From: an uncultured Clostridia bacterium
GTDB lineage: Bacteria; Bacillota; Clostridia; Oscillospirales; Acutalibacteraceae
NCBI GenBank assembly: GCA_944384995.1
Contig: CALWVN010000003.1
Location: forward strand, 1-64,000
Length of the DNA: 64,000 nt
Direction of reading: 5' to 3'
The notes under the pieces are model-generated. The model saw only the letters and a list, made by a program, of their open reading frames with translations, had not been told where the DNA came from and ran no database searches. Positions 1 to 64,000 of this stretch are shown in pieces; the stretch's first letter is position 1; the number at the start of each line of letters is the position of its first letter. The position numbers and the translations under genes were made by a program.

Positions 1-35
1 GGTTTTTGGTGGACGAAACGGACAGCTCCCCGCAA

Positions 36-77
36 GATTTCGAGTCAGGCCCGTTATGACCACTTCGATACCGCTCC
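36..77 (-). tRNA. tRNA-Ser(CGA)-like 5' half, 3' half abnormal
   Basis: Read on the minus strand from 77, the sequence has the acceptor strand GGAGCGG, a D-arm with AAGTGG, and the loop CTCGAAA with anticodon CGA at 40-42, as in Firmicutes tRNA-Ser. After AAATC (position 36) the match stops. The expected 3' anticodon strand, variable arm and T-arm (GGTTCGAATCC) do not appear in the remaining 35 bases before the window edge. Either an integration event has split the gene at the anticodon loop, a common site, or it is a decayed tRNA. A good promoter lies upstream (137-165), so the gene was or is transcribed. The missing T-arm makes a functional tRNA doubtful. Confidence 0.45.
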
Positions 78-136
78 ATATGAGAATTTGCACGGAAAGC
101 AAGGCGGTGCGCCTTTCCTTGCCTAACCGCTCAAAT

Positions 137-165
137 ATTTTAGCAAAAACCACGGGGGATGTCAA
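137..165 (-). promoter_or_regulatory. Sigma-A promoter for the tRNA-Ser-like gene
   Basis: On the minus strand TTGACA (165-160) is followed after exactly 17 bases by TAAAAT (142-137), with TGC just before the -10. The predicted start is near 130, about 50 bases before the tRNA acceptor strand. Confidence 0.7.
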
Positions 166-559
166 TACAAATCTTCCGGGAAACCAAAATTGTAAGACAG
201 CATGGTCGGGTAACCTTATACCAACAAAGAAACAAGACGGCGTGCACCCGATTTTTGGGCTTGCCCAAAGCGAACAGTAAGACTGCTTTGCTTGAGAAGC
301 GAGGGTATGCGTAACTTCGTTATGCAAACATCGGGCTTGGCAGCAGCCTTTGGGTCTTCCCATGCACGGTTTTCACTTGAAAAACGATACAGAGTATCGC
401 AGTTCCTTTCGGAGAATGTGTTAATTTAACACTTTTTCTTGCTGTTTTGTATATCTGCAGTCGGATTCGTGGAACAAAACCGTCGAATGACATAAAATTT
501 TTTCGAAAGATTAACTATTAAAAGTCACCCCTAAAAATGAAGGGAGGAGGTAAAAATCA
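166..559. other. Non-coding stretch between tRNA promoter and IS110 end
   Basis: No convincing gene is visible. Open frames here lack ribosome sites and family resemblance. Short inverted repeats occur, for example around 300-330. The stretch may contain remnants of a mobile element linked to the disrupted tRNA-Ser, but nothing identifies one. Confidence 0.4.
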
Positions 560-626
560 GATGGTTCAAAAAAGGTATAGCAAAGCAGAGGGCCAGAGAG
601 GCCCCGGCTAACTATCAAGCAAGGAA

Positions 627-1805
627 TTAAGTTACCAAGTGGTATGTCGTTCTGGATTTCTCCATGGCGAAAATCAAACGCACTAACTTCTTGGCGGCAT
701 GGGAAAGTGCGACATTGTAGTGTTTGCCCTCCGCGCGTTTCTTGGCAAGATAAGCGGCAAAAGTCGAGTCCCAATGGCAGACATACTTAGTTGCGTTGTA
801 AAGTGCGTAGCGCAGGTATCGGGAGCCACGCTTTTCCATGTGCGGGTAGCAATTCTTGAGCTGTCCGGACTGATAAGTAGAAGGGGACATCCCTGCATAG
901 GCCAATAGCTTGTCCGGGGAATCAAAACGGGTGAAGTCGCCAACTTCAGCAAGGATCATGGCTGCCATACGGAACCCCAGTCCCGGGATCGTGGTAATGG
1001 GTGAATTAAGTTCATCCATAATGGCTTGGATCGTCTCTTCAATTTCTGCAATTTCGTTATCCAGTTCACGGATGAGGCGGATGGTATGCTGCAATTCAAG
1101 AGACTTGACGGGTATACAGGAGCCAATAGAATTTCTGGCGGCATCTCGGATTTCCAAAGCCATATCTCTTTTGTAGCGGCCTTTGGAGGCGGTTTCAAGA
1201 AGTGCTTTCAGCCTTGTCAAATGGGCTGCGGCAATCTGTCTGGCGCTCGGGAACTCTTCCAGCATGGCGTAGACAGAAGCTGTGTGGAGTGAGGAAACCA
1301 GCTTTTCCAGCTCAGGAAACAGGATACAGACCAGCCGGGAAACAGAAGATTTCAGCTTGGCGCGCTCTTTCACCTTGTCAAAGCGGTATCTGGTTAGTGA
1401 CTTTAGCTCCTCGTTGTGGTATGCTGTATTTGTGTAGGGCTTGAGGCCCGCATCGGATAACAGCATAGACGCAATCGTCCGTGCATCCACACGGTCGGTT
1501 TTGGTCTTTCTGAGACTGAGACTTTTTCGGTAAAGGTTTGTGCGCAAGGGATTTAGGACATAGGTGGCCAGACCGTTGTCAAGAAGGAATCCAAGCAGAT
1601 TGTAGCTGTAGTGTCCGGTCGCCTCAAGCCCTACTTTTATTTTGTCCTGCGGTGCAGTACACTCCCGGATCTTCTGTAACAGGAAAGTAAAGCCTTCCAT
1701 TGTGTTGGAGATGGCGAATACATCCGCCAGGACTTCACCCTCTGAGCTGACGATAAAGCAATCGTGCTTGTCCTTTGAGACATCGATACCAACAGAAACT
1801 ACCAT
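627..1805 (-). CDS. IS110-family transposase (DEDD type)
   Basis: A 392-residue transposase that catalyses insertion and excision of its element. The N-terminal RuvC-like domain shows the DEDD acidic residues: D8 (GIDVSKD), E61 (GLEATGHY), and D104/D107 (KTDRVDA). The C-terminal Transposase_20 domain has the helix-hairpin-helix-like IPGLG and the serine motif GMSPSTYQSG, which supplies the nucleophile in this family. The length is normal for the family and the frame is intact, so the element may be active. The ATG start follows a GGAGG site. IS110 enzymes are known to be guided by a bridge RNA from the element's non-coding end, here most likely 1806-2010. Confidence 0.93.
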   Translation of the reverse strand: MVVSVGIDVSKDKHDCFIVSSEGEVLADVFAISNTMEGFTFLLQKIRECTAPQDKIKVGLEATGHYSYNLLGFLLDNGLATYVLNPLRTNLYRKSLSLRKTKTDRVDARTIASMLLSDAGLKPYTNTAYHNEELKSLTRYRFDKVKERAKLKSSVSRLVCILFPELEKLVSSLHTASVYAMLEEFPSARQIAAAHLTRLKALLETASKGRYKRDMALEIRDAARNSIGSCIPVKSLELQHTIRLIRELDNEIAEIEETIQAIMDELNSPITTIPGLGFRMAAMILAEVGDFTRFDSPDKLLAYAGMSPSTYQSGQLKNCYPHMEKRGSRYLRYALYNATKYVCHWDSTFAAYLAKKRAEGKHYNVALSHAAKKLVRLIFAMEKSRTTYHLVT

Positions 1806-2010
1806 AGCAAAAACCTCCGGCGGTTAGATTTGTGATGCTGCATCCACAGTACACCTTACTTTTGTAACCTTGTTCCACATCAACCGTCCGGCGGTATTTA
1901 ACTGATCAACAAAAGCGTAAGGGGCTGTGGTTGGAACCTTTCTGAAACCATCTTGCTTGTGGTAGGAGGCATACACCAATCCACAGCATCCCTTTCAGTG
2001 TAGCATAATG
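1806..2010 (-). ncRNA. Candidate IS110 bridge-RNA region
   Basis: This is the roughly 200-base non-coding end upstream of the transposase, where IS110-group elements encode the bridge RNA that pairs with target and donor DNA. On the minus strand GCTGTGG can pair with CCACAGC about 60 bases later, enclosing a loop, and GATGC/GCATC forms another small hairpin. The octamer CCGCCGGA occurs twice. An extended -10-like TGCTACACT lies near 1999-2007. The function is inferred from family position; the loops were not matched to a target. Confidence 0.4.
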
Positions 2011-2063
2011 TCCTTGGAGAGGGACTCTAATAACTACTACTCTATAATACAAGGAGGAATTAT

Positions 2064-2303
2064 ATGTCGCTGCAAACCGAATTCGGTCGACTTGTACGGG
2101 AAAAGCGCAAAGCGGCAGGATATACGCAGCAGTCGTTCGCGGAATGCGTCGGTATTTCGTGCCGCCAGCTTTGCAACATCGAACGCGGAAAAGCGCAGCC
2201 GGCGCTCGCTACGGCACTGCGTATTGCAGACAGGCTGGAAATCAGCTTAGATGCCTATAAGGCATTGGCGATCGCCGATGCGGCCGAATCGTTGTTGGAA
2301 TGA
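2064..2303 (+). CDS. XRE-family HTH transcriptional regulator
   Basis: A 79-residue stand-alone helix-turn-helix protein. The pattern REKRKAAGYTQQSFAE, then ISCRQLCNIERGKAQP, then LRIADRLEIS is typical of the Cro/C1 (XRE) fold, with a short C-terminal helix. Such proteins bind operator DNA as dimers; the target here is unknown. ATG at 2064 follows AAGGAGG with 7-base spacing. The gene sits between an IS110 element and a SWIM protein, in a region that looks mobile. It has no partner toxin or restriction gene in view. Confidence 0.85.
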   Translation: MSLQTEFGRLVREKRKAAGYTQQSFAECVGISCRQLCNIERGKAQPALATALRIADRLEISLDAYKALAIADAAESLLE

Positions 2304-2367
2304 CTGCGCGGAATCGCGACCGGCTCTGCCACACAAATTATGCTGAATCGTCGCAAACGGGAAAGAT

Positions 2368-2397
2368 GGTTCTGTGTTTTATTCAAAGCACAGAACC
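2368..2397. repeat. Short palindrome related to the 3369-3407 repeat
   Basis: GGTTCTGTG (2368-2376) and CACAGAACC (2389-2397) form a perfect 9-bp inverted repeat with a 12-base loop. The same arms recur, extended, downstream of the SWIM gene. No long T-tract follows, so it is not an obvious terminator. Confidence 0.6.
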
Positions 2398-2530
2398 GCT
2401 TTCCATTTTCATTCCGAAAGGAGGGCAGATCTTGGAAGAGAACAGCTGCGGTATTCGGCGGCAAAGTCCGCTTTTTGGGACACACGATATGCTAAAGTAT
2501 AACCAATCCGAAACGAAAGGGAGGTTCTGT

Positions 2531-3346
2531 ATGCGTATGAAAATCGGATTTTCAACGGAAGAGACAACGAAAAAAGTGCCTGCGGCGGAGCTTCCCGCCG
2601 CTGAAAGTATGGCGGCAGACCCATGTGTGGTGCGGGTCTATTTCCCCGCACGGGGCTTTGCCTGTACGTATTATAACGACAAATTCGACCTGCGGCGAGG
2701 CGACATTGTGTATGTGGACGGGAAGTTAGAGGGCTTGCGCGGCTTTGTGACGGAGGTTTCCTGCAATTTCAAGATCAGGCTGTCGGACTATAAGCGCGTC
2801 GTCGCAAAGGCGGATACAGAGGTCAAAGGTAAGTTTTATGCGGCAGGGGTACATTTTATGACCTTTGATGCAAAGGCACTGCCTTATGAAAAGGCAGCCG
2901 CATGGTTCCTGCCGCCGGCAGACCCCGACGAAGCATACGCGCGCGGCAGCGGGGCAGGGGAGACGTTCCTTTTAGAGGAATTCCCGAAAAAGATGGAACC
3001 TCAAGCTGTCGAGCGCGGCGGGGCATATTATGCGGAAGAACGTGTGGCATATCTCGAACTTGCAGGTGCGCGCGGACGCGCCGTTGTAGAGGGGAGAAAA
3101 CCCTACGAAGTGGAGTTCGCCTATCAGAATGGCGAAATCGGCGGCTTGCTTTGCACCTGTTATGAGGTGAGTGCTTGCAGGCACGAAGCCGCCGCCTTGC
3201 TGCAGCTTCGCGAGCTGCTTCAAATCATCGAAAAACTGTATGCAGAGCAGTTCGAGCAAAGCGGATATTTCGCCGCCGTGCGCAAGGCGACATTACTGGA
3301 ATACGCCGTCGATAATCGCGAGGACGGAAGTTTTTCGCTTGCGTGA
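2531..3346 (+). CDS. SWIM zinc-finger domain protein
   Basis: A 271-residue protein of unknown exact role. Near residues 200-215 it has a SWIM zinc-binding pattern CxC-x5-CxH (CTCYEVSACRH), a motif known to mediate DNA or protein binding. The preceding 190 residues contain beta-rich sequence without a family I can name. The reading frame is open further upstream, but ATG 2531 has a GGGAGG site at a suitable distance and the upstream portion covers a palindrome, so this start is preferred. Related palindromes lie on both sides (2368-2397, 3369-3407). SWIM proteins are sometimes encoded next to SNF2 helicases; none is visible here. Confidence 0.75.
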   Translation: MRMKIGFSTEETTKKVPAAELPAAESMAADPCVVRVYFPARGFACTYYNDKFDLRRGDIVYVDGKLEGLRGFVTEVSCNFKIRLSDYKRVVAKADTEVKGKFYAAGVHFMTFDAKALPYEKAAAWFLPPADPDEAYARGSGAGETFLLEEFPKKMEPQAVERGGAYYAEERVAYLELAGARGRAVVEGRKPYEVEFAYQNGEIGGLLCTCYEVSACRHEAAALLQLRELLQIIEKLYAEQFEQSGYFAAVRKATLLEYAVDNREDGSFSLA

Positions 3347-3350
3347 GAGG

Positions 3351-3415
3351 GGACAAACAGCAAGACAGGGGACGGTTCTGTGTAATTTGGTGACACAGAA
3401 CCGTCCCTTTTGTCC
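3351..3415. repeat. REP-like nested palindrome / terminator
   Basis: GGGACGGTTCTGTGT (3369-3383) and ACACAGAACCGTCCC (3393-3407) form a perfect 15-bp inverted repeat. It is nested in GGACAAA (3351-3357)/TTTGTCC (3409-3415). CTTTT after the stem could terminate the SWIM gene. The sequence type (GGGACGGTTCTGTG) resembles dispersed palindromes seen in many Firmicutes and associated elsewhere with Y1 REP transposases; no such transposase is in this window. Confidence 0.65.
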
Positions 3416-3464
3416 GCATTATATGCGTGTAAATATATTGGAAACATCATCTCGAGCCCACACG

Positions 3465-4715
3465 CTACGCGATCATCTCCATTTCCGCCGCATTAAATGT
3501 AAAGGAATCTGTCTTTACATCGTTTTCACAGAACGCAAGCAGTTCCTCATACGACGCGGTGCGGATGTCGATGCGCTCGACATCCTGATTGAAAATGCCC
3601 CACTGCTCGCCCGCGTTGAAGGTCTTGTATGTCCATTTGATGCGGTTGATGTCGTTGCGGCGGTACTTGCGCTGCGCATAGCTTTCTTTTTCGCCGTTGT
3701 TGTATTCGCCGACGAGTACGGCAACTCCCCAGTCCTCGCGCGCGGTTTTCAGCTCGTTGACACGGTAGCGCACCATGCCGCGTTCGGTGTCGTACAGGTG
3801 CAGCTGGTACATAAGATTTTCATAGCCTCGGCTTTCGGGGTCGGGCAGCACTGTTGTGGACCAAACACCCTCAAAGGAGATCACATGGTTCGGGTCTATT
3901 TCGCGCACGGCGTGATAGAGCGTGTCATAGGCCTCGTTCGTGCGGCGGATCGCCTCTTCGCTTTCCGCTTCCCAGGCGTATTCACCCGTATAGCCGCCGT
4001 TGTTTTGCGGCTCGTTTAAAAGGTCATAGGCGGCGACTGCTTTATTGTCCTTGTACCGTTCAGCGATCGCTTGCCAGAGTGCGACGGTCTGCGCCATGCG
4101 TTCTTCGTTTTCATAAAGCTCGTTGCGCCCCGCCTTGCCGGTGCAGTGGTTCATGCTCTGCCCGCCCGGCGCGCCGTGCAGGTCTAAAATGACGTAAATA
4201 CCGTGTGCCGCGCAGGTTTCCAGCAGCCAATCGAGCCGTTGAAAACCGGGGTTGTCGTCCGCATTCTGTGTAAGCCAACTGCCGTCCTCGTTCATAAAAT
4301 TGCGGTACCAGAACGGCACGCGCACGCAGTTGAAGCCGAGCTTCTCAATTTGCGCAATGTCCGCTTCCGTGATGAAATTTTCCTCATACGCCGCCACCAG
4401 CGCGGTGGTCTGCTCTGCGCCGAACCGCTCGGTTAAGACCTCCAGCGTGTCGTAATAGCCCCAGTCTTCGGTGTATGCCTCGACAAAGCTCATCCACGTT
4501 TCCATAAGCATCCAATTGCCGAGGTTGACGCCGTGGAGCACTACCGTTTCGCCCGATTCGTTTACAAGTTCTCCGTTCTGCACGGTCAGAAGCTGTAAAT
4601 CTTTCGGATTTTCATTGCCGTATTCCGCCAAAGTGCGCGGCGCGCTTTGGCAGCTTGCCAAAAGAATGCAGACCGCCAAAATGCATGGTAAAATACGAGC
4701 TAAAGTCTTTTTCAT
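3465..4715 (-). CDS. Secreted GH5 glycoside hydrolase (cellulase-like lipoprotein)
   Basis: A 416-residue glycosidase, likely an endo-beta-glucanase or related beta-glycanase acting outside the cell. The N-terminus is a lipoprotein signal peptide ending in LLASC, so the protein is probably membrane-anchored. GH5 hallmarks appear in order: GVNLGNWM near the N-terminus, VRVPFWYRNF, VILDLHGAPGGQ, the acid/base motif DLLNEP, and the nucleophile motif VLVGEYNN. The start at 4715 was chosen for the MKKTLAR signal peptide and an AAAGGGG site; the frame is open further upstream into the GH2 gene. It follows GH2 by 28 bases on the same strand, so co-transcription is likely. The exact substrate cannot be read from sequence. 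Confidence 0.9.
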   Translation of the reverse strand: MKKTLARILPCILAVCILLASCQSAPRTLAEYGNENPKDLQLLTVQNGELVNESGETVVLHGVNLGNWMLMETWMSFVEAYTEDWGYYDTLEVLTERFGAEQTTALVAAYEENFITEADIAQIEKLGFNCVRVPFWYRNFMNEDGSWLTQNADDNPGFQRLDWLLETCAAHGIYVILDLHGAPGGQSMNHCTGKAGRNELYENEERMAQTVALWQAIAERYKDNKAVAAYDLLNEPQNNGGYTGEYAWEAESEEAIRRTNEAYDTLYHAVREIDPNHVISFEGVWSTTVLPDPESRGYENLMYQLHLYDTERGMVRYRVNELKTAREDWGVAVLVGEYNNGEKESYAQRKYRRNDINRIKWTYKTFNAGEQWGIFNQDVERIDIRTASYEELLAFCENDVKTDSFTFNAAEMEMIA

Positions 4716-4743
4716 CTCGAATTTTTCCCCTTTTATGGATGGC

Positions 4744-6489
4744 TTATTCCTGCTCGATCGCAGCCACGGCTTGATTCGCGGCTGCGATTTTTTGATAGGT
4801 CTCGTCTGAAAACTTCGGCGCGCGGTCATAGGTGAACAGCCCGTTTTGCTCCTGCTCCACGTCGTAAAGCTGGGTGTAGCAAAAGCCGAACATTTTGCGG
4901 TTGCCGGTAAGCGCCACCGTCAGCCCCGCATAACGTGCGGCAAAATCGGTCTCGTTGTGCACGTCCTCGCCGTAGCCCCACGATTTGTACTGCGCGTCCG
5001 CCGCCCACTTGATGCCGCCGTATTCGCTGACAAAGGTCGGCTCGCCGTTATAGTGCTGCCTGCCGGGGTGGTCTTGCAGCACGTGCTCATACAGTTCGCC
5101 GTCCGTTTCAAGCCGGTCAAAGGAAGCCTTGAATTCCGCCGGGTCGTAGCGGTAATCGTGCACGTCGTAAATGTCGGTCTTTACGTGGAAATTGCCGCTT
5201 GTGTCGATGCACGGGCGGGTGGGGTCGAACGCCTTGGTCGCATCATAGACGGCGGCAAGCAGTGTGTCGCGCTGTTTTCTGCCGTGCGTGTCCCACGTTT
5301 CGTTGAACGGGCACCAGCCCACGATGCTCGGGTGATTGCAGTCGCGTGCGAGCGCTTCAAGCCACTGCGGCAAAAAGACTTCGAGCGCTGCGGGGGCGGA
5401 AGTGTCCAAGCCCCAGCTGCCGAATTCGCCCCAAACGAGATGCCCGCGCCGGTCGCAGAAATACAAAAACCGCGGGTCAAATACCTTTTGGTGCAGCCGC
5501 GCGCCGTTGAAGCCTACGGACTGCGCAAGCTCGATATCACGGATCAGCGCCGCGTCGTCGGGCGCGGTGTAAATGCCGTCGCGGTAGAATCCTTGGTCGA
5601 GCACGAGCCGCTGAAACACGCTTTTCTCGTTGATAAGAAAACGCATCCCGTCAAGCCGTACCGAGCGCAGCCCGAAATAGCTTTCGACCGTGTCGCCGGA
5701 GAAAGTCAGGCGCAGATCGTAAAGCCTGCCGTGCCCGGTTTCCCACAAATGCGTTTCCGCAAGCGGGATTTGCACGACTGCCTCTCCGCAGGCGCCTTTG
5801 ATCTCCTGCACGCCGACGGATTTCCCCTTGTAAGATGCCTCACAGCGCAAATCGCCTTTGCCGCAAAGCACGGCGTGTACAGTCACGCACCCTGCGTTTG
5901 GGTTCGGGTAAAGTCGGATGCTTTCGATATAATTTTGCGGGGTATATTCGAGATACACGCTTTGCCAGATCCCTGTGGTGCGCGTATAACTGCACGCGTA
6001 GCTTTTTTTGCGCGCGCTCTGTTTGCCGGAGGGGACAAGTCCGTTGCGTGTGTCGTCCTCACAGAGAATGAACAATTCGTTTTCGCCTTCCCGGACAAGG
6101 TCGGTGATCTCAAAGGCAAACGACGTGTACCCACCCATATGCCTGCCCGCAGGCTTGCCGTTTACGAGCACGGTGGTCAGGTAATCCGCCGCGCCGATAT
6201 GCAAAAATACGCGCCCGGCACCCTTTTGAATTTGGACGGACTTTCGGTACCACGCAAGGTTGATGAAATCCGTATAGCCGATGCCGGAAAGCACGCTTTC
6301 GGGACAGAACGGGACTCGAATTTTATGCGGATACGAAGCGGATGCACAGAGCTTCTCGGCACGCGAAAAATCTTTTGAGAACCGAAAGCCGCGCGCCGCT
6401 TTTTTAAAGCCGAAATCCCATTCGCCGTTTAAAGGCTGAAAGGTCGTGCGTGCAAACTGCGGATTCGGATGTACACATTGGTTTTCCAT
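4744..6489 (-). CDS. GH2-family glycoside hydrolase
   Basis: A 581-residue enzyme without a signal peptide, so intracellular. An N-terminal jelly-roll sugar-binding domain (LNGEWDFGF, WYRKSVQI, HMGGYTSFAFEIT), an immunoglobulin-like middle and a TIM barrel follow in GH2 order. The acid/base glutamate lies in GWCPFNETW and the nucleophile in TFVSEYGG. GH2 covers beta-galactosidase, beta-glucuronidase and beta-mannosidase; the specificity is not resolvable here. The enzyme is short compared with LacZ but normal for the beta-glucuronidase-like group. It lies 20 bases from the APH gene and 28 from the GH5 gene, in one apparent operon. GH5 could release oligosaccharides that GH2 trims after uptake. 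Confidence 0.9.
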   Translation of the reverse strand: MENQCVHPNPQFARTTFQPLNGEWDFGFKKAARGFRFSKDFSRAEKLCASASYPHKIRVPFCPESVLSGIGYTDFINLAWYRKSVQIQKGAGRVFLHIGAADYLTTVLVNGKPAGRHMGGYTSFAFEITDLVREGENELFILCEDDTRNGLVPSGKQSARKKSYACSYTRTTGIWQSVYLEYTPQNYIESIRLYPNPNAGCVTVHAVLCGKGDLRCEASYKGKSVGVQEIKGACGEAVVQIPLAETHLWETGHGRLYDLRLTFSGDTVESYFGLRSVRLDGMRFLINEKSVFQRLVLDQGFYRDGIYTAPDDAALIRDIELAQSVGFNGARLHQKVFDPRFLYFCDRRGHLVWGEFGSWGLDTSAPAALEVFLPQWLEALARDCNHPSIVGWCPFNETWDTHGRKQRDTLLAAVYDATKAFDPTRPCIDTSGNFHVKTDIYDVHDYRYDPAEFKASFDRLETDGELYEHVLQDHPGRQHYNGEPTFVSEYGGIKWAADAQYKSWGYGEDVHNETDFAARYAGLTVALTGNRKMFGFCYTQLYDVEQEQNGLFTYDRAPKFSDETYQKIAAANQAVAAIEQE

Positions 6490-6509
6490 AGCTTCACCCC
6501 GTTTTTTGT

Positions 6510-7304
6510 TCAGAACAATTCATCCAGTAAAGTGTAGTAGCGGATCTTTTCCCAATCGGGCTTTAGCCCCAGCGCGTCAAACAGCAGTTTATCCGAAAAG
6601 CCCGTTTGCGGTTGCCCGCTGAATTTCCCCGCGAAATTTTGGCGCAGACTGCGAAGGCAAAGCGCGATGTCCTGCCATTTGTCTGCCGTGCCCGCGCGCC
6701 CCAGATCGAGAAAGCCGCTGACTTTGCCGTCTTGCAGAAAAATATTCGGCAGACAGTAGTCCCCATGAGAGAGAACAGGCGCTTCTTCGGGGCGGTTGTC
6801 GCAAAGCCACGAAAGCAGATGCTCCGGATTGCGAAAGCCGTCCGCGCCGAAGGTGTCGGGCTCGGCGTCGTCTACATCCACCAAGCCATGCTCAACGTTA
6901 TATTGCGCCGCGCGAAGCTTTCGATCGAGCGTGCTTTGGCACGGGCAATCGGAAATATCCACCGCCCAAAGCATTTGAAGCCCCTGCGCCAGCAGGCAGA
7001 CAAGCCGTTCGGGTTTTTGCATATACGCCTTGTTACACGCGGGCACGCCGGCTAAGCGCGACATCAGCAAAAAGCTTGTGCCGTTTTCGCAAGCGTGAAA
7101 AAGCACCTGCGGCACAGGGATTTTCCCCGAAAGCCACCGCAGCATTTGCAGCTCGTTTTCGGCTTCCGCGCCTTGCGGAGCGATCTTCAGTACGGTGCCG
7201 TCAAACAGAAAAATATCGGATTCGGATTGCCCGAGCGTATCCGCCGTAAAGGGCTTACCCGAAAGCTGCGTTTGCAGCGTGGCGGGCAGGGTGGGAAGAG
7301 GCAT
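6510..7304 (-). CDS. APH(3')-like aminoglycoside phosphotransferase family kinase
   Basis: A 264-residue kinase of the aminoglycoside/choline phosphotransferase fold. The catalytic loop LSHGDYCLPNIF holds the Brenner HxDxxxxN motif, and FLDLGRAGTADKWQDIAL holds the metal-binding D and the APH(3') C-terminal signature. Members transfer ATP phosphate to the 3'-OH of kanamycin-type drugs, but many chromosomal relatives have unknown substrates, so resistance should not be assumed. ATG 7304 is favoured over ATG 7310 because the GAGG site lies 7 bases upstream of the former. It touches the methyltransferase stop codon, suggesting translational coupling. Confidence 0.85.
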   Translation of the reverse strand: MPLPTLPATLQTQLSGKPFTADTLGQSESDIFLFDGTVLKIAPQGAEAENELQMLRWLSGKIPVPQVLFHACENGTSFLLMSRLAGVPACNKAYMQKPERLVCLLAQGLQMLWAVDISDCPCQSTLDRKLRAAQYNVEHGLVDVDDAEPDTFGADGFRNPEHLLSWLCDNRPEEAPVLSHGDYCLPNIFLQDGKVSGFLDLGRAGTADKWQDIALCLRSLRQNFAGKFSGQPQTGFSDKLLFDALGLKPDWEKIRYYTLLDELF

Positions 7305-7306
7305 GG

Positions 7307-8059
7307 TCATACCTCACCGTAATAAATGCACGTTTCATAAGGCAGCGGGACACGCTCGTTTTCCGCGTGTTTTCGGAAAAGCGCGTGCAGCGCTGCAACG
7401 TACGCATCATACGTGTCGTCGCCCGCTTTCGGCGCATAGGACGAAGAAAGACTGCGCCCGACGAAGCCGTCCTCATCTAAAAAGAACGGATTTTCGAACG
7501 TCTTATAGGCGATGCGTCCGCCTTTGAAAAAGTCGGCGAACGCTTCCGGTGTCTGCGTCGTCCCGCCTGAAAACCCTTTAAAATTCGGGCAATAGGTACG
7601 GTTGATCTCGGCGTTTTCCAGTACGATCGGGCTTTCAACGCGGTTGTTGTATAGAAGGATCACTTCCCCACCGGGCTTCAAAATGCGGCGGCATTCTGCT
7701 TGAAACCGCGCTTTGTCAAACCAGTGGAACGCCTGCGCCGCCGTGACGAAGTCTACACTGCCGGCAGCAAGCCCCGTGTCTTCGGCGGCAGCATCCACGG
7801 CAAAATAGCGCGGGTCGTCTGCGAGTTCGGCGTCCGCTGCTTTACGCATGTCCGCATTCGGCTCCACCGCATAGATTTTCCGAACGCCGCGTGCGAGCAG
7901 CAGCGCGGTTAAAATACCCGTCCCCGCGCCGATGTCGGCAACGGTGCTGTCCGCTGAAAAACCGATTGCATCATATAAAAAGTCCAGCATTTTGTCGGGG
8001 TAGGTGGGGCGGTATGCCTTGTAAAGCTGCGCCTTGCCGCTGAATTTTTCTTCGTTCAT
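7307..8059 (-). CDS. Class I SAM-dependent methyltransferase
   Basis: A 250-residue methyltransferase of the Methyltransf_11 type. Motif I is VADIGAGTGILTALL, motif II includes VEPNADMRKAADAE, and post-I segments (VDFVTAAQAFHWFD, LKPGGEVILLYNN) follow the usual order. It transfers a methyl group from S-adenosylmethionine to an unidentified small molecule. It is the first gene of the minus-strand run methyltransferase-APH-GH2-GH5 and has its own promoter (8081-8109). ATG 8059 follows GGAGG. The pairing with sugar genes does not reveal a substrate. Confidence 0.88.
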   Translation of the reverse strand: MNEEKFSGKAQLYKAYRPTYPDKMLDFLYDAIGFSADSTVADIGAGTGILTALLLARGVRKIYAVEPNADMRKAADAELADDPRYFAVDAAAEDTGLAAGSVDFVTAAQAFHWFDKARFQAECRRILKPGGEVILLYNNRVESPIVLENAEINRTYCPNFKGFSGGTTQTPEAFADFFKGGRIAYKTFENPFFLDEDGFVGRSLSSSYAPKAGDDTYDAYVAALHALFRKHAENERVPLPYETCIYYGEV

Positions 8060-8080
8060 AGCACGCCTCCTGTTTTTTCC

Positions 8081-8109
8081 ATTTTAGCATGCGAAGCATA
8101 CGAACACAA
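8081..8109 (-). promoter_or_regulatory. Sigma-A promoter of the methyltransferase-GH5 run
   Basis: Minus-strand TTGTGT (8109-8104), a 17-base spacer, then TAAAAT (8086-8081) with TGC before it. The leader is about 20 bases. Confidence 0.55.
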
Positions 8110-8172
8110 GCGCAAAAACATTGGATTTATATAGCTTTATGGGGGATTTTATACACACGCCGCTGTCGGCAT

Positions 8173-8200
8173 TGCGCCGGTATGCAAAATATGCTACACT
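8173..8200 (+). promoter_or_regulatory. Sigma-A promoter of the GNAT gene
   Basis: TTGCGC (8173-8178), a 16-base spacer, and TACACT (8195-8200) preceded by TGC, an extended -10. It is divergent from the methyltransferase promoter. Confidence 0.5.
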
Positions 8201-8229
8201 AAACATATAACAGCACAAAGGAGCACGCC

Positions 8230-8844
8230 ATGCTGATCCGACGAACAAAAACATCCGAATTCGACGAAACGGAACGCTTAACGCGAGAAGCCTTTTGGAA
8301 CGTATACAGCCCGGGCTGCAGCGAGCATCTGATTTTGCATAAATTGCGGCAGTCGCCGCAGTATGTGCCGCAGCTGGACTGCGTGCTGGAGCATGAGGGG
8401 AAAATCGTCGCGCACATCGCCTACGCCGAGGGGGCGCTCACAGATGAAGCGGGCTGCACGCGGCCACTTTTGCTGTTCGGGCCCGTCAGCGTCCTGCCGC
8501 AAGATCAGAAGCGCGGCTTCGGCGGCGCGCTGATCTGCAATACGCTCGAACAGGCGAAGCGGCTCGGCTACGCGGCGGTCGTAATTACGGGCAACCCTGC
8601 GTATTATCATCGCTTCGGCTTCGAAAGCGCTTCGGCACACGGCATATTCCACAAGGAATTCCCGCAAGGGGAGGAATCGCCGTTTTTCATGTGCAAGGTT
8701 TTGGACGCGCAAAAGGCACAGGCGCTTCGGGGCGTTTATCAGGATCCACCCTGCTATTTCGTGCGGGCGAACGAGGTGGAGGCGTTTGACCGCGCCTTTT
8801 CGCCGAAAATCAAAGAAAAGCTGCCCGGGCAGCTTTCGGAATAA
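8230..8844 (+). CDS. GNAT-family N-acetyltransferase
   Basis: A 204-residue acetyltransferase of the GNAT fold, using acetyl-CoA to modify an unknown amine. The acetyl-CoA pyrophosphate loop is visible as VSVLPQDQKRGFGGALI near residues 95-110, and the following helix and strand (LGYAAVVITGNPAYYHRFGF) match the family, close to the YhbS/predicted acetyltransferase subgroup. The length is usual. ATG 8230 follows AAAGGAG. It ends 11 bases before the nitrilase-family gene and is probably co-transcribed with it. Confidence 0.88.
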   Translation: MLIRRTKTSEFDETERLTREAFWNVYSPGCSEHLILHKLRQSPQYVPQLDCVLEHEGKIVAHIAYAEGALTDEAGCTRPLLLFGPVSVLPQDQKRGFGGALICNTLEQAKRLGYAAVVITGNPAYYHRFGFESASAHGIFHKEFPQGEESPFFMCKVLDAQKAQALRGVYQDPPCYFVRANEVEAFDRAFSPKIKEKLPGQLSE

Positions 8845-8855
8845 GGAGACGGACT

Positions 8856-9734
8856 ATGCACAGCTTAAAAGTCGCGTTGTTACAGCTTTTGCCGGGGCAT
8901 ACACAGGCGGAAAATCTGCAAAAGGGGCTTGACGCCTGCCGCAAGGCAAAGACGATGGGTGCAGACATCGCCTTGTTCCCCGAAATGTGGAACACGGGAT
9001 ATTGCATTCCGCAGGATGCGGCCGCCTTGCGCGCAGCTGCCATTTCGGCGGACAGCGATTTCGTTCGTGCCTTCTCGGATGCGGCGCGCGAGCTTCAAAT
9101 GGCGGTGGCGCTTCCCTTCTTGGAATCTTTCGACCCTGCACCGCGCAATTCGGTGTGCGTGTTTGACCATAAGGGGCAAGAGGTGCTGCGCTACGCCAAG
9201 GTGCACACCTGTGCGTTCGACCTCGAACGCCCGCTCACACCGGGCGGCGGCTTCTCCGTTGCCGACTTGGAAACGGCGGGCGGTACGGTGAAGATCGGAA
9301 CGATGATCTGCTTCGACCGCGAATTTCCCGAGAGCGCGCGGCTGCTGATGCTCGGCGGCGCAGAGGTGATCCTTGCGCCGAACGCCTGCCCGATGGAAAT
9401 CAACCGTCTTTCCGTATTGCGCGCCCGCGCCTATGAAAATATGCTCGCCATCGCGACCTGCAATTATCCGGCGGGGCAGCCCGACTGCAACGGGCATTCG
9501 ACGGTGTTCGACGGCGTGGCATGGCTCCCCGACGAGCCGGGCTCGCGGGATATGTGCATTTTGGAAGCGCCCGAAACAGAGGGAATATACTTAGCAAGCA
9601 TTGACCTTTCCCGGCTTCGCGCGTACAGAAAAGAGGAAGTCATGGGCAACGCCTATCGCCGCGTGCCGACGTACGGCGCGCTTTTAGACCCCAAAGTGCA
9701 CGAACCGTTTGTGCGGAACGGAAAATCTGAATAA
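8856..9734 (+). CDS. Carbon-nitrogen hydrolase (nitrilase superfamily)
   Basis: A 292-residue amidohydrolase. The Glu-Lys-Cys triad of the nitrilase superfamily is visible: E in ALFPEMW (about residue 43), K in RYAKVHTC (about 115), and C in MICFDREFPE (about 150). Relatives hydrolyse omega-amides, N-carbamoyl compounds or similar linear C-N bonds in the cytoplasm; the substrate is not resolvable here. ATG 8856 follows AAGGAG. The gene ends at a strong bidirectional terminator shared with the convergent Amt gene, so nitrogen salvage is a possible theme, but that is inference. Confidence 0.9.
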   Translation: MHSLKVALLQLLPGHTQAENLQKGLDACRKAKTMGADIALFPEMWNTGYCIPQDAAALRAAAISADSDFVRAFSDAARELQMAVALPFLESFDPAPRNSVCVFDHKGQEVLRYAKVHTCAFDLERPLTPGGGFSVADLETAGGTVKIGTMICFDREFPESARLLMLGGAEVILAPNACPMEINRLSVLRARAYENMLAIATCNYPAGQPDCNGHSTVFDGVAWLPDEPGSRDMCILEAPETEGIYLASIDLSRLRAYRKEEVMGNAYRRVPTYGALLDPKVHEPFVRNGKSE

Positions 9735-9754
9735 AACCAAAAAGACAAAAAGGC

Positions 9755-9786
9755 AAAGCCGACGCGATTTCGCGTCGGCTTTTTCT
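9755..9786. terminator. Bidirectional intrinsic terminator
   Basis: AAAGCCGACGCG and CGCGTCGGCTTT form a 12-bp stem with an ATTT loop, with T-runs on both strands. It separates the convergent nitrilase-family and Amt-PII genes. Confidence 0.85.
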
Positions 9787-9799
9787 GTGCAAATTCGTT

Positions 9800-11545
9800 C
9801 TATTCTATATCCTGCAGCGCGTCGTAGCCGTGCTCGTTGGTGCTGACTTTGATGACGTCCTCCACATCGTAGACGAAGATCTTGCCGTCGCCGATGTTGC
9901 CCGTATACAGGACTTTCTGCACGGTGTCTACCAAAACTTCAGTCGGGATCTTCGAGATCACCACGTCGATCTTGACTTTAGGCAGCAGCCGTGTTTCCAC
10001 GGGTGCGCCGCGGAAATAGGTCTGGTGGCCCTTCTGCATGCCGTGGCCAAACACGTTGGTGATCGTGATGCCTGTTACGCCGAGCTTTTCCAGCGCATCC
10101 TGCAATTCGGCAAAGCGTGACTGGTTGGTGATGATGGTGACCTTGGTCATCTTCACGCCGTCCGCCGCGCGCGGCACATGAACGACGGGTACGACTTCTT
10201 CTGCCGGAGTGGATGCCGCCGGTGCCGCGGGAACCTTTGCAGCTGCGGGACCCGCGCTATCCGATGCGGGCGCGCTCACGGCGGTGACCGGCGCAAAGTC
10301 CGGATACGCCACGTTGCCGTGCTCGCCGATATCAAGGCCTTCGATCTCCTCTTCGGGCGAAACGCGGATGCCGCAGGTCTTTTTAAGAACCAGCCAAACA
10401 AGCGCGGAAGAAACAAAGGTGAAAGCGCCGACCGCAAGGATGCCGAGCAGCTCCACACCCAACAGACGGAACCCGCCGCCGTAGAACAGACCGTTGACGG
10501 TAGAAAGCGAGGTCACGCCCTCTTTGGCGAAAAGGCCTACGCAGATCGTGCCGAATACGCCGCAGCCGAGATGCACCGAGGTCGCACCGACGGGGTCATC
10601 GATCTTGATGCGGTCAAAGAATTTGACGAACAACACGACCAGCACGCCCGCCACGGCGCCGATGATCATGGACGCGCCCACGCTCACATAGGCGCAGCCG
10701 CCCGTTATGGCAACGAGTCCCGCCAAACACCCGTTGACCGTCATGCCAAGGTCGGGCTTGCCGATGAGGATCCACGAAGCGATAGTGGAAGTCAGCACCG
10801 CGACGATGGCGGAGGTGTTGGTGGTCATCAGGATATGCACGATATCCGAGGGGTTCTGGAAGCTCATGGTCGAACCGGGGTTAAACCCGAACCAGCCGAG
10901 CCACAGGACAAAAAGCCCGATGACGGCCAGCGACATGCTGTGTCCGGGAATGGCGCGCGGCTTGCCGTCGCTGCCGTATTTGCCGATGCGCGGGCCTAAG
11001 ATCATCGCGCCCGCAAGCGCCGCCCAGCCGCCGACGGAGTGCACGACCGTGTCGCCGGCAAAATCCATGAAGCCGAGGTCGGCAAGCCAGCCGCCGCCCC
11101 ATACCCAGTGCCCGATGATGGGGTAAATGACCAGCGTGAGCACAAAGGAGAAGATAATAAACGAAAGGTACTTGATCCGTTCGGCGACTGCGCCGGAAAC
11201 GATGGTCGCCGCCGTGCCGCAGAACACGAGCTGGAAGAAGACCTTGCCCCAGAACGGGACGCTTGCGGTCAGCGTATCGTCATAAAAGCTGAGATCGCCG
11301 CCGCCTAATATAAACAGGTGTTCGGTTCCGATAAACGGATTGTCGCCGCCGAACATCAGACCCCAGCCTAAGAGCAGAAAGCCGAGGGACGAAACGGCAA
11401 ACACGATGAAATTCTTGGAAAGAATGTTGACCGTGTTTTTTGCGCGCGCAAAGCCCGCTTCCACCGAGGCAAACCCAAGGTTCATAAAGAACACTAAGAT
11501 CGCCGCGAGGAATACCCACAGGGTGTCGATGAGACTGAATTCCAT
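9800..11545 (-). CDS. amt: Ammonium transporter fused to a C-terminal PII domain
   Basis: A 581-residue membrane protein. Residues 1-400 are an Amt/MEP/Rh ammonium channel with 11 predicted membrane segments; FASVEAGFARAKNTVN and GDTVVHSVGGWAALAGA are family signatures. An Ala/Pro-rich linker (about 425-460) leads to a GlnB/PII domain of about 115 residues (VKMTKVTIITNQ to the end). In free PII the T-loop plugs the channel. Here the T-loop reads GMQKGHQTYFRGAPVETRLLPK in two parts, with the uridylylation tyrosine (Y51 of E. coli GlnB, after RGAE) replaced by V, so classical uridylylation is unlikely. ATG 11545 was chosen over 11551 by spacing to GGAGG. Transcription is preceded by a leader terminator. 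Confidence 0.92.
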   Translation of the reverse strand: MEFSLIDTLWVFLAAILVFFMNLGFASVEAGFARAKNTVNILSKNFIVFAVSSLGFLLLGWGLMFGGDNPFIGTEHLFILGGGDLSFYDDTLTASVPFWGKVFFQLVFCGTAATIVSGAVAERIKYLSFIIFSFVLTLVIYPIIGHWVWGGGWLADLGFMDFAGDTVVHSVGGWAALAGAMILGPRIGKYGSDGKPRAIPGHSMSLAVIGLFVLWLGWFGFNPGSTMSFQNPSDIVHILMTTNTSAIVAVLTSTIASWILIGKPDLGMTVNGCLAGLVAITGGCAYVSVGASMIIGAVAGVLVVLFVKFFDRIKIDDPVGATSVHLGCGVFGTICVGLFAKEGVTSLSTVNGLFYGGGFRLLGVELLGILAVGAFTFVSSALVWLVLKKTCGIRVSPEEEIEGLDIGEHGNVAYPDFAPVTAVSAPASDSAGPAAAKVPAAPAASTPAEEVVPVVHVPRAADGVKMTKVTIITNQSRFAELQDALEKLGVTGITITNVFGHGMQKGHQTYFRGAPVETRLLPKVKIDVVISKIPTEVLVDTVQKVLYTGNIGDGKIFVYDVEDVIKVSTNEHGYDALQDIE

Positions 11546-11565
11546 ATGCATCTCTCCTCCGAAAT

Positions 11566-11619
11566 AAAAAAGAAAAACAGAGGGCAGCCGACGCCGATGG
11601 GGACGTCTCTGCCCTCTGT
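11566..11619 (-). promoter_or_regulatory. Leader terminator/attenuator of amt
   Basis: On the minus strand ACAGAGGGCAG (11619-11609) pairs perfectly with CTGCCCTCTGT (11587-11577), with an inner GACG/CGTC helix, and is followed by TTTTCTTTTTT. The hairpin begins about two bases after the predicted transcription start and ends 20 bases before the start codon. It is therefore an intrinsic terminator within the 5' leader and implies an antitermination mechanism. No alternative pairing or known riboswitch core is evident. Confidence 0.7.
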
Positions 11620-11627
11620 TTTGCATT

Positions 11628-11656
11628 ATCATATCATAAAACTTGCAGGATGTCAA
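11628..11656 (-). promoter_or_regulatory. Sigma-A promoter of amt
   Basis: Minus-strand TTGACA (11656-11651), a 17-base spacer and TATGAT (11633-11628): a near-consensus promoter. It faces the leader terminator. The rest of 11657-11859 is AT-rich and without genes. Confidence 0.8.
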
Positions 11657-11859
11657 GACAATGATTTCTGTTTCTTACAATAAAGTTCAAATGAAAAATC
11701 GTTTAAAATTACTTGAATTCGCGCAAATATAACGATATAGCAAAGAAAATCAGTTAATTTCTACAAAAATATAGGCTGAGAAAGTAAGAAGCACTACAAA
11801 AATGAAATTTCACAGAAAGTTAAAATTTGCAGGAAAATTTCAAAATCCTGCAAGTTGTC

Positions 11860-13473
11860 CTAACGGTGAAACGCCGGAGAGCAGACGGCTGAACCCTGCG
11901 CAAAAACCGCTTCCCCGTCCTTATAGGTCGCAAGCACTTGCAGGGTACGAAGATCCTGCGGCAGCACGCACAGGGGGTTGCGGTCTAAAATGACAAAGTC
12001 TGCGCGCTTGCCGGGTATGAGTGTGCCTTTTTGCATCTCTTCCCCGTATTGCCATGCTGCCGTGCGTGTGACGGCGGCAAGCGCAGCAGCTGCGGAAACT
12101 GCCTGATGTGCACCAAGCGTAACACCGCTTTTGGTCTGCCGCCGGACTGCGCACCAAAGCGTTTCCAACATGTCGGGCGCAATGACGGGGGCGTCCTGAT
12201 GAAAGGTAAACGGCAGATCTGCATGCAGCGCAGCGCTCGCGGGGCTTAAATTCTCCGCACGGGCCTTGCCGAGATTTTTAAGATGCACGTCGCCCCAGTG
12301 GTAGGCGTGCGCGACAAAGAAGGAGGCAACAGCGCCGAGTGCGGCAGCTTTTCGAATCTGGTCTTCGCCGAGAAACTGCGCGTGGATCATCACGGGGCGC
12401 AGAGCTTTGAGCGTAGGGAAACTTTCCTCGGCGCGCGCAAGGCACCGCAAAAACTGCTCACATGCCGCGTCGCCGTTGCAATGTGCCAAAAGCTGTATGT
12501 GCTTTTCCGCAGCAAAGCAAAATGCTTCGTACACCTGCTCGTCTGACATTACACCGTAACCGCAGTAGACGGGATCGTCGCCGCCGAGATACGGTGCGCG
12601 CATCCACGCCGTGCGCCCCTGCGGCGACCCGTCTAAGAATATTTTGACGCCGCCCACGCGGCAGTGCGGATTGCCCGATTGCGCAATCAGTGTCCGCGTC
12701 GTGTCAAAGCTCTGCAAATCCGTGTATACGACCAGATCCAGCTGCAAAAGGTCACTCGACAAAAGGTGCTTGTATGCGGGCAGCATTTCCGCCGTGCACA
12801 TGCCCTCCTGCACGGTGGCGATGCCGTGCGAAGCATACAGTTCCTGCGCCTTGCGGTAGCTTTGGAGGAGCGTCGCATTATCAGGCGGCGGCATTTGCTT
12901 TAGATAATGAAAAAAGGCGTTTTCCTCCATGTAGCCGGTCGGCGAACCGTTTTGCATTTCGATCCTGCCGCCGTCTGGTGCTTTTGTCTGCGCCGTTACG
13001 CCAAACGCTTCCAGCGCCGCCGAATTGAACCAGCCCATGTGCCCCGATTTGTGACGGATCACAAGCTTGTGCTGCGGCGCGAGCGTATCTAAGTCCGCAA
13101 GGCTCGGGGCTTTGCCGTTTTCCATGTCAGCGGGATCAAAATCCCATGCCGTGATCCATGCGCCGGGCGAAAGCGCCTTTTCCCGTGCAAAATCCGAAAT
13201 GCGCGCCTGTATGTCCTGCAACGTGCGCGTACCGTTCAAGGAGACCTGCAAAAACGAGTAGGCAACCTGCGTGAAATGGCTGTGCGCGTCGATGAAAGCA
13301 GGCAGCAGCGCCGCACCGCCGAGATCCACCCGACGGCATGCACCGCCGGCCTTTTCCGATATCGTGCGCAGGTCGCCGACTTCAAGGATTCTGCCGCCCT
13401 CTGCGAGCAGCGCTTGCGCCGTCGTACCGCGCGTCATAGTCACGATATCGCCGCCGTAAAACAGGGTTTGCAT
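11860..13473 (-). CDS. YtcJ-like metal-dependent amidohydrolase
   Basis: A 537-residue enzyme of the Amidohydrolase_3 (YtcJ/NfdA) family, a TIM-barrel hydrolase with one or two metals. It shows IDAHSHF near residue 62 (metal ligands), VIRHKSGHMGWFNSAALE, the lysine segment VGGVKIFLDGSPQGRTAW, LLAHCNGDAAC, MIHAQFL and FHQDAPVI with further His/Asp ligands, and a C-terminal GKRADFVILDRNPL closing the beta-sandwich. The family acts on formamides or other N-acyl compounds; the substrate is unknown. ATG 13473 follows AAAAGGAG. It is a single-gene unit, divergent from mraZ. Confidence 0.9.
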   Translation of the reverse strand: MQTLFYGGDIVTMTRGTTAQALLAEGGRILEVGDLRTISEKAGGACRRVDLGGAALLPAFIDAHSHFTQVAYSFLQVSLNGTRTLQDIQARISDFAREKALSPGAWITAWDFDPADMENGKAPSLADLDTLAPQHKLVIRHKSGHMGWFNSAALEAFGVTAQTKAPDGGRIEMQNGSPTGYMEENAFFHYLKQMPPPDNATLLQSYRKAQELYASHGIATVQEGMCTAEMLPAYKHLLSSDLLQLDLVVYTDLQSFDTTRTLIAQSGNPHCRVGGVKIFLDGSPQGRTAWMRAPYLGGDDPVYCGYGVMSDEQVYEAFCFAAEKHIQLLAHCNGDAACEQFLRCLARAEESFPTLKALRPVMIHAQFLGEDQIRKAAALGAVASFFVAHAYHWGDVHLKNLGKARAENLSPASAALHADLPFTFHQDAPVIAPDMLETLWCAVRRQTKSGVTLGAHQAVSAAAALAAVTRTAAWQYGEEMQKGTLIPGKRADFVILDRNPLCVLPQDLRTLQVLATYKDGEAVFAQGSAVCSPAFHR

Positions 13474-13568
13474 GCAATAAACACTCCTTTTCCCTTTCCT
13501 GTATTATCCTGCGCGCGGGAGTGCGAAATATCCGTCCACCGCTTTGAATCCGAAAATCAGGAGGAAAC

Positions 13569-13585
13569 GTGGGAAAATTTCCCAC
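13569..13585. promoter_or_regulatory. Perfect palindrome upstream of mraZ and ytcJ-like gene
   Basis: GTGGGAAAATTTCCCAC is an odd-centred perfect palindrome in the 364-base divergent intergenic region. It could be an operator. The GTGGG half resembles the TGGG repeats bound by MraZ, though MraZ boxes are usually direct, not inverted. The rest of the region holds the mraZ promoter and no gene. Confidence 0.35.
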
Positions 13586-13717
13586 CGTTTCAAAATATAC
13601 CCAAGACAAAAGCAAATATACGCCAATGCGTACAAAAGAGCACGAATTTTGCCGATTTTTTGTAGATTATGGTTAAAAGCTGTCTGAAATATTTGTTCAA
13701 AATTTTCGGAAAACCGC

Positions 13718-13746
13718 TTGCAAAAGCGGGACGGATTGATTATAAT
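13718..13746 (+). promoter_or_regulatory. Sigma-A promoter of the mraZ division cluster
   Basis: TTGCAA (13718-13723), a 17-base spacer and a perfect TATAAT (13741-13746). The -35 lies inside the palindrome CCGCTTGCAAAAGCGG (13714-13729), a plausible repressor site. Confidence 0.8.
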
Positions 13747-13837
13747 GGTGGTACTAATAGGAAATAAAAGCAAACTGAAAGGCACTCAGAGGAAATAGAA
13801 GTACCATTTTGCAGGATAAGTGGAGGTGAACGGCGGT

Positions 13838-14248
13838 ATGATGTTTCAGGGCAACGCGGAATATACACTGGATGCGAAAAACCGTCTGTTCATCCCTGTC
13901 AAGATCCGGGAACAGGTGGGCGACAGCTTCATTTTGTTCCTGCCCCCGCGCGAAAAATGCCTGTATATATACAGCGAAGCGCGCTGGGAGGAGGTCGCAC
14001 GGGAAGTGCTTGCCAAAAATGACCGTGGGTATGAGCGCCTGATCTTCGGAAACGCCGTCACGGCGGAGACGGACAAGCAGGGGCGCATCACCATCCGCGC
14101 GGACTTCTGCAAACGCATCGGGCTGAAAAAGTCCGTTACCATTGCGGGTACGGGCGAACGCCTTGAGATCTGGGATACCGCTACGCGCAACGAAGAGCTT
14201 GCGCGCCTTGCCGAGTCTGCCGATACCTATTCGGATATCCGCTTTTAA
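13838..14248 (+). CDS. mraZ: Transcriptional regulator MraZ
   Basis: A 136-residue protein made of two AbrB-like swapped-hairpin repeats: EYTLDAKNRLFIPVKIRE near the start and a second repeat around AVTAETDKQGRITIRADF. MraZ forms a ring, binds repeats upstream of its own gene and represses the division/wall cluster. It is the first gene of that cluster, as in most bacteria. A GTG at 13820 is in frame, but ATG 13838 lies 9 bases after GGAGGTG and gives the family's usual MF-type N-terminus. It is followed 15 bases later by rsmH. Confidence 0.95.
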   Translation: MMFQGNAEYTLDAKNRLFIPVKIREQVGDSFILFLPPREKCLYIYSEARWEEVAREVLAKNDRGYERLIFGNAVTAETDKQGRITIRADFCKRIGLKKSVTIAGTGERLEIWDTATRNEELARLAESADTYSDIRF

Positions 14249-14263
14249 CGGGAGCGCGGCGCT

Positions 14264-15196
14264 ATGGATTTTGTGCATCTTCCCGTACTGCTGTCCGAAA
14301 CCATCGACGCGCTGCATATCCGCCCGGACGGGTTGTACTGCGACTGTACGGCGGGCGGCGGCGGACATTCGGCGGCGATCCTGTCTCACTTGAATGAATG
14401 CGGCAGGCTGATTGCCGTTGACCGTGACCCCGATGCCATAGCTGCGCTGCAAGCGCGTTTTGAAAAGGAAGCGCGTGTGCGCGTGGTGCACAGCACGTTT
14501 GACCGAATTACAGACATTTTGCGCGGCGAGCGGGCGGACGGCGTTCTTGCCGATCTCGGTGTGAGCTCTTACCAGTTGGACACGCCCGAGCGCGGCTTTT
14601 CTTTTCACAAGGATGCGCCTCTGGATATGCGCATGAGCAAAACAGGGCTTTCGGCGGCGGACGTGGTGAATACGTATTCCGAAGCTGCACTGCGGCAGAT
14701 TCTGCGCGATTACGGCGAAGAAAAATATGCAGCCTCCATTGCACACAGCATCGTGCGCGCTCGGGAAGAAAAAACGATCGAAACGACGTTCCGCCTTGTG
14801 GACGCCATCAAACAGGCACTGCCGCAAAAGGCAATGCGCGACGCGCACCCCGCGCGGCGTACGTTCCAGGCGATCCGGATTGAAGTCAACGGCGAGCTTT
14901 CCATGCTCGAAGGCGCGCTGGACGCGATGTTCGATTCGCTTCGCGTCGGCGGCGTTTTGGCGGTCATCACGTTTCATTCTTTAGAGGATAGATTGGTCAA
15001 GCGGCGGTTTGCCGCCTTTGCCGAAGGCTGCACCTGTCCGAAGGAATTCCCCGTCTGCGTGTGCGGCAAAAAACCGCGCGGGGAGGTCCTTTTGAAAGGC
15101 AAGGCACCGGCAGAAAGCGAGATCCAACAAAACCCCCGTGCGCGAAGTGCCAGACTGCGCGCTGTGCGCAAACTGCGGGATACACAAGAGGGCTGA
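14264..15196 (+). CDS. rsmH: 16S rRNA (cytosine-1402-N4)-methyltransferase
   Basis: A 310-residue RsmH (MraW), which methylates N4 of C1402 in the 16S rRNA decoding centre using SAM. The family signatures are clear: HLPVLLSETIDAL at the N-terminus, the SAM motif CDCTAGGGGHSAAIL, DGVLADLGVSSYQLD, RGFSFHKDAPLDMRM, HPARRTFQAIRIEVN and ITFHSLEDRLVKRRF. The C-terminus has paired cysteines (CTCPKEFPVCVCG), as usual in Firmicutes. The position after mraZ is standard for this cluster. Confidence 0.97.
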   Translation: MDFVHLPVLLSETIDALHIRPDGLYCDCTAGGGGHSAAILSHLNECGRLIAVDRDPDAIAALQARFEKEARVRVVHSTFDRITDILRGERADGVLADLGVSSYQLDTPERGFSFHKDAPLDMRMSKTGLSAADVVNTYSEAALRQILRDYGEEKYAASIAHSIVRAREEKTIETTFRLVDAIKQALPQKAMRDAHPARRTFQAIRIEVNGELSMLEGALDAMFDSLRVGGVLAVITFHSLEDRLVKRRFAAFAEGCTCPKEFPVCVCGKKPRGEVLLKGKAPAESEIQQNPRARSARLRAVRKLRDTQEG

Positions 15197-15235
15197 CGCG
15201 GAATACACGCGGGCGGCAGGAAAGGGAAGGCAGAC

Positions 15236-15787
15236 ATGGCGAGATACCAAAAATACAGTGACGCGGACTTCGCAAGGTTTGAAACGTCTGCGCCCGCATA
15301 CAATCAAAACGCGGCGCGCAAGCTCGCGCCGAAGCCCGAAGCGTCGCCGAAGCCGCCGATGCGGCTGGTGGAGCGCAAGAAAAAGACGGTCGCCCAAGCG
15401 CGGCGGGAAATGAAGATCGGCGCGCGGCAGGCGGCGAAGATTTTGGCTGTATCCGTTTTTCTGCTGTCCATGTTCGCCGTGCTTTTGTACGGCAGGTTGC
15501 GCGTGGACGAGCTTACCCGTGAGGTGGATGCGGCCTCTGTACAGCTGCAGGAGGCGCAGGATGAATACACACGCTTGAACATGCAGCTGGATTCCGAATT
15601 TTCCCTTGAGCGCGTCGAGACCTATGCGCAGGATGTGCTGGGCATGACGAAAGCGGAGGGGTATCAGATCGAGCATATCGACCTGTCCGGAGAGGATGCA
15701 GTGGTTATCTCCGGTGACAAGACCCTGTCCGAAAGCAGCGAGGGTTCTTTTGTTGAACGGGTTTTGGAATATCTGAAATCGGAATAA
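15236..15787 (+). CDS. ftsL: FtsL-like division protein
   Basis: A 183-residue bitopic membrane protein with the size, topology and position of FtsL. A basic, Pro/Ala-rich cytoplasmic segment (1-65) leads to one membrane helix (ILAVSVFLLSMFAVLLYG, about 69-86), then a coiled coil (VDELTREVDAASVQLQEAQ) and an FtsL/DivIC-like end (SLERVETYAQDVLGMTKA). FtsL, with DivIC/FtsB and FtsQ/DivIB, activates septal peptidoglycan synthesis. Primary sequence is poorly conserved in this family, so the call rests partly on context between rsmH and the class B PBP. ATG 15236 follows GGGAAGG. Confidence 0.85.
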   Translation: MARYQKYSDADFARFETSAPAYNQNAARKLAPKPEASPKPPMRLVERKKKTVAQARREMKIGARQAAKILAVSVFLLSMFAVLLYGRLRVDELTREVDAASVQLQEAQDEYTRLNMQLDSEFSLERVETYAQDVLGMTKAEGYQIEHIDLSGEDAVVISGDKTLSESSEGSFVERVLEYLKSE

Positions 15788-15799
15788 AATAGGTATGAA

Positions 15800-15871
15800 A
15801 ACGAGGGTTGAGGCTAAGGCAGCCTTGACTCTCGTTTGGTTCATCAAACCGTTACGTGCATTTCTTGCACG
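15800..15871 (+). promoter_or_regulatory. Three tandem hairpins before the PBP gene
   Basis: A 16-bp stem with G-T pairs (15800-15815 with 15821-15836) is followed by GGTT/AACC (15838-15850) and a 6-bp hairpin CGTGCA/TGCACG (15855-15871). Together they fill the 114-base gap between ftsL and the PBP start at 15902. No T-run follows the first stem, so processing, mRNA stability or translational control is more likely than termination. Confidence 0.5.
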
Positions 15872-15901
15872 ATGCTTTTTCTTAGGAAAGGAGTGCGTAC
15901 C

Positions 15902-18118
15902 GTGCGAACACGACCGTCCAAGCAAACGGCACAGCGTGCCACGTTTGCATTGGTGCTGCTCTCTTTGGGCTTTTTGTATTGCGTCGGCGCGCTGGCATAC
16001 GCTGCTTTGTTCAAAGGCGACGAATACCGCTTGAAGGCCGAACAAAATCAGCTTTCCGATACGCAGATCGCCGCCGAACGCGGTACGATCTATGATTCCA
16101 ACATGAAGGTGCTTGCGCAGAGCGCCTCGGCGTGGCTTGTGTATGTCAATCCCTCGCAGGTAAAAAGCGACGAGCAAAACGAACTCATTGTCCGCGGGCT
16201 TGTGGATATTCTCGGTGCGGATGAGGAGGATGTGCGCAATAAGCTTTCCAAGACCGAGACCGGGTATCAGAAGATCGCGGGCGAGATCGAGACCAACGTC
16301 AAGGAAGCGTTGGAAGCGTATATGACCGAGCATAAGGACGCTTCACTTTCGCAGGTCATCGGCATCGATCCCGATACCAAGCGGTATTATCCGTATTCCT
16401 CCTTCGCCTCCACCATCATCGGCTTCACCAATGCCGACGACGAGGGCATTGCCGGGGTAGAGATGCAGTATAACGACGACCTGACCGGCGTTTCGGGCAG
16501 GATCATCACCGCGAAAAACGCACGGCAGGGCTCTATGGGCAGCAGCTACGAGACGACTTACGACGCCGAAGCGGGCGAGAGTTTGGTTCTGACAATCGAC
16601 GAGGTCATCCAATACTACCTCGAGCAAAGCCTGGAGCAGGCGATTACGGATACCGGCGCGAAATATGCTTACGGTATCGTCATGGATACGGATACGGGCG
16701 CGATCCTCGCGATGACCAGCCAGCCGGATTTTGATTTGAATAACCCGCGCGTGATCTCCGATACGACAAAGGCGGAAGAGATCGCCGCCATGACCGACCC
16801 GACAGAACGTTCTACGGCGACAACCAACGCGCTGTATTCCCAATGGCGCAACCGCACCATCAGCGATACCTATGAACCGGGTTCTGTTTTTAAGACGGTC
16901 GTTGTTTCCGCTGCACTCGAAGAGGGCGTAGTGGATCTCGACACCACCTATACCTGCACGGGCTCGATTCGTGTAGCCGACCGCGTGCAGCATTGCTGGA
17001 AACGCGGCGGCCACGGGACGGAAACGCTGACCGAAGGCTTGATGAACTCCTGCAACCCGTTCTTCATCACCATCGGGCAGAGTATGGGACAGGAGACGTT
17101 CTATAAATATTTCGAAGCGTTTGGGCTCACCGAAAAAACAGGCATCGACCTGCCTGCGGAGGCGGCTCCCGTCGCCGGGCAGACCTACCATGCGCTCGAA
17201 GATATGGGTATTACCGAGCTTTCGTCCAGCTCCTTCGGTCAGACCTTTCAGGTCAGCCCCATTCAGATGATCACGGCGGTCAATACGATCGCCAACGGCG
17301 GCAAGCTCATGCAACCGTATGTGGTAGATTCGAAGCTCGACGGCGACGGCAACGTGGTCTATAAGACTGCGTCGACTGTAAAACGGCAGGTCATTTCCGA
17401 AAAGACTGCCGACACCGTCGCGAACATGATGGAGCAGGTCGTTTCCATCGGGACAGGTAAAAACGCCTATGTGGCGGGCTTCCATGTGGCGGGCAAGACC
17501 GGTACGAGCGAAAAGATCGGGATCGAGGGGGCGTACATTGCATCGTTCGCGGGCTTTGCACCGGCGGATGATCCGCAGATCACCATTTTGATCGCCATTG
17601 ACGAACCCGTCGGCGAACACGGCGGCGGCGCGGTAGCGGCGCCCATCGCGGGCGAACTGCTCGAAAAGATATTGACCTATCTCAATGTAGAACCGCAGTA
17701 TGAGGACGACGAAATCTCCAACATCTCCTCCGTTGCGCCACCGCTTATGAATATGACCGTAAGCGAAGCGCAGAGCACGGCGTCTAAATTCAAGCTGCGA
17801 GTTGTCGGCGACGGTGATACGGTGGTTTCACAGATCCCTGCGGCAGGGCAGCAGATGCGCACGGGCGGTGTGATCGTGGTTTACACCGATACGGACACTC
17901 CGCGCGAGACGGGAACGGTTCCCGACCTTTCCAACATGACCATGTCACAGGCGAATTCCGCTGCCGTGAACGCGGGCTTCAACATCCGCATCGCGGGCAA
18001 TACACATTCCGGCGAGGTGCTTTCCTATAAACAGAGTCTCGACGCGGGCAGCACAGCGGAGCTCGGCTCGGTGATTACGGTGTATTTCAAATCCAATGTG
18101 GATGTGCAAGACGGCTGA
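15902..18118 (+). CDS. Class B penicillin-binding protein with two PASTA domains (FtsI/SpoVD type)
   Basis: A 738-residue transpeptidase that cross-links septal or spore peptidoglycan. A short basic tail and a signal-anchor helix (ATFALVLLSLGFLYCVG) precede the PBP dimerisation domain (AERGTIYDSNMKVLAQ). The catalytic domain has SxxK in GSVFKTVV, SxN in MNSCNPFF and KTG in AGKTGTSEK. Two PASTA repeats occupy roughly the last 130 residues, which can sense muropeptides. The frame is open upstream, but GTG 15902 sits 8 bases after AAAGGAG. The cluster position fits FtsI (PBP2B) or SpoVD; sequence alone does not separate vegetative from sporulation use. Confidence 0.93.
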   Translation: MRTRPSKQTAQRATFALVLLSLGFLYCVGALAYAALFKGDEYRLKAEQNQLSDTQIAAERGTIYDSNMKVLAQSASAWLVYVNPSQVKSDEQNELIVRGLVDILGADEEDVRNKLSKTETGYQKIAGEIETNVKEALEAYMTEHKDASLSQVIGIDPDTKRYYPYSSFASTIIGFTNADDEGIAGVEMQYNDDLTGVSGRIITAKNARQGSMGSSYETTYDAEAGESLVLTIDEVIQYYLEQSLEQAITDTGAKYAYGIVMDTDTGAILAMTSQPDFDLNNPRVISDTTKAEEIAAMTDPTERSTATTNALYSQWRNRTISDTYEPGSVFKTVVVSAALEEGVVDLDTTYTCTGSIRVADRVQHCWKRGGHGTETLTEGLMNSCNPFFITIGQSMGQETFYKYFEAFGLTEKTGIDLPAEAAPVAGQTYHALEDMGITELSSSSFGQTFQVSPIQMITAVNTIANGGKLMQPYVVDSKLDGDGNVVYKTASTVKRQVISEKTADTVANMMEQVVSIGTGKNAYVAGFHVAGKTGTSEKIGIEGAYIASFAGFAPADDPQITILIAIDEPVGEHGGGAVAAPIAGELLEKILTYLNVEPQYEDDEISNISSVAPPLMNMTVSEAQSTASKFKLRVVGDGDTVVSQIPAAGQQMRTGGVIVVYTDTDTPRETGTVPDLSNMTMSQANSAAVNAGFNIRIAGNTHSGEVLSYKQSLDAGSTAELGSVITVYFKSNVDVQDG

Positions 18119-18177
18119 TTTTTGAAAATCGGCTTTACGGATGCGGCAAAGACGAAGGTCTTTTAGGAGGAACTGAA

Positions 18178-19614
18178 TTGCTGATTTCAAAGCTTTTGGA
18201 ACGAATGGATGCGCGCGGGGCTTATGCGGACGTACAGGTGATGGACGTTACCGACGACTCCCGCCGCGTACGCAAGGGCACGGTATTCGTGTGCATTTGC
18301 GGGGCGCATTTCGACGGGCACTCGGCCGCTTTACAAGCGGAGGAGAACGGCGCCGTGCTGATCGTCGCAGAACGCGATACGGGTGCGAAAAATCAAGTGC
18401 TGGTCGAAAATACGCGCAGTGCCTATGCCCGCCTTTGCGCGGCGTTTTACGGCTATCCTGCGGAAAAGCTGCACCTCATCGGCGTGACGGGCACCAACGG
18501 CAAAACCACCACAACGATGCTGCTCAAAGGCATTTTGGATCGCGCGGGGATCCGTGCGGGACTCATCGGCACAGTGCAGAATATGATCGGCACGCAAAGC
18601 TACCCTGCCGCACTGACCACGCCCGACTGCAAGGAGCTGCACCGCCTGTTTGCGGATATGGTGGCGGCAGGCTGTACGCACTGCGTCATGGAGGTCTCGT
18701 CTCAGGCGCTCGACCAGCGCCGCGTAGACGGCTGCCGGTTTGACTTAGCCGTGTTCACCAATTTAACGCAGGATCATTTGGACTATCACAAGACGTTTGA
18801 AAACTATTTGGCTGCCAAGCGCCGTTTGTTCGAGATGGCGGATACGGCCGTTCTCAACACCGATGACCCGCACGCCATGCGAATGGCAGAGGGCCTGCCT
18901 GTAAAGGTGGTCACCTTCTCCGTTAATCGTGACGACAGCGACTATACGGCGAAAAACGTCAAATGCACGGCGGGCGCGGTGCAGTATGAACTGCTCGGGC
19001 ACGGCCGCATTGCGCGCGTCCATGTCAAGATTCCCGGGCATTTTACCGTCTATAATTCCATGGGCGCGGCAATCTGTGCTATGGAAGCGGGGCTTGATTT
19101 TGATCAGGTTATCGCACTGCTCGCCGAGGCACGCGGCGTGCCCGGGCGCGTGGAGGTCGTGGACACCGACACGCCGTATACGGTCATTATCGACTATGCG
19201 CACTCACCAGACGGTCTGGAAAACGTCATCACCTCGTTGCGGGAGATCGCGCCGAAACGCATCATCACCGTGTTTGGCTGCGGCGGTGACCGCGACAAGA
19301 CCAAACGCCCGAAAATGGGTAAGATCGTCGGAGAGCTGTCGGACGTGGCGGTTGTGACCTCCGACAACCCGCGCACCGAAGACCCCGATGCGATCATTCA
19401 GGATATTTTAGCGGGCATGCAGGGCTGTAAAGCCAAATGCATTGTCATAACCGACCGCACAGAGGCGATCCGCCGCGCACTCTCCCTTGCAAAACCGGAT
19501 GATGTAGTGCTGCTGGCAGGCAAGGGGCACGAGACCTATCAGATCCTAAAGACCGGAAAGATCCACTATGATGAGCGCGAGATCGTCGCGGATATCCTGA
19601 AAGGGAAGAAATAA
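18178..19614 (+). CDS. murE: UDP-N-acetylmuramoyl-L-alanyl-D-glutamate--2,6-diaminopimelate ligase
   Basis: A 478-residue Mur ligase that adds the third stem-peptide residue to UDP-MurNAc-Ala-Glu in the cytoplasm. The ATP loop is GVTGTNGKTTTT (about 102-113), and the central domain has TTPDC and HCVMEVSSQALDQ. The C-terminal domain holds VTSDNPRTEDP; the DNPR motif marks enzymes that use meso-diaminopimelate rather than lysine. The TTG start at 18178 lies 7 bases after AGGAGG. murF begins one base after its stop. Confidence 0.96.
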   Translation: MLISKLLERMDARGAYADVQVMDVTDDSRRVRKGTVFVCICGAHFDGHSAALQAEENGAVLIVAERDTGAKNQVLVENTRSAYARLCAAFYGYPAEKLHLIGVTGTNGKTTTTMLLKGILDRAGIRAGLIGTVQNMIGTQSYPAALTTPDCKELHRLFADMVAAGCTHCVMEVSSQALDQRRVDGCRFDLAVFTNLTQDHLDYHKTFENYLAAKRRLFEMADTAVLNTDDPHAMRMAEGLPVKVVTFSVNRDDSDYTAKNVKCTAGAVQYELLGHGRIARVHVKIPGHFTVYNSMGAAICAMEAGLDFDQVIALLAEARGVPGRVEVVDTDTPYTVIIDYAHSPDGLENVITSLREIAPKRIITVFGCGGDRDKTKRPKMGKIVGELSDVAVVTSDNPRTEDPDAIIQDILAGMQGCKAKCIVITDRTEAIRRALSLAKPDDVVLLAGKGHETYQILKTGKIHYDEREIVADILKGKK

Positions 19615-19615
19615 A

Positions 19616-20974
19616 ATGGAATTGACGCTGCGGCAAATTGAACAGGCGACAGGCGGCAGGCTGTACGGCGAGGACGTACGGCTTTGCAGCGTTGTCATCG
19701 ACAGCCGCGAAGCGAAAGCGGGCGCGCTGTATGTGGCGATCCGCGGCGAGCGTTTTGATGGGCACGACTTTTGTGAAGCCGCCGTGCAAAACGGCGCGGC
19801 TGCAGTGGTTTGCGAGAAAGAGCCCCGGACGAATATTCCGCACGTGCTGGTCCAAGACACCCGACAGGCGCTTTTGGATATTGCGGGGCTTTATCGGGCT
19901 ACCCGAAAGGATGTAAAGCTGATTGCCGTTACAGGAAGCGTCGGCAAAACGACCACCAAGGAAATGACGCATGCCGTGCTCGCGCGGAAATATAATACGC
20001 TCAAAACCGAGGGGAACCTCAATAACGAGATCGGTATGCCTAAAACGCTGTTCCGCATCACGCCGGAAACACAGGCCGCTGTCATTGAAATGGGCATGAA
20101 CCATTTCGGCGAGATCGCACGCATGACCGCCGCTGCAAAGCCTGATGCGGCGATCATCACAAATATCGGTGTGTCGCATATCGAGTTTCTCGGCTCGCGT
20201 GACGGGATATTGAAGGCAAAGACCGAAGTCATCAACGGCATGCCCGTCGGAGCGCCGCTGCTTGTGAACGGCGACAACGACAAGCTACAAAACTTTACAG
20301 ACTGTCGGTGCCGCGTTGTACGTTTTGGGATCGACGCGCCGCAGACGGACATTCGTGCAAAAGATATCGCGGAGGAAAACGGTACAACGCGCTTTACCGT
20401 GTGCTTTGACGGGGGCTCCCAAAGTGTGAAAATCCCGCTTGTGGGACGCCATCAGGTATATAATGCGCTTGCGGCATTCGGGGCGGGGCTGTTGTTCGAT
20501 GTGCCGCCTGCCGAAATTGCCGAAGGGCTCGCTGCCTACACGCCTGCGGGCATGCGCCAGCGCATCCGGCAGATAAGCGGCATCACGGTCATTGAGGACT
20601 GCTATAATGCAAGCCCTGATTCCCAAAGGGCGGCGCTGAACGTCCTTGCGGAAACTAAGGCTTCGCGGCGTATTGCCGTGCTCGGCGATATGCTGGAGCT
20701 TGGCGCATATTCGGAGGAAGCGCACCGGCAGGTGGGCGCATACGCCGCACAAAGCGGGCTGGATGCGCTGTACTGCTGCGGTACGGCGGCGAAAGCTATG
20801 GCGAAAGCCGCCGAACATATCGTGCCGACCGCATATTTTACAAATAAAGATGACCTGTTTGCCGCATTGTCGGCGGCGCTGCGTCCGGGGGATGCGGTGC
20901 TGTTCAAGGCAAGCCGCGGCATGGCGTTCGAGGAAGTCATACAAAAACTCTATGGGGAGTGGAACGAGAAATGA
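19616..20974 (+). CDS. murF: UDP-N-acetylmuramoyl-tripeptide--D-alanyl-D-alanine ligase
   Basis: A 452-residue ligase that attaches D-Ala-D-Ala to complete UDP-MurNAc-pentapeptide. The N-terminal domain (IDSREAKAGALYVAIRGERF) recognises UDP, the P-loop is AVTGSVGKTTTKE, and NLNNEIGMPKTLF, AVIEMGMNHFGEI and EDCYNASPDS are MurF signatures. The length is typical. It is nearly fused to murE (one base) and overlaps mraY by four bases (ATGA), indicating tight translational coupling. Confidence 0.96.
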   Translation: MELTLRQIEQATGGRLYGEDVRLCSVVIDSREAKAGALYVAIRGERFDGHDFCEAAVQNGAAAVVCEKEPRTNIPHVLVQDTRQALLDIAGLYRATRKDVKLIAVTGSVGKTTTKEMTHAVLARKYNTLKTEGNLNNEIGMPKTLFRITPETQAAVIEMGMNHFGEIARMTAAAKPDAAIITNIGVSHIEFLGSRDGILKAKTEVINGMPVGAPLLVNGDNDKLQNFTDCRCRVVRFGIDAPQTDIRAKDIAEENGTTRFTVCFDGGSQSVKIPLVGRHQVYNALAAFGAGLLFDVPPAEIAEGLAAYTPAGMRQRIRQISGITVIEDCYNASPDSQRAALNVLAETKASRRIAVLGDMLELGAYSEEAHRQVGAYAAQSGLDALYCCGTAAKAMAKAAEHIVPTAYFTNKDDLFAALSAALRPGDAVLFKASRGMAFEEVIQKLYGEWNEK

Positions 20975-22002
20975 AGATATTCGCAGCTATCCTGCTGGCG
21001 GTCGCGATCGCCTTTTTGCTTGCATTTTTACTGGGCTTTGTCGTTATTCCGTGGCTGCGGAAGCTCAAATTCGGGCAGACGATTTTAGACATCGGCCCCG
21101 CGTGGCACAAATCCAAGCAGGGTCTGCCTACTATGGGCGGCATCCTGTTCATCGTCGGCACGCTGGTCAGCTTTATCGTCGTGCTAGTGACGGATCATTT
21201 GCTCGGCGGCAATTTGTTCGAAAGCGGCAGTGTTGTTACGGACGGCGTGAAGGTCAAGCTGGTTGCCGGCGTGCTTATGGCTGTGGGCTTCGGGTTGATC
21301 GGCTTTGCGGATGATTACATTAAGGTCGTTAAAAAACGCAACTTAGGGCTTACCATTCTCCAAAAATCCATTGCCCAGATCGCGCTGATGCTGGCATACC
21401 TCGCTGCGTTGTTTATGTCGGGCAATACGTATATGTATATCCCGTTTGTCGGCAGCGTGGACCTCGGTTTCTTTTTCTGGTTTTTCGGCATGGCGGTCAT
21501 ATACGCCACTGTAAATGCCGTAAACTTTACGGATGGGATTGATGGCCTTTGCGGCTCGGTCACGGCCACGGCGGCGATCGCCTTTGCCGTTGCGGCTGCC
21601 TTGCGCGGGATGTTCGGCGCAAGCATCCTGGCCTGTGCGCTGTTCGGCGGGTGTGCGGGGTATCTGATTTGGAACCACTACCCCGCAAAAGTGATGATGG
21701 GCGACATGGGCTCGATGTTTTTGGGCGGCATGGTGGTGGCGCTCGCTTATGCCATCGACTGCCCGCTGATCATACTCTGCTTCGGCGTCGTGTATGTGCT
21801 GGAATTTTTGTCCGATGTCTTGCAGATCGGCTACTTCAAGGCGACGCACGGCAAGCGGATCTTCAAAATGGCGCCGATCCACCATCATTTTGAAATGTGC
21901 GGCTGGAAAGAAAAGAAGATCGTGGCAGTGTTCACACTTGTGAATCTTTTGGGCTGCGCAGTCGGGCTTGCGCTGTTTTATTACGGCGTGATCGGGCAAT
22001 AA
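20971..22002 (+). CDS. mraY: Phospho-N-acetylmuramoyl-pentapeptide-transferase
   Basis: A 343-residue polytopic membrane enzyme with about 10 helices that transfers phospho-MurNAc-pentapeptide to undecaprenyl phosphate, forming lipid I. Signatures are KQGLPTMGGI, FADDYIKV (aspartates for metal and catalysis), NAVNFTDGIDGL, KVMMGDMGSMFLGG and APIHHHFEMCGWKE. A GTG at 20959 is in frame, but ATG 20971 overlaps the murF stop as ATGA and is preferred. The next gene would commonly be murD; here it is ftsW. Confidence 0.97.
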   Translation: MKIFAAILLAVAIAFLLAFLLGFVVIPWLRKLKFGQTILDIGPAWHKSKQGLPTMGGILFIVGTLVSFIVVLVTDHLLGGNLFESGSVVTDGVKVKLVAGVLMAVGFGLIGFADDYIKVVKKRNLGLTILQKSIAQIALMLAYLAALFMSGNTYMYIPFVGSVDLGFFFWFFGMAVIYATVNAVNFTDGIDGLCGSVTATAAIAFAVAAALRGMFGASILACALFGGCAGYLIWNHYPAKVMMGDMGSMFLGGMVVALAYAIDCPLIILCFGVVYVLEFLSDVLQIGYFKATHGKRIFKMAPIHHHFEMCGWKEKKIVAVFTLVNLLGCAVGLALFYYGVIGQ

Positions 22003-22044
22003 TCAGAACATAGAATCTATTTACTGCATTTGGGAGGCGGCAAA

Positions 22045-23334
22045 GTGGCGGATACTGCGGCAAGGCGGCGCAAAGCGGCGCCGGCAGGCGTAAAGCATGC
22101 GCCGAAAGCGAAACGTCGGTGGGATTTCTTTGCGCTCGGGCAACTGGATATTCCGTTTCTGCTGTTGGTCATCACGATTTTGACCATCGGCCTTGTCATG
22201 CTGTTTTCGGCAAGCTACACCTACGCGTATTACAACGAGGGCGGCGACAGCGCTTATTACTTTAAGCGCCAGCTTGTGTTCGCACTCGTCGGCGTGACAG
22301 CGATGCTCGTTGTCTCCAAAGTGCGCTATGACTACTTCAAGCTGTTCGCGATCCCCGTGATGCTTGTGTCGTGGCTGCTGCTCATCATCGTGCTGTTCCT
22401 GCCCGCCGACCGCGGATTCCACCGCTGGATCAATCTCGGGCTGTTTACGTTTCAGCCGTCGGAGATCGCGAAATTTGCAATCATCCTGTTCTGTGCATGG
22501 AGCATGGACAAAAACCATAAAAAGATCATCGGCAAGCAGGTCAACAATGCAAAGCTCAGCCGCATGGTCAAAGGGCTTTCAAACGGAAAAATCGTCGTGT
22601 ATGAATCCTTTGTGATGCTTTGCTTTTATGCGCTTGTCATCGTGTTTACCGCAGGGCTCGTGTACCTCGAAAATCACCTGTCAGGCACGCTTTTGCTGCT
22701 TGCCATCGGCGTTGTTATGATATTTTTGGGCGAGGTCAAACGCCATTGGTTCGTGCTCATCGGCATTGTCGCGGTGATTGCAGTTGTATTTTTTGTGCTC
22801 AATCCCGAGATCCTTGAAAAATATGCAGGTGAGCGCATCACGGCTTGGCTTGACAAGGACTACGAACCACTCGGTGCACGCTGGCAGACGAACAACTCCC
22901 TGTATGCCATCGGCTCCGGCGGGCTGTTCGGCGTAGGACTCGGCAATTCCAAGCAGAAGCATCTGTATGTGTCCGAGCCGCAAAACGACTTTATTTTTGC
23001 CATCGTCTGCGAAGAGCTCGGCTTTATCCGTGCGGCGGGCATTTTGCTTTTATTCCTTTTGTTGGTGCTGCGCGGTGTGGTGATCGGCTTGCGCGCGAAA
23101 GACCGCTTCGGGGCGCTGGTTTCGATGGGTATCGTGTTCCAGGTGGGGCTGCAAACGGCGCTGAACATTGCCGTTGTAACCGACGCGCTGCCCAATACCG
23201 GTATCAGCTTACCGTTTTTCAGCTACGGCGGCACATCCTTGATGATGCTGCTGTTTGAAATGGGGATCGTGCTTTCGGTCTCACGCTATTCCAGACTCGA
23301 AAAAGCGGATACAAGTGGGGTGTTCAAAGCATGA
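22045..23334 (+). CDS. ftsW: SEDS peptidoglycan polymerase FtsW/SpoVE
   Basis: A 429-residue SEDS-family glycosyltransferase with about 10 membrane helices that polymerises lipid II at the septum with its partner class B PBP. The Arg/Lys-rich N-terminal tail (1-30) is cytoplasmic. SEDS features include MLFSASYTYAYY, RGFHRWINLGLFTFQPSE, AIGSGGLFGVGLGNSKQK, DFIFAIVCEELG, and NTGISLPFFSYGGTSL near the C-terminus. GTG 22045 follows GGGAGG; a TTG 15 bases earlier precedes that site. It overlaps murG by four bases. Separating FtsW from the sporulation paralogue SpoVE needs phylogeny. Confidence 0.92.
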   Translation: MADTAARRRKAAPAGVKHAPKAKRRWDFFALGQLDIPFLLLVITILTIGLVMLFSASYTYAYYNEGGDSAYYFKRQLVFALVGVTAMLVVSKVRYDYFKLFAIPVMLVSWLLLIIVLFLPADRGFHRWINLGLFTFQPSEIAKFAIILFCAWSMDKNHKKIIGKQVNNAKLSRMVKGLSNGKIVVYESFVMLCFYALVIVFTAGLVYLENHLSGTLLLLAIGVVMIFLGEVKRHWFVLIGIVAVIAVVFFVLNPEILEKYAGERITAWLDKDYEPLGARWQTNNSLYAIGSGGLFGVGLGNSKQKHLYVSEPQNDFIFAIVCEELGFIRAAGILLLFLLLVLRGVVIGLRAKDRFGALVSMGIVFQVGLQTALNIAVVTDALPNTGISLPFFSYGGTSLMMLLFEMGIVLSVSRYSRLEKADTSGVFKA

Positions 23335-24455
23335 AGGTCGTATTTGCCGCCGGGGGCACCGGCGGACATATCAATCCGGCGCTTGCGGCGGCAGGGGAAC
23401 TGCGCGCCCGCTTCCCGGAAGCGGAGATCCTGTTTATCGGGACGGAAGACCACATGGAAGCGCGTTTGGTGCCCGCAGCGGGCTTTGCTTTTCAAACCAT
23501 CGCAATCGAGGGCTTCCAGCGTAAACTGTCACTGCAAAACCTGAAACGCAACCTGCATACGGTAAATCTGCTTTTGCATTCCACGGGTGCGGTCAAAAAG
23601 ATTTTGCGTGACTTTGCACCGGATGCGGCGGTGGGCTTCGGCGGCTATGTCAGCGGACCCGTCATCCGCACGGCGGCAAAGCTGGGTATTAAGACCGCCA
23701 TCCACGAGCAAAACGCCTATCCCGGCGTCACGAATAAGGCGCTTGCAAAATCCGTGGATCGCGTTATGCTGACAGTCGAGGCGGCTTCGGCGCACCTGAC
23801 CTGCAAAAATCCGCCCGTGGTGACGGGGCTGCCCGTGCGCCGCGAAATATTAGCGGCGGACCGGGATTTTGCCCGCGCAAAACTGGGCGTGCCCGACGAT
23901 GCGCTTTTGGTGCTGTCAATGGGCGGCAGTCTCGGCGCAAAGGCGATCAACGAAGCAGTCGTGGGGTTCATTGCCGCGCGCTGGCAGCAGAAAAATCTGA
24001 TGTTCCTGCACGCGACGGGCAAATACGGCAAATGGGTGCCCGACAAACTTCGAGAGATGGGTGTGCCGGCGGACGCCAAAAACGTAACGGTGCGCGAATA
24101 TATCGACGATATGGACACCTGCCTGCCCGCGGCGGATCTGGTCATCGGCAGGGCGGGGGCGTCCTCCTTGGCCGAGATCGAGGCGACGGGCAAGGCTTCT
24201 ATCCTGATCCCGTCCCCAAACGTTGCGGAAAATCACCAGTATCACAACGCCATGGCGCTTGTCAACAACGACGCCGCGCGCATTTTAGAAGAAAAAGACC
24301 TTACCGCACAGTCGCTGACCGCGCTTGCGGATGAACTTTTGCAAGACCCCGAAGCGCTGAAAACGATCGGGGCGAATGCGCGCAAAATGGCGGTGCTTGA
24401 TTCTGCAAAGGTGATTTGCGATATTATTGTTGATCTCGTAAAAAGCGGCGGCTGA
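23331..24455 (+). CDS. murG: Undecaprenyldiphospho-muramoylpentapeptide beta-N-acetylglucosaminyltransferase
   Basis: A 374-residue GT28 enzyme at the inner membrane face that adds GlcNAc to lipid I to give lipid II. The N-terminal glycine loop AAGGTGGHINPALA binds the acceptor; VGFGGYVSGPV, IHEQNAYPGVTNK and GGSLGAKAIN follow. The UDP-GlcNAc site is seen in RAGASSLAEIEATGKASILIPSP (read as two adjoining motifs), ending with ENHQYHNA. It is translationally coupled to ftsW by an ATGA overlap. Confidence 0.97.
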   Translation: MKVVFAAGGTGGHINPALAAAGELRARFPEAEILFIGTEDHMEARLVPAAGFAFQTIAIEGFQRKLSLQNLKRNLHTVNLLLHSTGAVKKILRDFAPDAAVGFGGYVSGPVIRTAAKLGIKTAIHEQNAYPGVTNKALAKSVDRVMLTVEAASAHLTCKNPPVVTGLPVRREILAADRDFARAKLGVPDDALLVLSMGGSLGAKAINEAVVGFIAARWQQKNLMFLHATGKYGKWVPDKLREMGVPADAKNVTVREYIDDMDTCLPAADLVIGRAGASSLAEIEATGKASILIPSPNVAENHQYHNAMALVNNDAARILEEKDLTAQSLTALADELLQDPEALKTIGANARKMAVLDSAKVICDIIVDLVKSGG

Positions 24456-24530
24456 ACCGAATTCCGGCATCCCGCATAGTATGGAGCGCAGAGGATTTTT
24501 CCTCCTTCCTACGATAGGGGTGCCGAAGTT

Positions 24531-25943
24531 ATGGAAAAAATCATCATTCACGGGCAAAAACGGCTGTGCGGGGAAATCGAAGTTCACGGTTCCAAAAACA
24601 GCGCCCTGCCGATCTTAGCTGCCGCGTCGCTCGTAGACGGTGTGTCGGAGATACATAACTGCCCGCAGCTTTCCGATGTAGACGCGGCGATCCACATTTT
24701 ACAGCATCTCGGCTGTAAGGTCGCACGCGACGGTCACACCGTCACGGTGGATTCCACCGGTATGAACGGCTATGAGATCCCCGACCGCCTGATGCGCGAA
24801 ATGCGTTCGTCGGTCGTCTTTCTTGGGGCGATCCTCGGGCGGGCAAAGCATGCGCGCCTTTGCGCCCCGGGCGGGTGCGAGATCGGGCTGCGCCCGATCG
24901 ACCTGCATATTTCCGCTATGGAGCAGCTCGGCGCCGAGCTTAAAGAAGAGGGCGGCCGGCTGGAATTCACCGTGCCGAAAGAACTTTCGGGCGCGCGAAT
25001 CACGCTTTCGTTCCCCAGTGTCGGCGCTACGGAAAACATCCTGCTCGCCGCCGCGACGGCAACGGGCAGGACGGTGCTGCAAAACGCCGCGCGCGAGCCG
25101 GAGATCAGTGACCTTGCGGATTTTTTGAACGGCTGCGGGGCGCGTATCCACGGCGCGGGGGACAGCACTATTATCATCGATGGCGTAAAGCGTTTAAGCG
25201 GCACGGGGCACACGGTCATCCCCGACCGCATCGCCGCATCCACATATCTGCTTGCGGGCGCAGTGACGCAGGGGCGTATTTGCGTTAAGGATATCATACC
25301 CGCGCACCTCGGTGCGCTGCTGCCCGTGATGAAGGAAGCGGGCTGCGATATCACCGCCAGCGGCAGGTGGATCTGCATGAGTGCGCCGCCGCGCCTGCAC
25401 CGCGTCAAAATGACGCGCACCATGCCGTATCCGGGCTTTCCGACCGATGTGCAGGCGCCGCTTTCCGCAATGCTGACCGTTGCGGACGGCACTTCCGTGA
25501 TTATTGAAAACATTTTCGAAAGCCGCTATAAGCACGCCGCCGAGCTGCTGCGATTCGGCGCAAAGATCAGCGTCGAGGGCCGAATGGAGGTCATTGAGGG
25601 CGTACCGCGCCTTTTGGGGACGCAGGTCGTCGCCCCCGATCTTCGCGGCGGGTTCGCCCTGATTTTGGCGGGGCTTGCGGCGCACGGCGAAACGGTCGTG
25701 CGCGGTGTGGAGCATATAGACAGAGGGTACGAAAAGCCCGAGCAGATCCTGCGATCTCTCGGTGCGGACATACAAAGGATCCAGGATGATGAAGAAGAAG
25801 GTTTCGGAAAACACAAGGAAAACGAAGGCGGCACAGAGCCGAACGCCCCGGCAGACATCGGCTCGGCAAAAAACGACATCAAGGCAGACGCCGCCGCGCC
25901 AGACGAATCGGCAGGCGGGCAGCCGCCCGGTGATGTCGAATGA
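24531..25943 (+). CDS. murA: UDP-N-acetylglucosamine 1-carboxyvinyltransferase with C-terminal extension
   Basis: A 470-residue enzyme that transfers enolpyruvate from PEP to UDP-GlcNAc, the committed step of wall synthesis. Family features include GSKNSALPILAAA, the PEP-site Cys in LCAPGGCEIGLRPID (the fosfomycin target position), YPGFPTDVQAPLSAML and DLRGGFALILAGLAA. MurA normally ends at LGADI-R-V-type sequence; here LGADIQRI is followed by about 50 extra acidic, Gly/Pro-rich residues. That tail is read from DNA that also encodes the basic N-terminus of FtsQ in the +1 frame (158-base overlap). The ATG start follows a weak GGGGTG site. Confidence 0.95.
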   Translation: MEKIIIHGQKRLCGEIEVHGSKNSALPILAAASLVDGVSEIHNCPQLSDVDAAIHILQHLGCKVARDGHTVTVDSTGMNGYEIPDRLMREMRSSVVFLGAILGRAKHARLCAPGGCEIGLRPIDLHISAMEQLGAELKEEGGRLEFTVPKELSGARITLSFPSVGATENILLAAATATGRTVLQNAAREPEISDLADFLNGCGARIHGAGDSTIIIDGVKRLSGTGHTVIPDRIAASTYLLAGAVTQGRICVKDIIPAHLGALLPVMKEAGCDITASGRWICMSAPPRLHRVKMTRTMPYPGFPTDVQAPLSAMLTVADGTSVIIENIFESRYKHAAELLRFGAKISVEGRMEVIEGVPRLLGTQVVAPDLRGGFALILAGLAAHGETVVRGVEHIDRGYEKPEQILRSLGADIQRIQDDEEEGFGKHKENEGGTEPNAPADIGSAKNDIKADAAAPDESAGGQPPGDVE

Positions 25944-26805
25944 CGAGCGCAGACGCGCCCGTGCACTTGCTGCACGCCGCCGCCGCAGACGTCGGCGGAT
26001 TATCCTCGGTGTGGTCTTGTCGGTCATCCTGCTTGCCGTAGGGATCGCGCTGTGCCTAACGGTGTTCTTCAAAATCTCCGCTGTCACGGTGACGGGCGAT
26101 GAAGTGTACAATTCGGAACAGGTCGTGGAAGCGTCGGGCATTACGCTCGGGGAAAACCTGTTTTTGCTGCCTGTAAACGACATTAGGACACAAATTGAAA
26201 CGACGCTGCCGTATGTGGAAACGGCCGAAATCTCGCGCAGCCTTTCGGGCACGGTAACGGTGCATATCACGGCGGCAAAAGCGGCGGCGGCGATCGACAA
26301 CGGCGACAGCTATACGCTTTTAAGTGCTTCCGGTAAGGTGCTTGAGGACGGTGTGATGTCCGTCGGCGAGGATGTGCTGCTGCTCGATACAGGCGATGTG
26401 CTGTCCTGCGTGCCGGGCGAGATCATAGAGCTTGCTGACGAAGACGCGGTTACCGATATGACAACCGCGCTGAAAGCGTTTTCGGATGCTTCGTTTGCAG
26501 GGCTTACAAGGCTGGATGTGCGTGAGCATACCAACATAAAAGCAGTCTATCAGGGCAGAATAACGCTGGAACTCGGTTTGGCGTCCACAATTGCGGATAA
26601 ATTGGATTTTGTTATGGCAACGCTTTCGCGCAGCGACCAAAACAATTCGGAATTCCGCGGCACGATCGACTTTACCATTGAAAACCGTGCATACCAAAAC
26701 GCCGAGACAGAAATCCCCGCGACGCAGCCTGCTTCACAGCCGGAAAGCACAACGGAAAGCCCGGCAGCTTCACAGGCAGAAACGACCATGGCGGCAGCCG
26801 CATAA
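25786..26805 (+). CDS. ftsQ: FtsQ/DivIB division protein
   Basis: A 339-residue bitopic membrane protein. A very basic, Thr/Gln-rich cytoplasmic tail (about 1-75, ending in a run of Arg) leads to a single membrane helix (IILGVVLSVILLAVGIALCL), then a POTRA domain (FKISAVTVTGDEVYNSEQV) and the FtsQ beta domain; the C-terminus is Ser/Thr/Pro-rich. It acts with FtsL and DivIC in the divisome. ATG 25786 follows AAAGGA by 6 bases. A later ATG at 25933, overlapping the murA stop, would remove about 49 residues but has no ribosome site. The chosen start makes the gene overlap murA by 158 bases. Confidence 0.88.
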   Translation: MMKKKVSENTRKTKAAQSRTPRQTSARQKTTSRQTPPRQTNRQAGSRPVMSNDERRRARALAARRRRRRRRIILGVVLSVILLAVGIALCLTVFFKISAVTVTGDEVYNSEQVVEASGITLGENLFLLPVNDIRTQIETTLPYVETAEISRSLSGTVTVHITAAKAAAAIDNGDSYTLLSASGKVLEDGVMSVGEDVLLLDTGDVLSCVPGEIIELADEDAVTDMTTALKAFSDASFAGLTRLDVREHTNIKAVYQGRITLELGLASTIADKLDFVMATLSRSDQNNSEFRGTIDFTIENRAYQNAETEIPATQPASQPESTTESPAASQAETTMAAAA

Positions 26806-26874
26806 CGAAAAGCCGGTAAAGATGGTTTGCTTGTCATGACAGGTGATTTTCCTTTGCAGATTTGAAAAAAGCGG

Positions 26875-26903
26875 TTGAAATTTCAAGTGAACTGTGCTAC
26901 AAT
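26875..26903 (+). promoter_or_regulatory. Sigma-A promoter of ftsZ
   Basis: TTGAAA (26875-26880), a 17-base spacer, and TACAAT (26898-26903) with TGC before it. The leader to ATG 26967 is about 57 bases, with AGGAGG at 26951-26956. ftsZ can thus be transcribed apart from the upstream cluster. Confidence 0.75.
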
Positions 26904-26966
26904 ACCCAAAATAGGTTTATTATGTTGTGTGAAAGCAAAAGAAATACATAGGAGGATGTTCCAACC

Positions 26967-28067
26967 ATGGCATACGAAATTGATAATGAACAGCAAAACG
27001 TAACCCATATTAAGGTCATCGGTGTCGGCGGCGGCGGCGGAAACGCCGTCAACCGCATGGCGCAGGCAGGCTTTTCCGGCATTGAGCTCATCGCGGTGAA
27101 CACCGACCGCCAAATGCTCAACTTCTCCAAGGCGACTCAGAAGATCCAGATCGGCGAAAAGCTGACGAACGGGCAGGGTGCCGGTGCGAAGCCCGAAATC
27201 GGGCAGAAAGCGGCGGAGGAGAGCCGCGACGCGATCATCGACGCGCTCAACGACACCCAAATGGTCTTCATCACCGCCGGCATGGGCGGCGGCACGGGTA
27301 CGGGCGCTGCGCCCGTGATCGCAGAGATCGCGAAAGAAAAGGGTATCCTCACTGTCGGTATTGTTACAAAGCCCTTTGCATTTGAGGGCAAACACCGTAT
27401 GGATCAGGCGGAAGCGGGTATCGCCGAGCTTGCCGGGCATGTGGATTCGCTCGTCGTCATTCCGAACGAGCGCTTAAAGCAGGTTTCCGATCAGAAGATC
27501 ACGCTTGCCAACGCCTTTGAGGTCGCGGACGACGTGCTGCGCTCGGGCGTGAAGAGCATTTCTGATTTGATCATCAACCCCGCGCTGATCAATTTGGACT
27601 TCGCCGATGTGACCGCCGTTATGAAGGATGCGGGTCACGCGCATATGGGCGTCGGCACCGCCACAGGCAAGGACAAGGCGGAGCAGGCTGCGCAGGCGGC
27701 GATCTCCAGCCCGCTGCTCGAATCCACCATCGACGGCGCAAAGGGCATCATCATCAGCATTTCCGCTTCCGAGGATATCGGCCTTGAGGACATCGACACG
27801 GCGGCAGGCATCGTCCGTGCGGCTGCCGATGACGATGCGAACATCATCTTCGGCGTCGATCTCAAACCGGAGCTGGAGGATACCATGACCATCACCGTCA
27901 TTGCGACGGGCTTCGGCAGCGATGCGAATGGTATGCCCAAAAAGCCGACCGATGCGTTCGGCTTTGAAACGGACAAGCCTTTGGACGATATTTCCAGCAC
28001 CAGCACGGGCTTCGACCCGAACGATGGGTACATCGATGTGCTGGACATCTTCAACGGCAGAAAGTAA
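26967..28067 (+). CDS. ftsZ: Cell division GTPase FtsZ
   Basis: A 366-residue tubulin homologue that polymerises into the Z-ring. The nucleotide loop [15 protein letters not shown] lies near residues 18-32, the tubulin signature [10 protein letters not shown] near 107-116, and [15 protein letters not shown] carries the T7 loop. The C-terminal tail ends with a short conserved peptide ([14 protein letters not shown]), the site where partners such as FtsA or SepF bind. The length is normal. No ftsA lies upstream, so SepF is the likely membrane tether, by inference. A terminator follows. Confidence 0.98.
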
Positions 28068-28093
28068 CCAATCTTGCGGTTTCTGTGTGCACA

Positions 28094-28125
28094 CCCCGCA
28101 GCGTTTCGGCGCTGCGGGGCTTTTT
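28094..28125 (+). terminator. Intrinsic terminator after ftsZ
   Basis: CCCCGCAGCG (28094-28103) pairs with CGCTGCGGGG (28110-28119), followed by CTTTTTT. Confidence 0.9.
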
Positions 28126-28132
28126 TCGCCCC

Positions 28133-28161
28133 TTGACACGCCGGGCGGAATCTCGTATATT
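28133..28161 (+). promoter_or_regulatory. Sigma-A promoter of GH4-pfkB
   Basis: TTGACA (28133-28138), 17 bases, TATATT (28156-28161). It lies just after the ftsZ terminator and about 40 bases before the GH4 start. Confidence 0.8.
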
Positions 28162-28203
28162 GTATTTATTCGTATACATTATTTATGCAGGGAGGAAGCA
28201 GTT

Positions 28204-29568
28204 ATGAAACTTACAGTGATCGGCGGGGGCGGCGTGCGCTCTATGTTCTTAGCAAAAAGCATTGCGCAAAAGGCGGAAACACTGCATATTGATCATCTCT
28301 GCTTTATGGATAACGATCCCCAAAAGCTGCGCATTTACGGCGGCATGGCAAAGCAGGTGGCGGCGCGCCTTTGCCCAACGCTCGACTTTACCTTGACGGC
28401 AAACGCCGAAGAAGCCGTTCGTGACGCGGATTATGTCATCACCACCATCCGTGTGGGCGGCGACGATATGCGTGTGCGCGATGAACGCATTGCGCTCGGG
28501 CACGGCATTCTCGGGCAGGAGACCACAGGTGCTGCAGGCTTTTCGTTTGCTATGCGCAGCGTGCCCGCACTTGCAACGTATTGCGAACTCATCCGCAAAT
28601 ACGCAAAGCCCGGCGTGAAAGTGTTCAATTTCACGAACCCTGCGGGCGTGGTGTCGCAGACGCTGCGCGACATGGGCTATGATTTTACTTACGGCATCTG
28701 TGACGCGCCCTCGGGGATGCTGCGTTCGTTTGCACTGCTTTACGGTGCCGATCCTGCCAAGATCCGCGGTGAGGTCTATGGGCTCAACCACCTTTCCTAT
28801 TTCAAAAGCATCACGCTTGCCGGACGGGAGATCCTCTCGGAGCTGATCGAAAACGACGAAGCCTACGAAAAAACGGATCTGCGCTATTTTGAAAAGGATC
28901 TGCTGCGCGACCGCGGCTGTATCTTAAATGAATACCTGTACTATTTCTATTACCGCGAGCAGGCGGTGCAGAATATCCTGCACGCCAAGCAGACGCGCGG
29001 CGAGCAGATCGCCGAGATCAACCGCCATATGACTGCCGAGCTTTCCGCATTAGACCCGGAAACGGATTTCGACGAATGTTTGCGTATTTTTAACCATTGG
29101 TACGGAGAACGCGAAAATAATTATATGGCGGAGGAAACGGGTATCCGCCGTAAAACGCCGTGGTCGTTCGATATTTACACGCCCGACGAGGGCGGCTACG
29201 CGGGCGTGGCGCTCTCCTTTATCCGTATCGCACAAAGCGGTAAGCCCGACAGCATGATCCTATGTGTGCCGAACGAAGGTGCTATCGACGGACTTTTGGA
29301 CAGCGACGTAGTCGAGATCACCTGCACGGTCACGGCGGACAGCTGCACACCGCACAAGATGGGCAGGGTGGACGAGCAGAATTTGGAGCTTATCCGCCGT
29401 GTCAAAAACTACGAACGGCTCGCGTCTTTGGCACTGCGCACCAAAAGCCGTGCGGCGGCGGTGCAGGCGTTGACGCTGCATCCGCTGGTCAATTCGTATT
29501 CGCTTGGAAAAAAGCTGACGGCAGAATATATCGAACACAACAAGGACTATTGCGATGGCTGGAAATAA
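28204..29568 (+). CDS. GH4-family NAD-dependent glycosidase
   Basis: A 454-residue enzyme of glycoside hydrolase family 4, which cleaves glycosides by an NAD+/Mn2+-dependent oxidation-elimination mechanism. The N-terminal Rossmann loop is VIGGGGVRS; VFNFTNPAGVV, GICDAPSG (metal-ligand Cys region) and GLNHLSYF (metal-ligand His) match the family. Closest by feel to the 6-phospho-beta-glucosidase branch, but whether the substrate is phosphorylated is not certain. ATG 28204 was chosen for the GGGAGG site; the frame is open into ftsZ. It overlaps the PfkB kinase gene by 14 bases, suggesting that the released sugar is phosphorylated next. Confidence 0.88.
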   Translation: MKLTVIGGGGVRSMFLAKSIAQKAETLHIDHLCFMDNDPQKLRIYGGMAKQVAARLCPTLDFTLTANAEEAVRDADYVITTIRVGGDDMRVRDERIALGHGILGQETTGAAGFSFAMRSVPALATYCELIRKYAKPGVKVFNFTNPAGVVSQTLRDMGYDFTYGICDAPSGMLRSFALLYGADPAKIRGEVYGLNHLSYFKSITLAGREILSELIENDEAYEKTDLRYFEKDLLRDRGCILNEYLYYFYYREQAVQNILHAKQTRGEQIAEINRHMTAELSALDPETDFDECLRIFNHWYGERENNYMAEETGIRRKTPWSFDIYTPDEGGYAGVALSFIRIAQSGKPDSMILCVPNEGAIDGLLDSDVVEITCTVTADSCTPHKMGRVDEQNLELIRRVKNYERLASLALRTKSRAAAVQALTLHPLVNSYSLGKKLTAEYIEHNKDYCDGWK

Positions 29569-30493
29569 AGCGTTCGCCGCAGGCGTCGGCAGCACGAATA
29601 TAGATTTATTGTATACGGGGCTGAAAAACCTTCCCGCCGAGGGTGAGGAGGTCTATGCCGACGGCTTTTCTCTGCAGCTCGGCGGCGGCGCGCCCGCTAC
29701 GCTGCTGTTGCTCTCCAAGCTCGGCGTACCCGTAAAAATCATAACGGAGCTGGGCGATGACCTGTTTTCACAGTTCGCCCGTGCCCGGTTTGCCGCCAAC
29801 GGCGCAGAGCCTGTCAACCTGTACACAGGTGGCGGCATGCCGCTGAATATTTCGTCCTGCCTTGTTACGGCGCGCGACCGCAGCTTCGTGTCTTACGGTC
29901 CCGGAAACCCGCGTGCGGACGAGGCGGCACAGGAGGCAGCGCTGGAGGCTTCTCAGGGTGCAAAGGTGATGCTTATGCAGCCGGGCGGTTTTCTGCCCGT
30001 CTATGAAAAGCTCAAGGCGCAGGGAACGGTCTTGATTTTGGACTGCGGCTGGAGCGACGATTTGACGCTTGCGCGGATGCGCCCCTATTTGGAACTTGCC
30101 GATTATTACACGCCGAACCAAAAAGAAGCGTGCAAATTGACGAACACAAGCACCCCGCAGGCGGCGGCAGAAGTGCTTGCGCAGTATTTTGACCGCGTGC
30201 TTATAAAACTCGACCGCGACGGCTGCTTAGGGTATGAAAACGGCGAAATGTTCACCGTGCCGCCCGTCTCTTTCGGTAAAGCCGTGGATGCCACGGGCGC
30301 GGGGGATGCGTTTTCGGCAGGGCTTTCGTATGGGCTTTTCCACGGATACGCCTTTGCGGACTGCCTGCTTTTGGGCAATATCACGGGCGGCAAATGCGTG
30401 AGCGCCGTCGGGTGCTTGGGCGCTTCCCTGACGGAAGCGGAACTGCTGGAGCGGTTCCGGAACGAACGGGAAAAACGCGGCATTTGCGTTTAG
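29555..30493 (+). CDS. PfkB-family carbohydrate kinase
   Basis: A 312-residue ribokinase-like sugar kinase. It shows GLKNLPAEGEEV and LQLGGGAPATLLLLSKLG (PfkB signature 1 region), YYTPNQKEA, and signature 2 VDATGAGDAFSAG with the catalytic Asp and anion hole. The family phosphorylates sugars, nucleosides or tagatose-type substrates with ATP; the substrate is not resolvable. Its 14-base overlap with the GH4 gene implies coupled expression and a shared catabolic route. A strong terminator follows. Confidence 0.9.
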   Translation: MAGNKAFAAGVGSTNIDLLYTGLKNLPAEGEEVYADGFSLQLGGGAPATLLLLSKLGVPVKIITELGDDLFSQFARARFAANGAEPVNLYTGGGMPLNISSCLVTARDRSFVSYGPGNPRADEAAQEAALEASQGAKVMLMQPGGFLPVYEKLKAQGTVLILDCGWSDDLTLARMRPYLELADYYTPNQKEACKLTNTSTPQAAAEVLAQYFDRVLIKLDRDGCLGYENGEMFTVPPVSFGKAVDATGAGDAFSAGLSYGLFHGYAFADCLLLGNITGGKCVSAVGCLGASLTEAELLERFRNEREKRGICV

Positions 30494-30512
30494 ATGTTTC
30501 GGATTCATTACG

Positions 30513-30552
30513 AACAACGCCTTACACTTTTTTAAGTGTAAGGCGTTGTTTT
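30513..30552. terminator. Bidirectional intrinsic terminator
   Basis: AACGCCTTACACTT and AAGTGTAAGGCGTT form a long stem with T-runs on both sides. It separates the pfkB gene and the convergent esterase. Confidence 0.88.
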
Positions 30553-30576
30553 GTGACAATGCATTGTGCGGTGCGG

Positions 30577-31581
30577 TCAAACCGTATGTGCCTGTAAATA
30601 CGCGCGAATCGGCGGAAGAACTTCCTTGTCGTATTCGCCGAAGATACTCATATTTTCACGGTTGAAGCCGTGTCCCGCACCCTCGATCACGTGCAGCTCG
30701 GCGTGCGCATACGTATCCGCCGCGCGCTGCGAATACGAAAGCGGTACTACAGGGTCTGCCGAGCCGTGTAAAATCAGAACATCGCGGGTATAGCTACGGA
30801 TATTTTCATATACGTCGAACCCATGCAGCGCGCGCACATATTCCCGCCCGACAGGCATCCCCGACATGGCAAAAGCGCTAAGCTGCAGGTCTGAGATCTG
30901 ATCGGGGTTCCGGAAAAAATTTGTAATCTGTTCCGCCATGCTGAAACCCGGATACATGAGGATCAGACCTCGGACTTCCGTCGGATGTCGTGCCGCGGTC
31001 AAAGCGGAAACGAGTCCGCCCTGGCTTGTACCCAGCAGGAAGATATTGTCTTTGTCGATGCCGTCCATCGCTTCAAAACGGCGCAGTACGGCTTCCAAAT
31101 CCGAAACCTCCGTGAATACGGTCATATCGGTCGTTTCACCGTCGCTTTTGCTGTTTGTGCTTCCGCCGCAGAAATCGAAGCAATATGCAGCATAGCCGTT
31201 TTGCGCAAGGTCGATGCAATAGGCGTTCATCGATGCGTGCGTCAGCGAAAAGCTGTGCGATAATAGGACAACAGGCAGAGGTGTGGGTGCGCTTTTTGGC
31301 AAATACAGCTTGCCGTAAATATCGTTTTCCCCGTTTTTGCACCAAAGCTCCTGTACCGAATAAGCATACGGAATGCCTGCTTCCCGGTTCGGCGTAGACG
31401 TCTGGGGCTTTGTTGTTTGTGCGGCAGAGGCGGTCGTCTGCGGTTGCGTTGCTGACGGCAAAGCCGAGACCGTAGTGCCGGGCGAAGCGGTTGCGGTTAC
31501 AGCCCTTTCCGGCTGACTGCCGCATCCCGCAAGCGACAGCAGCAAAGCAAAGCCGATGCATAAAGCAAAACTTTTTTTCAT
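30577..31581 (-). CDS. Alpha/beta-hydrolase lipoprotein (acyl esterase-like)
   Basis: A 334-residue secreted lipoprotein. The signal peptide MKKSFALC to SLAGC ends in a lipobox; a Thr/Ala/Gln-rich linker (to about residue 65) spaces the enzyme from the membrane. The hydrolase domain has the nucleophile elbow LLGTSQGGLV, the oxyanion segment LLSHSF, the Asp loop LHGSADPVVP and the catalytic His in EGAGHGF. It is similar in outline to feruloyl or other carbohydrate esterases (BD-FAE-like), so it may remove acyl groups from polysaccharides; that is inference. ATG 31581 was chosen for the signal peptide and the GAGGG site. Confidence 0.87.
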   Translation of the reverse strand: MKKSFALCIGFALLLSLAGCGSQPERAVTATASPGTTVSALPSATQPQTTASAAQTTKPQTSTPNREAGIPYAYSVQELWCKNGENDIYGKLYLPKSAPTPLPVVLLSHSFSLTHASMNAYCIDLAQNGYAAYCFDFCGGSTNSKSDGETTDMTVFTEVSDLEAVLRRFEAMDGIDKDNIFLLGTSQGGLVSALTAARHPTEVRGLILMYPGFSMAEQITNFFRNPDQISDLQLSAFAMSGMPVGREYVRALHGFDVYENIRSYTRDVLILHGSADPVVPLSYSQRAADTYAHAELHVIEGAGHGFNRENMSIFGEYDKEVLPPIRAYLQAHTV

Positions 31582-31873
31582 AATACCCTCGTTATGCTCC
31601 CTTACAGAACGGGTCAAAAATTTCCAATCCCATCATAGCGCCCATACCGCCGAAAGTCAAGGGTATTCAAAGCGTAAAATACGGGTTCCCGCAAAGCGTA
31701 TTTTTGGCGGATTCTTCAAAAATTTGTTGTGGCTTTACCTCTGACTATTTCAAGCCTGTTTGTTCCGCAAAATACAAAGCTATAATTTGTTTTTCCGGCA
31801 CTTACTTAAATTTAAAGTCTTGTTTGCATCGCGCCGTCGAAGTTCTCCTCCACACATCCGCAAACCAAAAAAC
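31582..31873. other. Non-coding AT-rich region
   Basis: I see no gene or conserved structure between the esterase start and the tRNA terminator. The esterase promoter is presumably here, but no good -35/-10 pair stands out. Confidence 0.4.
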
Positions 31874-31904
31874 CAATACCCCGCCGGGGGACGACGGGGT
31901 ATTG
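31874..31904. terminator. Terminator of the tRNA-Pro/tRNA-Gly unit
   Basis: CAATACCCCG (31874-31883) pairs with CGGGGTATTG (31895-31904). On the minus strand the stem is followed by GTTTTTTGG, just beyond the tRNA-Gly 3' end; T-runs occur on both strands. Confidence 0.8.
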
Positions 31905-31910
31905 CTTTTT

Positions 31911-31984
31911 TGGAGCGGCTGATGGGAGTCGAACCCACCTGTCAAGCTTGGGAAGCTTGCATTCTACCGATGAACTACAGCCGC
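31911..31984 (-). tRNA. tRNA-Gly(CCC)
   Basis: A 74-base tRNA with acceptor GCGGCTG/CAGCCGC, anticodon stem CAAGC/GCTTG around loop TTCCCAA (anticodon CCC), T-arm GTGGG-TTCGACT-CCCAT, and an encoded CCA end. It is co-transcribed with tRNA-Pro from 32142-32170. Confidence 0.95.
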
Positions 31985-32024
31985 ATATGCGAATGACGCG
32001 GCAAAACGCGCGCGTCATTCGATT

Positions 32025-32100
32025 TGGTCCGAGTGGCGAGACTTGAACTCACGGCCTCTTGACCCCCAGTCAAGCGCGCTACCAGCTGCGCCACACCCGG
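32025..32100 (-). tRNA. tRNA-Pro(GGG)
   Basis: A 76-base tRNA with acceptor CCGGGTG/CACTCGG, anticodon stem CTTGA/TCAAG around loop CTGGGGG (anticodon GGG), T-loop TTCAAGT, discriminator A and encoded CCA. Between it and tRNA-Gly, GAATGACGCG/CGCGTCATTC forms a hairpin, a likely processing site. Confidence 0.95.
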
Positions 32101-32141
32101 TTATACCGCATTTACCGAAAGCATCGGCAAACTGCTCAAAT

Positions 32142-32170
32142 ATAGTAGCACAAGATTCAAAAATTTGCAA
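32142..32170 (-). promoter_or_regulatory. Sigma-A promoter of the tRNA pair
   Basis: Minus-strand TTGCAA (32170-32165), a 17-base spacer and TACTAT (32147-32142), with TGC before the -10. Confidence 0.7.
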
Positions 32171-32264
32171 GAGGATTTTTACAAATTTCCGTATTTTTGT
32201 GCTTTTCGGCTTCGGAAAGGCTGCGTACAGGCGGATTTCACAATTTTTCTTTTCAATTTACAAA

Positions 32265-32293
32265 TTGACAAAGCAGACGTACGCTTTTATACT
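32265..32293 (+). promoter_or_regulatory. Consensus sigma-A promoter of the RNA candidate / DUF5054 gene
   Basis: TTGACA (32265-32270), 17 bases, TATACT (32288-32293). The predicted start at about 32300 coincides with the first base of the 18-base inverted repeat at 32301. The region 32171-32264 between the divergent promoters holds nothing else visible. Confidence 0.8.
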
Positions 32294-32300
32294 GAACATA

Positions 32301-32575
32301 AGCTGCCGGGAATCGAACACAATATGGTTTTCAGCGGACGCTTCCCGCGCGGGCTGCGTTAAAAAGCTTGAAATACGTCAAGTATTCCCTCGCTTTTGTG
32401 CCTTGCCCGCGCAAAAATCCCCTCGCTGAAAACTGCTGTGCACCGAAACCGATGGCGGCAGGGATGGGATTTTCGTTTTGAACACGCAGGCAGGCTGCTG
32501 CCTGCCAAGGGTGAAAAAGGGAAAGGTCGCCGTGTCGGCGCGTTTTCGGCATATCGGGTTCGACTCTCGGCAGCT
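32301..32575 (+). ncRNA. Candidate structured RNA, three-way junction, about 275 nt
   Basis: The ends pair over 18 bases with one mismatch (32301-32318 with 32558-32575), then 32322-32326 with 32550-32554. Directly inside, helix 2 is a perfect 10-bp stem (32327-32336/32424-32433) containing a perfect 8-bp stem (32347-32354/32405-32412) and a hairpin (32367-32371/32378-32382). After a 9-base joiner, helix 3 (32443-32448/32544-32549) holds two hairpins (32489-32495/32500-32506 and 32528-32532/32536-32540). It starts at a consensus promoter. It lacks the cores of tmRNA, RNase P, SRP RNA and 6S as I know them. It could be a free RNA or the 5' leader of the gene at 32625; a MITE with TA-flanked inverted repeats is the main alternative. 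Confidence 0.5.
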
Positions 32576-32624
32576 TAAAGTTATGTGCGGCTATTGTGCA
32601 AGCGCCGCCAAAAGGAGCATCCGC

Positions 32625-34697
32625 ATGAAAAAGGTCATCGTTGTTTCCAAGACCCATTTGGATCTTGGGTTTACGGATTTCGCCTCTGTGGTTTGTGAAA
32701 CGTATCGTAATACCTACATCCCAAACGCGATTTCCCTTGCACGGGAACTCAACACGCCGCAGCGTAAGCGGTTTATTTGGACAACGGGTTCCTGGATTTT
32801 ACAGGACACGCTGCAAAGTGGGACGAAAAAGCAAAAAGAGGCGTTGACCGCCGCGCTTCAGCGCGGGGACATCGTGCCGCATGCTCTGCCGTTTACCACG
32901 CACACCGAGCTTTTGGATGCGGATACGCTCGAATACGGTTTGTCCATCGTGGAAAAACTGGACAAGCTGCGCGGGAAAAAGACTATCGCCGCCAAAATGA
33001 CCGATGTGCCCGGGCACACGAAAGCGATTGTGCCGCTGCTCGCGAAGCACGGCATCAAGCTTTTACACCTCGGCGTCAACGGCGCGTCCGCGCTTGCAAA
33101 AGTCCCGCCGTGCTTTTTGTGGAAGTGCGGCGGTGCCGAAGTGGTTGTGATCTATTCGGACGATTACGGCGGCGCGTTTCAAGACCCGCGGGTCGAAGAG
33201 ATTTTGTATTTTGACCATACGCTCGACAACCACGGTACGCCGAGTGCCAAGCATATCCTAAAAAAGCTCGGCGAGATCGAAAAGCAGTTCCCCGGCTACA
33301 CGGTCGAAGCGGGTACGATGGACGAAATGGCGGAAGTCCTCTGGGCACAGCGGCATGACCTGCCTGTTGTCACCGAGGAGATCGGCGACACCTGGATCCA
33401 CGGCAGCGCCGCCGATCCGTACAAATCCGCCGCCCTGCGCGAGCTGATGGCGTGCAAGAAAAAGTGGCTTTCCGACGGCTCGATGACGCGCGGCAGTGCA
33501 GAATATGCCGGGCTTTGCGATGCGCTGTTGTGTATTGCCGAGCATACCTGCGGCATGGATATGAAAAAATATTTCTCCGACTATGAGCACTACTTAAAGC
33601 CGGATTTCGAAACCGCGCGGAAAAAAGACTGTGTACATGTACACCATCCGTTCCGTGATTTTCCACAGAACTTCCTGGTGGTGACAGGAAGGCTCGTGCA
33701 CGAAAAAAAGCCATGCTCGTATCATACGATAGAACAAAGCTGGGCGGAACAGCGCGCTTATGTGCAAAAAGCGTTGGAAGCACTTTCGCCTGCGCATAAA
33801 AAAGAGGCGCTGCAAGCGCTCAATGCGCTTCGGCCCGACTTGCCCCAGACGGTTGAAGATGAAACGCGGACGCAGGCGGGCGTGTACCTTGCCTGCGGCA
33901 AATGGCAGCTCAAGCTCAATGATCACGGCGGTATCGAAAGCTTGACCTGCAGCGGGAAAGCGGTTTTGCGCCAAAATGACGGTCCGCTTTGTGAATACCG
34001 TTCGTTCGGTGCGGAAGACTATGACTATTGGCTGCACCATTACACACGCGATATAAAAGAGACCTATACTTGGGCGGTGGGAGATTTCGCCCGCCCGCTG
34101 CTTAAATATGTTTCGGGAAAATACCCGACAGGCAGATTCCCTTATACCTGTGCGGCGGCGTCCGCACCGCGGGTCACGGACGACGCGGCGGAAATCACGC
34201 TGCATTTGACGTGCGATCAAGCGGCATGCGGGCAGCTCGGCGCACCTCGGCTCGTGCAGGTGGTTTACCGCCTGACAAATGCGGGGCTTCAGATGGAGGT
34301 GTCGTGGTTCGGCAAGGACGCGAACCGCTTGACGGAAGCGTTTTACCTGCACCTGTTCCCCGCAAAAGGGGATTTTACCGTCCGTAAGCTCGGCACGTAC
34401 CTTTCGCCGTTCGATGTGGTGTCCATGGGCTCGCGTAGCCTGCACGCCGTCGAGTGCGCGAAGTTGCAAACCGAGGACGGGATTTTTGAGCTTCGAAGCT
34501 GTCATGCGCCGCTGCTGTGCCTGGGAAAAGGCAAAATTCTGGAGTTTGATGACAAAACCGAGAACATAGAACGCGATGGGATCACCTATATCCTGCACGA
34601 CAATGTTTGGGGCACGAATTTCCCGCTGTGGTACTCGGACAATGCCCGCTTTGTATTCACCGTGCGTGAAGCGGAAGCCGATGCTGCGGAAAAATAA
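32625..34697 (+). CDS. DUF5054 / GH38-like putative glycosidase
   Basis: A 690-residue cytoplasmic protein. The N-terminal VVSKTHLDLGFTD carries the His-x-Asp zinc pair typical of the GH38 alpha-mannosidase/GH57 fold, and KMTDVPGHTKAIVPLL sits where GH38 enzymes have the nucleophile Asp. A second His cluster (VHVHHPFRDFPQ) and a beta-rich C-terminal half resemble the GH38 sandwich. The family is annotated as DUF5054, and activity has not been assigned to my knowledge. The frame is open upstream through the RNA candidate, but ATG 32625 follows AAAAGGAG with good spacing. Neighbouring GH4, kinase and esterase genes support a carbohydrate role. Confidence 0.82.
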   Translation: MKKVIVVSKTHLDLGFTDFASVVCETYRNTYIPNAISLARELNTPQRKRFIWTTGSWILQDTLQSGTKKQKEALTAALQRGDIVPHALPFTTHTELLDADTLEYGLSIVEKLDKLRGKKTIAAKMTDVPGHTKAIVPLLAKHGIKLLHLGVNGASALAKVPPCFLWKCGGAEVVVIYSDDYGGAFQDPRVEEILYFDHTLDNHGTPSAKHILKKLGEIEKQFPGYTVEAGTMDEMAEVLWAQRHDLPVVTEEIGDTWIHGSAADPYKSAALRELMACKKKWLSDGSMTRGSAEYAGLCDALLCIAEHTCGMDMKKYFSDYEHYLKPDFETARKKDCVHVHHPFRDFPQNFLVVTGRLVHEKKPCSYHTIEQSWAEQRAYVQKALEALSPAHKKEALQALNALRPDLPQTVEDETRTQAGVYLACGKWQLKLNDHGGIESLTCSGKAVLRQNDGPLCEYRSFGAEDYDYWLHHYTRDIKETYTWAVGDFARPLLKYVSGKYPTGRFPYTCAAASAPRVTDDAAEITLHLTCDQAACGQLGAPRLVQVVYRLTNAGLQMEVSWFGKDANRLTEAFYLHLFPAKGDFTVRKLGTYLSPFDVVSMGSRSLHAVECAKLQTEDGIFELRSCHAPLLCLGKGKILEFDDKTENIERDGITYILHDNVWGTNFPLWYSDNARFVFTVREAEADAAEK

Positions 34698-34716
34698 AAA
34701 TTTAAAAAAATCGGAA

Positions 34717-34745
34717 TTGACAAAATCCGCGCCGCGTGGTAAAAT
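34717..34745 (+). promoter_or_regulatory. Consensus promoter of a short transcript
   Basis: TTGACA (34717-34722), 17 bases, TAAAAT (34740-34745). The predicted transcript runs only to the terminator at 34889-34918. Confidence 0.75.
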
Positions 34746-34784
34746 CTAAAAAATTTGCGCGGCGCGCGGAAAGGAAGCGAAACG

Positions 34785-34889
34785 ATGCACGGCTTTTTTC
34801 AAAAATCCCGGCAAAATTTGTCCGTCTTTCCCTTTGCGTCGGTTGGCGCTTTTTCCGTTTCTGTTTTTCCTTTTTCCATTTGTTTTTAA
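34785..34889 (+). CDS. Small Phe-rich ORF (34 aa)
   Basis: ATG 34785 lies 7 bases after AAAGGAAG and opens 34 codons ending in TAA. The peptide (MHGFFQKSRQ at its start) has 8 Phe and many Val/Ser/Pro, so it is hydrophobic. A strong promoter lies 40 bases upstream and an intrinsic terminator overlaps the stop codon. That arrangement is like a leader-peptide attenuator, but carA has its own promoter further down, so it may be an independent small protein or RNA. I do not recognise a family. The coding nature rests on the ribosome site and context only. Confidence 0.4.
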   Translation: MHGFFQKSRQNLSVFPFASVGAFSVSVFPFSICF

Positions 34890-34918
34890 AGCGGCGGTTT
34901 TACCGTCGCTTATTTTTT
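34889..34918 (+). terminator. Intrinsic terminator after the 34-aa ORF
   Basis: AAGCGGCGG (34889-34897) pairs with CCGTCGCTT (34903-34911), with one G-T pair, then ATTTTTT. Confidence 0.85.
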
Positions 34919-34947
34919 GCACGCGGCAAAAACAGCAGACGATTTGG

Positions 34948-34976
34948 TTGAAATCCGATGGATTGTATGCTACAAT
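34948..34976 (+). promoter_or_regulatory. Sigma-A promoter of carAB
   Basis: TTGAAA (34948-34953), 17 bases, TACAAT (34971-34976) with TGC before it. The leader is about 37 bases, too short for a PyrR attenuator; none is seen. Confidence 0.78.
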
Positions 34977-35019
34977 AAACTGTTGAAATGTGTGTATTCG
35001 GAAAGGATCGGTGAAGGCT

Positions 35020-36102
35020 TTGAAAGCGTACTTAATGCTGGAGGATGGCTCCGTCTATGAAGGACAGGCGCACGGCGATTTTCGGGAGACGGTGTGTGAA
35101 GTCGTATTTAACACCTCCATGACGGGCTATGTGGAGATATTGACCGACCCTTCGTATGCCGGGCAGGGTGTGGTGATGACCTATCCGATGATCGGCAACT
35201 ACGGGATCTCCCGCGAGGACTTTGAAAGCGAACGGTTGCAGCCGAGCGCCTTTTTGGTGCATGAGCTGTGCGATACGCCCTCGAACTTCCGCTGCACCGA
35301 TACGATTGAAAACCTGCTTAGTGAATTCGGCATTCCCTGCATGTCAGGGCTCGACACGCGCGCGGTCGTTAAAAAGCTTCGCGAATCGGGTACCATGCGC
35401 GGTGTGCTGACCGACGATATTTCCGACAAAGACCGTCTCATGCAGGCGATTTATGCCTACAAGCAGGAAGGGCTTGTGGAAAGCGTTTCCTGCGAAGTGC
35501 CGTATGTGGCGGGCAAGGGCAATTCGGGTGCGAAGATCGCGCTGTACGACTTCGGCACGAAGCGCAATATCGTGGAAAGCCTTGCGTCGCGCGGGTGCGA
35601 GGTCACGGTGTATCCCGCTTGGACAAGCGCCGAAACCGTGCTTTCGACGCATCCCGACGGCGTGATGCTCTCCAACGGCCCGGGCGATCCCGCCGCCTGC
35701 GTCAACATCATCCGCGAGATCCGCAAGATCTATGATTACGGCGTGCCGACCTTTGCCATCTGTCTCGGGCATCAGCTGACGGCGCTTGCCGTCGGCGGCG
35801 AAACCGAGCGCATGAAATACGGTCACCGCGGCGCGAACCACCCGGTCAAATTCCTGCATGAGGATCGTACCTACCTTTCCTCGCAGAACCACGGTTATAT
35901 GGTAAAGGCCGAGGGCCTGCCGCAGAACGCCGAGGTGCACTGCGTCAACGTCAACGACGGCACGGTGGAGGGCATCCTCTACCACGGCAAGCCGATCTTC
36001 ACGGTGCAGTTCCATCCGGAGGCGAACGCGGGCCCGCGCGATACGGCGTTCCTGTTTGATAAATTCCTGAAAATGGCGGCGGAGGGCAGATACGATGATT
36101 GA
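35020..36102 (+). CDS. carA: Carbamoyl-phosphate synthase small subunit
   Basis: A 360-residue glutaminase subunit that delivers ammonia from glutamine to CarB for carbamoyl phosphate (pyrimidine and arginine synthesis). The N-terminal CarA domain (LMLEDGSVYEG, FNTSMTGYVEILTDPSY) precedes a class I amidotransferase domain with LSNGPGDP, the catalytic Cys in FAICLGHQL and the His/Glu in VQFHPEA. The start is uncertain: TTG 35020 gives the usual MKAYL-type N-terminus; GTG 35011 and GTG 34990 are in-frame alternatives near AAAGGA. It overlaps carB by 8 bases. Confidence 0.95.
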   Translation: MKAYLMLEDGSVYEGQAHGDFRETVCEVVFNTSMTGYVEILTDPSYAGQGVVMTYPMIGNYGISREDFESERLQPSAFLVHELCDTPSNFRCTDTIENLLSEFGIPCMSGLDTRAVVKKLRESGTMRGVLTDDISDKDRLMQAIYAYKQEGLVESVSCEVPYVAGKGNSGAKIALYDFGTKRNIVESLASRGCEVTVYPAWTSAETVLSTHPDGVMLSNGPGDPAACVNIIREIRKIYDYGVPTFAICLGHQLTALAVGGETERMKYGHRGANHPVKFLHEDRTYLSSQNHGYMVKAEGLPQNAEVHCVNVNDGTVEGILYHGKPIFTVQFHPEANAGPRDTAFLFDKFLKMAAEGRYDD

Positions 36103-39100
36103 CAAAAGCATTAAAAAGGTTATGGTCATAGGCTCCGGTCCCATCATCATCGGGCAGGCCGCGGAGTTTGACTACGCGGGCACGCAGGCGTGCCGTTCCT
36201 TGAAAGAGGAGGGGATCGAGGTCGTGCTCGTCAACTCCAACCCCGCCACCATCATGACCGACGGTGACATCGCCGACAAGGTCTATATCGAGCCACTCAC
36301 CATCCCGACGCTGACCAAGATCATTGAAAAGGAAAAGCCCGATTCCCTTCTGCCCACCCTCGGCGGGCAGACGGGGCTCAACCTCGCGATGGAGCTTGAG
36401 GAAAAGGGCATTTTAAAAGAAAACGGCGTGCGGCTCATCGGCATCAACGCCACGGCGATCAAAAAAGCGGAGGATCGCCAGGAGTTTAAAGATACCATGG
36501 AAAAGATCGGCGAGCCGTGCATCGAATCGCTCGTCGTGCATGATGTGGAATCTGCTGTGGAATTCTCCGCCAAGATCGGCTATCCCGTTATCGTGCGCCC
36601 TGCGTATACGCTGGGCGGTACGGGCGGCGGCATTGCCGACAATGAAGAGGAGCTGCGCGAGATCTGCGCGAACGGCCTGCGGCTTTCGCGCGTGACGGAA
36701 GTCCTCATCGAAAAGTGCATTGCCGGCTGGAAAGAGATCGAATACGAGGTGATGCGCGACTCCAAGGGAAACTGCATCACGGTCTGCAATATGGAAAACC
36801 TGGACCCTGTCGGCGTACATACGGGCGACTCCATCGTTGTGGCACCCTCGCAGACGCTGATGGATAAGGACTATCAGATGCTGCGTTCGGCGGCGCTGAA
36901 TATCATCACGGAGCTCGGCATCGAGGGCGGCTGCAACGTACAGTTTGCCCTGCATCCCGATTCGTTCCAGTACGCGGTCATCGAGGTCAACCCCCGTGTG
37001 TCGCGCTCTTCGGCGCTCGCGTCCAAGGCGACGGGCTACCCCATCGCGCGCGTGGCAGCAAAGATCGCGTTAGGTTTAGGGCTTGACGAGATCCCCAACG
37101 CCGTCACGGGCAAGACCTTTGCGTCGTTTGAACCCGCGCTCGACTACTGCGTTGTCAAATTCCCGAAATGGCCCTTTGATAAATTTGTCACGGCAAAACG
37201 CACGCTCGGTACACAGATGAAGGCAACGGGCGAGGTCATGGCGATCGCGCGTTCGTTTGAAGCGGCGCTGCAAAAGGCGATGCATTCGCTCGAGGAAAAC
37301 CGCAAAAGCCTGTTGTATCCCGAATGGCTGGAAAAATCGCTGCCCGAGCTTGAAGAACTGCTTGAAAACATCGACAACACCCGCATTTATGTTGTCGCCG
37401 CGGCGATCTATAACGGTATGGCGCTTGAAAAAATCCATGACATCACCAAGATCGACATCTGGTTTTTGCAGAAGATCAAGGTCATCGTCGATATGGAAAA
37501 GCTGCTTTCCACCGGTTGCTGCGACCGCGATACGCTGCTCGAAGCCAAGCGGCTTGGCTTTACGGATGACGTGATCGCGAAAAACGTCGGCGTGACGGAA
37601 ACGGCGATCAAAAACCTTCGCAAAATGTGGAACATCCGCCCGAGCTTTTCTGTCGTTGATACCTGCGCGGCGGAATTCGCGGCGCAAACGCCCTACTACT
37701 ATTCCGACTACTGCGTCGAAAATGAAGTGGACACCACTAAGACGAAAAAGAAGATCATGGTGCTCGGTTCCGGTCCCATCCGCATCGGGCAGGGCATCGA
37801 GTTCGACTACTGCTCGGTACACTCCATCTGGGCGCTGAAAAAAGCGGGCTGTGAGGCGATCATCGTCAACAACAACCCCGAAACCGTCTCCACCGACTTC
37901 GATGTGTCCGACAAGCTGTATTTTGAGCCGCTTACACCCGAATACGTGACGAACATTGTGGAACTCGAACAGCCCGACGGTGCGATCGTCCAGTTCGGCG
38001 GGCAGACCGCCATCAAGCTGACGAAAACGCTCAACGACCTCGGCGTGACCATTCTCGGTACGGATGCCGACCACGTGGACGCCGCCGAAGACCGTGAGCG
38101 ATTCGACGAGATCCTCGAATACTGCGACATCGCCCGCCCCAAAGGGCAGACGGTGTTCACGACCGAAGAAGCGCTCGCCGCCGCGCACGCGCTCGGCTAT
38201 CCGGTGCTGGTGCGCCCGAGCTACGTCCTTGGCGGGCAGGGGATGCAGATTGCCGCCAATGACGACGACATCAACGAATTTATGGGCATCATCACCCGCA
38301 CCATCCCCGACCTTTCCGAACATCCGGTGCTTGTGGACAAGTATTTGATGGGGCAGGAGGTCGAGGTGGACGCCATCTGCGACGGGCGCGACATCCTCAT
38401 CCCCGGTATCATGGAGCACGTCGACCGCGCGGGCATCCACTCCGGCGACTCGATTTCCGTGTACCCGGCGGTCACGCTTTCCGAGCGTGTGCAGAAAACG
38501 ATCGTCGATTACACCAAGCGTCTCGCCTCCGCGCTGCATGTCATCGGCATGATGAACATCCAGTTCATCGTCCTGCACGAGGAGGTCTATATCATCGAGG
38601 TCAACCCCCGTTCCTCGCGCACGGTGCCGTATATCAGCAAGGTCACGGGCATTCCCGCCATTTCCCTTGCGACGCGCGCTATGCTCGGCGAGAAAATTCA
38701 GGATATGGGCTACGGCACGGGGCTTTACCCGAACAGCGGCTACTATGCCATCAAGCTGCCCGTGTTCTCGTTTGAAAAGATCATCGGCGCGGATACGGCG
38801 CTCGGCCCCGAAATGAAATCCACGGGTGAAGTGCTCGGTATTTCACAGGATTACAACGAGGCGCTTTTGAAAGCCTTTGAGGGCGGCGGCATTTCGCTGC
38901 CGAAGGACGGCAAGATCATCGTCACGGTGCGCGATAAGGACAAGCCCGAGATCTGTGAAATGCTCAAAGCCTTCAAGGATTCCGACTTCCGCTTTTACGC
39001 CACGCCCGGCACGCGCAAGGCACTGTTGGAGGCGGGCTTCCAAAACGTCAAGCCGGTCAACAAGATTTCCGGCGACAGTCCGAATATCCTCGATATGCTC

Positions 39101-39313
39101 TCGGCGGGGGATGTGTCGCTTATCATCAACACGCCTACCCACGGGCGCCTACCCGACCGCGACGGCTTCAAGCTGCGCCGCATTGCGGTGGAAAGCGGCG
39201 CGTCGTGCTTAACGTCTCTCGACGCGGCGCGGGCGATCATGCAAAGCGCCTATATTGTGCCGAGCGATAAAATGTCCTTAACGGACATCGCCACGCTGCA
39301 AATTAAAAAGTAA
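36095..39313 (+). CDS. carB: Carbamoyl-phosphate synthase large subunit
   Basis: A 1072-residue synthetase with two homologous ATP-grasp halves. The first (IGSGPIIIGQAAEFDYAG, RPAYTLGGTGGG, VIEVNPRVSRSSALASKATG) makes carboxyphosphate and carbamate. The second (LGSGPIRIGQGIEFDYCS, RPSYVLGGQGM, EVNPRSSRTVPYISKVTG) phosphorylates carbamate. A C-terminal MGS-like allosteric domain (about 930-1072) binds effectors such as UMP or ornithine in other species. The length is typical. It is coupled to carA by overlap. It ends at a GC-rich hairpin. Confidence 0.97.
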   Translation: MIDKSIKKVMVIGSGPIIIGQAAEFDYAGTQACRSLKEEGIEVVLVNSNPATIMTDGDIADKVYIEPLTIPTLTKIIEKEKPDSLLPTLGGQTGLNLAMELEEKGILKENGVRLIGINATAIKKAEDRQEFKDTMEKIGEPCIESLVVHDVESAVEFSAKIGYPVIVRPAYTLGGTGGGIADNEEELREICANGLRLSRVTEVLIEKCIAGWKEIEYEVMRDSKGNCITVCNMENLDPVGVHTGDSIVVAPSQTLMDKDYQMLRSAALNIITELGIEGGCNVQFALHPDSFQYAVIEVNPRVSRSSALASKATGYPIARVAAKIALGLGLDEIPNAVTGKTFASFEPALDYCVVKFPKWPFDKFVTAKRTLGTQMKATGEVMAIARSFEAALQKAMHSLEENRKSLLYPEWLEKSLPELEELLENIDNTRIYVVAAAIYNGMALEKIHDITKIDIWFLQKIKVIVDMEKLLSTGCCDRDTLLEAKRLGFTDDVIAKNVGVTETAIKNLRKMWNIRPSFSVVDTCAAEFAAQTPYYYSDYCVENEVDTTKTKKKIMVLGSGPIRIGQGIEFDYCSVHSIWALKKAGCEAIIVNNNPETVSTDFDVSDKLYFEPLTPEYVTNIVELEQPDGAIVQFGGQTAIKLTKTLNDLGVTILGTDADHVDAAEDRERFDEILEYCDIARPKGQTVFTTEEALAAAHALGYPVLVRPSYVLGGQGMQIAANDDDINEFMGIITRTIPDLSEHPVLVDKYLMGQEVEVDAICDGRDILIPGIMEHVDRAGIHSGDSISVYPAVTLSERVQKTIVDYTKRLASALHVIGMMNIQFIVLHEEVYIIEVNPRSSRTVPYISKVTGIPAISLATRAMLGEKIQDMGYGTGLYPNSGYYAIKLPVFSFEKIIGADTALGPEMKSTGEVLGISQDYNEALLKAFEGGGISLPKDGKIIVTVRDKDKPEICEMLKAFKDSDFRFYATPGTRKALLEAGFQNVKPVNKISGDSPNILDMLSAGDVSLIINTPTHGRLPDRDGFKLRRIAVESGASCLTSLDAARAIMQSAYIVPSDKMSLTDIATLQIKK

Positions 39314-39327
39314 CCTGCATAAAGCGT

Positions 39328-39358
39328 ACACGACCCCCGCAATGCGCGGGGGTCGTGT
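39328..39358 (+). terminator. GC-rich hairpin after carB
   Basis: ACACGACCCCCGC (39328-39340) pairs with GCGGGGGTCGTGT (39346-39358). It is a strong stem but is followed only by ATTTC, so it may be an imperfect terminator and read-through into the hydrolase gene is possible. Confidence 0.6.
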
Positions 39359-39396
39359 ATTTCGGAAATTTGCTTCATAAGAAAGGGGAGAGTACC

Positions 39397-40431
39397 TTGC
39401 TGTTTATATATCTTTTCTTTGCAATCCTATTCTTGGTACTGCTGTTTTGCCTGATCTTCGCGTGGGCGGTGCTTCGCGTTGCGTTCGGCAGCCGACAGGA
39501 GGGGAGTCCGTATCTCAATTATTTTACGGCGGCGGATTTTGAGAACCTTTCTGCCGAAGCGGTGGAGTTCCCCAATCACCGCGGCGAGACCTTGCGCGGC
39601 AATCTGTATTTTGAAAGCGGGCGCACGGATTTTCGCGTGCTGTTGATCTTTGCCCACGGCATGGGCGGCGGGCATTTGAGCTATACCACGGAGCTGGATT
39701 TCTTTGCAAAGCAGGGCTTTTTGGTGCTCGCCTACGACGCGACGGGAACGATGGCGTCCGACGGCAAATCACTGTGCGGCTTTGGGCAGAGTGTTTTAGA
39801 CCTGCAAAGCGCGCTTACATTTGCCGCGCAAAATGAGAAAACAAAAGCGTTGCCCGTAGTACTCTGCGGGCATTCGTGGGGCGCTTATGCCGTCTGCCAC
39901 GCGCAGTCCCCCGCGGTGCGCGGCGTGGTCGCGTTTTCCGCGCCGGAGGATGCCGCAACGCTGCTGTGCGCGCAGGCAAGCGCGCAAACCGGCGCGCCGT
40001 TCGGGGCATTAAAGCCGTTTTTACGCCTTTGGGAACGGCTGCGTTTCGGCAAAGCGGCTGCGGTGCGCACGTCTAAGATTTTACAAACTGCGAACGTCCC
40101 CATCTTATTGCTCCACGGCGGCAAGGATGCGGTCGTGCCGCTTTCCAACGCGGCGGCAAATACGCCCGGCCTTTCCGAAAATCCGCATATAAAACGTGTT
40201 ATCTACCCCGAAAAGCGTCATAATGTCTACAACACACAGGAAGCGGAGGCGGGCGTCGCCGAAATGCTCGAACGCTTTGGCGTACTTTCTAAACAAAAAG
40301 ACGGCAGCACCGACGCGCTTGCCGCCTATGCAAAGACTTTGGATTTCCGTAAGCTCTGCGAGGAAGACCCCGCCGTTATGCAGACCGTCGAGCAGTTCTT
40401 AGAGAACTGCTTGCAAGATCAGCAAGCTTGA
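39397..40431 (+). CDS. Membrane-anchored alpha/beta-hydrolase
   Basis: A 344-residue protein with one N-terminal membrane helix (LLFIYLFFAILFLVLLFCLIF, shown here in part) followed by a serine hydrolase domain. The oxyanion segment is FAHGMGGGH, the nucleophile elbow VVLCGHSWGAYAV, the Asp loop LLLHGGKDAVVP, and the His in PEKRHNVYNT. The substrate is unknown; relatives include lysophospholipases and other esterases. TTG 39397 lies 6 bases after AAAGGGGAG. It is converging on the dut operon with a shared terminator. Confidence 0.85.
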   Translation: MLFIYLFFAILFLVLLFCLIFAWAVLRVAFGSRQEGSPYLNYFTAADFENLSAEAVEFPNHRGETLRGNLYFESGRTDFRVLLIFAHGMGGGHLSYTTELDFFAKQGFLVLAYDATGTMASDGKSLCGFGQSVLDLQSALTFAAQNEKTKALPVVLCGHSWGAYAVCHAQSPAVRGVVAFSAPEDAATLLCAQASAQTGAPFGALKPFLRLWERLRFGKAAAVRTSKILQTANVPILLLHGGKDAVVPLSNAAANTPGLSENPHIKRVIYPEKRHNVYNTQEAEAGVAEMLERFGVLSKQKDGSTDALAAYAKTLDFRKLCEEDPAVMQTVEQFLENCLQDQQA

Positions 40432-40438
40432 TTAGTTC

Positions 40439-40471
40439 AATAAAGCTCCCGCTTTGGGGGCTTTATTTTTT
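40439..40471. terminator. Bidirectional terminator overlapping the dut stop
   Basis: AATAAAGCTCCC (40439-40450) pairs with GGGGGCTTTATT (40456-40467), followed by TTTT. It serves the hydrolase gene and, in reverse, the dut transcript. Confidence 0.8.
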
Positions 40472-40906
40472 GCCCGTTGAACCGAAGCCGCCTGCGCCGC
40501 GCACGGTGTCGTCGAGTCGGTCGCACTCCGCTACGGGCATCATAGAAATGGGCATCACCACAAGCTGCGCAATGCGCTCACCCGGGGAAATGGTGTAGCT
40601 TTCTGCGACCTGGTTGATGACGCCGACTTTGATCTCACCCCGATAGTCGCTGTCAATGACGCCCACGGAATTCGTAAGCCCGATGCCGTGCTTGATGGCA
40701 AGCCCGCTGCGCGCAAAAACGAACGCCGCATACTCGGCACTCGGCAGTTGGATGGCAAGCCCCGTCGGGATCAGCGCCGTCTCGCCGCCTTGCAGGGTCA
40801 ACGATTCGTCAATGCATGCGCAAAGGTCAAGCCCTGCGCTGCCGTCCGTCGCGCGCACAGGGATTTTTGCGTCGTCGCGTACCTTGCAGATTTTAAGTGT
40901 TTCCAT
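40463..40906 (-). CDS. dut: dUTP diphosphatase
   Basis: A 147-residue trimeric dUTPase that hydrolyses dUTP to dUMP, limiting uracil in DNA and feeding dTMP synthesis. The five motifs are visible: GSAGLDLCA (1), FARSGLAIKHGI (2), NSVGVIDSDYRGEIKVG (3), PGERIAQLVVMP (4) and RGAGGFGSTG (5, which caps the active site). The ATG shares one base with the stop of the U32 gene, so the two are translationally coupled. It is the last gene of the zapA-U32-dut run. Confidence 0.97.
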   Translation of the reverse strand: METLKICKVRDDAKIPVRATDGSAGLDLCACIDESLTLQGGETALIPTGLAIQLPSAEYAAFVFARSGLAIKHGIGLTNSVGVIDSDYRGEIKVGVINQVAESYTISPGERIAQLVVMPISMMPVAECDRLDDTVRGAGGFGSTGKK

Positions 40907-42933
40907 TATTCCACACCTCTGTAATAAAGTCCTCTGGTGAATTCGCCGCGCGGCGCGGCGCCGGTTTCGAGCGCGTCTAAAATCTGCGCACATTCTGCTT
41001 TGGATTCCACCGTAAAATCCAAGAAGTAAAAATCCACGTTTTGAATTTCCCGCAGCCGGTCGAGCATATACGTCGGTCGGGAGTTATAAACCTGCGAAAA
41101 GCCGTTCTCGCACCGAACGGGGAAACGCACGCCCTTGCGGTCTGTCAAAAAGCCTGTCCGATCACAGTTTGCACAAGGCGTCCCGTTGCGCACCGGGCAG
41201 TTGCGCGTGAGCATCAGGGGCATTCGCCCGTAAACGCACACCCCGCGCGGCAGCGCTCCGCCCAAAGCGGCGATCTGCGAAAAACGCAGCTCATGGGAAA
41301 GCACCGTTTCCGAAATACCGATCTGAGCCGCTTCTTCCAGCGCAAGGCTGTTGTACAGATTCAAAAACGCGCCGCCGATAACGGGAATGCCTGCTTCTCG
41401 CGCAATGGCGACGGCGTCGAGCGTGTCGCAAAGCGCATAGGGCGCGCCGCTGTCGAGAAGCTGTCGGCGCACGGTTTCTTCCGTGCCGAAGATCCCGCGC
41501 GGGAGATACACCCCCGCGTTGTAGTTCTGTAAAATCGCTTTCGGTGTGCCGAGCGGCAGAAACATACGGTCGGCGTGCACATTTTCGGGGATTTGTGCAA
41601 GCGAACGAAAGCGCAAATACCGTTTCGGAGGATGCGCACTATACGGCGCAACAGTAAAGCTAATATCCTTTACAGAAAACGGCTCTTTTTCACAAATGGT
41701 TTCTTCTAAAGCTTTGAGCGCCGCGCGGCGCATCGCGTTGATTTCAGACAGCGGCAGACGCAGATTTTCCCCGATTTGACAATCGACGGAATTCGCGACA
41801 AACACCGTGCCACCGCACTTTTTCAGCTGTTTTTCTACCGATTCGGCGGTCAGCGGCACATGCTGTGCCGCCTCGCACGCCTGCTCGCCGTTGACGGTCA
41901 CGCGGTGCACGCCGCACACGGCTGTAAGGCTTGGGAGCTTGTCAACCTCGGCTTGAAATATGAAGTCCACCGCGCGCACGGCAGGGGGCTTTTCATAGAG
42001 TTTTGCATAGGCTTTGAGCAGCTCTGACGTTGCCGCCGTCACATTTTCCTTTTGCCGCGTGCCGAACATCTCCCGACCGCGACGATTTTCAAAATACCCG
42101 TCTGAAAAACCCGAACGCGAGAACAGCGCCTGCAAGTCGGCGCGCTGTTTTTCCGTATAGGCACCGTTTTGCGCGGCCTTACAAGCCGTGACTGCCGCCG
42201 CAACGTATTCGGGGCGCTTCATCCTGCCCTCGATCTTGAAGCTGTTTACCCCAAGCTGCTGCAATTCGGCGATATGCTCGATCAGCGACAGGTCCTTGAG
42301 ACTCAAATCGTTTCCCGTACCGCCTTTTGCAGCAAAAGGCAGACGGCACGGCTGGGCGCACATTCCCCGATTGCCGCTGCGCGCACCGAGCACGGCACTA
42401 AACAGGCATTGCCCCGACACGCACATGCACTGCGCGCCGTGGACAAACACTTCCGTTTCCAAAATATCTGCCCGGCTAAGCGCTTCGATTTCACTTTTAG
42501 AAAGCTCGCGCGGCAACACCGCACGCGAAAATCCGCGTTCCCGCAAAAGCCGCAAACCCGCTTTTGTCCCGACGCTCATCTGCGTGGAAGCGTGCAGCTC
42601 CATTTCGGGGCACATCGCACGCACGAGCCGCAGCACACCGAGATCCTGCAAAATAAGCGCATCCGCCGAAAGCCGGCAGACGCGCGCAAGAAGAGAACGG
42701 CAGCGCGGCAGCTCTTCATCGGAGACCAGCGTGTTGAGCGTCAGGTGCCACCGTGCGCCGTAAAGCCTGCAAAGGCGCGCCGCTTCCCCAAGCGCCGCGC
42801 CGTCAAAGTTGGAAGCCGCGCGGCGGGCGTTGAATTCCCCCGCGCCGAAATAGACTGCGTCCGCGCCGCAGCGCAGCGCCGCCGTCAGCGAATCGAAACC
42901 GCCGCAGGGGGCTAAAATTTCTGCTTTAGCCAT
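40906..42933 (-). CDS. U32-family peptidase-like protein (RlhA/TrhP type)
   Basis: A 675-residue member of peptidase family U32 with a C-terminal DUF3656-type extension. The N-terminus (KAEILAPCGGFDSL, ALRCGADAVYFGAGEFNARR) and the Cys-rich segment (GAQCMCVSGQCLFSAVLG, GNRGMCAQPCR) are family signatures. Although called collagenase-like, E. coli members RlhA and TrhP are needed for 5-hydroxylation of 23S rRNA C2501 or tRNA U34; the size matches RlhA. The function is inferred. ATG 42933 overlaps the zapA stop by 8 bases; the longer frame upstream is a shadow of zapA. Confidence 0.9.
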   Translation of the reverse strand: MAKAEILAPCGGFDSLTAALRCGADAVYFGAGEFNARRAASNFDGAALGEAARLCRLYGARWHLTLNTLVSDEELPRCRSLLARVCRLSADALILQDLGVLRLVRAMCPEMELHASTQMSVGTKAGLRLLRERGFSRAVLPRELSKSEIEALSRADILETEVFVHGAQCMCVSGQCLFSAVLGARSGNRGMCAQPCRLPFAAKGGTGNDLSLKDLSLIEHIAELQQLGVNSFKIEGRMKRPEYVAAAVTACKAAQNGAYTEKQRADLQALFSRSGFSDGYFENRRGREMFGTRQKENVTAATSELLKAYAKLYEKPPAVRAVDFIFQAEVDKLPSLTAVCGVHRVTVNGEQACEAAQHVPLTAESVEKQLKKCGGTVFVANSVDCQIGENLRLPLSEINAMRRAALKALEETICEKEPFSVKDISFTVAPYSAHPPKRYLRFRSLAQIPENVHADRMFLPLGTPKAILQNYNAGVYLPRGIFGTEETVRRQLLDSGAPYALCDTLDAVAIAREAGIPVIGGAFLNLYNSLALEEAAQIGISETVLSHELRFSQIAALGGALPRGVCVYGRMPLMLTRNCPVRNGTPCANCDRTGFLTDRKGVRFPVRCENGFSQVYNSRPTYMLDRLREIQNVDFYFLDFTVESKAECAQILDALETGAAPRGEFTRGLYYRGVE

Positions 42934-43294
42934 TGTCCTGCTGTGAGAAAAGGTTGATCTGGTTGGATTTTGCTTTTGCTTCGGTGCGTACGCGGTCAAG
43001 CTCGCGCTTGTAAAAGTCGCGTTCCGTCTGCGCTTCGGAGGCGTCCTTGAGGTAATCCTTGATCTGCGAGCGATACCCCTCGGCGGTCTGTTCGGCCTTT
43101 TTTGCCTTATCGGCGAATTCCAGCGCCGTGAGCACCGCCGCCTGGTTCGTGGACATAAAGGGGTTGGCCGCCTGCAGCTCCTGCATTTTTTCGTTGATCT
43201 CCGATGCGAGCGTATTGGTGTATTCCGCCGTCTCGTCGGTACGCAGCGCATAGGTGACGCCCGCAATGGATACCTTGACCTTATTCATTTCCAT
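42926..43294 (-). CDS. zapA: Cell division protein ZapA
   Basis: A 122-residue ZapA, which binds and cross-links FtsZ protofilaments to stabilise the Z-ring. The N-terminal beta domain (NKVKVSIAGVTYALRTDE) is followed by LASEINEKMQELQ and a long C-terminal coiled coil (QTAEGYRSQIKDYLKD to the end) used for tetramerisation. ATG 43294 lies 7 bases after GAGGTG. In many Firmicutes zapA precedes a U32 peptidase gene, as here. Confidence 0.9.
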   Translation of the reverse strand: MEMNKVKVSIAGVTYALRTDETAEYTNTLASEINEKMQELQAANPFMSTNQAAVLTALEFADKAKKAEQTAEGYRSQIKDYLKDASEAQTERDFYKRELDRVRTEAKAKSNQINLFSQQDNG

Positions 43295-43377
43295 ATTCAA
43301 ACACCTCAAATCAGCCGATTTCGGATATGCATTTGCATTTCTTATATTATAGCGGAATTTGCCGCAAACTGCAACAG

Positions 43378-43911
43378 CTATTCTTGTGCGGCGCGGGGTG
43401 AATCCTCCGGACTTTCTGAAAATGCGGCGGGGAAGAAGTCCCGCAGCAGCGCCTTCCCCGTTTCGGTGCGGAAAATGCGTGCGTCGCCTTTGCGCACGGC
43501 GTCCGCAGAGAGCGTATCCTCGCAGGCGTTGACGAGAAAATCCGCTTCGATGAGCGCACGGTATACGGGGTCTGCATCCTCTGTATAGGTGTGGTGGCAG
43601 GCAACAAGCACGCCGACGCGCTCCGCCGTTTCACGCGCTTCTCCGAGTGAGAGCAGGAGTCCCACCGCCTTTGCCGGTCCGAATTCTTCCTGCATTTTGC
43701 CCGTACAGCGGCCGAATTCCCGTTCGCAGTCCCGAATGGCGATGTCGTGCGTGAGTGCGGCGGCTTCGAGCGTGTGCAGCTCTCTCACAGGCAGCCCCTC
43801 GCGTTCACCGATGCATTTTGCGAGCGCGTGGACCTTCAAAAAATGCTGGATGCGCCGTGTATCGCCTTGAAAATAGGCGATCATCGCGCGGCACAGTGCG
43901 GAGATTTCCAT
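43378..43911 (-). CDS. HD-domain phosphohydrolase
   Basis: A 177-residue HD-superfamily protein. The metal ligands are H in FLKVHALAK, the HD pair in AAALTHDIAI and HH in VACHHTY, with a further D in LIEADFLVN. Relatives cleave phosphate esters of nucleotides or signalling molecules; the substrate is unknown. ATG 43911 was chosen from an AGAGGG site; the frame is open upstream. The gene is divergent from the attenuated unit at 44 kb and lies upstream of zapA on the same strand with an 83-base gap. Confidence 0.87.
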   Translation of the reverse strand: MEISALCRAMIAYFQGDTRRIQHFLKVHALAKCIGEREGLPVRELHTLEAAALTHDIAIRDCEREFGRCTGKMQEEFGPAKAVGLLLSLGEARETAERVGVLVACHHTYTEDADPVYRALIEADFLVNACEDTLSADAVRKGDARIFRTETGKALLRDFFPAAFSESPEDSPRAAQE

Positions 43912-43980
43912 CGTGTTCCCTCTTTTCTTTCTCCATGATAGAGGAAACAGCGGCAAAATGCAAGAGATGCGCGCAAAAAG

Positions 43981-44009
43981 TTGACAAAAACGGTACGGTA
44001 TGGTACGAT
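43981..44009 (+). promoter_or_regulatory. Sigma-A promoter of the 44-kb unit
   Basis: TTGACA (43981-43986), 17 bases, TACGAT (44004-44009). The spacer contains a GGTACGGTATGGTAC repeat-like stretch. Confidence 0.65.
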
Positions 44010-44042
44010 ACAAATAGAGATGACCCTCTCGGAAATTGCCGG

Positions 44043-44106
44043 ACGCACGCAGCTTTCTTGAGTGCGTTTGCTTTCCTGCGGCTGCGTGCAAACGCAGCCG
44101 CTTTTT
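44043..44106 (+). promoter_or_regulatory. Leader attenuator with alternative pairing
   Basis: GCGGCTGCGT (44078-44087) and ACGCAGCCGC (44092-44101) form a 10-bp terminator stem followed by TTTTT, inside the leader between the promoter and the gene at 44219. Upstream, GCACGCAG (44045-44052) is a perfect complement of CTGCGTGC (44082-44089), which lies in the terminator's 5' arm and loop. Pairing there would block the terminator. GCACGCAG can also be sequestered by the ACGCAC/GTGCGT hairpin. This is the layout of an attenuator; the signal sensed is unknown. Confidence 0.6.
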
Positions 44107-44218
44107 GCGTATATGTGGAAAGGAGGGTGAAGAGAAAAAGAGAAATGCCGATTTTGCTTCGAAAACACCCGCCGATCAGCGGCGTGTGCGATGCTGATGC
44201 ATATGAAAGGAGCATCCT

Positions 44219-44854
44219 ATGAAACGGAGCAAAAAAATCCTGCTTTGCGGCATAGCTTTGGTGGTAATTATATGCGTTGCCGCAGGGATTTGGATCAAAA
44301 CAAAGCCGCAGGAGATGCCGCGTGTTGTCGGCGTGACCGATTTGACGGATATTGCGACGATGAACATCGGGGCGGAAATGCCCAAGCTTCTGTATGCCGA
44401 CGAGAACAGGGTGGTTTTGCAGGGCGCATTCGGGATTCTCGTGTACGATCTCGCGAGCTCGTGCGTGACCGACAGGCTCACTTATGCGAGGCTCGAGGAT
44501 AACGGCATCACACAGCTTTGTGCTGCCGTGTCTCAAGACGGCAGCGTGCTTCTCCTCGGGAACTTGGGGGAAGACTATACGCAACAATATGATTTGAATA
44601 TGTTTGCTTTGTCGGACTATGACGGAGCGGCAATAGATCTGTATACGCCGACGCAAATCGCGCCCGGTTATGATGCTGCGTATGAGCCGTACTTGGATTT
44701 GCAGTATCTTATCGGGGAATACATCGCGGATTTGGGCGACGCTTTTCTGTATGTTCGCGCGAAGCAGGATTGGAGTATGCAGAGCCTGCAAATTGTGCGG
44801 TGCAGTTACGAGACTGCGGACGAAAAGGTTTGGGACGTTTTCGACAAGACTTAA
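44219..44854 (+). CDS. Membrane-anchored protein of unknown function
   Basis: A 211-residue protein with one N-terminal membrane helix (LLCGIALVVIICVAAGIW, about 8-25) and an extracytoplasmic domain. The ectodomain has short strands with repeated aromatic/Gly turns (VVLQGAFGILVYDL, SVLLLGNLGEDYTQQYDL), suggestive of partial beta-propeller blades, but I cannot assign a family. ATG 44219 follows AAAGGAG. Expression is likely set by the leader attenuator at 44043-44106. Confidence 0.75.
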   Translation: MKRSKKILLCGIALVVIICVAAGIWIKTKPQEMPRVVGVTDLTDIATMNIGAEMPKLLYADENRVVLQGAFGILVYDLASSCVTDRLTYARLEDNGITQLCAAVSQDGSVLLLGNLGEDYTQQYDLNMFALSDYDGAAIDLYTPTQIAPGYDAAYEPYLDLQYLIGEYIADLGDAFLYVRAKQDWSMQSLQIVRCSYETADEKVWDVFDKT

Positions 44855-44944
44855 AAGCGCTTCGCATTAGCACGTGGGCAAGAGATACACATTCCGTGAA
44901 GCGTATGTATTAAGATCGTCATCAGACGAATCAGGAGGGAATCT

Positions 44945-45289
44945 ATGCAAAACCGTACAAAACCCTGGATGCTGTTCACTGCCGCCGGCGTGTTTTATAC
45001 ATGGTATCTCGTGTCAAGCATTTTGCTCAACTGCACAACGTGGAGTTATACCCTGCACGACACACAATGGCGGATATTTACCTTTTTCACACATTTCTTT
45101 CTGGATTTGGAGCTGTTTTATTCGCTGCAAATCGTGCTCCTGCCCATCGCTTTTGTCATCTACACCATTGTGGTGCTGGTGACTTACAAGCCGTTTACAA
45201 AGGCACAGAAGATCGTTTTCGGTATGCTGCCTGTCATAGCGATCCTTGGAAATCTAATTGCTATGGAAGTCGGCGCAACTGTGCATTAG
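44945..45289 (+). CDS. Small integral membrane protein, unknown
   Basis: A 114-residue hydrophobic protein with about three membrane helices (MLFTAAGVFYTWYLVSSI, LLPIAFVIYTIVVLVTY, VFGMLPVIAILGNLIAM). ATG 44945 follows AGGAGGG. It lies 90 bases after the previous gene and 54 before the next, in a small run of membrane proteins. I recognise no family. Confidence 0.72.
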   Translation: MQNRTKPWMLFTAAGVFYTWYLVSSILLNCTTWSYTLHDTQWRIFTFFTHFFLDLELFYSLQIVLLPIAFVIYTIVVLVTYKPFTKAQKIVFGMLPVIAILGNLIAMEVGATVH

Positions 45290-45343
45290 GCTACAACTTC
45301 TTTTACGGCACCAACACTTCTTTTATGTGATGAGGTGAAAAAC

Positions 45344-45787
45344 ATGCGAACGAAAACCAGATGTATACTTTCCGTGATTTTGATCGTGCTTCCCATAATC
45401 CCGATCGTATGCAGTTCGATCGGTAAGCATGTTTTGTACGCCGATCCGAATGCGGGCTGGGCACTTATGGGCATTGCCGTACCACTTGGCGAAATGAGCA
45501 TGCTGCTTTATTTCACGGCGTACCCGATTCTTTGCGCCGTTGCAGCTGTTGGGATGTATTGCTTTTCCCGGGAGGACATTCCCAAAAAGCTGGATAAACT
45601 GCTGCTTGCCTTCCCAATCGCGATGGGGGTTTGCGGGCTTCTGTTTGTTGTTCTGATGCTGCTTGGCTTGGGGAATGGAATCATCCCTGTACTGGTTGCC
45701 ATGGTGGCTTCGCAGCTCGGCTGGCTTGCCTGCAATATTGCGGCACTGGTTCACTTGCGGCGGGAGAAACGGAAAAACAGCGCTTGA
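45344..45787 (+). CDS. Small integral membrane protein, unknown
   Basis: A 147-residue protein with about four membrane helices (CILSVILIVLPIIPIVC, LYFTAYPILCAVAAVGMY, LLAFPIAMGVCGLLFVV, IIPVLVAMVASQLGWLA) and a basic C-terminus. ATG 45344 lies 6 bases after GAGGTG. It is probably co-transcribed with the preceding membrane gene. No family recognised. Confidence 0.72.
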   Translation: MRTKTRCILSVILIVLPIIPIVCSSIGKHVLYADPNAGWALMGIAVPLGEMSMLLYFTAYPILCAVAAVGMYCFSREDIPKKLDKLLLAFPIAMGVCGLLFVVLMLLGLGNGIIPVLVAMVASQLGWLACNIAALVHLRREKRKNSA

Positions 45788-45811
45788 AGCATAAAGTATA
45801 GGAACTTTTCC

Positions 45812-45839
45812 TTGCAATTCCCGAAAAGTGTGTTATACT
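45812..45839 (+). promoter_or_regulatory. Sigma-A promoter of pheST
   Basis: TTGCAA (45812-45817), 16 bases, TATACT (45834-45839). The transcript begins with the T-box leader. Confidence 0.75.
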
Positions 45840-45849
45840 ATTAGTCGCA

Positions 45850-46095
45850 AACCGAACTGCAAACGCGAGGAAAAAGGCAGTAGGCGAAAGCTTTCCCGCC
45901 CGCAAGAGAGAATGCGTCATGGGCTGTAAGCGCATTTCGGGCGTCTGTTCGCTGAAATTTCACTTTGGAGCGGCGCGGCTGAACAAAGAGTAGGTCGCGA
46001 CGGGTGCCGCCGTTATCGGGCGCGGGAGTGTCGGCTCCTTTACAAACAGGGTGGTTTAAGGCTTTTGCGCCGTCCCTTTTGGGGCGGCGTTTTTT
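45850..46095 (+). promoter_or_regulatory. T-box riboswitch leader (tRNA-Phe responsive)
   Basis: The leader ends with the T-box segment CAGGGTGGTTTAAGGC (46048-46063) and a 9-bp terminator (46068-46076 with 46081-46089) followed by TTTTTT. In T-boxes the UGGN bulge pairs with the uncharged tRNA 3' end; here N is U, matching a discriminator A, as in tRNA-Phe. A candidate specifier TTC lies at 45959-45961 in GAAATTTCAC. Uncharged tRNA-Phe would favour the antiterminator and raise pheST expression. Confidence 0.82.
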
Positions 46096-46134
46096 GTGTT
46101 CGCACAAAAAGTACAGACGGAAAGGAAGATAGCT

Positions 46135-47187
46135 TTGAAGCAGAAACTCGAAGAGATCCGCGCGCGCGCCGAAGCGCAGCTCAAGGACGCCGCACGGCTC
46201 GAGGATTTGGAAGCGCTTCGCGTGGCCGTGCTCGGCAAAAAAGGGGAGCTGACGGCGATCTTAAAGAGCATGGGCACGCTCTCCAAAGAGGAGCGCCCGA
46301 AAATGGGGCAGCTTGTCAACGACGTGCGCAAAGATATTGAAACCATGCTCGCGGAAAAAACGCAGGAATTAAAGGCGCTCGCCGAAAAGCGGGAGATCGA
46401 AAGCACGCCGCTTTTCGATCTGTCTATGCCCGCTGATCTCACCCGCGGGTCGTATCATCCGATTACGCTCGTGCAGCGCGAATGTGAGCGCGTGTTTAAG
46501 TCCATGGGCTTTACCGTGGAGGATTACGCCGAGATCGTCAGCGACTATGAATGCTTTGAGTCGCTCAATATCCCGAAAGCGCATCCCGCGCGCGATATGC
46601 AGGATACGTATTACCTCGAAAACGGGCAGCTTTTGAAAACGCAGACCTCCGCCGCGCAGAACGCGATCTATAAGAAATATAAGGATGCGCTCATAAAAGA
46701 CGGCGTACCGATCAAGGCGATCTTCCCGGGACGGTGCTTCCGCAATGAAGCGACCGATGCCTGCCACGAAAACACCTTTTTCCAGATGGAAGGCGTGATG
46801 GTCGACAAGAACATCTCCATCTCGAACCTGATCTACTTTATGAAGACCATGCTTTCCGAGGTGTTCCAAAGGGATATCAAGGTGCGGCTTCGTCCGGGCT
46901 TCTTCCCGTTCGTCGAGCCGGGTTTTGAATTGGACATCAGCTGCCTCATCTGCGGCGGCGAGGGCTGCGCTTCCTGCAAGCACAGCGGCTGGCTGGAGCT
47001 TTGCCCGTGCGGCATGATCCACCCCGTGGTGCTCAAAGAGGGCGGCATCGACCCCGAGAAATACACGGGCTTTGCGTTTGGCTTAGGTTTAACGCGCCTT
47101 GCCATGATGAAATACGGCATCAAGGATATCCGCGACTTAAACAGCGGCAGCTTGAAATCGCTTTCGCAGTTTACGGACGACGAATAA
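46135..47187 (+). CDS. pheS: Phenylalanine--tRNA ligase alpha subunit
   Basis: A 350-residue catalytic subunit of the (alpha-beta)2 enzyme that charges tRNA-Phe. The N-terminal coiled coil (about 1-85) contacts tRNA. The class II core shows PADLTRGSYHPIT, FPGRCFRNEATDACHE (motif 2), RPGFFPFVEPGFELD and the motif 3 end FAFGLGLTRLAMMKYGI. A Cys-rich insertion (CLICGGEGCASCKHSGW) is common in clostridial PheS. The TTG start at 46135 lies 6 bases after AAGGAAG. It is controlled by the T-box leader. Confidence 0.97.
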   Translation: MKQKLEEIRARAEAQLKDAARLEDLEALRVAVLGKKGELTAILKSMGTLSKEERPKMGQLVNDVRKDIETMLAEKTQELKALAEKREIESTPLFDLSMPADLTRGSYHPITLVQRECERVFKSMGFTVEDYAEIVSDYECFESLNIPKAHPARDMQDTYYLENGQLLKTQTSAAQNAIYKKYKDALIKDGVPIKAIFPGRCFRNEATDACHENTFFQMEGVMVDKNISISNLIYFMKTMLSEVFQRDIKVRLRPGFFPFVEPGFELDISCLICGGEGCASCKHSGWLELCPCGMIHPVVLKEGGIDPEKYTGFAFGLGLTRLAMMKYGIKDIRDLNSGSLKSLSQFTDDE

Positions 47188-47206
47188 GCGGGAAGGAGGA
47201 GAACTT

Positions 47207-49567
47207 ATGTTTTTATCGATGAATTGGCTTTCGGATTTCGTGGATTTTTCGGGGCTTGACAAGTTAGAGCTCATCCGCCGCTTTTCGCTGTCCACCGCCG
47301 AGGTCGAAAACGAGATCTTTTTTAAGGGCAAGGATCTTTCCGGCGTCGTGGTCGCCGAGATCAAGTCCGTCGAGCCGCACCCCGATTCGAAGAAACTGCA
47401 TCTTCTAAAGGTGGATGCGGGCGACGGCGCTTTGACCGACGTGGTCTGCGGCGCGCCGAATGTGCGCGTCGGGATGAAGACTGCGTTTGCCAAGGTGGGC
47501 GCGCAAATCGGCGACATCACCATCGCGCCGCGCAAGCTCGCGGGCTACCCCTCCAACGGCATGTGCTGCTCGGAAAAGGAAATCGGCATCAGCGACGACA
47601 ATTCCGGGATTATGGATATCACCGACGATCTTCCCAACGGTACGGACTTGAAAGCAGCTTACGAGATCGACGACATCGTGTTCGAGGTGGATAACAAGTC
47701 CCTAACAAACCGCCCCGACCTTTGGGGGCATTACGGCATCGCGCGCGAATTCGCCGCGCTCGCCGGCAGGCCCTTAAAGCCTTTGGATACGGTGGATCTG
47801 CACGCCTACGATGCGCTTCCGAAGGTGGATTTGAAGATCGAAGACCCGCTGTGCCTGCGCTACTCCTGCCTGCAGGTCGAAAATATCCACACCGCGAAAA
47901 GCCCCGTCAATATGCGCATCCGCCTGTATTACTGTGGGATGCGTGCGATCAACTTCTTAGCGGACTTAACGAACTATCTTATGCTTGAAATGGGGCAGCC
48001 GATGCACGCGTTCGACTCGCGCAAGGTCGAAAAGCTGCGCATCAAGCGCTTTTCCGAGCCGTTTACGTTCCAGACGCTCGACGGCGTAGAGCGCGCGATC
48101 GACGAAAACACGCTGATGATCTGCAACGGCGACACACCTGTGGCGATCGCGGGCATCATGGGCGGGCTTGACAGTGAGATCGTGGAGGACACCACGACGC
48201 TCACGCTGGAATCCGCCACGTTCGACGCGGTCTCCGTGCGCAAGTCCACGGTGCGTCTGGCGCACCGCACGGACGCGTCCATGCGCTATGAAAAATGCCT
48301 TGACCCCGAAATGACCGTTCCCGCCATCGCGCGGTTTGTGAAGCTGCTCATGGATACCGACAAAGACGCGCGCGTTGTATCGTCCCTGACGGATGAATAC
48401 GCCCGCCGCTATCCGGAGGTGGTGCTGGACTTCGACAAGGCGTATGTGGATCGCTACACCGGCATCGGGATCGCGAACGACACGATCATTCAAACGCTGC
48501 GTTCGCTGGGCTTTGAAGCGGAAAATCACGGTGACAACTTCACCGTGCGCGTGCCGAGCTGGCGTGCGACCAAGGACGTCACCATCAAGGCGGACATCAT
48601 CGAAGAGATCACCCGTATTTACGGCTACGACAACTTCGATGTGCATACCGCTTTGGCACCGCTGTATCCCGTGCGTCCCGAAACGGAAAAGACCGTCGAG
48701 GACCGCATCAAGGATATGCTGGTCAAGCGCTTCTCCCTGCATGAGGTGCACTCCTATATCTGGGCGTATTATGACGAATATAAGGCGCTGGGACTCCCCA
48801 TCGAGGACAACGTTAAGCTTGTCAACGCCACCAATCCCAACATCGAGACGCTGCGTCGTTCCATCGTGCCCACACAGCTTTGTCAGGTGCGCACGAACGC
48901 GTCTTATGCGCCGGAGTTCGGGTTGTTCGAGATCGGCAGAACGGTAGAGGGCCTGGATGAAAACGGGCTGTGCCGCGAGTACAAAAAGCTTGCCGTCACG
49001 CTGTTTTCTCGCACCAAATCCACAGAGACGCTGTACTTCGAGCTGCGCGATATGCTTGCACAAATCGCGGATGAGATCAAGCATAAACCGCTTACCTTCA
49101 CCGCGAAAACCGCGACGCATGCCTATCAGCACCCGCGCAACCTCAACACGGTGCTGTGCGACGGCGTGGAGCTCGGTGAGATCGGCGTGATCTATCCGAC
49201 CGTCTGCAAAAAGATCGACAAAAAAGCCGCGATCGTGTATGCGGAGCTGGATGTGCACGCCTTTGCCGCCATTGCGGACGCGGGGATCGTCTATGATGAG
49301 CCATCGCGCTTCCCGGAAATGGAAGCGGATCTCACGTTCCGCAGCGAGACGTATGCGCCCATCGGTGATGCGATCAAAAAGGTCAACTGCCCGTGGCTAC
49401 GCAAGGTGGAGGCGCTGGACACCTACCGTGACGAAGCGGGCAAGTCCATTACTGTGCGCCTGACGTTCTCCGACAACACGCGCACCCTCACACGCGAGGA
49501 GGTCACGGCGGTGGTCGATTCCATCATCGCCGCCCTCGCAAAAGAGAATATCCCACTGAAGCAGTAA
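47207..49567 (+). CDS. pheT: Phenylalanine--tRNA ligase beta subunit
   Basis: A 786-residue partner of PheS. An N-terminal EMAP/OB tRNA-binding domain lies at about 40-150 (VEPHPDSKKLHLLKVDAG), then B3/4 editing domain sequence (NKSLTNRPDLWGHYGIAREF), a B5 domain (MQPMHAFD region and later EITRIYGYDNF), a pseudo-catalytic class II core, and a C-terminal ferredoxin-like anticodon domain (SRFPEMEADLTFR to the end). The length is typical. It follows pheS by 19 bases with a GGAGGAG site. Confidence 0.97.
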   Translation: MFLSMNWLSDFVDFSGLDKLELIRRFSLSTAEVENEIFFKGKDLSGVVVAEIKSVEPHPDSKKLHLLKVDAGDGALTDVVCGAPNVRVGMKTAFAKVGAQIGDITIAPRKLAGYPSNGMCCSEKEIGISDDNSGIMDITDDLPNGTDLKAAYEIDDIVFEVDNKSLTNRPDLWGHYGIAREFAALAGRPLKPLDTVDLHAYDALPKVDLKIEDPLCLRYSCLQVENIHTAKSPVNMRIRLYYCGMRAINFLADLTNYLMLEMGQPMHAFDSRKVEKLRIKRFSEPFTFQTLDGVERAIDENTLMICNGDTPVAIAGIMGGLDSEIVEDTTTLTLESATFDAVSVRKSTVRLAHRTDASMRYEKCLDPEMTVPAIARFVKLLMDTDKDARVVSSLTDEYARRYPEVVLDFDKAYVDRYTGIGIANDTIIQTLRSLGFEAENHGDNFTVRVPSWRATKDVTIKADIIEEITRIYGYDNFDVHTALAPLYPVRPETEKTVEDRIKDMLVKRFSLHEVHSYIWAYYDEYKALGLPIEDNVKLVNATNPNIETLRRSIVPTQLCQVRTNASYAPEFGLFEIGRTVEGLDENGLCREYKKLAVTLFSRTKSTETLYFELRDMLAQIADEIKHKPLTFTAKTATHAYQHPRNLNTVLCDGVELGEIGVIYPTVCKKIDKKAAIVYAELDVHAFAAIADAGIVYDEPSRFPEMEADLTFRSETYAPIGDAIKKVNCPWLRKVEALDTYRDEAGKSITVRLTFSDNTRTLTREEVTAVVDSIIAALAKENIPLKQ

Positions 49568-49585
49568 AAGCAAAAGCAGCAAAAC

Positions 49586-49619
49586 ACGGCGGCGAACCGA
49601 AAGGGTCGCCGCCGTTCCT
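49586..49619 (+). terminator. Intrinsic terminator after pheT
   Basis: ACGGCGGCGA (49586-49595) pairs with TCGCCGCCGT (49606-49615), then TCCTTT. Confidence 0.75.
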
Positions 49620-49647
49620 TTACTTATCCTCCAAAAAGTTGTATACT
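49619..49647 (+). promoter_or_regulatory. Promoter of the chromate transporter pair
   Basis: TTTACT (49619-49624), 17 bases, TATACT (49642-49647). The leader is short, with GGGAGGTG before ATG 49672. Confidence 0.5.
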
Positions 49648-49671
49648 GTCAGCAGATTTGGGAGGTGCCGT

Positions 49672-50235
49672 ATGAAGAAGCATGTGATTTTACGCAAGCT
49701 CTTTTTTTCGACCCTGTATTTGAGCGCCTTCACGTTTGGTGGAGGATACGTCATCGTCACGCTGATGAAAAAGAAATTCGTAGACAAGCTCCACTGGATC
49801 GAGGAAAACGAAATGCTCGACCTTGTCGCCATTGCGCAGTCCTCGCCCGGTGCGATCGCCGTCAACGGCGCGATCGTGGTCGGCTACAAGCTGGCAGGGA
49901 TTTTGGGGGCGCTGGTTGCGATCATTGCCACGATCATCCCGCCGTTTGTTATCATCGCGCTCATTTCCGTGTTTTATAACGCTTTTCGCGAAAATTTCAT
50001 CATCAGCAGTCTGCTCGAGGGCATGCAGGCGGGCGTGGGCGCGGTCATCGCCTCAGTCGTGTTCGATATGGGGCTTGACGTTGCACGCGAAAAAAGCGCC
50101 GCGTCCGACGTGATTATGGCACTCAGCTTCATTGCCGCATGCTTTTTAGACGTGAATGTGGTGTATATCGTGCTCGTTTGTGCGGCACTCGGCGTTGTCC
50201 GCACGCTGCTTCAAAAAAGGAGGCGTGCGAAATGA
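49672..50235 (+). CDS. Chromate transporter family protein, first half
   Basis: A 187-residue short-chain CHR membrane protein. It carries the family motifs FTFGGGYVIV and SSPGAIAVNGAIVVGYKLAG, with about five or six membrane helices. Short CHR proteins come as pairs that together equal a full-length ChrA, and here the partner follows with an ATGA overlap. ChrA exports chromate by proton antiport; the real substrate of anaerobe members is not established. ATG 49672 follows GGGAGGTG. Confidence 0.88.
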   Translation: MKKHVILRKLFFSTLYLSAFTFGGGYVIVTLMKKKFVDKLHWIEENEMLDLVAIAQSSPGAIAVNGAIVVGYKLAGILGALVAIIATIIPPFVIIALISVFYNAFRENFIISSLLEGMQAGVGAVIASVVFDMGLDVAREKSAASDVIMALSFIAACFLDVNVVYIVLVCAALGVVRTLLQKRRRAK

Positions 50236-50789
50236 TCTATTTGCAGCTGTTCTGGAGCTTTTTACAGGTCGGGCTGTTCAGCTTCGGCGGCGGATATGCC
50301 GCCATGCCGCTGATTGAAGAACAGATCGTCACACGGCACGGTTGGCTGAGCATGCAGGAGTTTACGGACCTCATCACGATCTCTCAATTGACGCCCGGCC
50401 CCATCGCCGTCAATTCCGCGACGTTTGTCGGCATCAAGATCGCGGGCATCCCCGGCGCGCTGGTCGCGACGCTCGGCTGCATTCTGCCGTCCTGTATTCT
50501 CGTGATCGTGCTTGCGAAGCTGTATTTCAAGTACCGCAACATGCAAATGCTGCAGGGCGTGCTCGGTTCTTTGCGCCCCGCGGTGGTCGCCATGATCGCA
50601 GCGGCGGGCGTTTCGGTGCTCGTCACGGCGTTTTGGGGCGGTGAAGTCATTTCCTTTTTCGGTACGAATTGGGTGCTTGTCGCGATTTTTCTTGTGTGCT
50701 TCGTGCTGCTGCGCGCGACCAAGCTCAACCCAGTTTTCGTCATGGTGCTTGCCGGTGTTTTGAACCTCGGCGGTACATGGGTGATATGA
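50232..50789 (+). CDS. Chromate transporter family protein, second half
   Basis: A 185-residue CHR protein with the motifs FSFGGGYAAMPLIEEQIV and TPGPIAVNSATFVGIKIAG. It is homologous to, but distinct from, the preceding protein, the usual heterodimer arrangement of short CHR transporters, with opposite membrane topologies expected. ATG 50232 overlaps the upstream stop, so the two are made together. The unit is followed by a GC drop into an AT-rich accessory block. Confidence 0.88.
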   Translation: MIYLQLFWSFLQVGLFSFGGGYAAMPLIEEQIVTRHGWLSMQEFTDLITISQLTPGPIAVNSATFVGIKIAGIPGALVATLGCILPSCILVIVLAKLYFKYRNMQMLQGVLGSLRPAVVAMIAAAGVSVLVTAFWGGEVISFFGTNWVLVAIFLVCFVLLRATKLNPVFVMVLAGVLNLGGTWVI

Positions 50790-50923
50790 TGAAAAAGAGA
50801 CATATAGGGGGAATAAGCTTGAGCCTTAGATTTGTTTTTTAACTTCAAAGTAATAAAACAGCACAAAAATATGGCTGCATCAGCAAAAAAAGTTATATAT
50901 TATCACAAATGTCAAAAAATCTA
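50790..50923. other. AT-rich intergenic sequence
   Basis: No gene or clear terminator is visible. Base composition falls sharply here, marking the edge of the accessory block that holds the leader modules. Confidence 0.4.
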
Positions 50924-51058
50924 TTGACAAATATTCATAAAAATGATACTTTCTTATTGAAAAAAGTATAAACTTTTTTCAAAGAGGGTAGGGCGGGGAA
51001 TTTATATAGTAATGTACGACAACGCTGTATCCGACCATATATAACGGATACAGCGTTG
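50924..51058 (+). promoter_or_regulatory. Leader module A (promoter, hairpin, G-rich box, hairpin)
   Basis: TTGACA (50924-50929), a 17-base spacer and TACTTT preceded by TGA. The RNA would begin with GAAAAAAG/CTTTTTTC (50959-50966/50973-50980), then the G-rich box GAGGGTAGGGCGGGGA (within 50981-51000), then a 14-bp stem CAACGCTGTATCCG/CGGATACAGCGTTG (51020-51033/51045-51058). The same order of elements recurs at 53128 and 55149. The remaining 140 bases to the gene at 51199 show nothing more. Confidence 0.6.
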
Positions 51059-51198
51059 AATTTTGTTGATTGTCATAAAGAGGCATACAGCAATTTTTTG
51101 TAAAATGACTAATAGAGTTGCAAAAGCAGAGTGAAAAGGCAAGGATGGGGATTCCAATGTTTCTTTAAATTAGGTTTTAGAGAGGAGTGCAGCGTGTT

Positions 51199-51642
51199 AT
51201 GAAAAAAATTATCCTTATATGTGTGGCTGTTTTAATAATCGTAGTTATGTTTTTACTACTCTTTCCGGCAAATATGTTGGGTATAAATTCGGAAAGGACA
51301 GCTTTCATGCTAAACGTCGACCCCCTCAGCACGATTTACGGGACTGGTGAAGCAATCACCGTAAAGGCAAGGCTCCAAAACGAAACGATGCATGCTTATA
51401 TGGTTTCGCATAGCGCTCGGCTTCTTTCCGTTTCGTACGTAAAAGTGGGGGAGGAAAGAGAAGAAATCATCGCTCCCGCAATTCACCATTCCAGTTATAT
51501 AGCACCTGGCGGCTCTTTTGTTATAGAAGATACAGTTCAAATTGATGAGCCAGGTCAGTACACAATATACGTTGATGCACAGATGTGGATAAATGATGTT
51601 CTATATAAATACTCAAAATCCTTCGATGTAATTGTAAAGTAA
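51199..51642 (+). CDS. Secreted or membrane-anchored Ig-like small protein
   Basis: A 147-residue protein with an N-terminal hydrophobic segment (IILICVAVLIIVVMFLLLF) and a roughly 115-residue beta-rich ectodomain (VDPLSTIYGTGEAITVKARL, IAPGGSFVIEDTVQI, GQYTIYVDAQMWI). The pattern fits an immunoglobulin-like fold of the intracellular-proteinase-inhibitor or YtkA type, but I cannot name the family. ATG 51199 follows GAGGAG; a GTG at 51187 sits on that site. It ends 15 bases before the serine protease and shares its low GC, so the two may act together, for example as inhibitor or chaperone and protease. Confidence 0.72.
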   Translation: MKKIILICVAVLIIVVMFLLLFPANMLGINSERTAFMLNVDPLSTIYGTGEAITVKARLQNETMHAYMVSHSARLLSVSYVKVGEEREEIIAPAIHHSSYIAPGGSFVIEDTVQIDEPGQYTIYVDAQMWINDVLYKYSKSFDVIVK

Positions 51643-51657
51643 GAAAGGATACTAAAA

Positions 51658-52899
51658 ATGAAAAAACGTTTTTTGTGCTTGTTTTTAATTCTATCTTTAC
51701 TGGGTTCATTAACATTTGTCAACACCGCTTCTGATAATTCTGATAAGGAAATATCCAAAATTGAGGCAAAAAGCATAGTCTGTGATGAGGTGTTTTCCAC
51801 AATTTTTGTAGAATTAAATTTGGAGAGAATGTATGAATCAGATGCGCCGTCAGATTATGCGGGAATTTATGCCGATGAAAATGGAACTCTTGTTTTATGT
51901 GTTGCGAACGGTAGTGCAAATAAATATGAAAATATTGTCAACAACATAGTATCTAGAAAGACAACTGCCTATGCTCTTCAAACTTTTGAAACGGACGAGG
52001 CACCTATTGTGCGAGTTGAAGAAAAAGAATTCACATATAATCTATTAAATACTATTCAAGATGCACTTGATCCTAAGATGAGCACATTTAAAATTCAACA
52101 AACTGCAATTAAACAAGAAAAGAATGTTGTAGAAATAACGATTGAAGATGAATTGTTAATAGAAGAAATATCACAGTATTTGTATGGCTCTGTTTCTGAT
52201 TTTAATCCTGAAGCGGTAGACTTTATTGTTGCAGAGTCAGAAAAGGTTGTACCAACAGCAAACTACGCATATAATGGTGTGAAATTTTACCATACCTTGT
52301 TTGCATCTACTTATGGAACACTTGGCTTTAACGGCTCTTACACCGATTCATCTGGAAAAGTACACTATGGTGTGTTTACAAATGCGCATGTAGCTCCTGT
52401 CGGTGAAAAAATGAAAATATCCGCTTTAAAAACAGTAGGAACCACATTATTTAGCTATGTTGGTGGAAGTTTGGATATTGCTTTTGTAGAGTTCAATTCC
52501 GGGTGGGCAGTTACAGATAAAATGCTAAGTGCATCAGATACAAATGCTATATATAGTGCGGCTACGGCGAGCGAATTTTACGAAGGTGCATTGACAAACA
52601 AATATGGAGCAACAACAGGTAAGCAATCAGGTAAGATATTAAGCACAAGCGTTTCCATTGATGTTGAGTATGATAGTGGAAATAAATTGATAACTGATGT
52701 TTTTAAATTTTCCAATAAAACTGAAGGTGGGGATAGTGGAGGACCCGTTGGTAAACAGCAAACCAAACAGGTCTTTAGACTATATGGAATAACTTTTGCG
52801 GGTCCCAAGAATACTAATACTTACGGATATGGAATTAAATTGAGCAACATTAAAAAAGCCTATAATATCAAAGTTTATGGGACAAATGGTTGGTCATAA
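51658..52899 (+). CDS. Secreted S1-family serine protease with pro-region
   Basis: A 413-residue chymotrypsin-fold protease. The signal peptide MKKRFLCLFLILSLLGSL is followed by a pro-region of about 190 residues and then the catalytic domain. The triad is His in FTNAHVAP, Asp in GSLDIAFVEF and Ser in EGGDSGGPVG. The pro-region plus small protease resembles the alpha-lytic/streptogrisin group, whose pro-peptides guide folding; that is inference. The gene is far more AT-rich than the housekeeping genes around it and uses A/T-ending codons, which points to horizontal acquisition. ATG 51658 follows AAGAAAGGA. A terminator lies at 53018. Confidence 0.88.
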   Translation: MKKRFLCLFLILSLLGSLTFVNTASDNSDKEISKIEAKSIVCDEVFSTIFVELNLERMYESDAPSDYAGIYADENGTLVLCVANGSANKYENIVNNIVSRKTTAYALQTFETDEAPIVRVEEKEFTYNLLNTIQDALDPKMSTFKIQQTAIKQEKNVVEITIEDELLIEEISQYLYGSVSDFNPEAVDFIVAESEKVVPTANYAYNGVKFYHTLFASTYGTLGFNGSYTDSSGKVHYGVFTNAHVAPVGEKMKISALKTVGTTLFSYVGGSLDIAFVEFNSGWAVTDKMLSASDTNAIYSAATASEFYEGALTNKYGATTGKQSGKILSTSVSIDVEYDSGNKLITDVFKFSNKTEGGDSGGPVGKQQTKQVFRLYGITFAGPKNTNTYGYGIKLSNIKKAYNIKVYGTNGWS

Positions 52900-53017
52900 T
52901 TTCTTTAACAACAGTCAAATCTAAATGCTACGCTGACTCATATGTTCTTCAAACTCGATACAGTTTGAAGAAAAACACGGCACGATCGAAAACGATATGA
53001 AATAAAGCAAGTAAATA

Positions 53018-53052
53018 AAAACCGTGCAGTCCGAAAACTGCACGGTTTTTTT
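53018..53052 (+). terminator. Intrinsic terminator after the serine protease
   Basis: AAAACCGTGCAG (53018-53029) pairs with CTGCACGGTTTT (53038-53049), then TTT. The stretch 52900-53017 holds no gene. Confidence 0.88.
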
Positions 53053-53127
53053 GAAGGACAGGGACAAAGGCAAACGGTCAATTCTATATCATGAACTGAC
53101 TAAATCTGCCAAAGCCCCAAAATTCTA

Positions 53128-53276
53128 TTGACAAATTTTAATAAAATATGATAACATATTGGTAAGAAAACTATGCTTTTTGTAAAACGGGGGATATAGT
53201 GGGGGAGAAGCGTAGCATATCCTGAGCAGGCGCTGTATCCGACGAACGGGGGACGGATGCGGCGCCTGGCTTTTTT
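53128..53276 (+). promoter_or_regulatory. Leader module B (promoter, hairpin, G-rich box, terminator-like hairpin)
   Basis: TTGACA (53128-53133) is followed by ATAAAATATGATAACAT, like modules A and C. An A-rich/T-rich arm pair (AAGAAAAC, TTTTTG) follows, then a G-rich box CGGGGGATATAGTGGGGGAG (53188-53207), then a 13-bp stem AGGCGCTGTATCC/GGATGCGGCGCCT (53228-53240/53255-53267) ending in GGCTTTTTT. In this copy the last hairpin is a good intrinsic terminator upstream of the gene at 53408. No gene is seen between 53277 and 53407. Confidence 0.6.
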
Positions 53277-53407
53277 AAAAAGTAGTTCGGTATGCTATGC
53301 AACGCCGGTTGAAGCGACACTTCAAACCCGAACGGCAGAACAAGACGGGAGGCAGAGCAGCATATCTTGATTTCTCTGTTGCGGCGCTGAAAAGAAGGGG
53401 ATTGATT

Positions 53408-54118
53408 ATGAAAACACAGTATTCGATTCGTCTGTACCGTTCGTGGCGGTTTTACCTATTGTGCGTGCTGATTTTATGTATTTCGCTGTTGTCGCTTATC
53501 TGGAATTTCTACATACTTGCACGCGTGGGCTTTACCGAAATGTTTTTCCCGTATAAAAATGCAGTTATCCCGCAGGAGACCTTGGAGCAAATGCAGAGCA
53601 TATACGGGGATTTATTTTTGGGGCAGCAAAACAATAATATGGCGTTTGTGGAGGGCGTGATCGCCGTTGTCGCCTATGTCTTAAGTCAGATCGAGTATTT
53701 AGCCGTGAGCGTGCTTGCGGCGATCGCGCTGTTCGGCAACCGGCTGTATGTGCGCGAGGATGACACGCACATCTACTTCGCACCGCGATTGTTTTTCCGC
53801 GTCGCCAAACGGGATATTTGTAAAATCGAGCCCGTCGCGGTGGAAGAGCTTGGTTTTTGGGATCGGCTTTCAAGCTGCAATTTCAGCAGGAAATACCTGT
53901 ATTATTTTACCTGCTATGACACGGTGCTGATCCTCTCCTCCAAGGATGAGGCGGGTATGGCAAAGCTCACAGCGGATATACAGTCGCGTCATAATTTGAC
54001 CGAGAAAGAGGAGTTCGGCGAGGAAGCCAAGCGGTTTACCTGGTGGGAAGTGCTGTTTCTGTTGTGGCTGTGTTCGCAAATCTATTTCACGGTGATCTCT
54101 TTTATCCGAGGGTGGTAA
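53408..54118 (+). CDS. Membrane protein of unknown function
   Basis: A 236-residue protein with an N-terminal helix (FYLLCVLILCISLLSLIWNF), a second hydrophobic stretch (VEGVIAVVAYVLSQIEYLAV and LAAIALFG), a cytoplasmic middle with beta-type sequence (NRLYVREDDTHIYFAPRLFF, about 125-200) reminiscent of a PH-like/YcxB domain, and a C-terminal helix (VLFLLWLCSQIYFTVISF). ATG 53408 follows AAGGGG. It is probably co-transcribed with the next membrane gene, 52 bases downstream, behind leader module B. I recognise no named family. Confidence 0.72.
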   Translation: MKTQYSIRLYRSWRFYLLCVLILCISLLSLIWNFYILARVGFTEMFFPYKNAVIPQETLEQMQSIYGDLFLGQQNNNMAFVEGVIAVVAYVLSQIEYLAVSVLAAIALFGNRLYVREDDTHIYFAPRLFFRVAKRDICKIEPVAVEELGFWDRLSSCNFSRKYLYYFTCYDTVLILSSKDEAGMAKLTADIQSRHNLTEKEEFGEEAKRFTWWEVLFLLWLCSQIYFTVISFIRGW

Positions 54119-54170
54119 TGCTCGGGAAATCGCTCAGGTATAAATACGGTTCTATTCGAGGGGGATAAAC

Positions 54171-55064
54171 ATGGAAAAAACATATACTCGCAAGCAGCTT
54201 CTCTGCCGGTATATTTTCTGTGTGCTTTTCAAATTGATTCTTCTGCTCGCGGCGATTTGGGTTTTACAGGAGATAACAAACGGTGTAGACTACGTTTCCA
54301 TGATGTCGCTGTATTATTGGCTGCCAATTCTATGCGCCGCCGTGCTTTGGGGCTTGTGCCGGGAAGTACCTTATTTTGTGACGCTGCTGCGCCACCGGGA
54401 TTTGACCGGCAACCGCAAGACGGTGCGCGCCCTGTACCCGAAAAAGCTCAAGGTGCTTTTGAACATACCGGCTGTGCTGTTTGCGCTTGTTTTTGTTTTT
54501 GTCAGCTACAGCGAAGCGTATTTCGGCTTTTTTCATCAAAGCACAAAGTCGCAGGAACTGCTGCAACGGTTCGCGCTGGAAAATTTTACGGCGTATACTT
54601 ATGCAGAAAGCACACCTGCGTTCCAATGGGGTGGGGATGAATATGAGTTCTACTCGGTCTATTTGCTGAATTGGTCCGAATCCTATGATTACGGCGTCGC
54701 GAAAACGGATGATACCGAACAGAAACAGGAAAACGCGGGAGGACGGGTTTCCATATTATACATGGATAATGTTCCGCAGTGGCTTGCAGATCAGGAATAC
54801 GCACACTTACAGGAAATCACAAACAGCGGCTTTAGCATTTTTGACGACGAAGAGGATATGAAAATGCGTAATACGCTGCATCCGTTGGAAATAGACGGCT
54901 GCACAGGGTTTTGGCGGCAGATCCCAAGAGAGACGGGACAGGAATATTGCGTGACGCTGCTGGGGGAGAATCGGTTTTTGGATTTATGGCTTTCTGCAAA
55001 CAGTGGGGAAATCGACCTTGAAAAGCTGATTGAAGAAGCCACCGCGCAAATGCAGGCTGCGTAG
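54171..55064 (+). CDS. Membrane protein of unknown function
   Basis: A 297-residue protein with three N-terminal membrane helices (FKLILLLAAIWVL, LYYWLPILCAAVLWGL, VLLNIPAVLFALVFVFVSY) and an ectodomain of about 175 residues rich in acidic and aromatic residues (DEYEFYSVYLLNWSESYDYG, TGQEYCVTLLGENRFLDLWL). No catalytic motif is evident. ATG 54171 follows GAGGGGGAT. It shares the transcription unit of leader module B. Family unknown. Confidence 0.72.
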   Translation: MEKTYTRKQLLCRYIFCVLFKLILLLAAIWVLQEITNGVDYVSMMSLYYWLPILCAAVLWGLCREVPYFVTLLRHRDLTGNRKTVRALYPKKLKVLLNIPAVLFALVFVFVSYSEAYFGFFHQSTKSQELLQRFALENFTAYTYAESTPAFQWGGDEYEFYSVYLLNWSESYDYGVAKTDDTEQKQENAGGRVSILYMDNVPQWLADQEYAHLQEITNSGFSIFDDEEDMKMRNTLHPLEIDGCTGFWRQIPRETGQEYCVTLLGENRFLDLWLSANSGEIDLEKLIEEATAQMQAA

Positions 55065-55148
55065 CGAACAAAATGCCGCCCATTTTCCTGTTGTGCAGCC
55101 GTAAATCCATGCAACAAAATGTTGCATGGGAAAAATCGTTGCAAAACA

Positions 55149-55290
55149 TTGACAAAATTCCATAAAAATGCTAATCTGCCAATAGAGGAAAATATTTATT
55201 TTTTCCAACAAGAGGGTAGAGCGAGGACAATTCCATAGCAAAAACACAACGGCGCTGTATCCGACCAAAGCGAAACGGGTACAGCGCCGT
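55149..55290 (+). promoter_or_regulatory. Leader module C (promoter, hairpin, G-rich box, hairpin)
   Basis: TTGACA (55149-55154), a 17-base spacer, TAATCT with TGC before it. Then GGAAAA/TTTTCC (55187-55192/55201-55206), the box GAGGGTAGAGCGAGGACA (55212-55229), and a 15-bp stem ACGGCGCTGTATCCG/CGGGTACAGCGCCGT (55249-55263/55276-55290). The box is nearly that of module A. The stem keeps GCTGTATCCGAC in its 5' arm. No T-run follows in this copy. The gene begins at 55358. Confidence 0.6.
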
Positions 55291-55357
55291 TTCAATATGT
55301 GACGAATTTGCACATAAATTTTAACCGGCGAGCTTCTGAAAGAGGGGCAGCGATAGT

Positions 55358-56107
55358 ATGACAAAAAGCGTTGTTCGATTTTCCGTTATCCGGCTGATTT
55401 TGTCGGCCGTGAATTTCTTTTCGATCGGCGGCATGCTCCTCTTCTTTTTAACGGAAGGGACGGTGCATGTTCCGTTCCTTGTGGTTTACATGCTCTTGAA
55501 TATCGCCGTTGGTGTCGTAATGGAGCGAATTTTGCGACGGAATTTGCACATTGGGTTTTATACTGTAGAACACAATGCGGAGGAAAGGAAAATGCAGAAA
55601 TTTAAACGATTTGCATGGAACACCTTGTGCGCCACAGGCGTATGGATCTTATACAATACATTTTTTCTGTTTATACATATTCTGTATGACTTTAGCACAA
55701 TAGAGTGGGATTTCGGCTTTGAGCCGATGCCGGTTTTTTATGATACGGTCGTGCCTGTCATATTGCTCTTCCTGTATGTATTATCCTTCATAGGCTTTTT
55801 CTTCCTGGGCAAAACCAAGCTTGCAGCAACCGGGTCGCACATGCTGAATTTTATGTCAGTGGCTTTAGGCTATGCGTTTTTGTGGGCGCTTGTGGGGTGG
55901 GTGTTTGATTCCGAGCATACGAGCATGGTTATGACAAATTTCCCCATCATCTGTGTAGCGGATGCGTTCAATTCCGATAGTATTTACGACCTGCACTATG
56001 ATGTACAGGCAAACGCTTTTGTCATGGCGATCCCGTTTATTTGCATGTGTATAGGCCTTACGGTGCGGCAAATTATCAAGCATAGAAGACGCAGCAGCGC
56101 TGCGTAA
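55358..56107 (+). CDS. Polytopic membrane protein of unknown function
   Basis: A 249-residue protein with about six membrane helices (ILSAVNFFSIGGMLLFFL, FLVVYMLLNIAVGVVM, TGVWILYNTFFLFIHIL, VPVILLFLYVLSFIGFFFL, FMSVALGYAFLWALVGWV, FVMAIPFICMCIGLTV) and a basic C-terminal tail. No family recognised. ATG 55358 follows AGAGGGGCAG. It is the first gene after leader module C and precedes the VanZ-like gene by 56 bases. Confidence 0.72.
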   Translation: MTKSVVRFSVIRLILSAVNFFSIGGMLLFFLTEGTVHVPFLVVYMLLNIAVGVVMERILRRNLHIGFYTVEHNAEERKMQKFKRFAWNTLCATGVWILYNTFFLFIHILYDFSTIEWDFGFEPMPVFYDTVVPVILLFLYVLSFIGFFFLGKTKLAATGSHMLNFMSVALGYAFLWALVGWVFDSEHTSMVMTNFPIICVADAFNSDSIYDLHYDVQANAFVMAIPFICMCIGLTVRQIIKHRRRSSAA

Positions 56108-56163
56108 CGGCACAAGCGCCTATTGTTCAGCTAAAGGAGTACCGCCTAAAAGAGGTGTAAACC

Positions 56164-56772
56164 GTGATCCCCGGCTACATCGGCAATACCTTGATTTATA
56201 TGGCGATCACCGCCGCAGTGTATCTGCCTTTTCGTATTTTATTCGTAAAACGCACGGGACGGCGCACGCCGCTGTGGCGTGAGGCAAGCCTTATGCTGCT
56301 TTGGATGCTGGTTGTCGGCATCGTGTCGCAGACGGTGTTCCCGCGCATATTGATCGGCGTCACCGACGGCGGCGAATGGTATTTTGACGCCAATGTACCT
56401 CCGCGTACCGCGCCGAATTTTATCCCGTTGCGCACGATTTGGCTTTTTTGGGAGCGTCGCGCGGATTCCTCGGCTTGGGCGTCTATCTCTCTGCTGAATC
56501 TCGCGGGCAACGTGCTGCTGTTCGTCCCTGTCGGCGTACTGCTCCCGCTTGCGTATCCGAAATGTGATTGCTTTAGGACGCTCTTCCTTTGGTCGCTCGG
56601 CGGGATCGTTTGCATTGAAACGCTGCAATATTTTTTCGGCAGGGTCGCCGATGTGGACGACGTGATCTTGAACGTCGCGGGCATCCTGCTCGGCTTCGGC
56701 GTCTATCGGCTGTGCCGCAAGCTCGCTGCACAGATATCCGCCCGCGTCGGCAGGCATCGGAATGGGGCGTGA
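56164..56772 (+). CDS. VanZ-like family membrane protein
   Basis: A 202-residue membrane protein of the VanZ family. It shows the family's NLAGNVLLFVPVGVLLPLA motif, then ETLQYFFGRVADVDDVILN and VAGILLGFGVY, with about five helices. VanZ of Tn1546 gives low-level teicoplanin resistance, but most genomic members have unknown roles in the cell envelope, so no resistance is claimed. The GTG start at 56164 follows AGAGGTG. It is the last protein gene of the accessory block apart from a 31-residue ORF. Confidence 0.88.
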   Translation: MIPGYIGNTLIYMAITAAVYLPFRILFVKRTGRRTPLWREASLMLLWMLVVGIVSQTVFPRILIGVTDGGEWYFDANVPPRTAPNFIPLRTIWLFWERRADSSAWASISLLNLAGNVLLFVPVGVLLPLAYPKCDCFRTLFLWSLGGIVCIETLQYFFGRVADVDDVILNVAGILLGFGVYRLCRKLAAQISARVGRHRNGA

Positions 56773-56883
56773 CTTTATAAATACATCAGAGTCCGCTTGC
56801 CCATGCTGCTTGCCGCTGCCGTGAAAATGCAGGCGATATAGCTCGAAGGAAGCTCTGCACAAAGACGAAAAAAGGGGAGAAGT

Positions 56884-56979
56884 ATGGATATTGTCGCTTT
56901 GGTCTTGTGGATTTTATACGGTATTCTGCGTTGTGGGTACGGTGCATATCATATGGAAAAACAAATTCCAATATCCTGA
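56884..56979 (+). CDS. Small hydrophobic ORF (31 aa)
   Basis: ATG 56884 lies a few bases after AAAGGGGAG and opens 31 codons to TGA. The peptide (start MDIVALVLWILYGILR) is one likely membrane helix followed by a short polar tail. A terminator stands 7 bases after the stop. Ribosome site, hydrophobic helix and terminator placement support a small membrane protein; no homologue can be named. Confidence 0.45.
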   Translation: MDIVALVLWILYGILRCGYGAYHMEKQIPIS

Positions 56980-56985
56980 GTATAA

Positions 56986-57029
56986 AAAGTCCCCCGAAAC
57001 CCTTGATAAATCAAGATTTTCGGGGGATT
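56986..57029. terminator. Bidirectional intrinsic terminator
   Basis: GTCCCCCGAAA and TTTTCGGGGGAT form a stem around an inner CTTGA/TCAAG helix. T-runs on both strands allow it to end both the VanZ unit (+) and the tRNA-Lys transcript (-). Confidence 0.8.
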
Positions 57030-57034
57030 TCTCT

Positions 57035-57110
57035 TGGTGAGCCATCGGAGATTCGAACTCCGGACACCTTGATTAAAAGTCAAGTGCTCTACCGACTGAG
57101 CTAATGGCTC
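57035..57110 (-). tRNA. tRNA-Lys(TTT)
   Basis: A 76-base tRNA with acceptor GAGCCAT/ATGGCTC, anticodon stem CTTGA/TCAAG around loop CTTTTAA (anticodon TTT), T-arm CCGGA-GTTCGAA-TCCG and encoded CCA. Confidence 0.97.
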
Positions 57111-57161
57111 ATAAAAAGCGGCTTGCGCATATGCAGGGCCGCTGATTTTCAGAACAATGCA

Positions 57162-57413
57162 TTAAAAGAACAGCATCAAAAGCGTTGCGGCAAACGCCAG
57201 CACAAAGAAGAAAATCGCGATATACTTGGTGGCTTTTGCCAAAATGGCTTCACGCGTTCTGCCCTTGTTCTTGCCGAAGAAAGTGTCAGCTCCGCCGCCG
57301 GTGATCGCACCGGACAGACCGCCCTCGCGGCTCTTCTGCATCAAAACGACCACAATGGTCGCGATTGACAAAAGGATCAGCACCACACCGAGAATGATTT
57401 CAAGAGCGCCCAT
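57162..57413 (-). CDS. secG: Preprotein translocase subunit SecG
   Basis: An 83-residue auxiliary subunit of the SecYEG channel. Two membrane helices (EIILGVVLILLSIATIVVVL and the C-terminal YIAIFFFVLAFAATLLML) flank the conserved cytoplasmic loop MQKSREGGLSGAITGGG. Length and loop are typical. The ATG follows GGAGGTTG. It has its own promoter (57457-57485) and lies upstream of tRNA-Lys on the same strand. Confidence 0.96.
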   Translation of the reverse strand: MGALEIILGVVLILLSIATIVVVLMQKSREGGLSGAITGGGADTFFGKNKGRTREAILAKATKYIAIFFFVLAFAATLLMLFF

Positions 57414-57456
57414 ATTTCAACCTCCGTTCGACAGGATAGTTTTTCAATGCCTTGGT

Positions 57457-57485
57457 ATTCTATCACACCACGCATAAAAATGCAA
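57457..57485 (-). promoter_or_regulatory. Sigma-A promoter of secG
   Basis: Minus-strand TTGCAT (57485-57480), 17 bases, TAGAAT (57462-57457). Confidence 0.7.
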
Positions 57486-57736
57486 GCCTTTTTTCACTTT
57501 TTGCTCGATTTTACGCGCGGAGGATTTTCTGCGTGCGGTATGTGCAGTTCTTGCCAAACGGCATCAAGATTGCGACATTAAAACTTTTTCCTTATGTGCC
57601 GCGTATAAACGCCCTATTGGCGCATATGCTAACAGAGCAAAAGTTACGGTTCATTTCTGCGTTTGCATCGAACTTTTGCACCGCCTGCGTATTTTGCGCG
57701 GGCGGTTTCCCTTTTTTGGAGCAGAATAGAAGGTTG
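57486..57736. other. Intergenic region with an orphan plus-strand terminator
   Basis: ACCGCCTGCG (57680-57689) pairs with CGCGGGCGGT (57697-57706) and is followed by TTCCCTTTTTT on the plus strand, yet no plus-strand gene precedes it. The open frame here has no family resemblance. A short antisense or small RNA ending at about 57717 is possible; otherwise the region is empty. Confidence 0.35.
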
Positions 57737-57770
57737 AAGAAAAATACCGCGCCGCATTTGCGCGGCGCGG
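57737..57770 (-). terminator. Intrinsic terminator after spoVAE
   Basis: CCGCGCCGC (57770-57762 read on the minus strand) pairs with GCGGCGCGG (57755-57747), followed by TATTTTT in the minus direction. Confidence 0.85.
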
Positions 57771-57782
57771 CGGGACAAACGC

Positions 57783-58136
57783 TTACTTGCTTTTGGGCTT
57801 TGCGAGAAGTGAAACAATGATCCCAGACAGGATCGCCGCCGTAATTCCTGCACTGCCCGCAGAAAGCGGCCCCGTGAGCACGCCCAAAAGCCCCTGCTCG
57901 CGGATGGCTTCTTTCGTGCCCTGCACCAGCGTATTGCCGAAGCCCGTCAGCGGCACGCTCGCACCGGCGCCCGCCCAATCCACCAGCGGCTGGTAAAGGC
58001 CGAGTCCGCCGAGTACGACGCCGAGCACCACGAAAAGTATCAGAATACGCGCGGGGGTTAAGTTGGTATTGTCGATCAACAGCTGCCCGATCATACAGAT
58101 CAGCCCGCCGATAAGAAACGCTTTCAAAAAAATCAC
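57783..58136 (-). CDS. spoVAE: Stage V sporulation protein AE (SpoVAEb type)
   Basis: A 117-residue membrane protein of the SpoVAE family. It has four predicted helices (FLIGGLICMIGQLLID, ILILFVVLGVVLGGLGLY, LLGVLTGPLSAGSAGITAAI, IIVSLLAKPKSK) and the conserved GAGASVPLTGFGN segment. With SpoVAC and SpoVAD it forms the channel that loads dipicolinic acid into spores and releases it at germination. The GTG start at 58136 follows GGAGGG. It stands alone here, without spoVAC or spoVAD, so the partners must lie elsewhere. It is direct evidence for an endospore former. Confidence 0.93.
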   Translation of the reverse strand: MIFLKAFLIGGLICMIGQLLIDNTNLTPARILILFVVLGVVLGGLGLYQPLVDWAGAGASVPLTGFGNTLVQGTKEAIREQGLLGVLTGPLSAGSAGITAAILSGIIVSLLAKPKSK

Positions 58137-58172
58137 TGCAAATCCCTCCGTTCCTACTTTTTTCCGAAACGA

Positions 58173-58201
58173 TTGTTTTATGCACCGCGATGTGGTACAA
58201 T
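58173..58201 (+). promoter_or_regulatory. Promoter of the aldo/keto reductase gene
   Basis: TTGTTT (58173-58178), 17 bases, TACAAT (58196-58201). Confidence 0.65.
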
Positions 58202-58242
58202 ACGGGCGGTAAGATTTACCGCTAAAACGATGAGGTGAGGAT

Positions 58243-59109
58243 TTGAACAGCTTACAGGATACGTATACACTTTACAACGGTGTAAAAGTGCCATGCGTTG
58301 CATTCGGCACTTGGAAAATGCCGGACGACGTCGCCGCGGCGGCGGTGTGCTGCGCCCTGCAGAACGGCTACCGCCATATCGATACGGCGGGCGCATATCA
58401 AAACGAGCCGGGCGTGGGTGAGGGTCTGCGTAAAAGCGGCGTGCCGCGCGGCGAGATCTTTCTTGTCAGCAAGCTGCCCAACGCCGACCACGGTTACGAA
58501 AAAACGATTGCAGCATGTGAACGCTCTCTGAAAAAGCTCGGAACGGACTATCTCGACGCATACCTGATCCACTGGCCCGTGCTTGTGGAAAATCAGGATC
58601 ATGTATCTGAGGATCTGTGCGACACATGGCGCGCATTTGAGCGGCTTTATAAAGACGGCAAGCTGCGCGCGGCGGGGACGAGTAACTTTTTGGAAGAGCA
58701 CATCGAGATCATCAAAACGAATTTTTCGATCTATCCGATGCTCAATCAGGTGCAGATGCACCCACAGTGCCCGCAGGAGGACATGGTCGCGTATTGTGAA
58801 AAAAATCATATCCTGCCCGAAGCATGGAGCCCGCTAATCCAGGGGCAGGCCTTCCGGCGCGAGCTGCTCATTGAAACGGCGGCAAAATACGGCGTGAGTG
58901 TTGCGCAGCTTTGTGTGCGCTGGCTTGTGCAGCGCGGCGTTGTGCCTGTTCCGAAATCGGCGAACCCGGAGCGTATTTGCAACAATGCGGATGTATTCGG
59001 CTTTTCGATTTCCGACGAGGATATGGAGCGCATTGCGACTTTACGCACCTACGGCATGATCGGCGACCCGCCCTCGGTGCCGCGCACGCATCAGGTGGTT
59101 GGATTTTAA
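58243..59109 (+). CDS. Aldo/keto reductase
   Basis: A 288-residue NADPH-dependent oxidoreductase of the AKR superfamily (AKR5-like, 2,5-diketogluconate reductase type). The catalytic tetrad is visible: D and Y in HIDTAGAYQNE, K in FLVSKLPN and H in LIHWPVLV. AGTSNF, MLNQVQMHPQ and VPVPKSANPERI (cofactor phosphate site) are family signatures. It reduces aldehydes or ketones; the substrate is unknown. The TTG start at 58243 follows GAGGTGAGG. A strong terminator follows. Confidence 0.94.
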   Translation: MNSLQDTYTLYNGVKVPCVAFGTWKMPDDVAAAAVCCALQNGYRHIDTAGAYQNEPGVGEGLRKSGVPRGEIFLVSKLPNADHGYEKTIAACERSLKKLGTDYLDAYLIHWPVLVENQDHVSEDLCDTWRAFERLYKDGKLRAAGTSNFLEEHIEIIKTNFSIYPMLNQVQMHPQCPQEDMVAYCEKNHILPEAWSPLIQGQAFRRELLIETAAKYGVSVAQLCVRWLVQRGVVPVPKSANPERICNNADVFGFSISDEDMERIATLRTYGMIGDPPSVPRTHQVVGF

Positions 59110-59127
59110 ATTCGTGAAAACCAAATC

Positions 59128-59168
59128 AAAAGGACGGATGTTCCTGCACGGAACATCCGTCCTTTTTT
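59128..59168 (+). terminator. Terminator between AKR and the dockerin gene
   Basis: AAAAGGACGGATGTTCC pairs with GGAACATCCGTCCTTTT around TGCAC; a T-run follows and A-runs precede, so it works for both convergent genes. Confidence 0.9.
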
Positions 59169-59187
59169 ATGCTGTTATTTTAAGGCG

Positions 59188-60759
59188 TTACGCCGCAAGG
59201 TCGCGCATGCCTGCCGATGCTTGCAGGATCCAGCGCGCATCCGCAGCGGATATCCCGTCTTGTGTGTATACATTGGCGGCAAGGGCCTGCGCATAGTCCA
59301 GATACCGCATGCCTGCCGCGGCCTGCAATACCCAGCGCGCATCCAAGGCATTAATCTGCCCGTCCTTGTTGACGTCACCGAGCAGTGTCTCCACCGTAAC
59401 GCGCACCACCGTGTAGGTGCCGACCGGCTGTGTGTTCCCGCTTTCGTACACATACACGGCACTGCCGTCATCGGCAAAGCCCAGCGAATACCCGACAGGC
59501 GACGTAAAGATGTCTGAGAGCGCAGCATCACTGTATACATACAGGATATTCTCCGCACGGTATACGCTGACTTGTGCGTCGGGATTCAGCAAAAGCCCGG
59601 GGGTGTAGCTTTCCGCAGCCAATGCGGGATATGTCAATACATATGACGCTGCGCCGTCGGAGGTATAGCGAACGCCGGTTGGGACATGGCTTTGCGCAAA
59701 AGTGGTTCGATCCGCTTCACTTTCAGAATAATATCGGGTCGTAGCGTCTGCGCCGATCAGGAGGTAATCGTAAAACGTACCGGCTGTGTCCGAATCGTCC
59801 CATGTAACGTCCACGGCGTACCAATTGCCGTCTTCCATCTTCACATAGTTCCACGCGTGCGGGCCGCCGGCATCGCCTATGATCTGGATGCAGGGGATCC
59901 CCTCGCGGTCACAAAGCATCTTAAAGGCTTCGGAATATCCTTCGCATACCGTGATGTGCGGCTCTAAAAAGACGCTGGTTGCGTAATACGAGGTGTCATA
60001 TTGGAATAGTGTGTCATATTTCACACTGCCCGCGATCCAGTCATGGATATATTTTATCTTTTCATAGCGCGTGTTGCCGCGCACCGTAAAGTTGTCAACG
60101 ACCTGCATCATGGCGGCATAATCCGAAGCGACGGCTTCCCATGAATTATAGCCGGCGGGCAAATAAAGATACGCAATCAGCCCGGTGCACTCCACATGTG
60201 AAACGGTCGCGCTGATTTTATGGGATTCTTTAACCAGATCAAGCGTGAAATTGCCCAGCCAAAACAGATCGGGGCGGTCGCTGACAATGGCGGAAAAGCC
60301 GCCGACAAGCGCTTGCAGGATCATATCTACATATTCCTGCGGAATATCCACGACCTCGTCGCCGTTTTGGTCGATGTAGATTTCCGCATCAAAAGTGATC
60401 GGTGTTGTAAGCGGGATCTCAACGGCGGCAAGCCCGGATTCCTGTACGGACGGCTGCTGCGCAAACGCGGTTACGTCTTGGACTGCCAACGCGTCGTAGA
60501 CATCTTTTTGCATCCGGTTCAGGCTTGTATAAAAAAGATACGGTGCGTCCGGATCGCCGGTTTGGAACTGTGCCGCTGTAATGGCAGAAGCACCGTTTGC
60601 GTTTACGGCAGGTGCCGGATATGTACGGTCAAGCTCATAAACGCCGTCGATGCCGCGGACAAGGACTTCATCGGTCGCCGCCGCGATAGCCCCGATTCCC
60701 AATGTGCCGAGCAGCAGCGCAAGAGCAAGCAGCAGGCTTACCCATTTGACCTTTTCCAT
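59188..60759 (-). CDS. Secreted transglutaminase-like protein with C-terminal dockerin
   Basis: A 523-residue exported protein. The signal peptide is VSLLLALALLLGTLGIGAIA. A transglutaminase/protease-like domain lies in the middle (about 230-340) with the triad Cys in VCEGYSEAF, His in GPHAWNYV and Asp in YAVDVTWDD. The last 60 residues form a type I dockerin with two calcium-binding repeats: GDVNKDGQINALDARWVLQ and a second ending DGISAADARWILQ. Dockerins bind cohesins on scaffoldins or the cell surface, so the protein may be part of a cellulosome-like complex; no cohesin is in the window. Start 60759 is preferred over 60765 by spacing to AAGGGGG. Confidence 0.88.
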   Translation of the reverse strand: MEKVKWVSLLLALALLLGTLGIGAIAAATDEVLVRGIDGVYELDRTYPAPAVNANGASAITAAQFQTGDPDAPYLFYTSLNRMQKDVYDALAVQDVTAFAQQPSVQESGLAAVEIPLTTPITFDAEIYIDQNGDEVVDIPQEYVDMILQALVGGFSAIVSDRPDLFWLGNFTLDLVKESHKISATVSHVECTGLIAYLYLPAGYNSWEAVASDYAAMMQVVDNFTVRGNTRYEKIKYIHDWIAGSVKYDTLFQYDTSYYATSVFLEPHITVCEGYSEAFKMLCDREGIPCIQIIGDAGGPHAWNYVKMEDGNWYAVDVTWDDSDTAGTFYDYLLIGADATTRYYSESEADRTTFAQSHVPTGVRYTSDGAASYVLTYPALAAESYTPGLLLNPDAQVSVYRAENILYVYSDAALSDIFTSPVGYSLGFADDGSAVYVYESGNTQPVGTYTVVRVTVETLLGDVNKDGQINALDARWVLQAAAGMRYLDYAQALAANVYTQDGISAADARWILQASAGMRDLAA

Positions 60760-60812
60760 GTGCATGTACCCCCTTGGATAAATTTTATGGTTTGCCGTTT
60801 TTGTACGGCGCC

Positions 60813-61268
60813 TTAACGATTTTGCAAAAGTGCCGAAAGCTCGTCCATAAACGCGTTGATGTCACGGAAATGGCGATACACGGACGCGAAGCGCACATAG
60901 GCGACCTCGTCGATGTCCTTGAGCTTGTCCATGGCGAGTTCCCCGATGCGCATAGATGTCACCTCGCGGTCGAGCGAATTTTGCAGGCTGCTTTCGATGT
61001 CGTCCACAGCCTTTTCAAGCGTCTCCATGGCAACGGGACGCTTTTCGCACGCGCGCAGCATGCCGCGCAGCAGCTTGCTGCGGTCGAACGCTTCGCGCGA
61101 CTTGTCCTTTTTGATGACTAAGATCGGCACGCTTTCGATGATCTCATAGGTCGTAAAGCGTTTTTTGCATTGCAGGCATTCGCGGCGGCGGCGAATACGC
61201 TCGCCCTCATCCGTGGGGCGCGAGTCAATGACCTTGCTTTCCTCATAACCGCAAAACGGGCACTTCAA
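60813..61268 (-). CDS. nrdR: Transcriptional repressor NrdR
   Basis: A 151-residue regulator of ribonucleotide reductase genes. The N-terminal zinc ribbon has CPFCG and [12 protein letters not shown]; an ATP-cone domain follows ([20 protein letters not shown] to about 140), which senses ATP/dATP. NrdR binds paired NrdR boxes upstream of nrd genes. Here two box-like sequences 32 bp apart (61325-61372) overlap this gene's own promoter, suggesting autoregulation. No nrd gene is in the window. The dockerin gene starts 53 bases downstream and may be read through. Confidence 0.96.
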
Positions 61269-61324
61269 ACGGCATCACATCCCTGTTCAAATTCCAAGCA
61301 TCTGCCGAACGGCAGGATGCATTT

Positions 61325-61372
61325 TTACTATATATTGTTAGTATATCAAATAAAAACCACAAAGTAAAGTAA
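61325..61372 (-). promoter_or_regulatory. nrdR promoter with tandem NrdR-box candidates
   Basis: The minus-strand promoter is TTTACT (61368-61363), 17 bases, TATACT (61345-61340). A near-consensus NrdR-box core ACTATATATTGT lies at 61327-61338, over the predicted start site. A second, weaker box ACAAAGTAAAGT (61359-61370; 9 of 12 matches in the inverse sense) covers the -35. Their centres are 32 bp apart, three helical turns, the spacing expected for paired NrdR boxes. Confidence 0.6.
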
Positions 61373-61379
61373 CAAAACC

Positions 61380-62162
61380 TTACAACCATTCGGAAAGCTG
61401 CGCGGCGGACGTACGGATCTGCTCGGGTGTATCGTAGCTTTTCTCATACAGCTCGATCATGTAATCGCCCTTGTAGCCCTTATCCCGCATAAAGCGGAAA
61501 AACTTCGGAAAATCAAATCTCGCACCGGCGCACAGCGGCACAACGCAATCCTTTTCATTTGTGTAATCACTGATGTGAATGTGTGCAATATTGTCTGCAA
61601 ACGTTTCGGCAAACACATACGGGTCTATGCCCGTTCTGCGCGCCTGCTTGATATCCAGTACCATGTGGAAATGATCCCCGAGGGCGGCGCGCATGCGCGT
61701 CAAAAAGTCGGGACTTTCCGAACGGTAGTGCACCACATTTTCCTGGCAGAGCGTGATACCCGCCTCGCGTCCGAGGGTGTAAAGTGTATCAAAGCGTTCA
61801 AACACCTGCTCGTCGGGGATGCTGCCGGGGATCTTTGACCCATGCATAACGAGCAGCTCTGCGCCTAAGACCCCCATGCCGTAAAAATAGCGTTTGAAAT
61901 CCTCAATACTATCATAAAACCGGCGCTCATAGGAACTGAAAAAATAATAGGATTCCGTAAACGAGGCATAGGTGTGCAGGCTTTTGACCCGCAGTGAATA
62001 CTGCGTGCAGATGTTTTGAAGCATATCCATAAACGGCTTTCGCAGCTCTGTGGGGGAGTTGATGAAGATCTCCGTGCAGTCTGCGCCGAGTTCGCCAACC
62101 ATGCGCAGCGAATCCTCCGTTGTCTGCGGATAAAAACAAGATGTTGAGATCCCGATTGCCAT
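61380..62162 (-). CDS. Xylose isomerase-like TIM-barrel sugar epimerase/isomerase
   Basis: A 260-residue TIM-barrel protein of the AP_endonuc_2 (xylose isomerase-like) family. ELGADCTEIFINSPTE, LCQENVVHY, MVLDIKQARRTG, IAHIHISDY and YMIELYEKSYDTPEQI hold the Glu/Asp/His residues that usually bind a divalent metal. Relatives isomerise sugars or inositol derivatives; the substrate is unknown. The frame is open upstream to 62435, but that part overlaps a divergent gene and ATG 62162 begins at the first barrel strand (MAIGISTSCF). An alternative is an endonuclease IV-like role, judged less likely. Confidence 0.85.
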   Translation of the reverse strand: MAIGISTSCFYPQTTEDSLRMVGELGADCTEIFINSPTELRKPFMDMLQNICTQYSLRVKSLHTYASFTESYYFFSSYERRFYDSIEDFKRYFYGMGVLGAELLVMHGSKIPGSIPDEQVFERFDTLYTLGREAGITLCQENVVHYRSESPDFLTRMRAALGDHFHMVLDIKQARRTGIDPYVFAETFADNIAHIHISDYTNEKDCVVPLCAGARFDFPKFFRFMRDKGYKGDYMIELYEKSYDTPEQIRTSAAQLSEWL

Positions 62163-62211
62163 CGCGCCTGCGCCCTTTCCTGCATTAACCGCGCCTGCCA
62201 ATATTTGTGCA

Positions 62212-62274
62212 TTGTAAAGACGCGCATGATATTTTACTATTAGTATTGTAATAGGGAGGCGCATAAAAATGCAA
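62212..62274. promoter_or_regulatory. Divergent overlapping promoters
   Basis: Plus strand: TTGTAA (62212-62217), 17 bases, TACTAT (62235-62240). Minus strand: TTGCAT (62274-62269), 18 bases, TACAAT (62250-62245). The two overlap between the TIM-barrel gene and the small membrane gene, so they may compete. Confidence 0.55.
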
Positions 62275-62553
62275 GCGTTATTTCCGGAAATCCGCAGTTT
62301 TTTAAAAAGTTTTTCCCCTGTTACCGTACGAATTCTGCGCTGGGGGGTGCCGTTTGTGCTCGGCATGCTGTTATCGGGGGTTGTGTGCCGTCTGCTTGCG
62401 GGGACGGTCGGGGAATTTGACAAAATGCTGCGCATGTCCGAAGAACTGCTTTTGTGCGGTAAGGAGATGCTCGGCGCGGTGGGCGTAGGCGCACTTGTCT
62501 TGCAGCTGTTTCTGACGGCATATGCGTACGATCACCCGCAGAACGGCGAATAG
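62269..62553 (+). CDS. Small membrane protein, unknown
   Basis: A 94-residue protein with two likely membrane helices (WGVPFVLGMLLSGVVCRLLA and MLGAVGVGALVLQLFLTAY) separated by a short charged loop (EFDKMLRMSEELLLCGKE). ATG 62269 follows GGGAGG. It overlaps the -35 of the divergent TIM-barrel promoter. No family recognised. Confidence 0.72.
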   Translation: MQALFPEIRSFLKSFSPVTVRILRWGVPFVLGMLLSGVVCRLLAGTVGEFDKMLRMSEELLLCGKEMLGAVGVGALVLQLFLTAYAYDHPQNGE

Positions 62554-62615
62554 CGCTACATAGGGTGGGGGTGGGGAAAGCGGAAAGAACGCAAACAGGA
62601 GAAAGGAGTTTTCGC

Positions 62616-62735
62616 GTGCAAAAATACGGAACGCCTGATTTTGTAAGGGTCGAATTTGAACTGGACGATGTTTTGACCGTTTCGGTCGGGACGCAGGTGT
62701 TAGACGGCGGCAATGAGGCCTGGCTGGATGCCTGA
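62616..62735 (+). CDS. Small acidic ORF (39 aa)
   Basis: GTG 62616 lies 7 bases after AAAGGAG and opens 39 codons to TGA. The product is soluble and acidic (about 9 Asp/Glu), with the start QKYGTPDFVRVEFELDD after the initiator. It stands 62 bases after the 94-residue membrane gene and 15 before a strong terminator, so it would be the last gene of that unit. No family recognised. Confidence 0.5.
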   Translation: MQKYGTPDFVRVEFELDDVLTVSVGTQVLDGGNEAWLDA

Positions 62736-62749
62736 AACCGAAAAGCAAA

Positions 62750-62785
62750 GGGCCGCACGGCGCTGCAGCGCCGTGCGGCCCTTTT
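62750..62785. terminator. Strong intrinsic terminator
   Basis: GGGCCGCACGGCGC (62750-62763) pairs perfectly with GCGCCGTGCGGCCC (62768-62781), then TTTT. It ends the small-protein unit and probably the convergent lipoprotein transcript. Confidence 0.88.
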
Positions 62786-62846
62786 CGTGCAAGGAAAAGC
62801 GATTTGAAATTTCTTTGTGCGTTTTTGCAAACAAGCAGGCAGGGAG

Positions 62847-63272
62847 TTACGCCTGCGGCAAAACGATGCGGATGCCAAGCACGCCGTCGCCGGCAGCCAC
62901 GGTGACCAGAACGCCGTCTTTTTCAAGAAGCACGCCCGCAGAAGCATCATTTGCCGTTTGTTCCGTGACCGCAAAGCCATTGTTGATCAGCATATCCACA
63001 TACGCGTCGCCCTGCTCGCGGGTCACATCCGTCAAAAACACGGCATACTGCGTGTCCGCAGGCCCGACCAACGCATAGTCGGGCGTGCCGTACTGCGGCG
63101 CAGGCAAAGCGGCGGTATATTCGTTCTGCGGCCAGCTGTTGAGCGTTTCACGCACAGGCTGGGCGGGCGTGGTCGTCCCCGTGTTTTCGGAAGTCCCGCC
63201 GCAGCCGTAAAGTGCGGCGCAAAGAAACAGAAGCACCGCGCTCAGCGCTGCGGCACAGCGAATGTTTTTCAT
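62847..63272 (-). CDS. Lipoprotein of unknown function
   Basis: A 141-residue exported protein with a lipoprotein signal (AALSAVLLFLCAALYGC; lipobox ALYGC) and a Thr/Pro linker. The domain (TPDYALVGPADTQYAVFLTD, VDMLINNGFAVTEQT, VLVTVAAGDGVLGIRI) looks like a small alpha-beta fold. Related lipoproteins occur in clostridia without known role. The ATG follows GGAGAATGGG. It lies 15 bases after the tautomerase gene on the same strand, so co-transcription is likely. Confidence 0.8.
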   Translation of the reverse strand: MKNIRCAAALSAVLLFLCAALYGCGGTSENTGTTTPAQPVRETLNSWPQNEYTAALPAPQYGTPDYALVGPADTQYAVFLTDVTREQGDAYVDMLINNGFAVTEQTANDASAGVLLEKDGVLVTVAAGDGVLGIRIVLPQA

Positions 63273-63287
63273 CCCATTCTCCTCTGA

Positions 63288-63632
63288 TCAGAACAGCCCG
63301 CCCGAAAAGCCCCAGGTGTCTGTGAATACAAATTTGACGTAGCACCGGGCAGGGGGAACGTCGAGTTCTTCGGACAAAATCGTGCAAAGCTCCGCTGTAA
63401 GGGCGTTGCACGCGTCACGATTCGCTTTGCCGAACACGCTGACCTCACACATGGCAACGGGCGCATCGTTTGTTCCCTGAAAATACATATCGCAGTTCCC
63501 GTCGAGTCGAACCATCAAATACGTTTCGCTTTTGCCGGGCAGCAGGGCAATGGCTTTGCCGAGCCGCGCTTTTACGGCGTCTGCCTTCGCTTCGGAAATG
63601 GCTTCGGTAGTGCTGACATGGATATACGGCAT
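63288..63632 (-). CDS. MIF-like phenylpyruvate tautomerase family protein
   Basis: A 114-residue protein of the macrophage migration inhibitory factor/tautomerase superfamily. Pro2, the catalytic base after Met removal, is present (MPYIHVSTTEAISE), and the length and C-terminal FVFTDTWGFSGGLF match the MIF branch, which forms trimers. Activity would be keto-enol tautomerisation; the physiological substrate is unknown. The ATG follows GGAGGT. Confidence 0.88.
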   Translation of the reverse strand: MPYIHVSTTEAISEAKADAVKARLGKAIALLPGKSETYLMVRLDGNCDMYFQGTNDAPVAMCEVSVFGKANRDACNALTAELCTILSEELDVPPARCYVKFVFTDTWGFSGGLF

Positions 63633-63653
63633 AAAAATACCTCCAAAATGAAA

Positions 63654-64000
63654 TCATTTCTTATAAACGGCGCGGTGCGATACCGCGTTGCCGCAGTCGA
63701 TCTTACGAAACCCCGCCTGCTCGTAAATGCGGATCGCGGTGGGGTTTTCGGAATAGAGAAAGGTTGGCTTTGTCATCCGCGACACCATAAAGGAGATCAG
63801 CTCGCGCGCAAACCCGCGGCAGCGGAATTTTTGTGCGGTCTCCACAAGGTCGAAAAAGGTCATGCCGTAGGGCGAATCCGCCGCCATCGCGATACAGGCG
63901 GGCGCACCTTCGTAATATCCGACATAAACGCTGCACAGCGGATTTCGGATGCAGCGCGAAAGCAGGCGGCGCATGCGGTTGATCGTGTCGGGGTCTTCTT
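63654..64000 (-). CDS. GNAT-family acetyltransferase, partial
   Basis: The C-terminal part of a GNAT protein; the frame stays open to the window edge, so the N-terminus is outside. Visible are the strand SVYVGYYEGAPACIAMA, the acetyl-CoA loop AQKFRCRGFARELISFMV (Q-x-x-x-R-G-x-A) and the C-terminal NPTAIRIYEQAGFRK. The substrate is unknown. It lies 21 bases upstream of the tautomerase gene on the same strand. A Met at 63974 is in frame but is not a likely start, because the family has about 150 more residues upstream. Confidence 0.85.
   Translation of the reverse strand, partial: EDPDTINRMRRLLSRCIRNPLCSVYVGYYEGAPACIAMAADSPYGMTFFDLVETAQKFRCRGFARELISFMVSRMTKPTFLYSENPTAIRIYEQAGFRKIDCGNAVSHRAVYKK

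Follow-up and report, generated by a model that had tools for sequence, protein, structure and literature searches.

A recurrent promoter and folded leader RNA that precedes Rhs/YD-repeat genes and candidate orphan immunity genes in a lineage of Clostridia

The modules of the window and the genes behind them

The stretch of DNA analysed here (64,000 nucleotides from an uncultured Clostridia bacterium, hereafter "the window") contains three modules of about 145 bp, all on the + strand, each consisting of an extended −10 promoter, a G-rich box and a long hairpin in which GCTGTATCCGAC is invariant. Module A (50924..51059; 151 bits with the covariance model, of which it is a training copy) has TTGACA at 50924-50929, a 17-nt spacer with ATAAAA and TG, the −10 hexamer TACTTT at 50947-50952, a 5′ hairpin at 50957-50982, the G-box at 50984-50999 and the long hairpin at 51020-51058. 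Module B (53128..53276) has TTGACA at 53128-53133, an 18-nt spacer, TAACAT at 53152-53157, its G-rich box at 53189-53207 and the hairpin at 53227-53268, followed by T6 at 53271-53276, whereas in module C (55149..55291) TTGACA (55149-55154), a 17-nt spacer and TAATCT (55172-55177) precede the G-box (55212-55227) and the hairpin (55248-55291).

An earlier note on this DNA had described these three copies, and every element that it named is present in the sequence, including the T6 behind the hairpin of B; it was also correct that A-T pairs of the arms in A become G-C in B and C and that G-U pairs occur as replacements in the latter two. Its promoters have all their elements in the three modules, with the reservation that only 3/6 positions of the −10 hexamer agree with the consensus in A and in C, which is why a simple consensus scan (12 promoters in the window vs 12.2 in shuffles) reported promoter B and missed A and C. 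Likewise, the 5′ hairpin is found in A, but in B CTATGCTT pairs with AAGCGTAG around the G-box instead, and in transcripts of all copies cut before the 3′ arm this hairpin forms in 9 of 17 folds. The consensus scan listed no hairpin of the three modules either, partly because it accepts loops of up to 8 and so shuts out hairpins whose loops have 11 or more. The leader folds of A, B and C each have a z between −4.5 and −6.6. The only three exact occurrences of GCTGTATCCGAC in the window are those of the modules, two further exact 12-mers elsewhere in the genome lying within protein genes; with up to two mismatches it occurs 15 times vs 4.3 expected.

The modules precede, as had been noted, genes for secreted or membrane proteins, these properties being judged by eye. 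Behind module A lie a gene (51187..51642, +) for a secreted or membrane-anchored protein of 151 aa, a candidate orphan cassette gene whose product matched no known family, and a gene (51658..52899, +) for a secreted trypsin-like protein of 413 aa, which scores 19.8 bits against Pfam Trypsin, just under the 20.6 cut-off, and has no match in NCBIfam or among solved structures. Module B is followed by genes for membrane proteins of 236 aa (53408..54118, +; "B-family") and 297 aa (54171..55064, +), and module C by one for a membrane protein of 249 aa (55358..56107, +). Five window proteins gave no match in an anti-phage library.

Recurrence of the module

Covariance models built from the copies, together with the reading of Rhs loci, located copies beyond this locus, bringing the number to 21, two of them degraded, in 4 of the 39 genomes of the genus; one of them (G168:C3:108044) is identical in sequence and score to module A. 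The premise that no known riboswitch has this core also held, in that no Rfam family matched the modules: at the gathering score Rfam found only three tRNAs in the window, and the sole sub-threshold overlap with a module was NiCo, at 19.9 bits vs a cut-off of 37. Two alignments were used, A5 (18 rows, omitting two degraded copies from G161 and the G168 copy that is identical to A) and A4 (17 rows, 16 of them distinct, main subfamily only).

Searches farther afield yielded no convincing member. A hairpin-core pattern matched in 12 of 150 genomes of the family, one being the genome studied here; the other 11 contain 12 matches, vs 7 for a reversed control pattern, and none of these 12 has the promoter and the G-box. 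At one of the loci inspected (L013) the same arm forms a hairpin of 10 bp without mismatch, the genes on either side being unrelated. The exact main-subfamily pattern has no match in viral contigs and nine in a named genome collection, four of which, from two MAGs, are known copies; the other five, from other bacterial groups, lack the promoter, the 3′ arm and any match to the R3 model at the site, and are thus due to chance. With the R2 model, 398 genomes of the family gave three matches outside the genus (32-38 bits, mostly promoter and 5′ part), which were rejected. So were the six weak R3 matches inspected within the genus (28-40 bits, the range that the inspection covered, with weaker matches of up to 27 bits in other genomes of the genus and in G168; gene context read for two), all terminator-like hairpins, and the R3 matches of up to 34.5 bits in 29 genomes outside the genus among 395 relatives, of which the best six, seen as alignments and three of them with their genes, are terminator-like. 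Since reverse-strand matches to the module copies themselves reach 33 bits, scores below about 40 bits were taken as noise. A match to the CATAGCAAA pattern in G151, upstream of a gene that we take to be mraZ-like, was also ascribed to chance. The weak matches inspected elsewhere look like terminators or chance.

Structure and conservation of the leader

Among the 18 distinct copies, 93.9% of the cells of the long helix are paired, vs at most 46.5% when the arms are slid; 6 of its 13 pairs are changed on both sides, a number reached in 11 of 500 shuffles, and there are 16 doubly changed cells vs 4.8 in shuffles, none of the 500 having as many. The excess of G-U over A-C cells (21 vs 3) accords with the strand on which promoter and gene lie. 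In the 5′ hairpin, both partners have changed in 3 of 7 pairs. Furthermore, a second subfamily retains the GGG...CATAGCAAA box and makes the hairpin of different paired bases, from which we conclude that the long helix is real. A covarying helix on the strand of the gene, as is characteristic of a structured cis-regulatory leader RNA, is present in the module.

Conservation, profiled in 14 of the 21 copies (those intact and of the main subfamily), is uneven: it rises at the −35 box and drops behind the hairpin, with an identity per 10-column bin of 0.87 in the G-box, 0.94 in the arm and 0.49 in the spacer. This pattern and the covariation argue for the earlier claim of a selected RNA structure rather than simple duplication. 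A DNA operator is disfavoured because G-U pairs would spoil an inverted repeat. A leader peptide was also discarded; A has a short ATG frame of 10 codons, and the corresponding stretch of B and C contains stops and lacks a start. Dropped, too, was a pairing between GGGGACAA and the tail TTGTCTTT, seen by eye in some copies only.

The tails behind the hairpins (a set of 15, the four subfamily-2 tails being collapsed to one) are on the whole T-rich as upstream of terminators, in comparison with random positions of the window, coding ones included. Scored by the T-score formula, for which six comparison terminators gave 1.64 to 4.88, they are weak in several copies (C, G000.2a, G168.5a and G161.a), while B, both rhs copies and subfamily 2 have T-rich ends.

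The Rhs context

Reading the ORFs downstream of the 21 copies revealed a Rhs/YD-repeat gene in ten cases, a small membrane or secreted gene in nine and degraded copies in two. The ten rhs genes comprise two of full length, five truncated ones with a C-terminal domain and a small next gene, and three remnants assigned by eye, G161.d being the weakest. TIGR03696 was found in all four rhs proteins run against NCBIfam, the remaining three were matched by a rhs-core query, and one C-terminus matches Pfam Hydrolase_2. The architecture of an orphan Rhs cassette (truncated core, variable C-terminus, small downstream gene) is thus found at five copies outside the window. No rhs core occurs in the window block, the sole match of this genome (E up to 1e-10) being on contig C2, so that an immunity-only array is the most that the window can hold. 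The module is dispensable for the Rhs system, as 17 of the 39 genomes have the rhs core and 4 the module; in the similar arrays of G156 and G170 no module was found.

The link between the window and the Rhs system comes from its genes. The only homologue of the 54171-55064 product in the 39 genomes is encoded just downstream of a full-length rhs gene (2184 aa), at a distance of about 10 bp, and, judged by this arrangement, sits where a cognate immunity gene would be expected. For the 55358..56107 product the indication is weaker: its first about 52 residues are 57-60% identical to proteins of the G170 Rhs array and to a protein behind a module-like promoter in G185. Such homology is established for 54171-55064 and not for the genes behind module A. 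Members of the B-family, a candidate orphan immunity protein, stand behind five module copies, in one case with a 262-aa gene in between and in another with an in-frame stop; the family is present in 9 of the 39 genomes, and next to its members in six of these no intact module of the main family was found.

Interpretation and alternatives

The architecture, recurrence and helix of the module being matters of observation, we consider it likely that a lineage-specific Rhs/YD-repeat polymorphic-toxin system has in this module its promoter and structured 5′ leader and that the window block is an orphan, immunity-only array. The module would precede full-length rhs genes and also mark the 5′ edge of displaced toxin-end/immunity or immunity-only cassettes, a placement by which displaced immunity genes would retain their own transcription; the window block would then be a series of immunity-only cassettes, each with the promoter and leader of the Rhs system. 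Transcription presumably starts at the module promoters, the small membrane proteins, to judge from their position, are putative immunity proteins, and the hairpin with its T-rich tail may attenuate transcription by partial intrinsic termination. The GGG...CATAGCAAA box, between the G-run and the hairpin, is a candidate site for a termination-relieving protein or RNA, and one possible antiterminator is a helix between the G-box and the 5′ arm. The module is a possible common switch of genes that serve bacterial rivalry. The earlier interpretation is in part upheld, the Rhs toxin genes and orphan cassettes that form the context of the module having been invisible to it; as to its proposals of a new cis-regulatory RNA and of an element shared by a regulon, three outcomes that it had named as refutations did not come about, in that there are copies elsewhere, the helix covaries and no Rfam family matches, the regulatory effect itself being putative.

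How the leader would act can be read in more than one way. In a rather doubtful version, it is a bistable attenuator in which the G-box first holds the invariant 5′ arm as an antiterminator and is then displaced by the 3′ arm, giving the terminator, a ligand or protein on the CATAGCAAA box setting the balance. Indeed, in one register 90.5% of the G-box:5′ arm cells are paired, while slid controls reach no more than 64.9%; all 10 positions of the B-type box GGATATAGTG find a partner, counting G-U; the pairing has P ≥0.85 in 12 of the 17 transcripts cut before the 3′ arm; and the two rhs copies show differences of only 2.8 and 2.2 kcal/mol between the truncated and the full fold. On the other hand, shuffled upstream sequence does nearly as well (mean 0.66 vs 0.50, the real pairing being equalled by between 7 and 83 of 100 shuffles); no pair is changed on both sides, the shuffle test of such changes being uninformative because the arm hardly varies, five of the 17 truncated folds (G168.B, G161.a, G161.e, the rhs copy G161.b and a degraded copy) lack the pairing, and subfamily 2 loses the register, only a short GGGGC:GCCCC pairing being left in the two copies folded. 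The antiterminator is possible, although weakened by the composition control. That the promoter is constitutive and the leader stabilises the mRNA or serves its processing, the hairpins guarding the 5′ end or being RNase sites without regulation, is somewhat unlikely; the extended −10 promoter, a 5′ hairpin that lies near the predicted start and has pairs changed on both sides, and the weak tails of several copies are in keeping with it, but tails are T-rich overall, the subfamily-2 transcript, by eye, starts near the G-run and has no 5′ hairpin, and the CATAGCAAA box stays the same from one subfamily to the other although the arms differ, which fits recognition better than mere stability.

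Two further readings dispense with a leader acting in cis. The modules might be cassette borders of a mobile or recombination element, kept alike by copying, with an incidental RNA structure; they do sit at such borders, and module A with its genes belongs to a 2,302-bp block that a sister species has without a single difference, whereas the flank beside it differs by 6.6%, which points to recent transfer. Yet this block begins about 190 bp upstream of the module, within a chromate-transporter gene, identity is patterned within the module and the helix covaries, so that this reading is quite unlikely; of the mobile promoter cassette proposed earlier, the movement of module A with its cassette survives, and plain recent copying is opposed by the uneven conservation. 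A gene for a small trans-acting RNA that ends at the hairpin would account for the promoter, the predicted transcript of about 110 nt and the T-rich end in B, two rhs copies and subfamily 2, but is very improbable in view of the several ends that are weak terminators and of the fact that all copies read, save two degraded ones, run sense to the adjacent gene or its remnant.

If the module is the promoter and leader of the Rhs system, a bolder extension, which we regard as unlikely, would make it a new family of signal-responsive attenuator RNAs travelling with Rhs cassettes, so that toxin and orphan immunity genes answer one signal through GGG...CATAGCAAA, with rhs copies near balance and orphan copies biased to termination. 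Polymorphic-toxin systems accumulate orphan immunity genes, and as far as the available text of the reports goes few cases are known of how displaced ones stay expressed (PMC3150448, PMC7043789). A promoter-plus-leader recurring at the borders of cassettes would offer one explanation, which a single lineage suffices to test, and the module would be a sequence tag for finding candidate orphan immunity genes that have no recognisable domain.

Comparison with known systems

Transcription attenuators and T-box leaders resemble the module in having a promoter-proximal leader and a hairpin with a T-rich tail, for one of whose arms an upstream G-rich stretch may compete. The likeness of the module G-box to the T-box antiterminator sequence is superficial, there being no room for a specifier stem and no Rfam T-box match; unlike attenuators, B and C have no leader peptide, and the alternative pairing is not clearly above the composition control.

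The orphan rhs-CT/rhsI and cdiA-CT/cdiI modules are arrays of truncated toxin ends and immunity genes behind a full-length gene, and such an orphan region is transcribed and its immunity protein produced (Poole 2011, PMC3150448). The likeness to the present system, known here from sequence alone, lies in the arrays of toxin ends and immunity genes; the portion of that report available to us names no conserved promoter and structured leader for each orphan border, whereas here immunity-only arrays also carry them (PMC3150448). In the Salmonella rhs system likewise, according to the accessible part of the report, one conserved promoter, P2, serves main and orphan rhs ends beside different toxin types (Starsta 2020, PMC7043789). 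P2 lies within the rhs reading frame, whereas the module promoter is intergenic and, unlike P2 as there described, is joined to a covarying hairpin leader and precedes rhs itself as well as immunity-only cassettes (PMC7043789).

Identification and distribution of the module

Re-reading of the sequence located the three copies of the promoter-plus-leader module where the earlier note had placed them, on the + strand at 50924-51059 (module A), 53128-53276 (module B) and 55149-55291 (module C), with the parts in the order claimed: extended -10 promoter, 5' hairpin, G-box and long hairpin having an invariant 12-base 5' arm. The exact arm occurs in the window only in these modules; the same genome (G000) has two further matches, both within protein genes. 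All three leaders fold far more strongly than their dinucleotide shuffles. A consensus promoter scan detected B and missed A and C on account of their weak -10 hexamers, the promoter count in the window being no higher than in shuffles. No Rfam family matched the modules: the scan of the window returned three tRNAs only, and a permissive scan of the module block no match close to any family cut-off.

When 197 relatives were searched with a covariance model built from A, B and C (R1), strong copies turned up only in G000 and two other genomes of the genus. Inspection of Rhs loci elsewhere in the genus then revealed a second subfamily in G152, and a motif search added two copies, one in G152 and one located behind a pair of Rhs genes in G000. 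Model R2 (17 copies) was run on 39 genus genomes and 398 family genomes; R3 (18 copies), run on the 39 genus genomes and 395 relatives, yielded no new copy above noise, the weak matches inspected being terminator-like. The proposed search of related genomes thus uncovered copies outside the window locus, the total being 21 in 4 of the 39 genomes: G000 (six), its sister genome G168 (five), G161 (seven, including the two degraded copies of the 21) and G152 (three).

Conservation of the leader RNA

The covariation that the earlier note had read from three hairpins extends to the larger set. Among 18 distinct copies 93.9% of the helix cells pair, compared with at most 46.5% when the partner is slid by 1 to 3 columns; both-sided changes occur in 6 of 13 pairs, and doubly changed cells number 16 against 4.8 expected from shuffling, counts of a kind that kinship among the sequences inflates. 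Subfamily 2, however, exchanges three inner pairs together (U-A to C-G, U-A to A-U and U-A to C-G). The helix contains 21 G-U and 3 A-C cells, so that the RNA structure fits the strand of the promoter and genes.

Mean pairwise identity, calculated over the 14 intact copies of the main subfamily, increases at the -35 box, is uneven within the module, with its highest values at the G-box and 5' arm, and declines past the hairpin, 3' of which many copies have a short TATGTGATGAAT stretch. Outside the helix GGG...CATAGCAAA is kept in both subfamilies and is the likeliest candidate recognition site.

Genes behind the copies

Full-length Rhs genes follow two copies (G000 contig C2, 2184 aa; G161 contig C9), truncated Rhs genes, each with the core kept, a variable end domain and then a small gene, follow five, Rhs remnants identified by eye three, and small secreted- or membrane-looking genes nine. 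TIGR03696 confirmed the Rhs core in all four proteins run against NCBIfam, and one Rhs C-terminus matches a cell-wall hydrolase family. No Rhs core is present in the window, which represents the array type having small genes only.

Behind B, the product of 54171-55064 (297 aa) has a single relative among the 39 genomes, 42-48% identical and encoded in G000 itself, ~10 bp after the full-length rhs gene. Members of the 53408-54118 (236 aa) family stand behind five module copies, one of these members, in G168, having an in-frame stop; six other genomes have members without an adjoining intact main-family module. Behind C, the N-terminus of 55358-56107 (249 aa) is found again in a gene of a G170 Rhs array and in a G185 gene following a module-like promoter. 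For 51187-51642 and 51658-52899, behind A, no Rhs link was found. Elsewhere in the window, 59188-60765 (-) encodes a transglutaminase-like protein of 525 aa, near the end of which lies a dockerin-like repeat that scores under the Pfam cut-off.

The Rhs core is present in 17 of the 39 genus genomes, and no module was found in similar arrays elsewhere in the genus, e.g., in G156; the module is a lineage-specific addition to Rhs arrays, not required by them. Long small-gene runs resembling immunity-only arrays occur in loci L188 (2803-7794) and L146 (423-6116), one L188 gene resembling, by eye, the 262-aa gene that follows a module in L054.

Movement of the module A cassette

The flank upstream of the modules (45708-50699) differs between the window and G168 at 330 positions (6.6%), whereas 50733-53034 (2,302 bp, comprising module A and both following genes) is identical; hence the module A cassette, including a trypsin-like protein gene, was recently exchanged together with its module. 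The border of the exchange lies within a chromate-transporter gene, not at module A. By contrast, identity between the window and G168 is 90.8% for module B and 97.4% for its 236-aa gene.

Several observations by eye concern neighboring elements. REP-like palindromes around GACAGGGGACGG...GTGTC lie directly 5' of several modules (L055, L056, L128), and in G185 (L128) such a sequence replaces the module from the -10 onward. The orphan arrays of G185 (L120, G185:C15) contain a different repeated element, GCCGGCACAA...GCAGGGCGC...GAACCGGCCGCTG, once behind a module-like promoter. In G152 (L140, 10802-14846) three genes like large serine recombinases stand immediately 5' of a module-headed Rhs cassette.

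Possible mechanism

Each cassette likely has its own promoter and leader, whose hairpin could plausibly cause partial termination, which, we infer, would be relieved by a factor acting at the GGG...CATAGCAAA box. The T-rich tails after the hairpins (T5 in the rhs copies, T6 in B, some others weak) have a mean score of 3.31 for 15 mutually related tails against a median of 1.05 for random window positions, a mean matched in none of 20,000 resamplings. The G-box could pair with the invariant 5' arm as an antiterminator. In the same register 90.5% of cells are pairable against at most 64.9% when slid, and among 17 transcripts folded without the 3' arm this pairing reaches a probability of 0.85 or more in 12, being absent from the other five, including one rhs copy. 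However, a shuffled-upstream control performs almost as well (mean 0.50, compared with 0.66 for the real sequence), so that the antiterminator is to be regarded as a possibility only.

Comparison with known systems

No leader RNA, RNA motif or antiterminator tied to Rhs or polymorphic toxins was found in the open-licence literature, the search having covered few subscription journals. The promoter-plus-structured-leader unit is without published precedent found in that open-licence literature, and the kind of array is already known. In Salmonella, the main and orphan rhs have conserved internal promoters in common, beside different toxins, according to one study (PMC7043789), and orphan toxin/immunity arrays, whose orphan regions are transcribed, are described for Rhs and CDI systems in another (PMC3150448); the window array is probably of this known kind.
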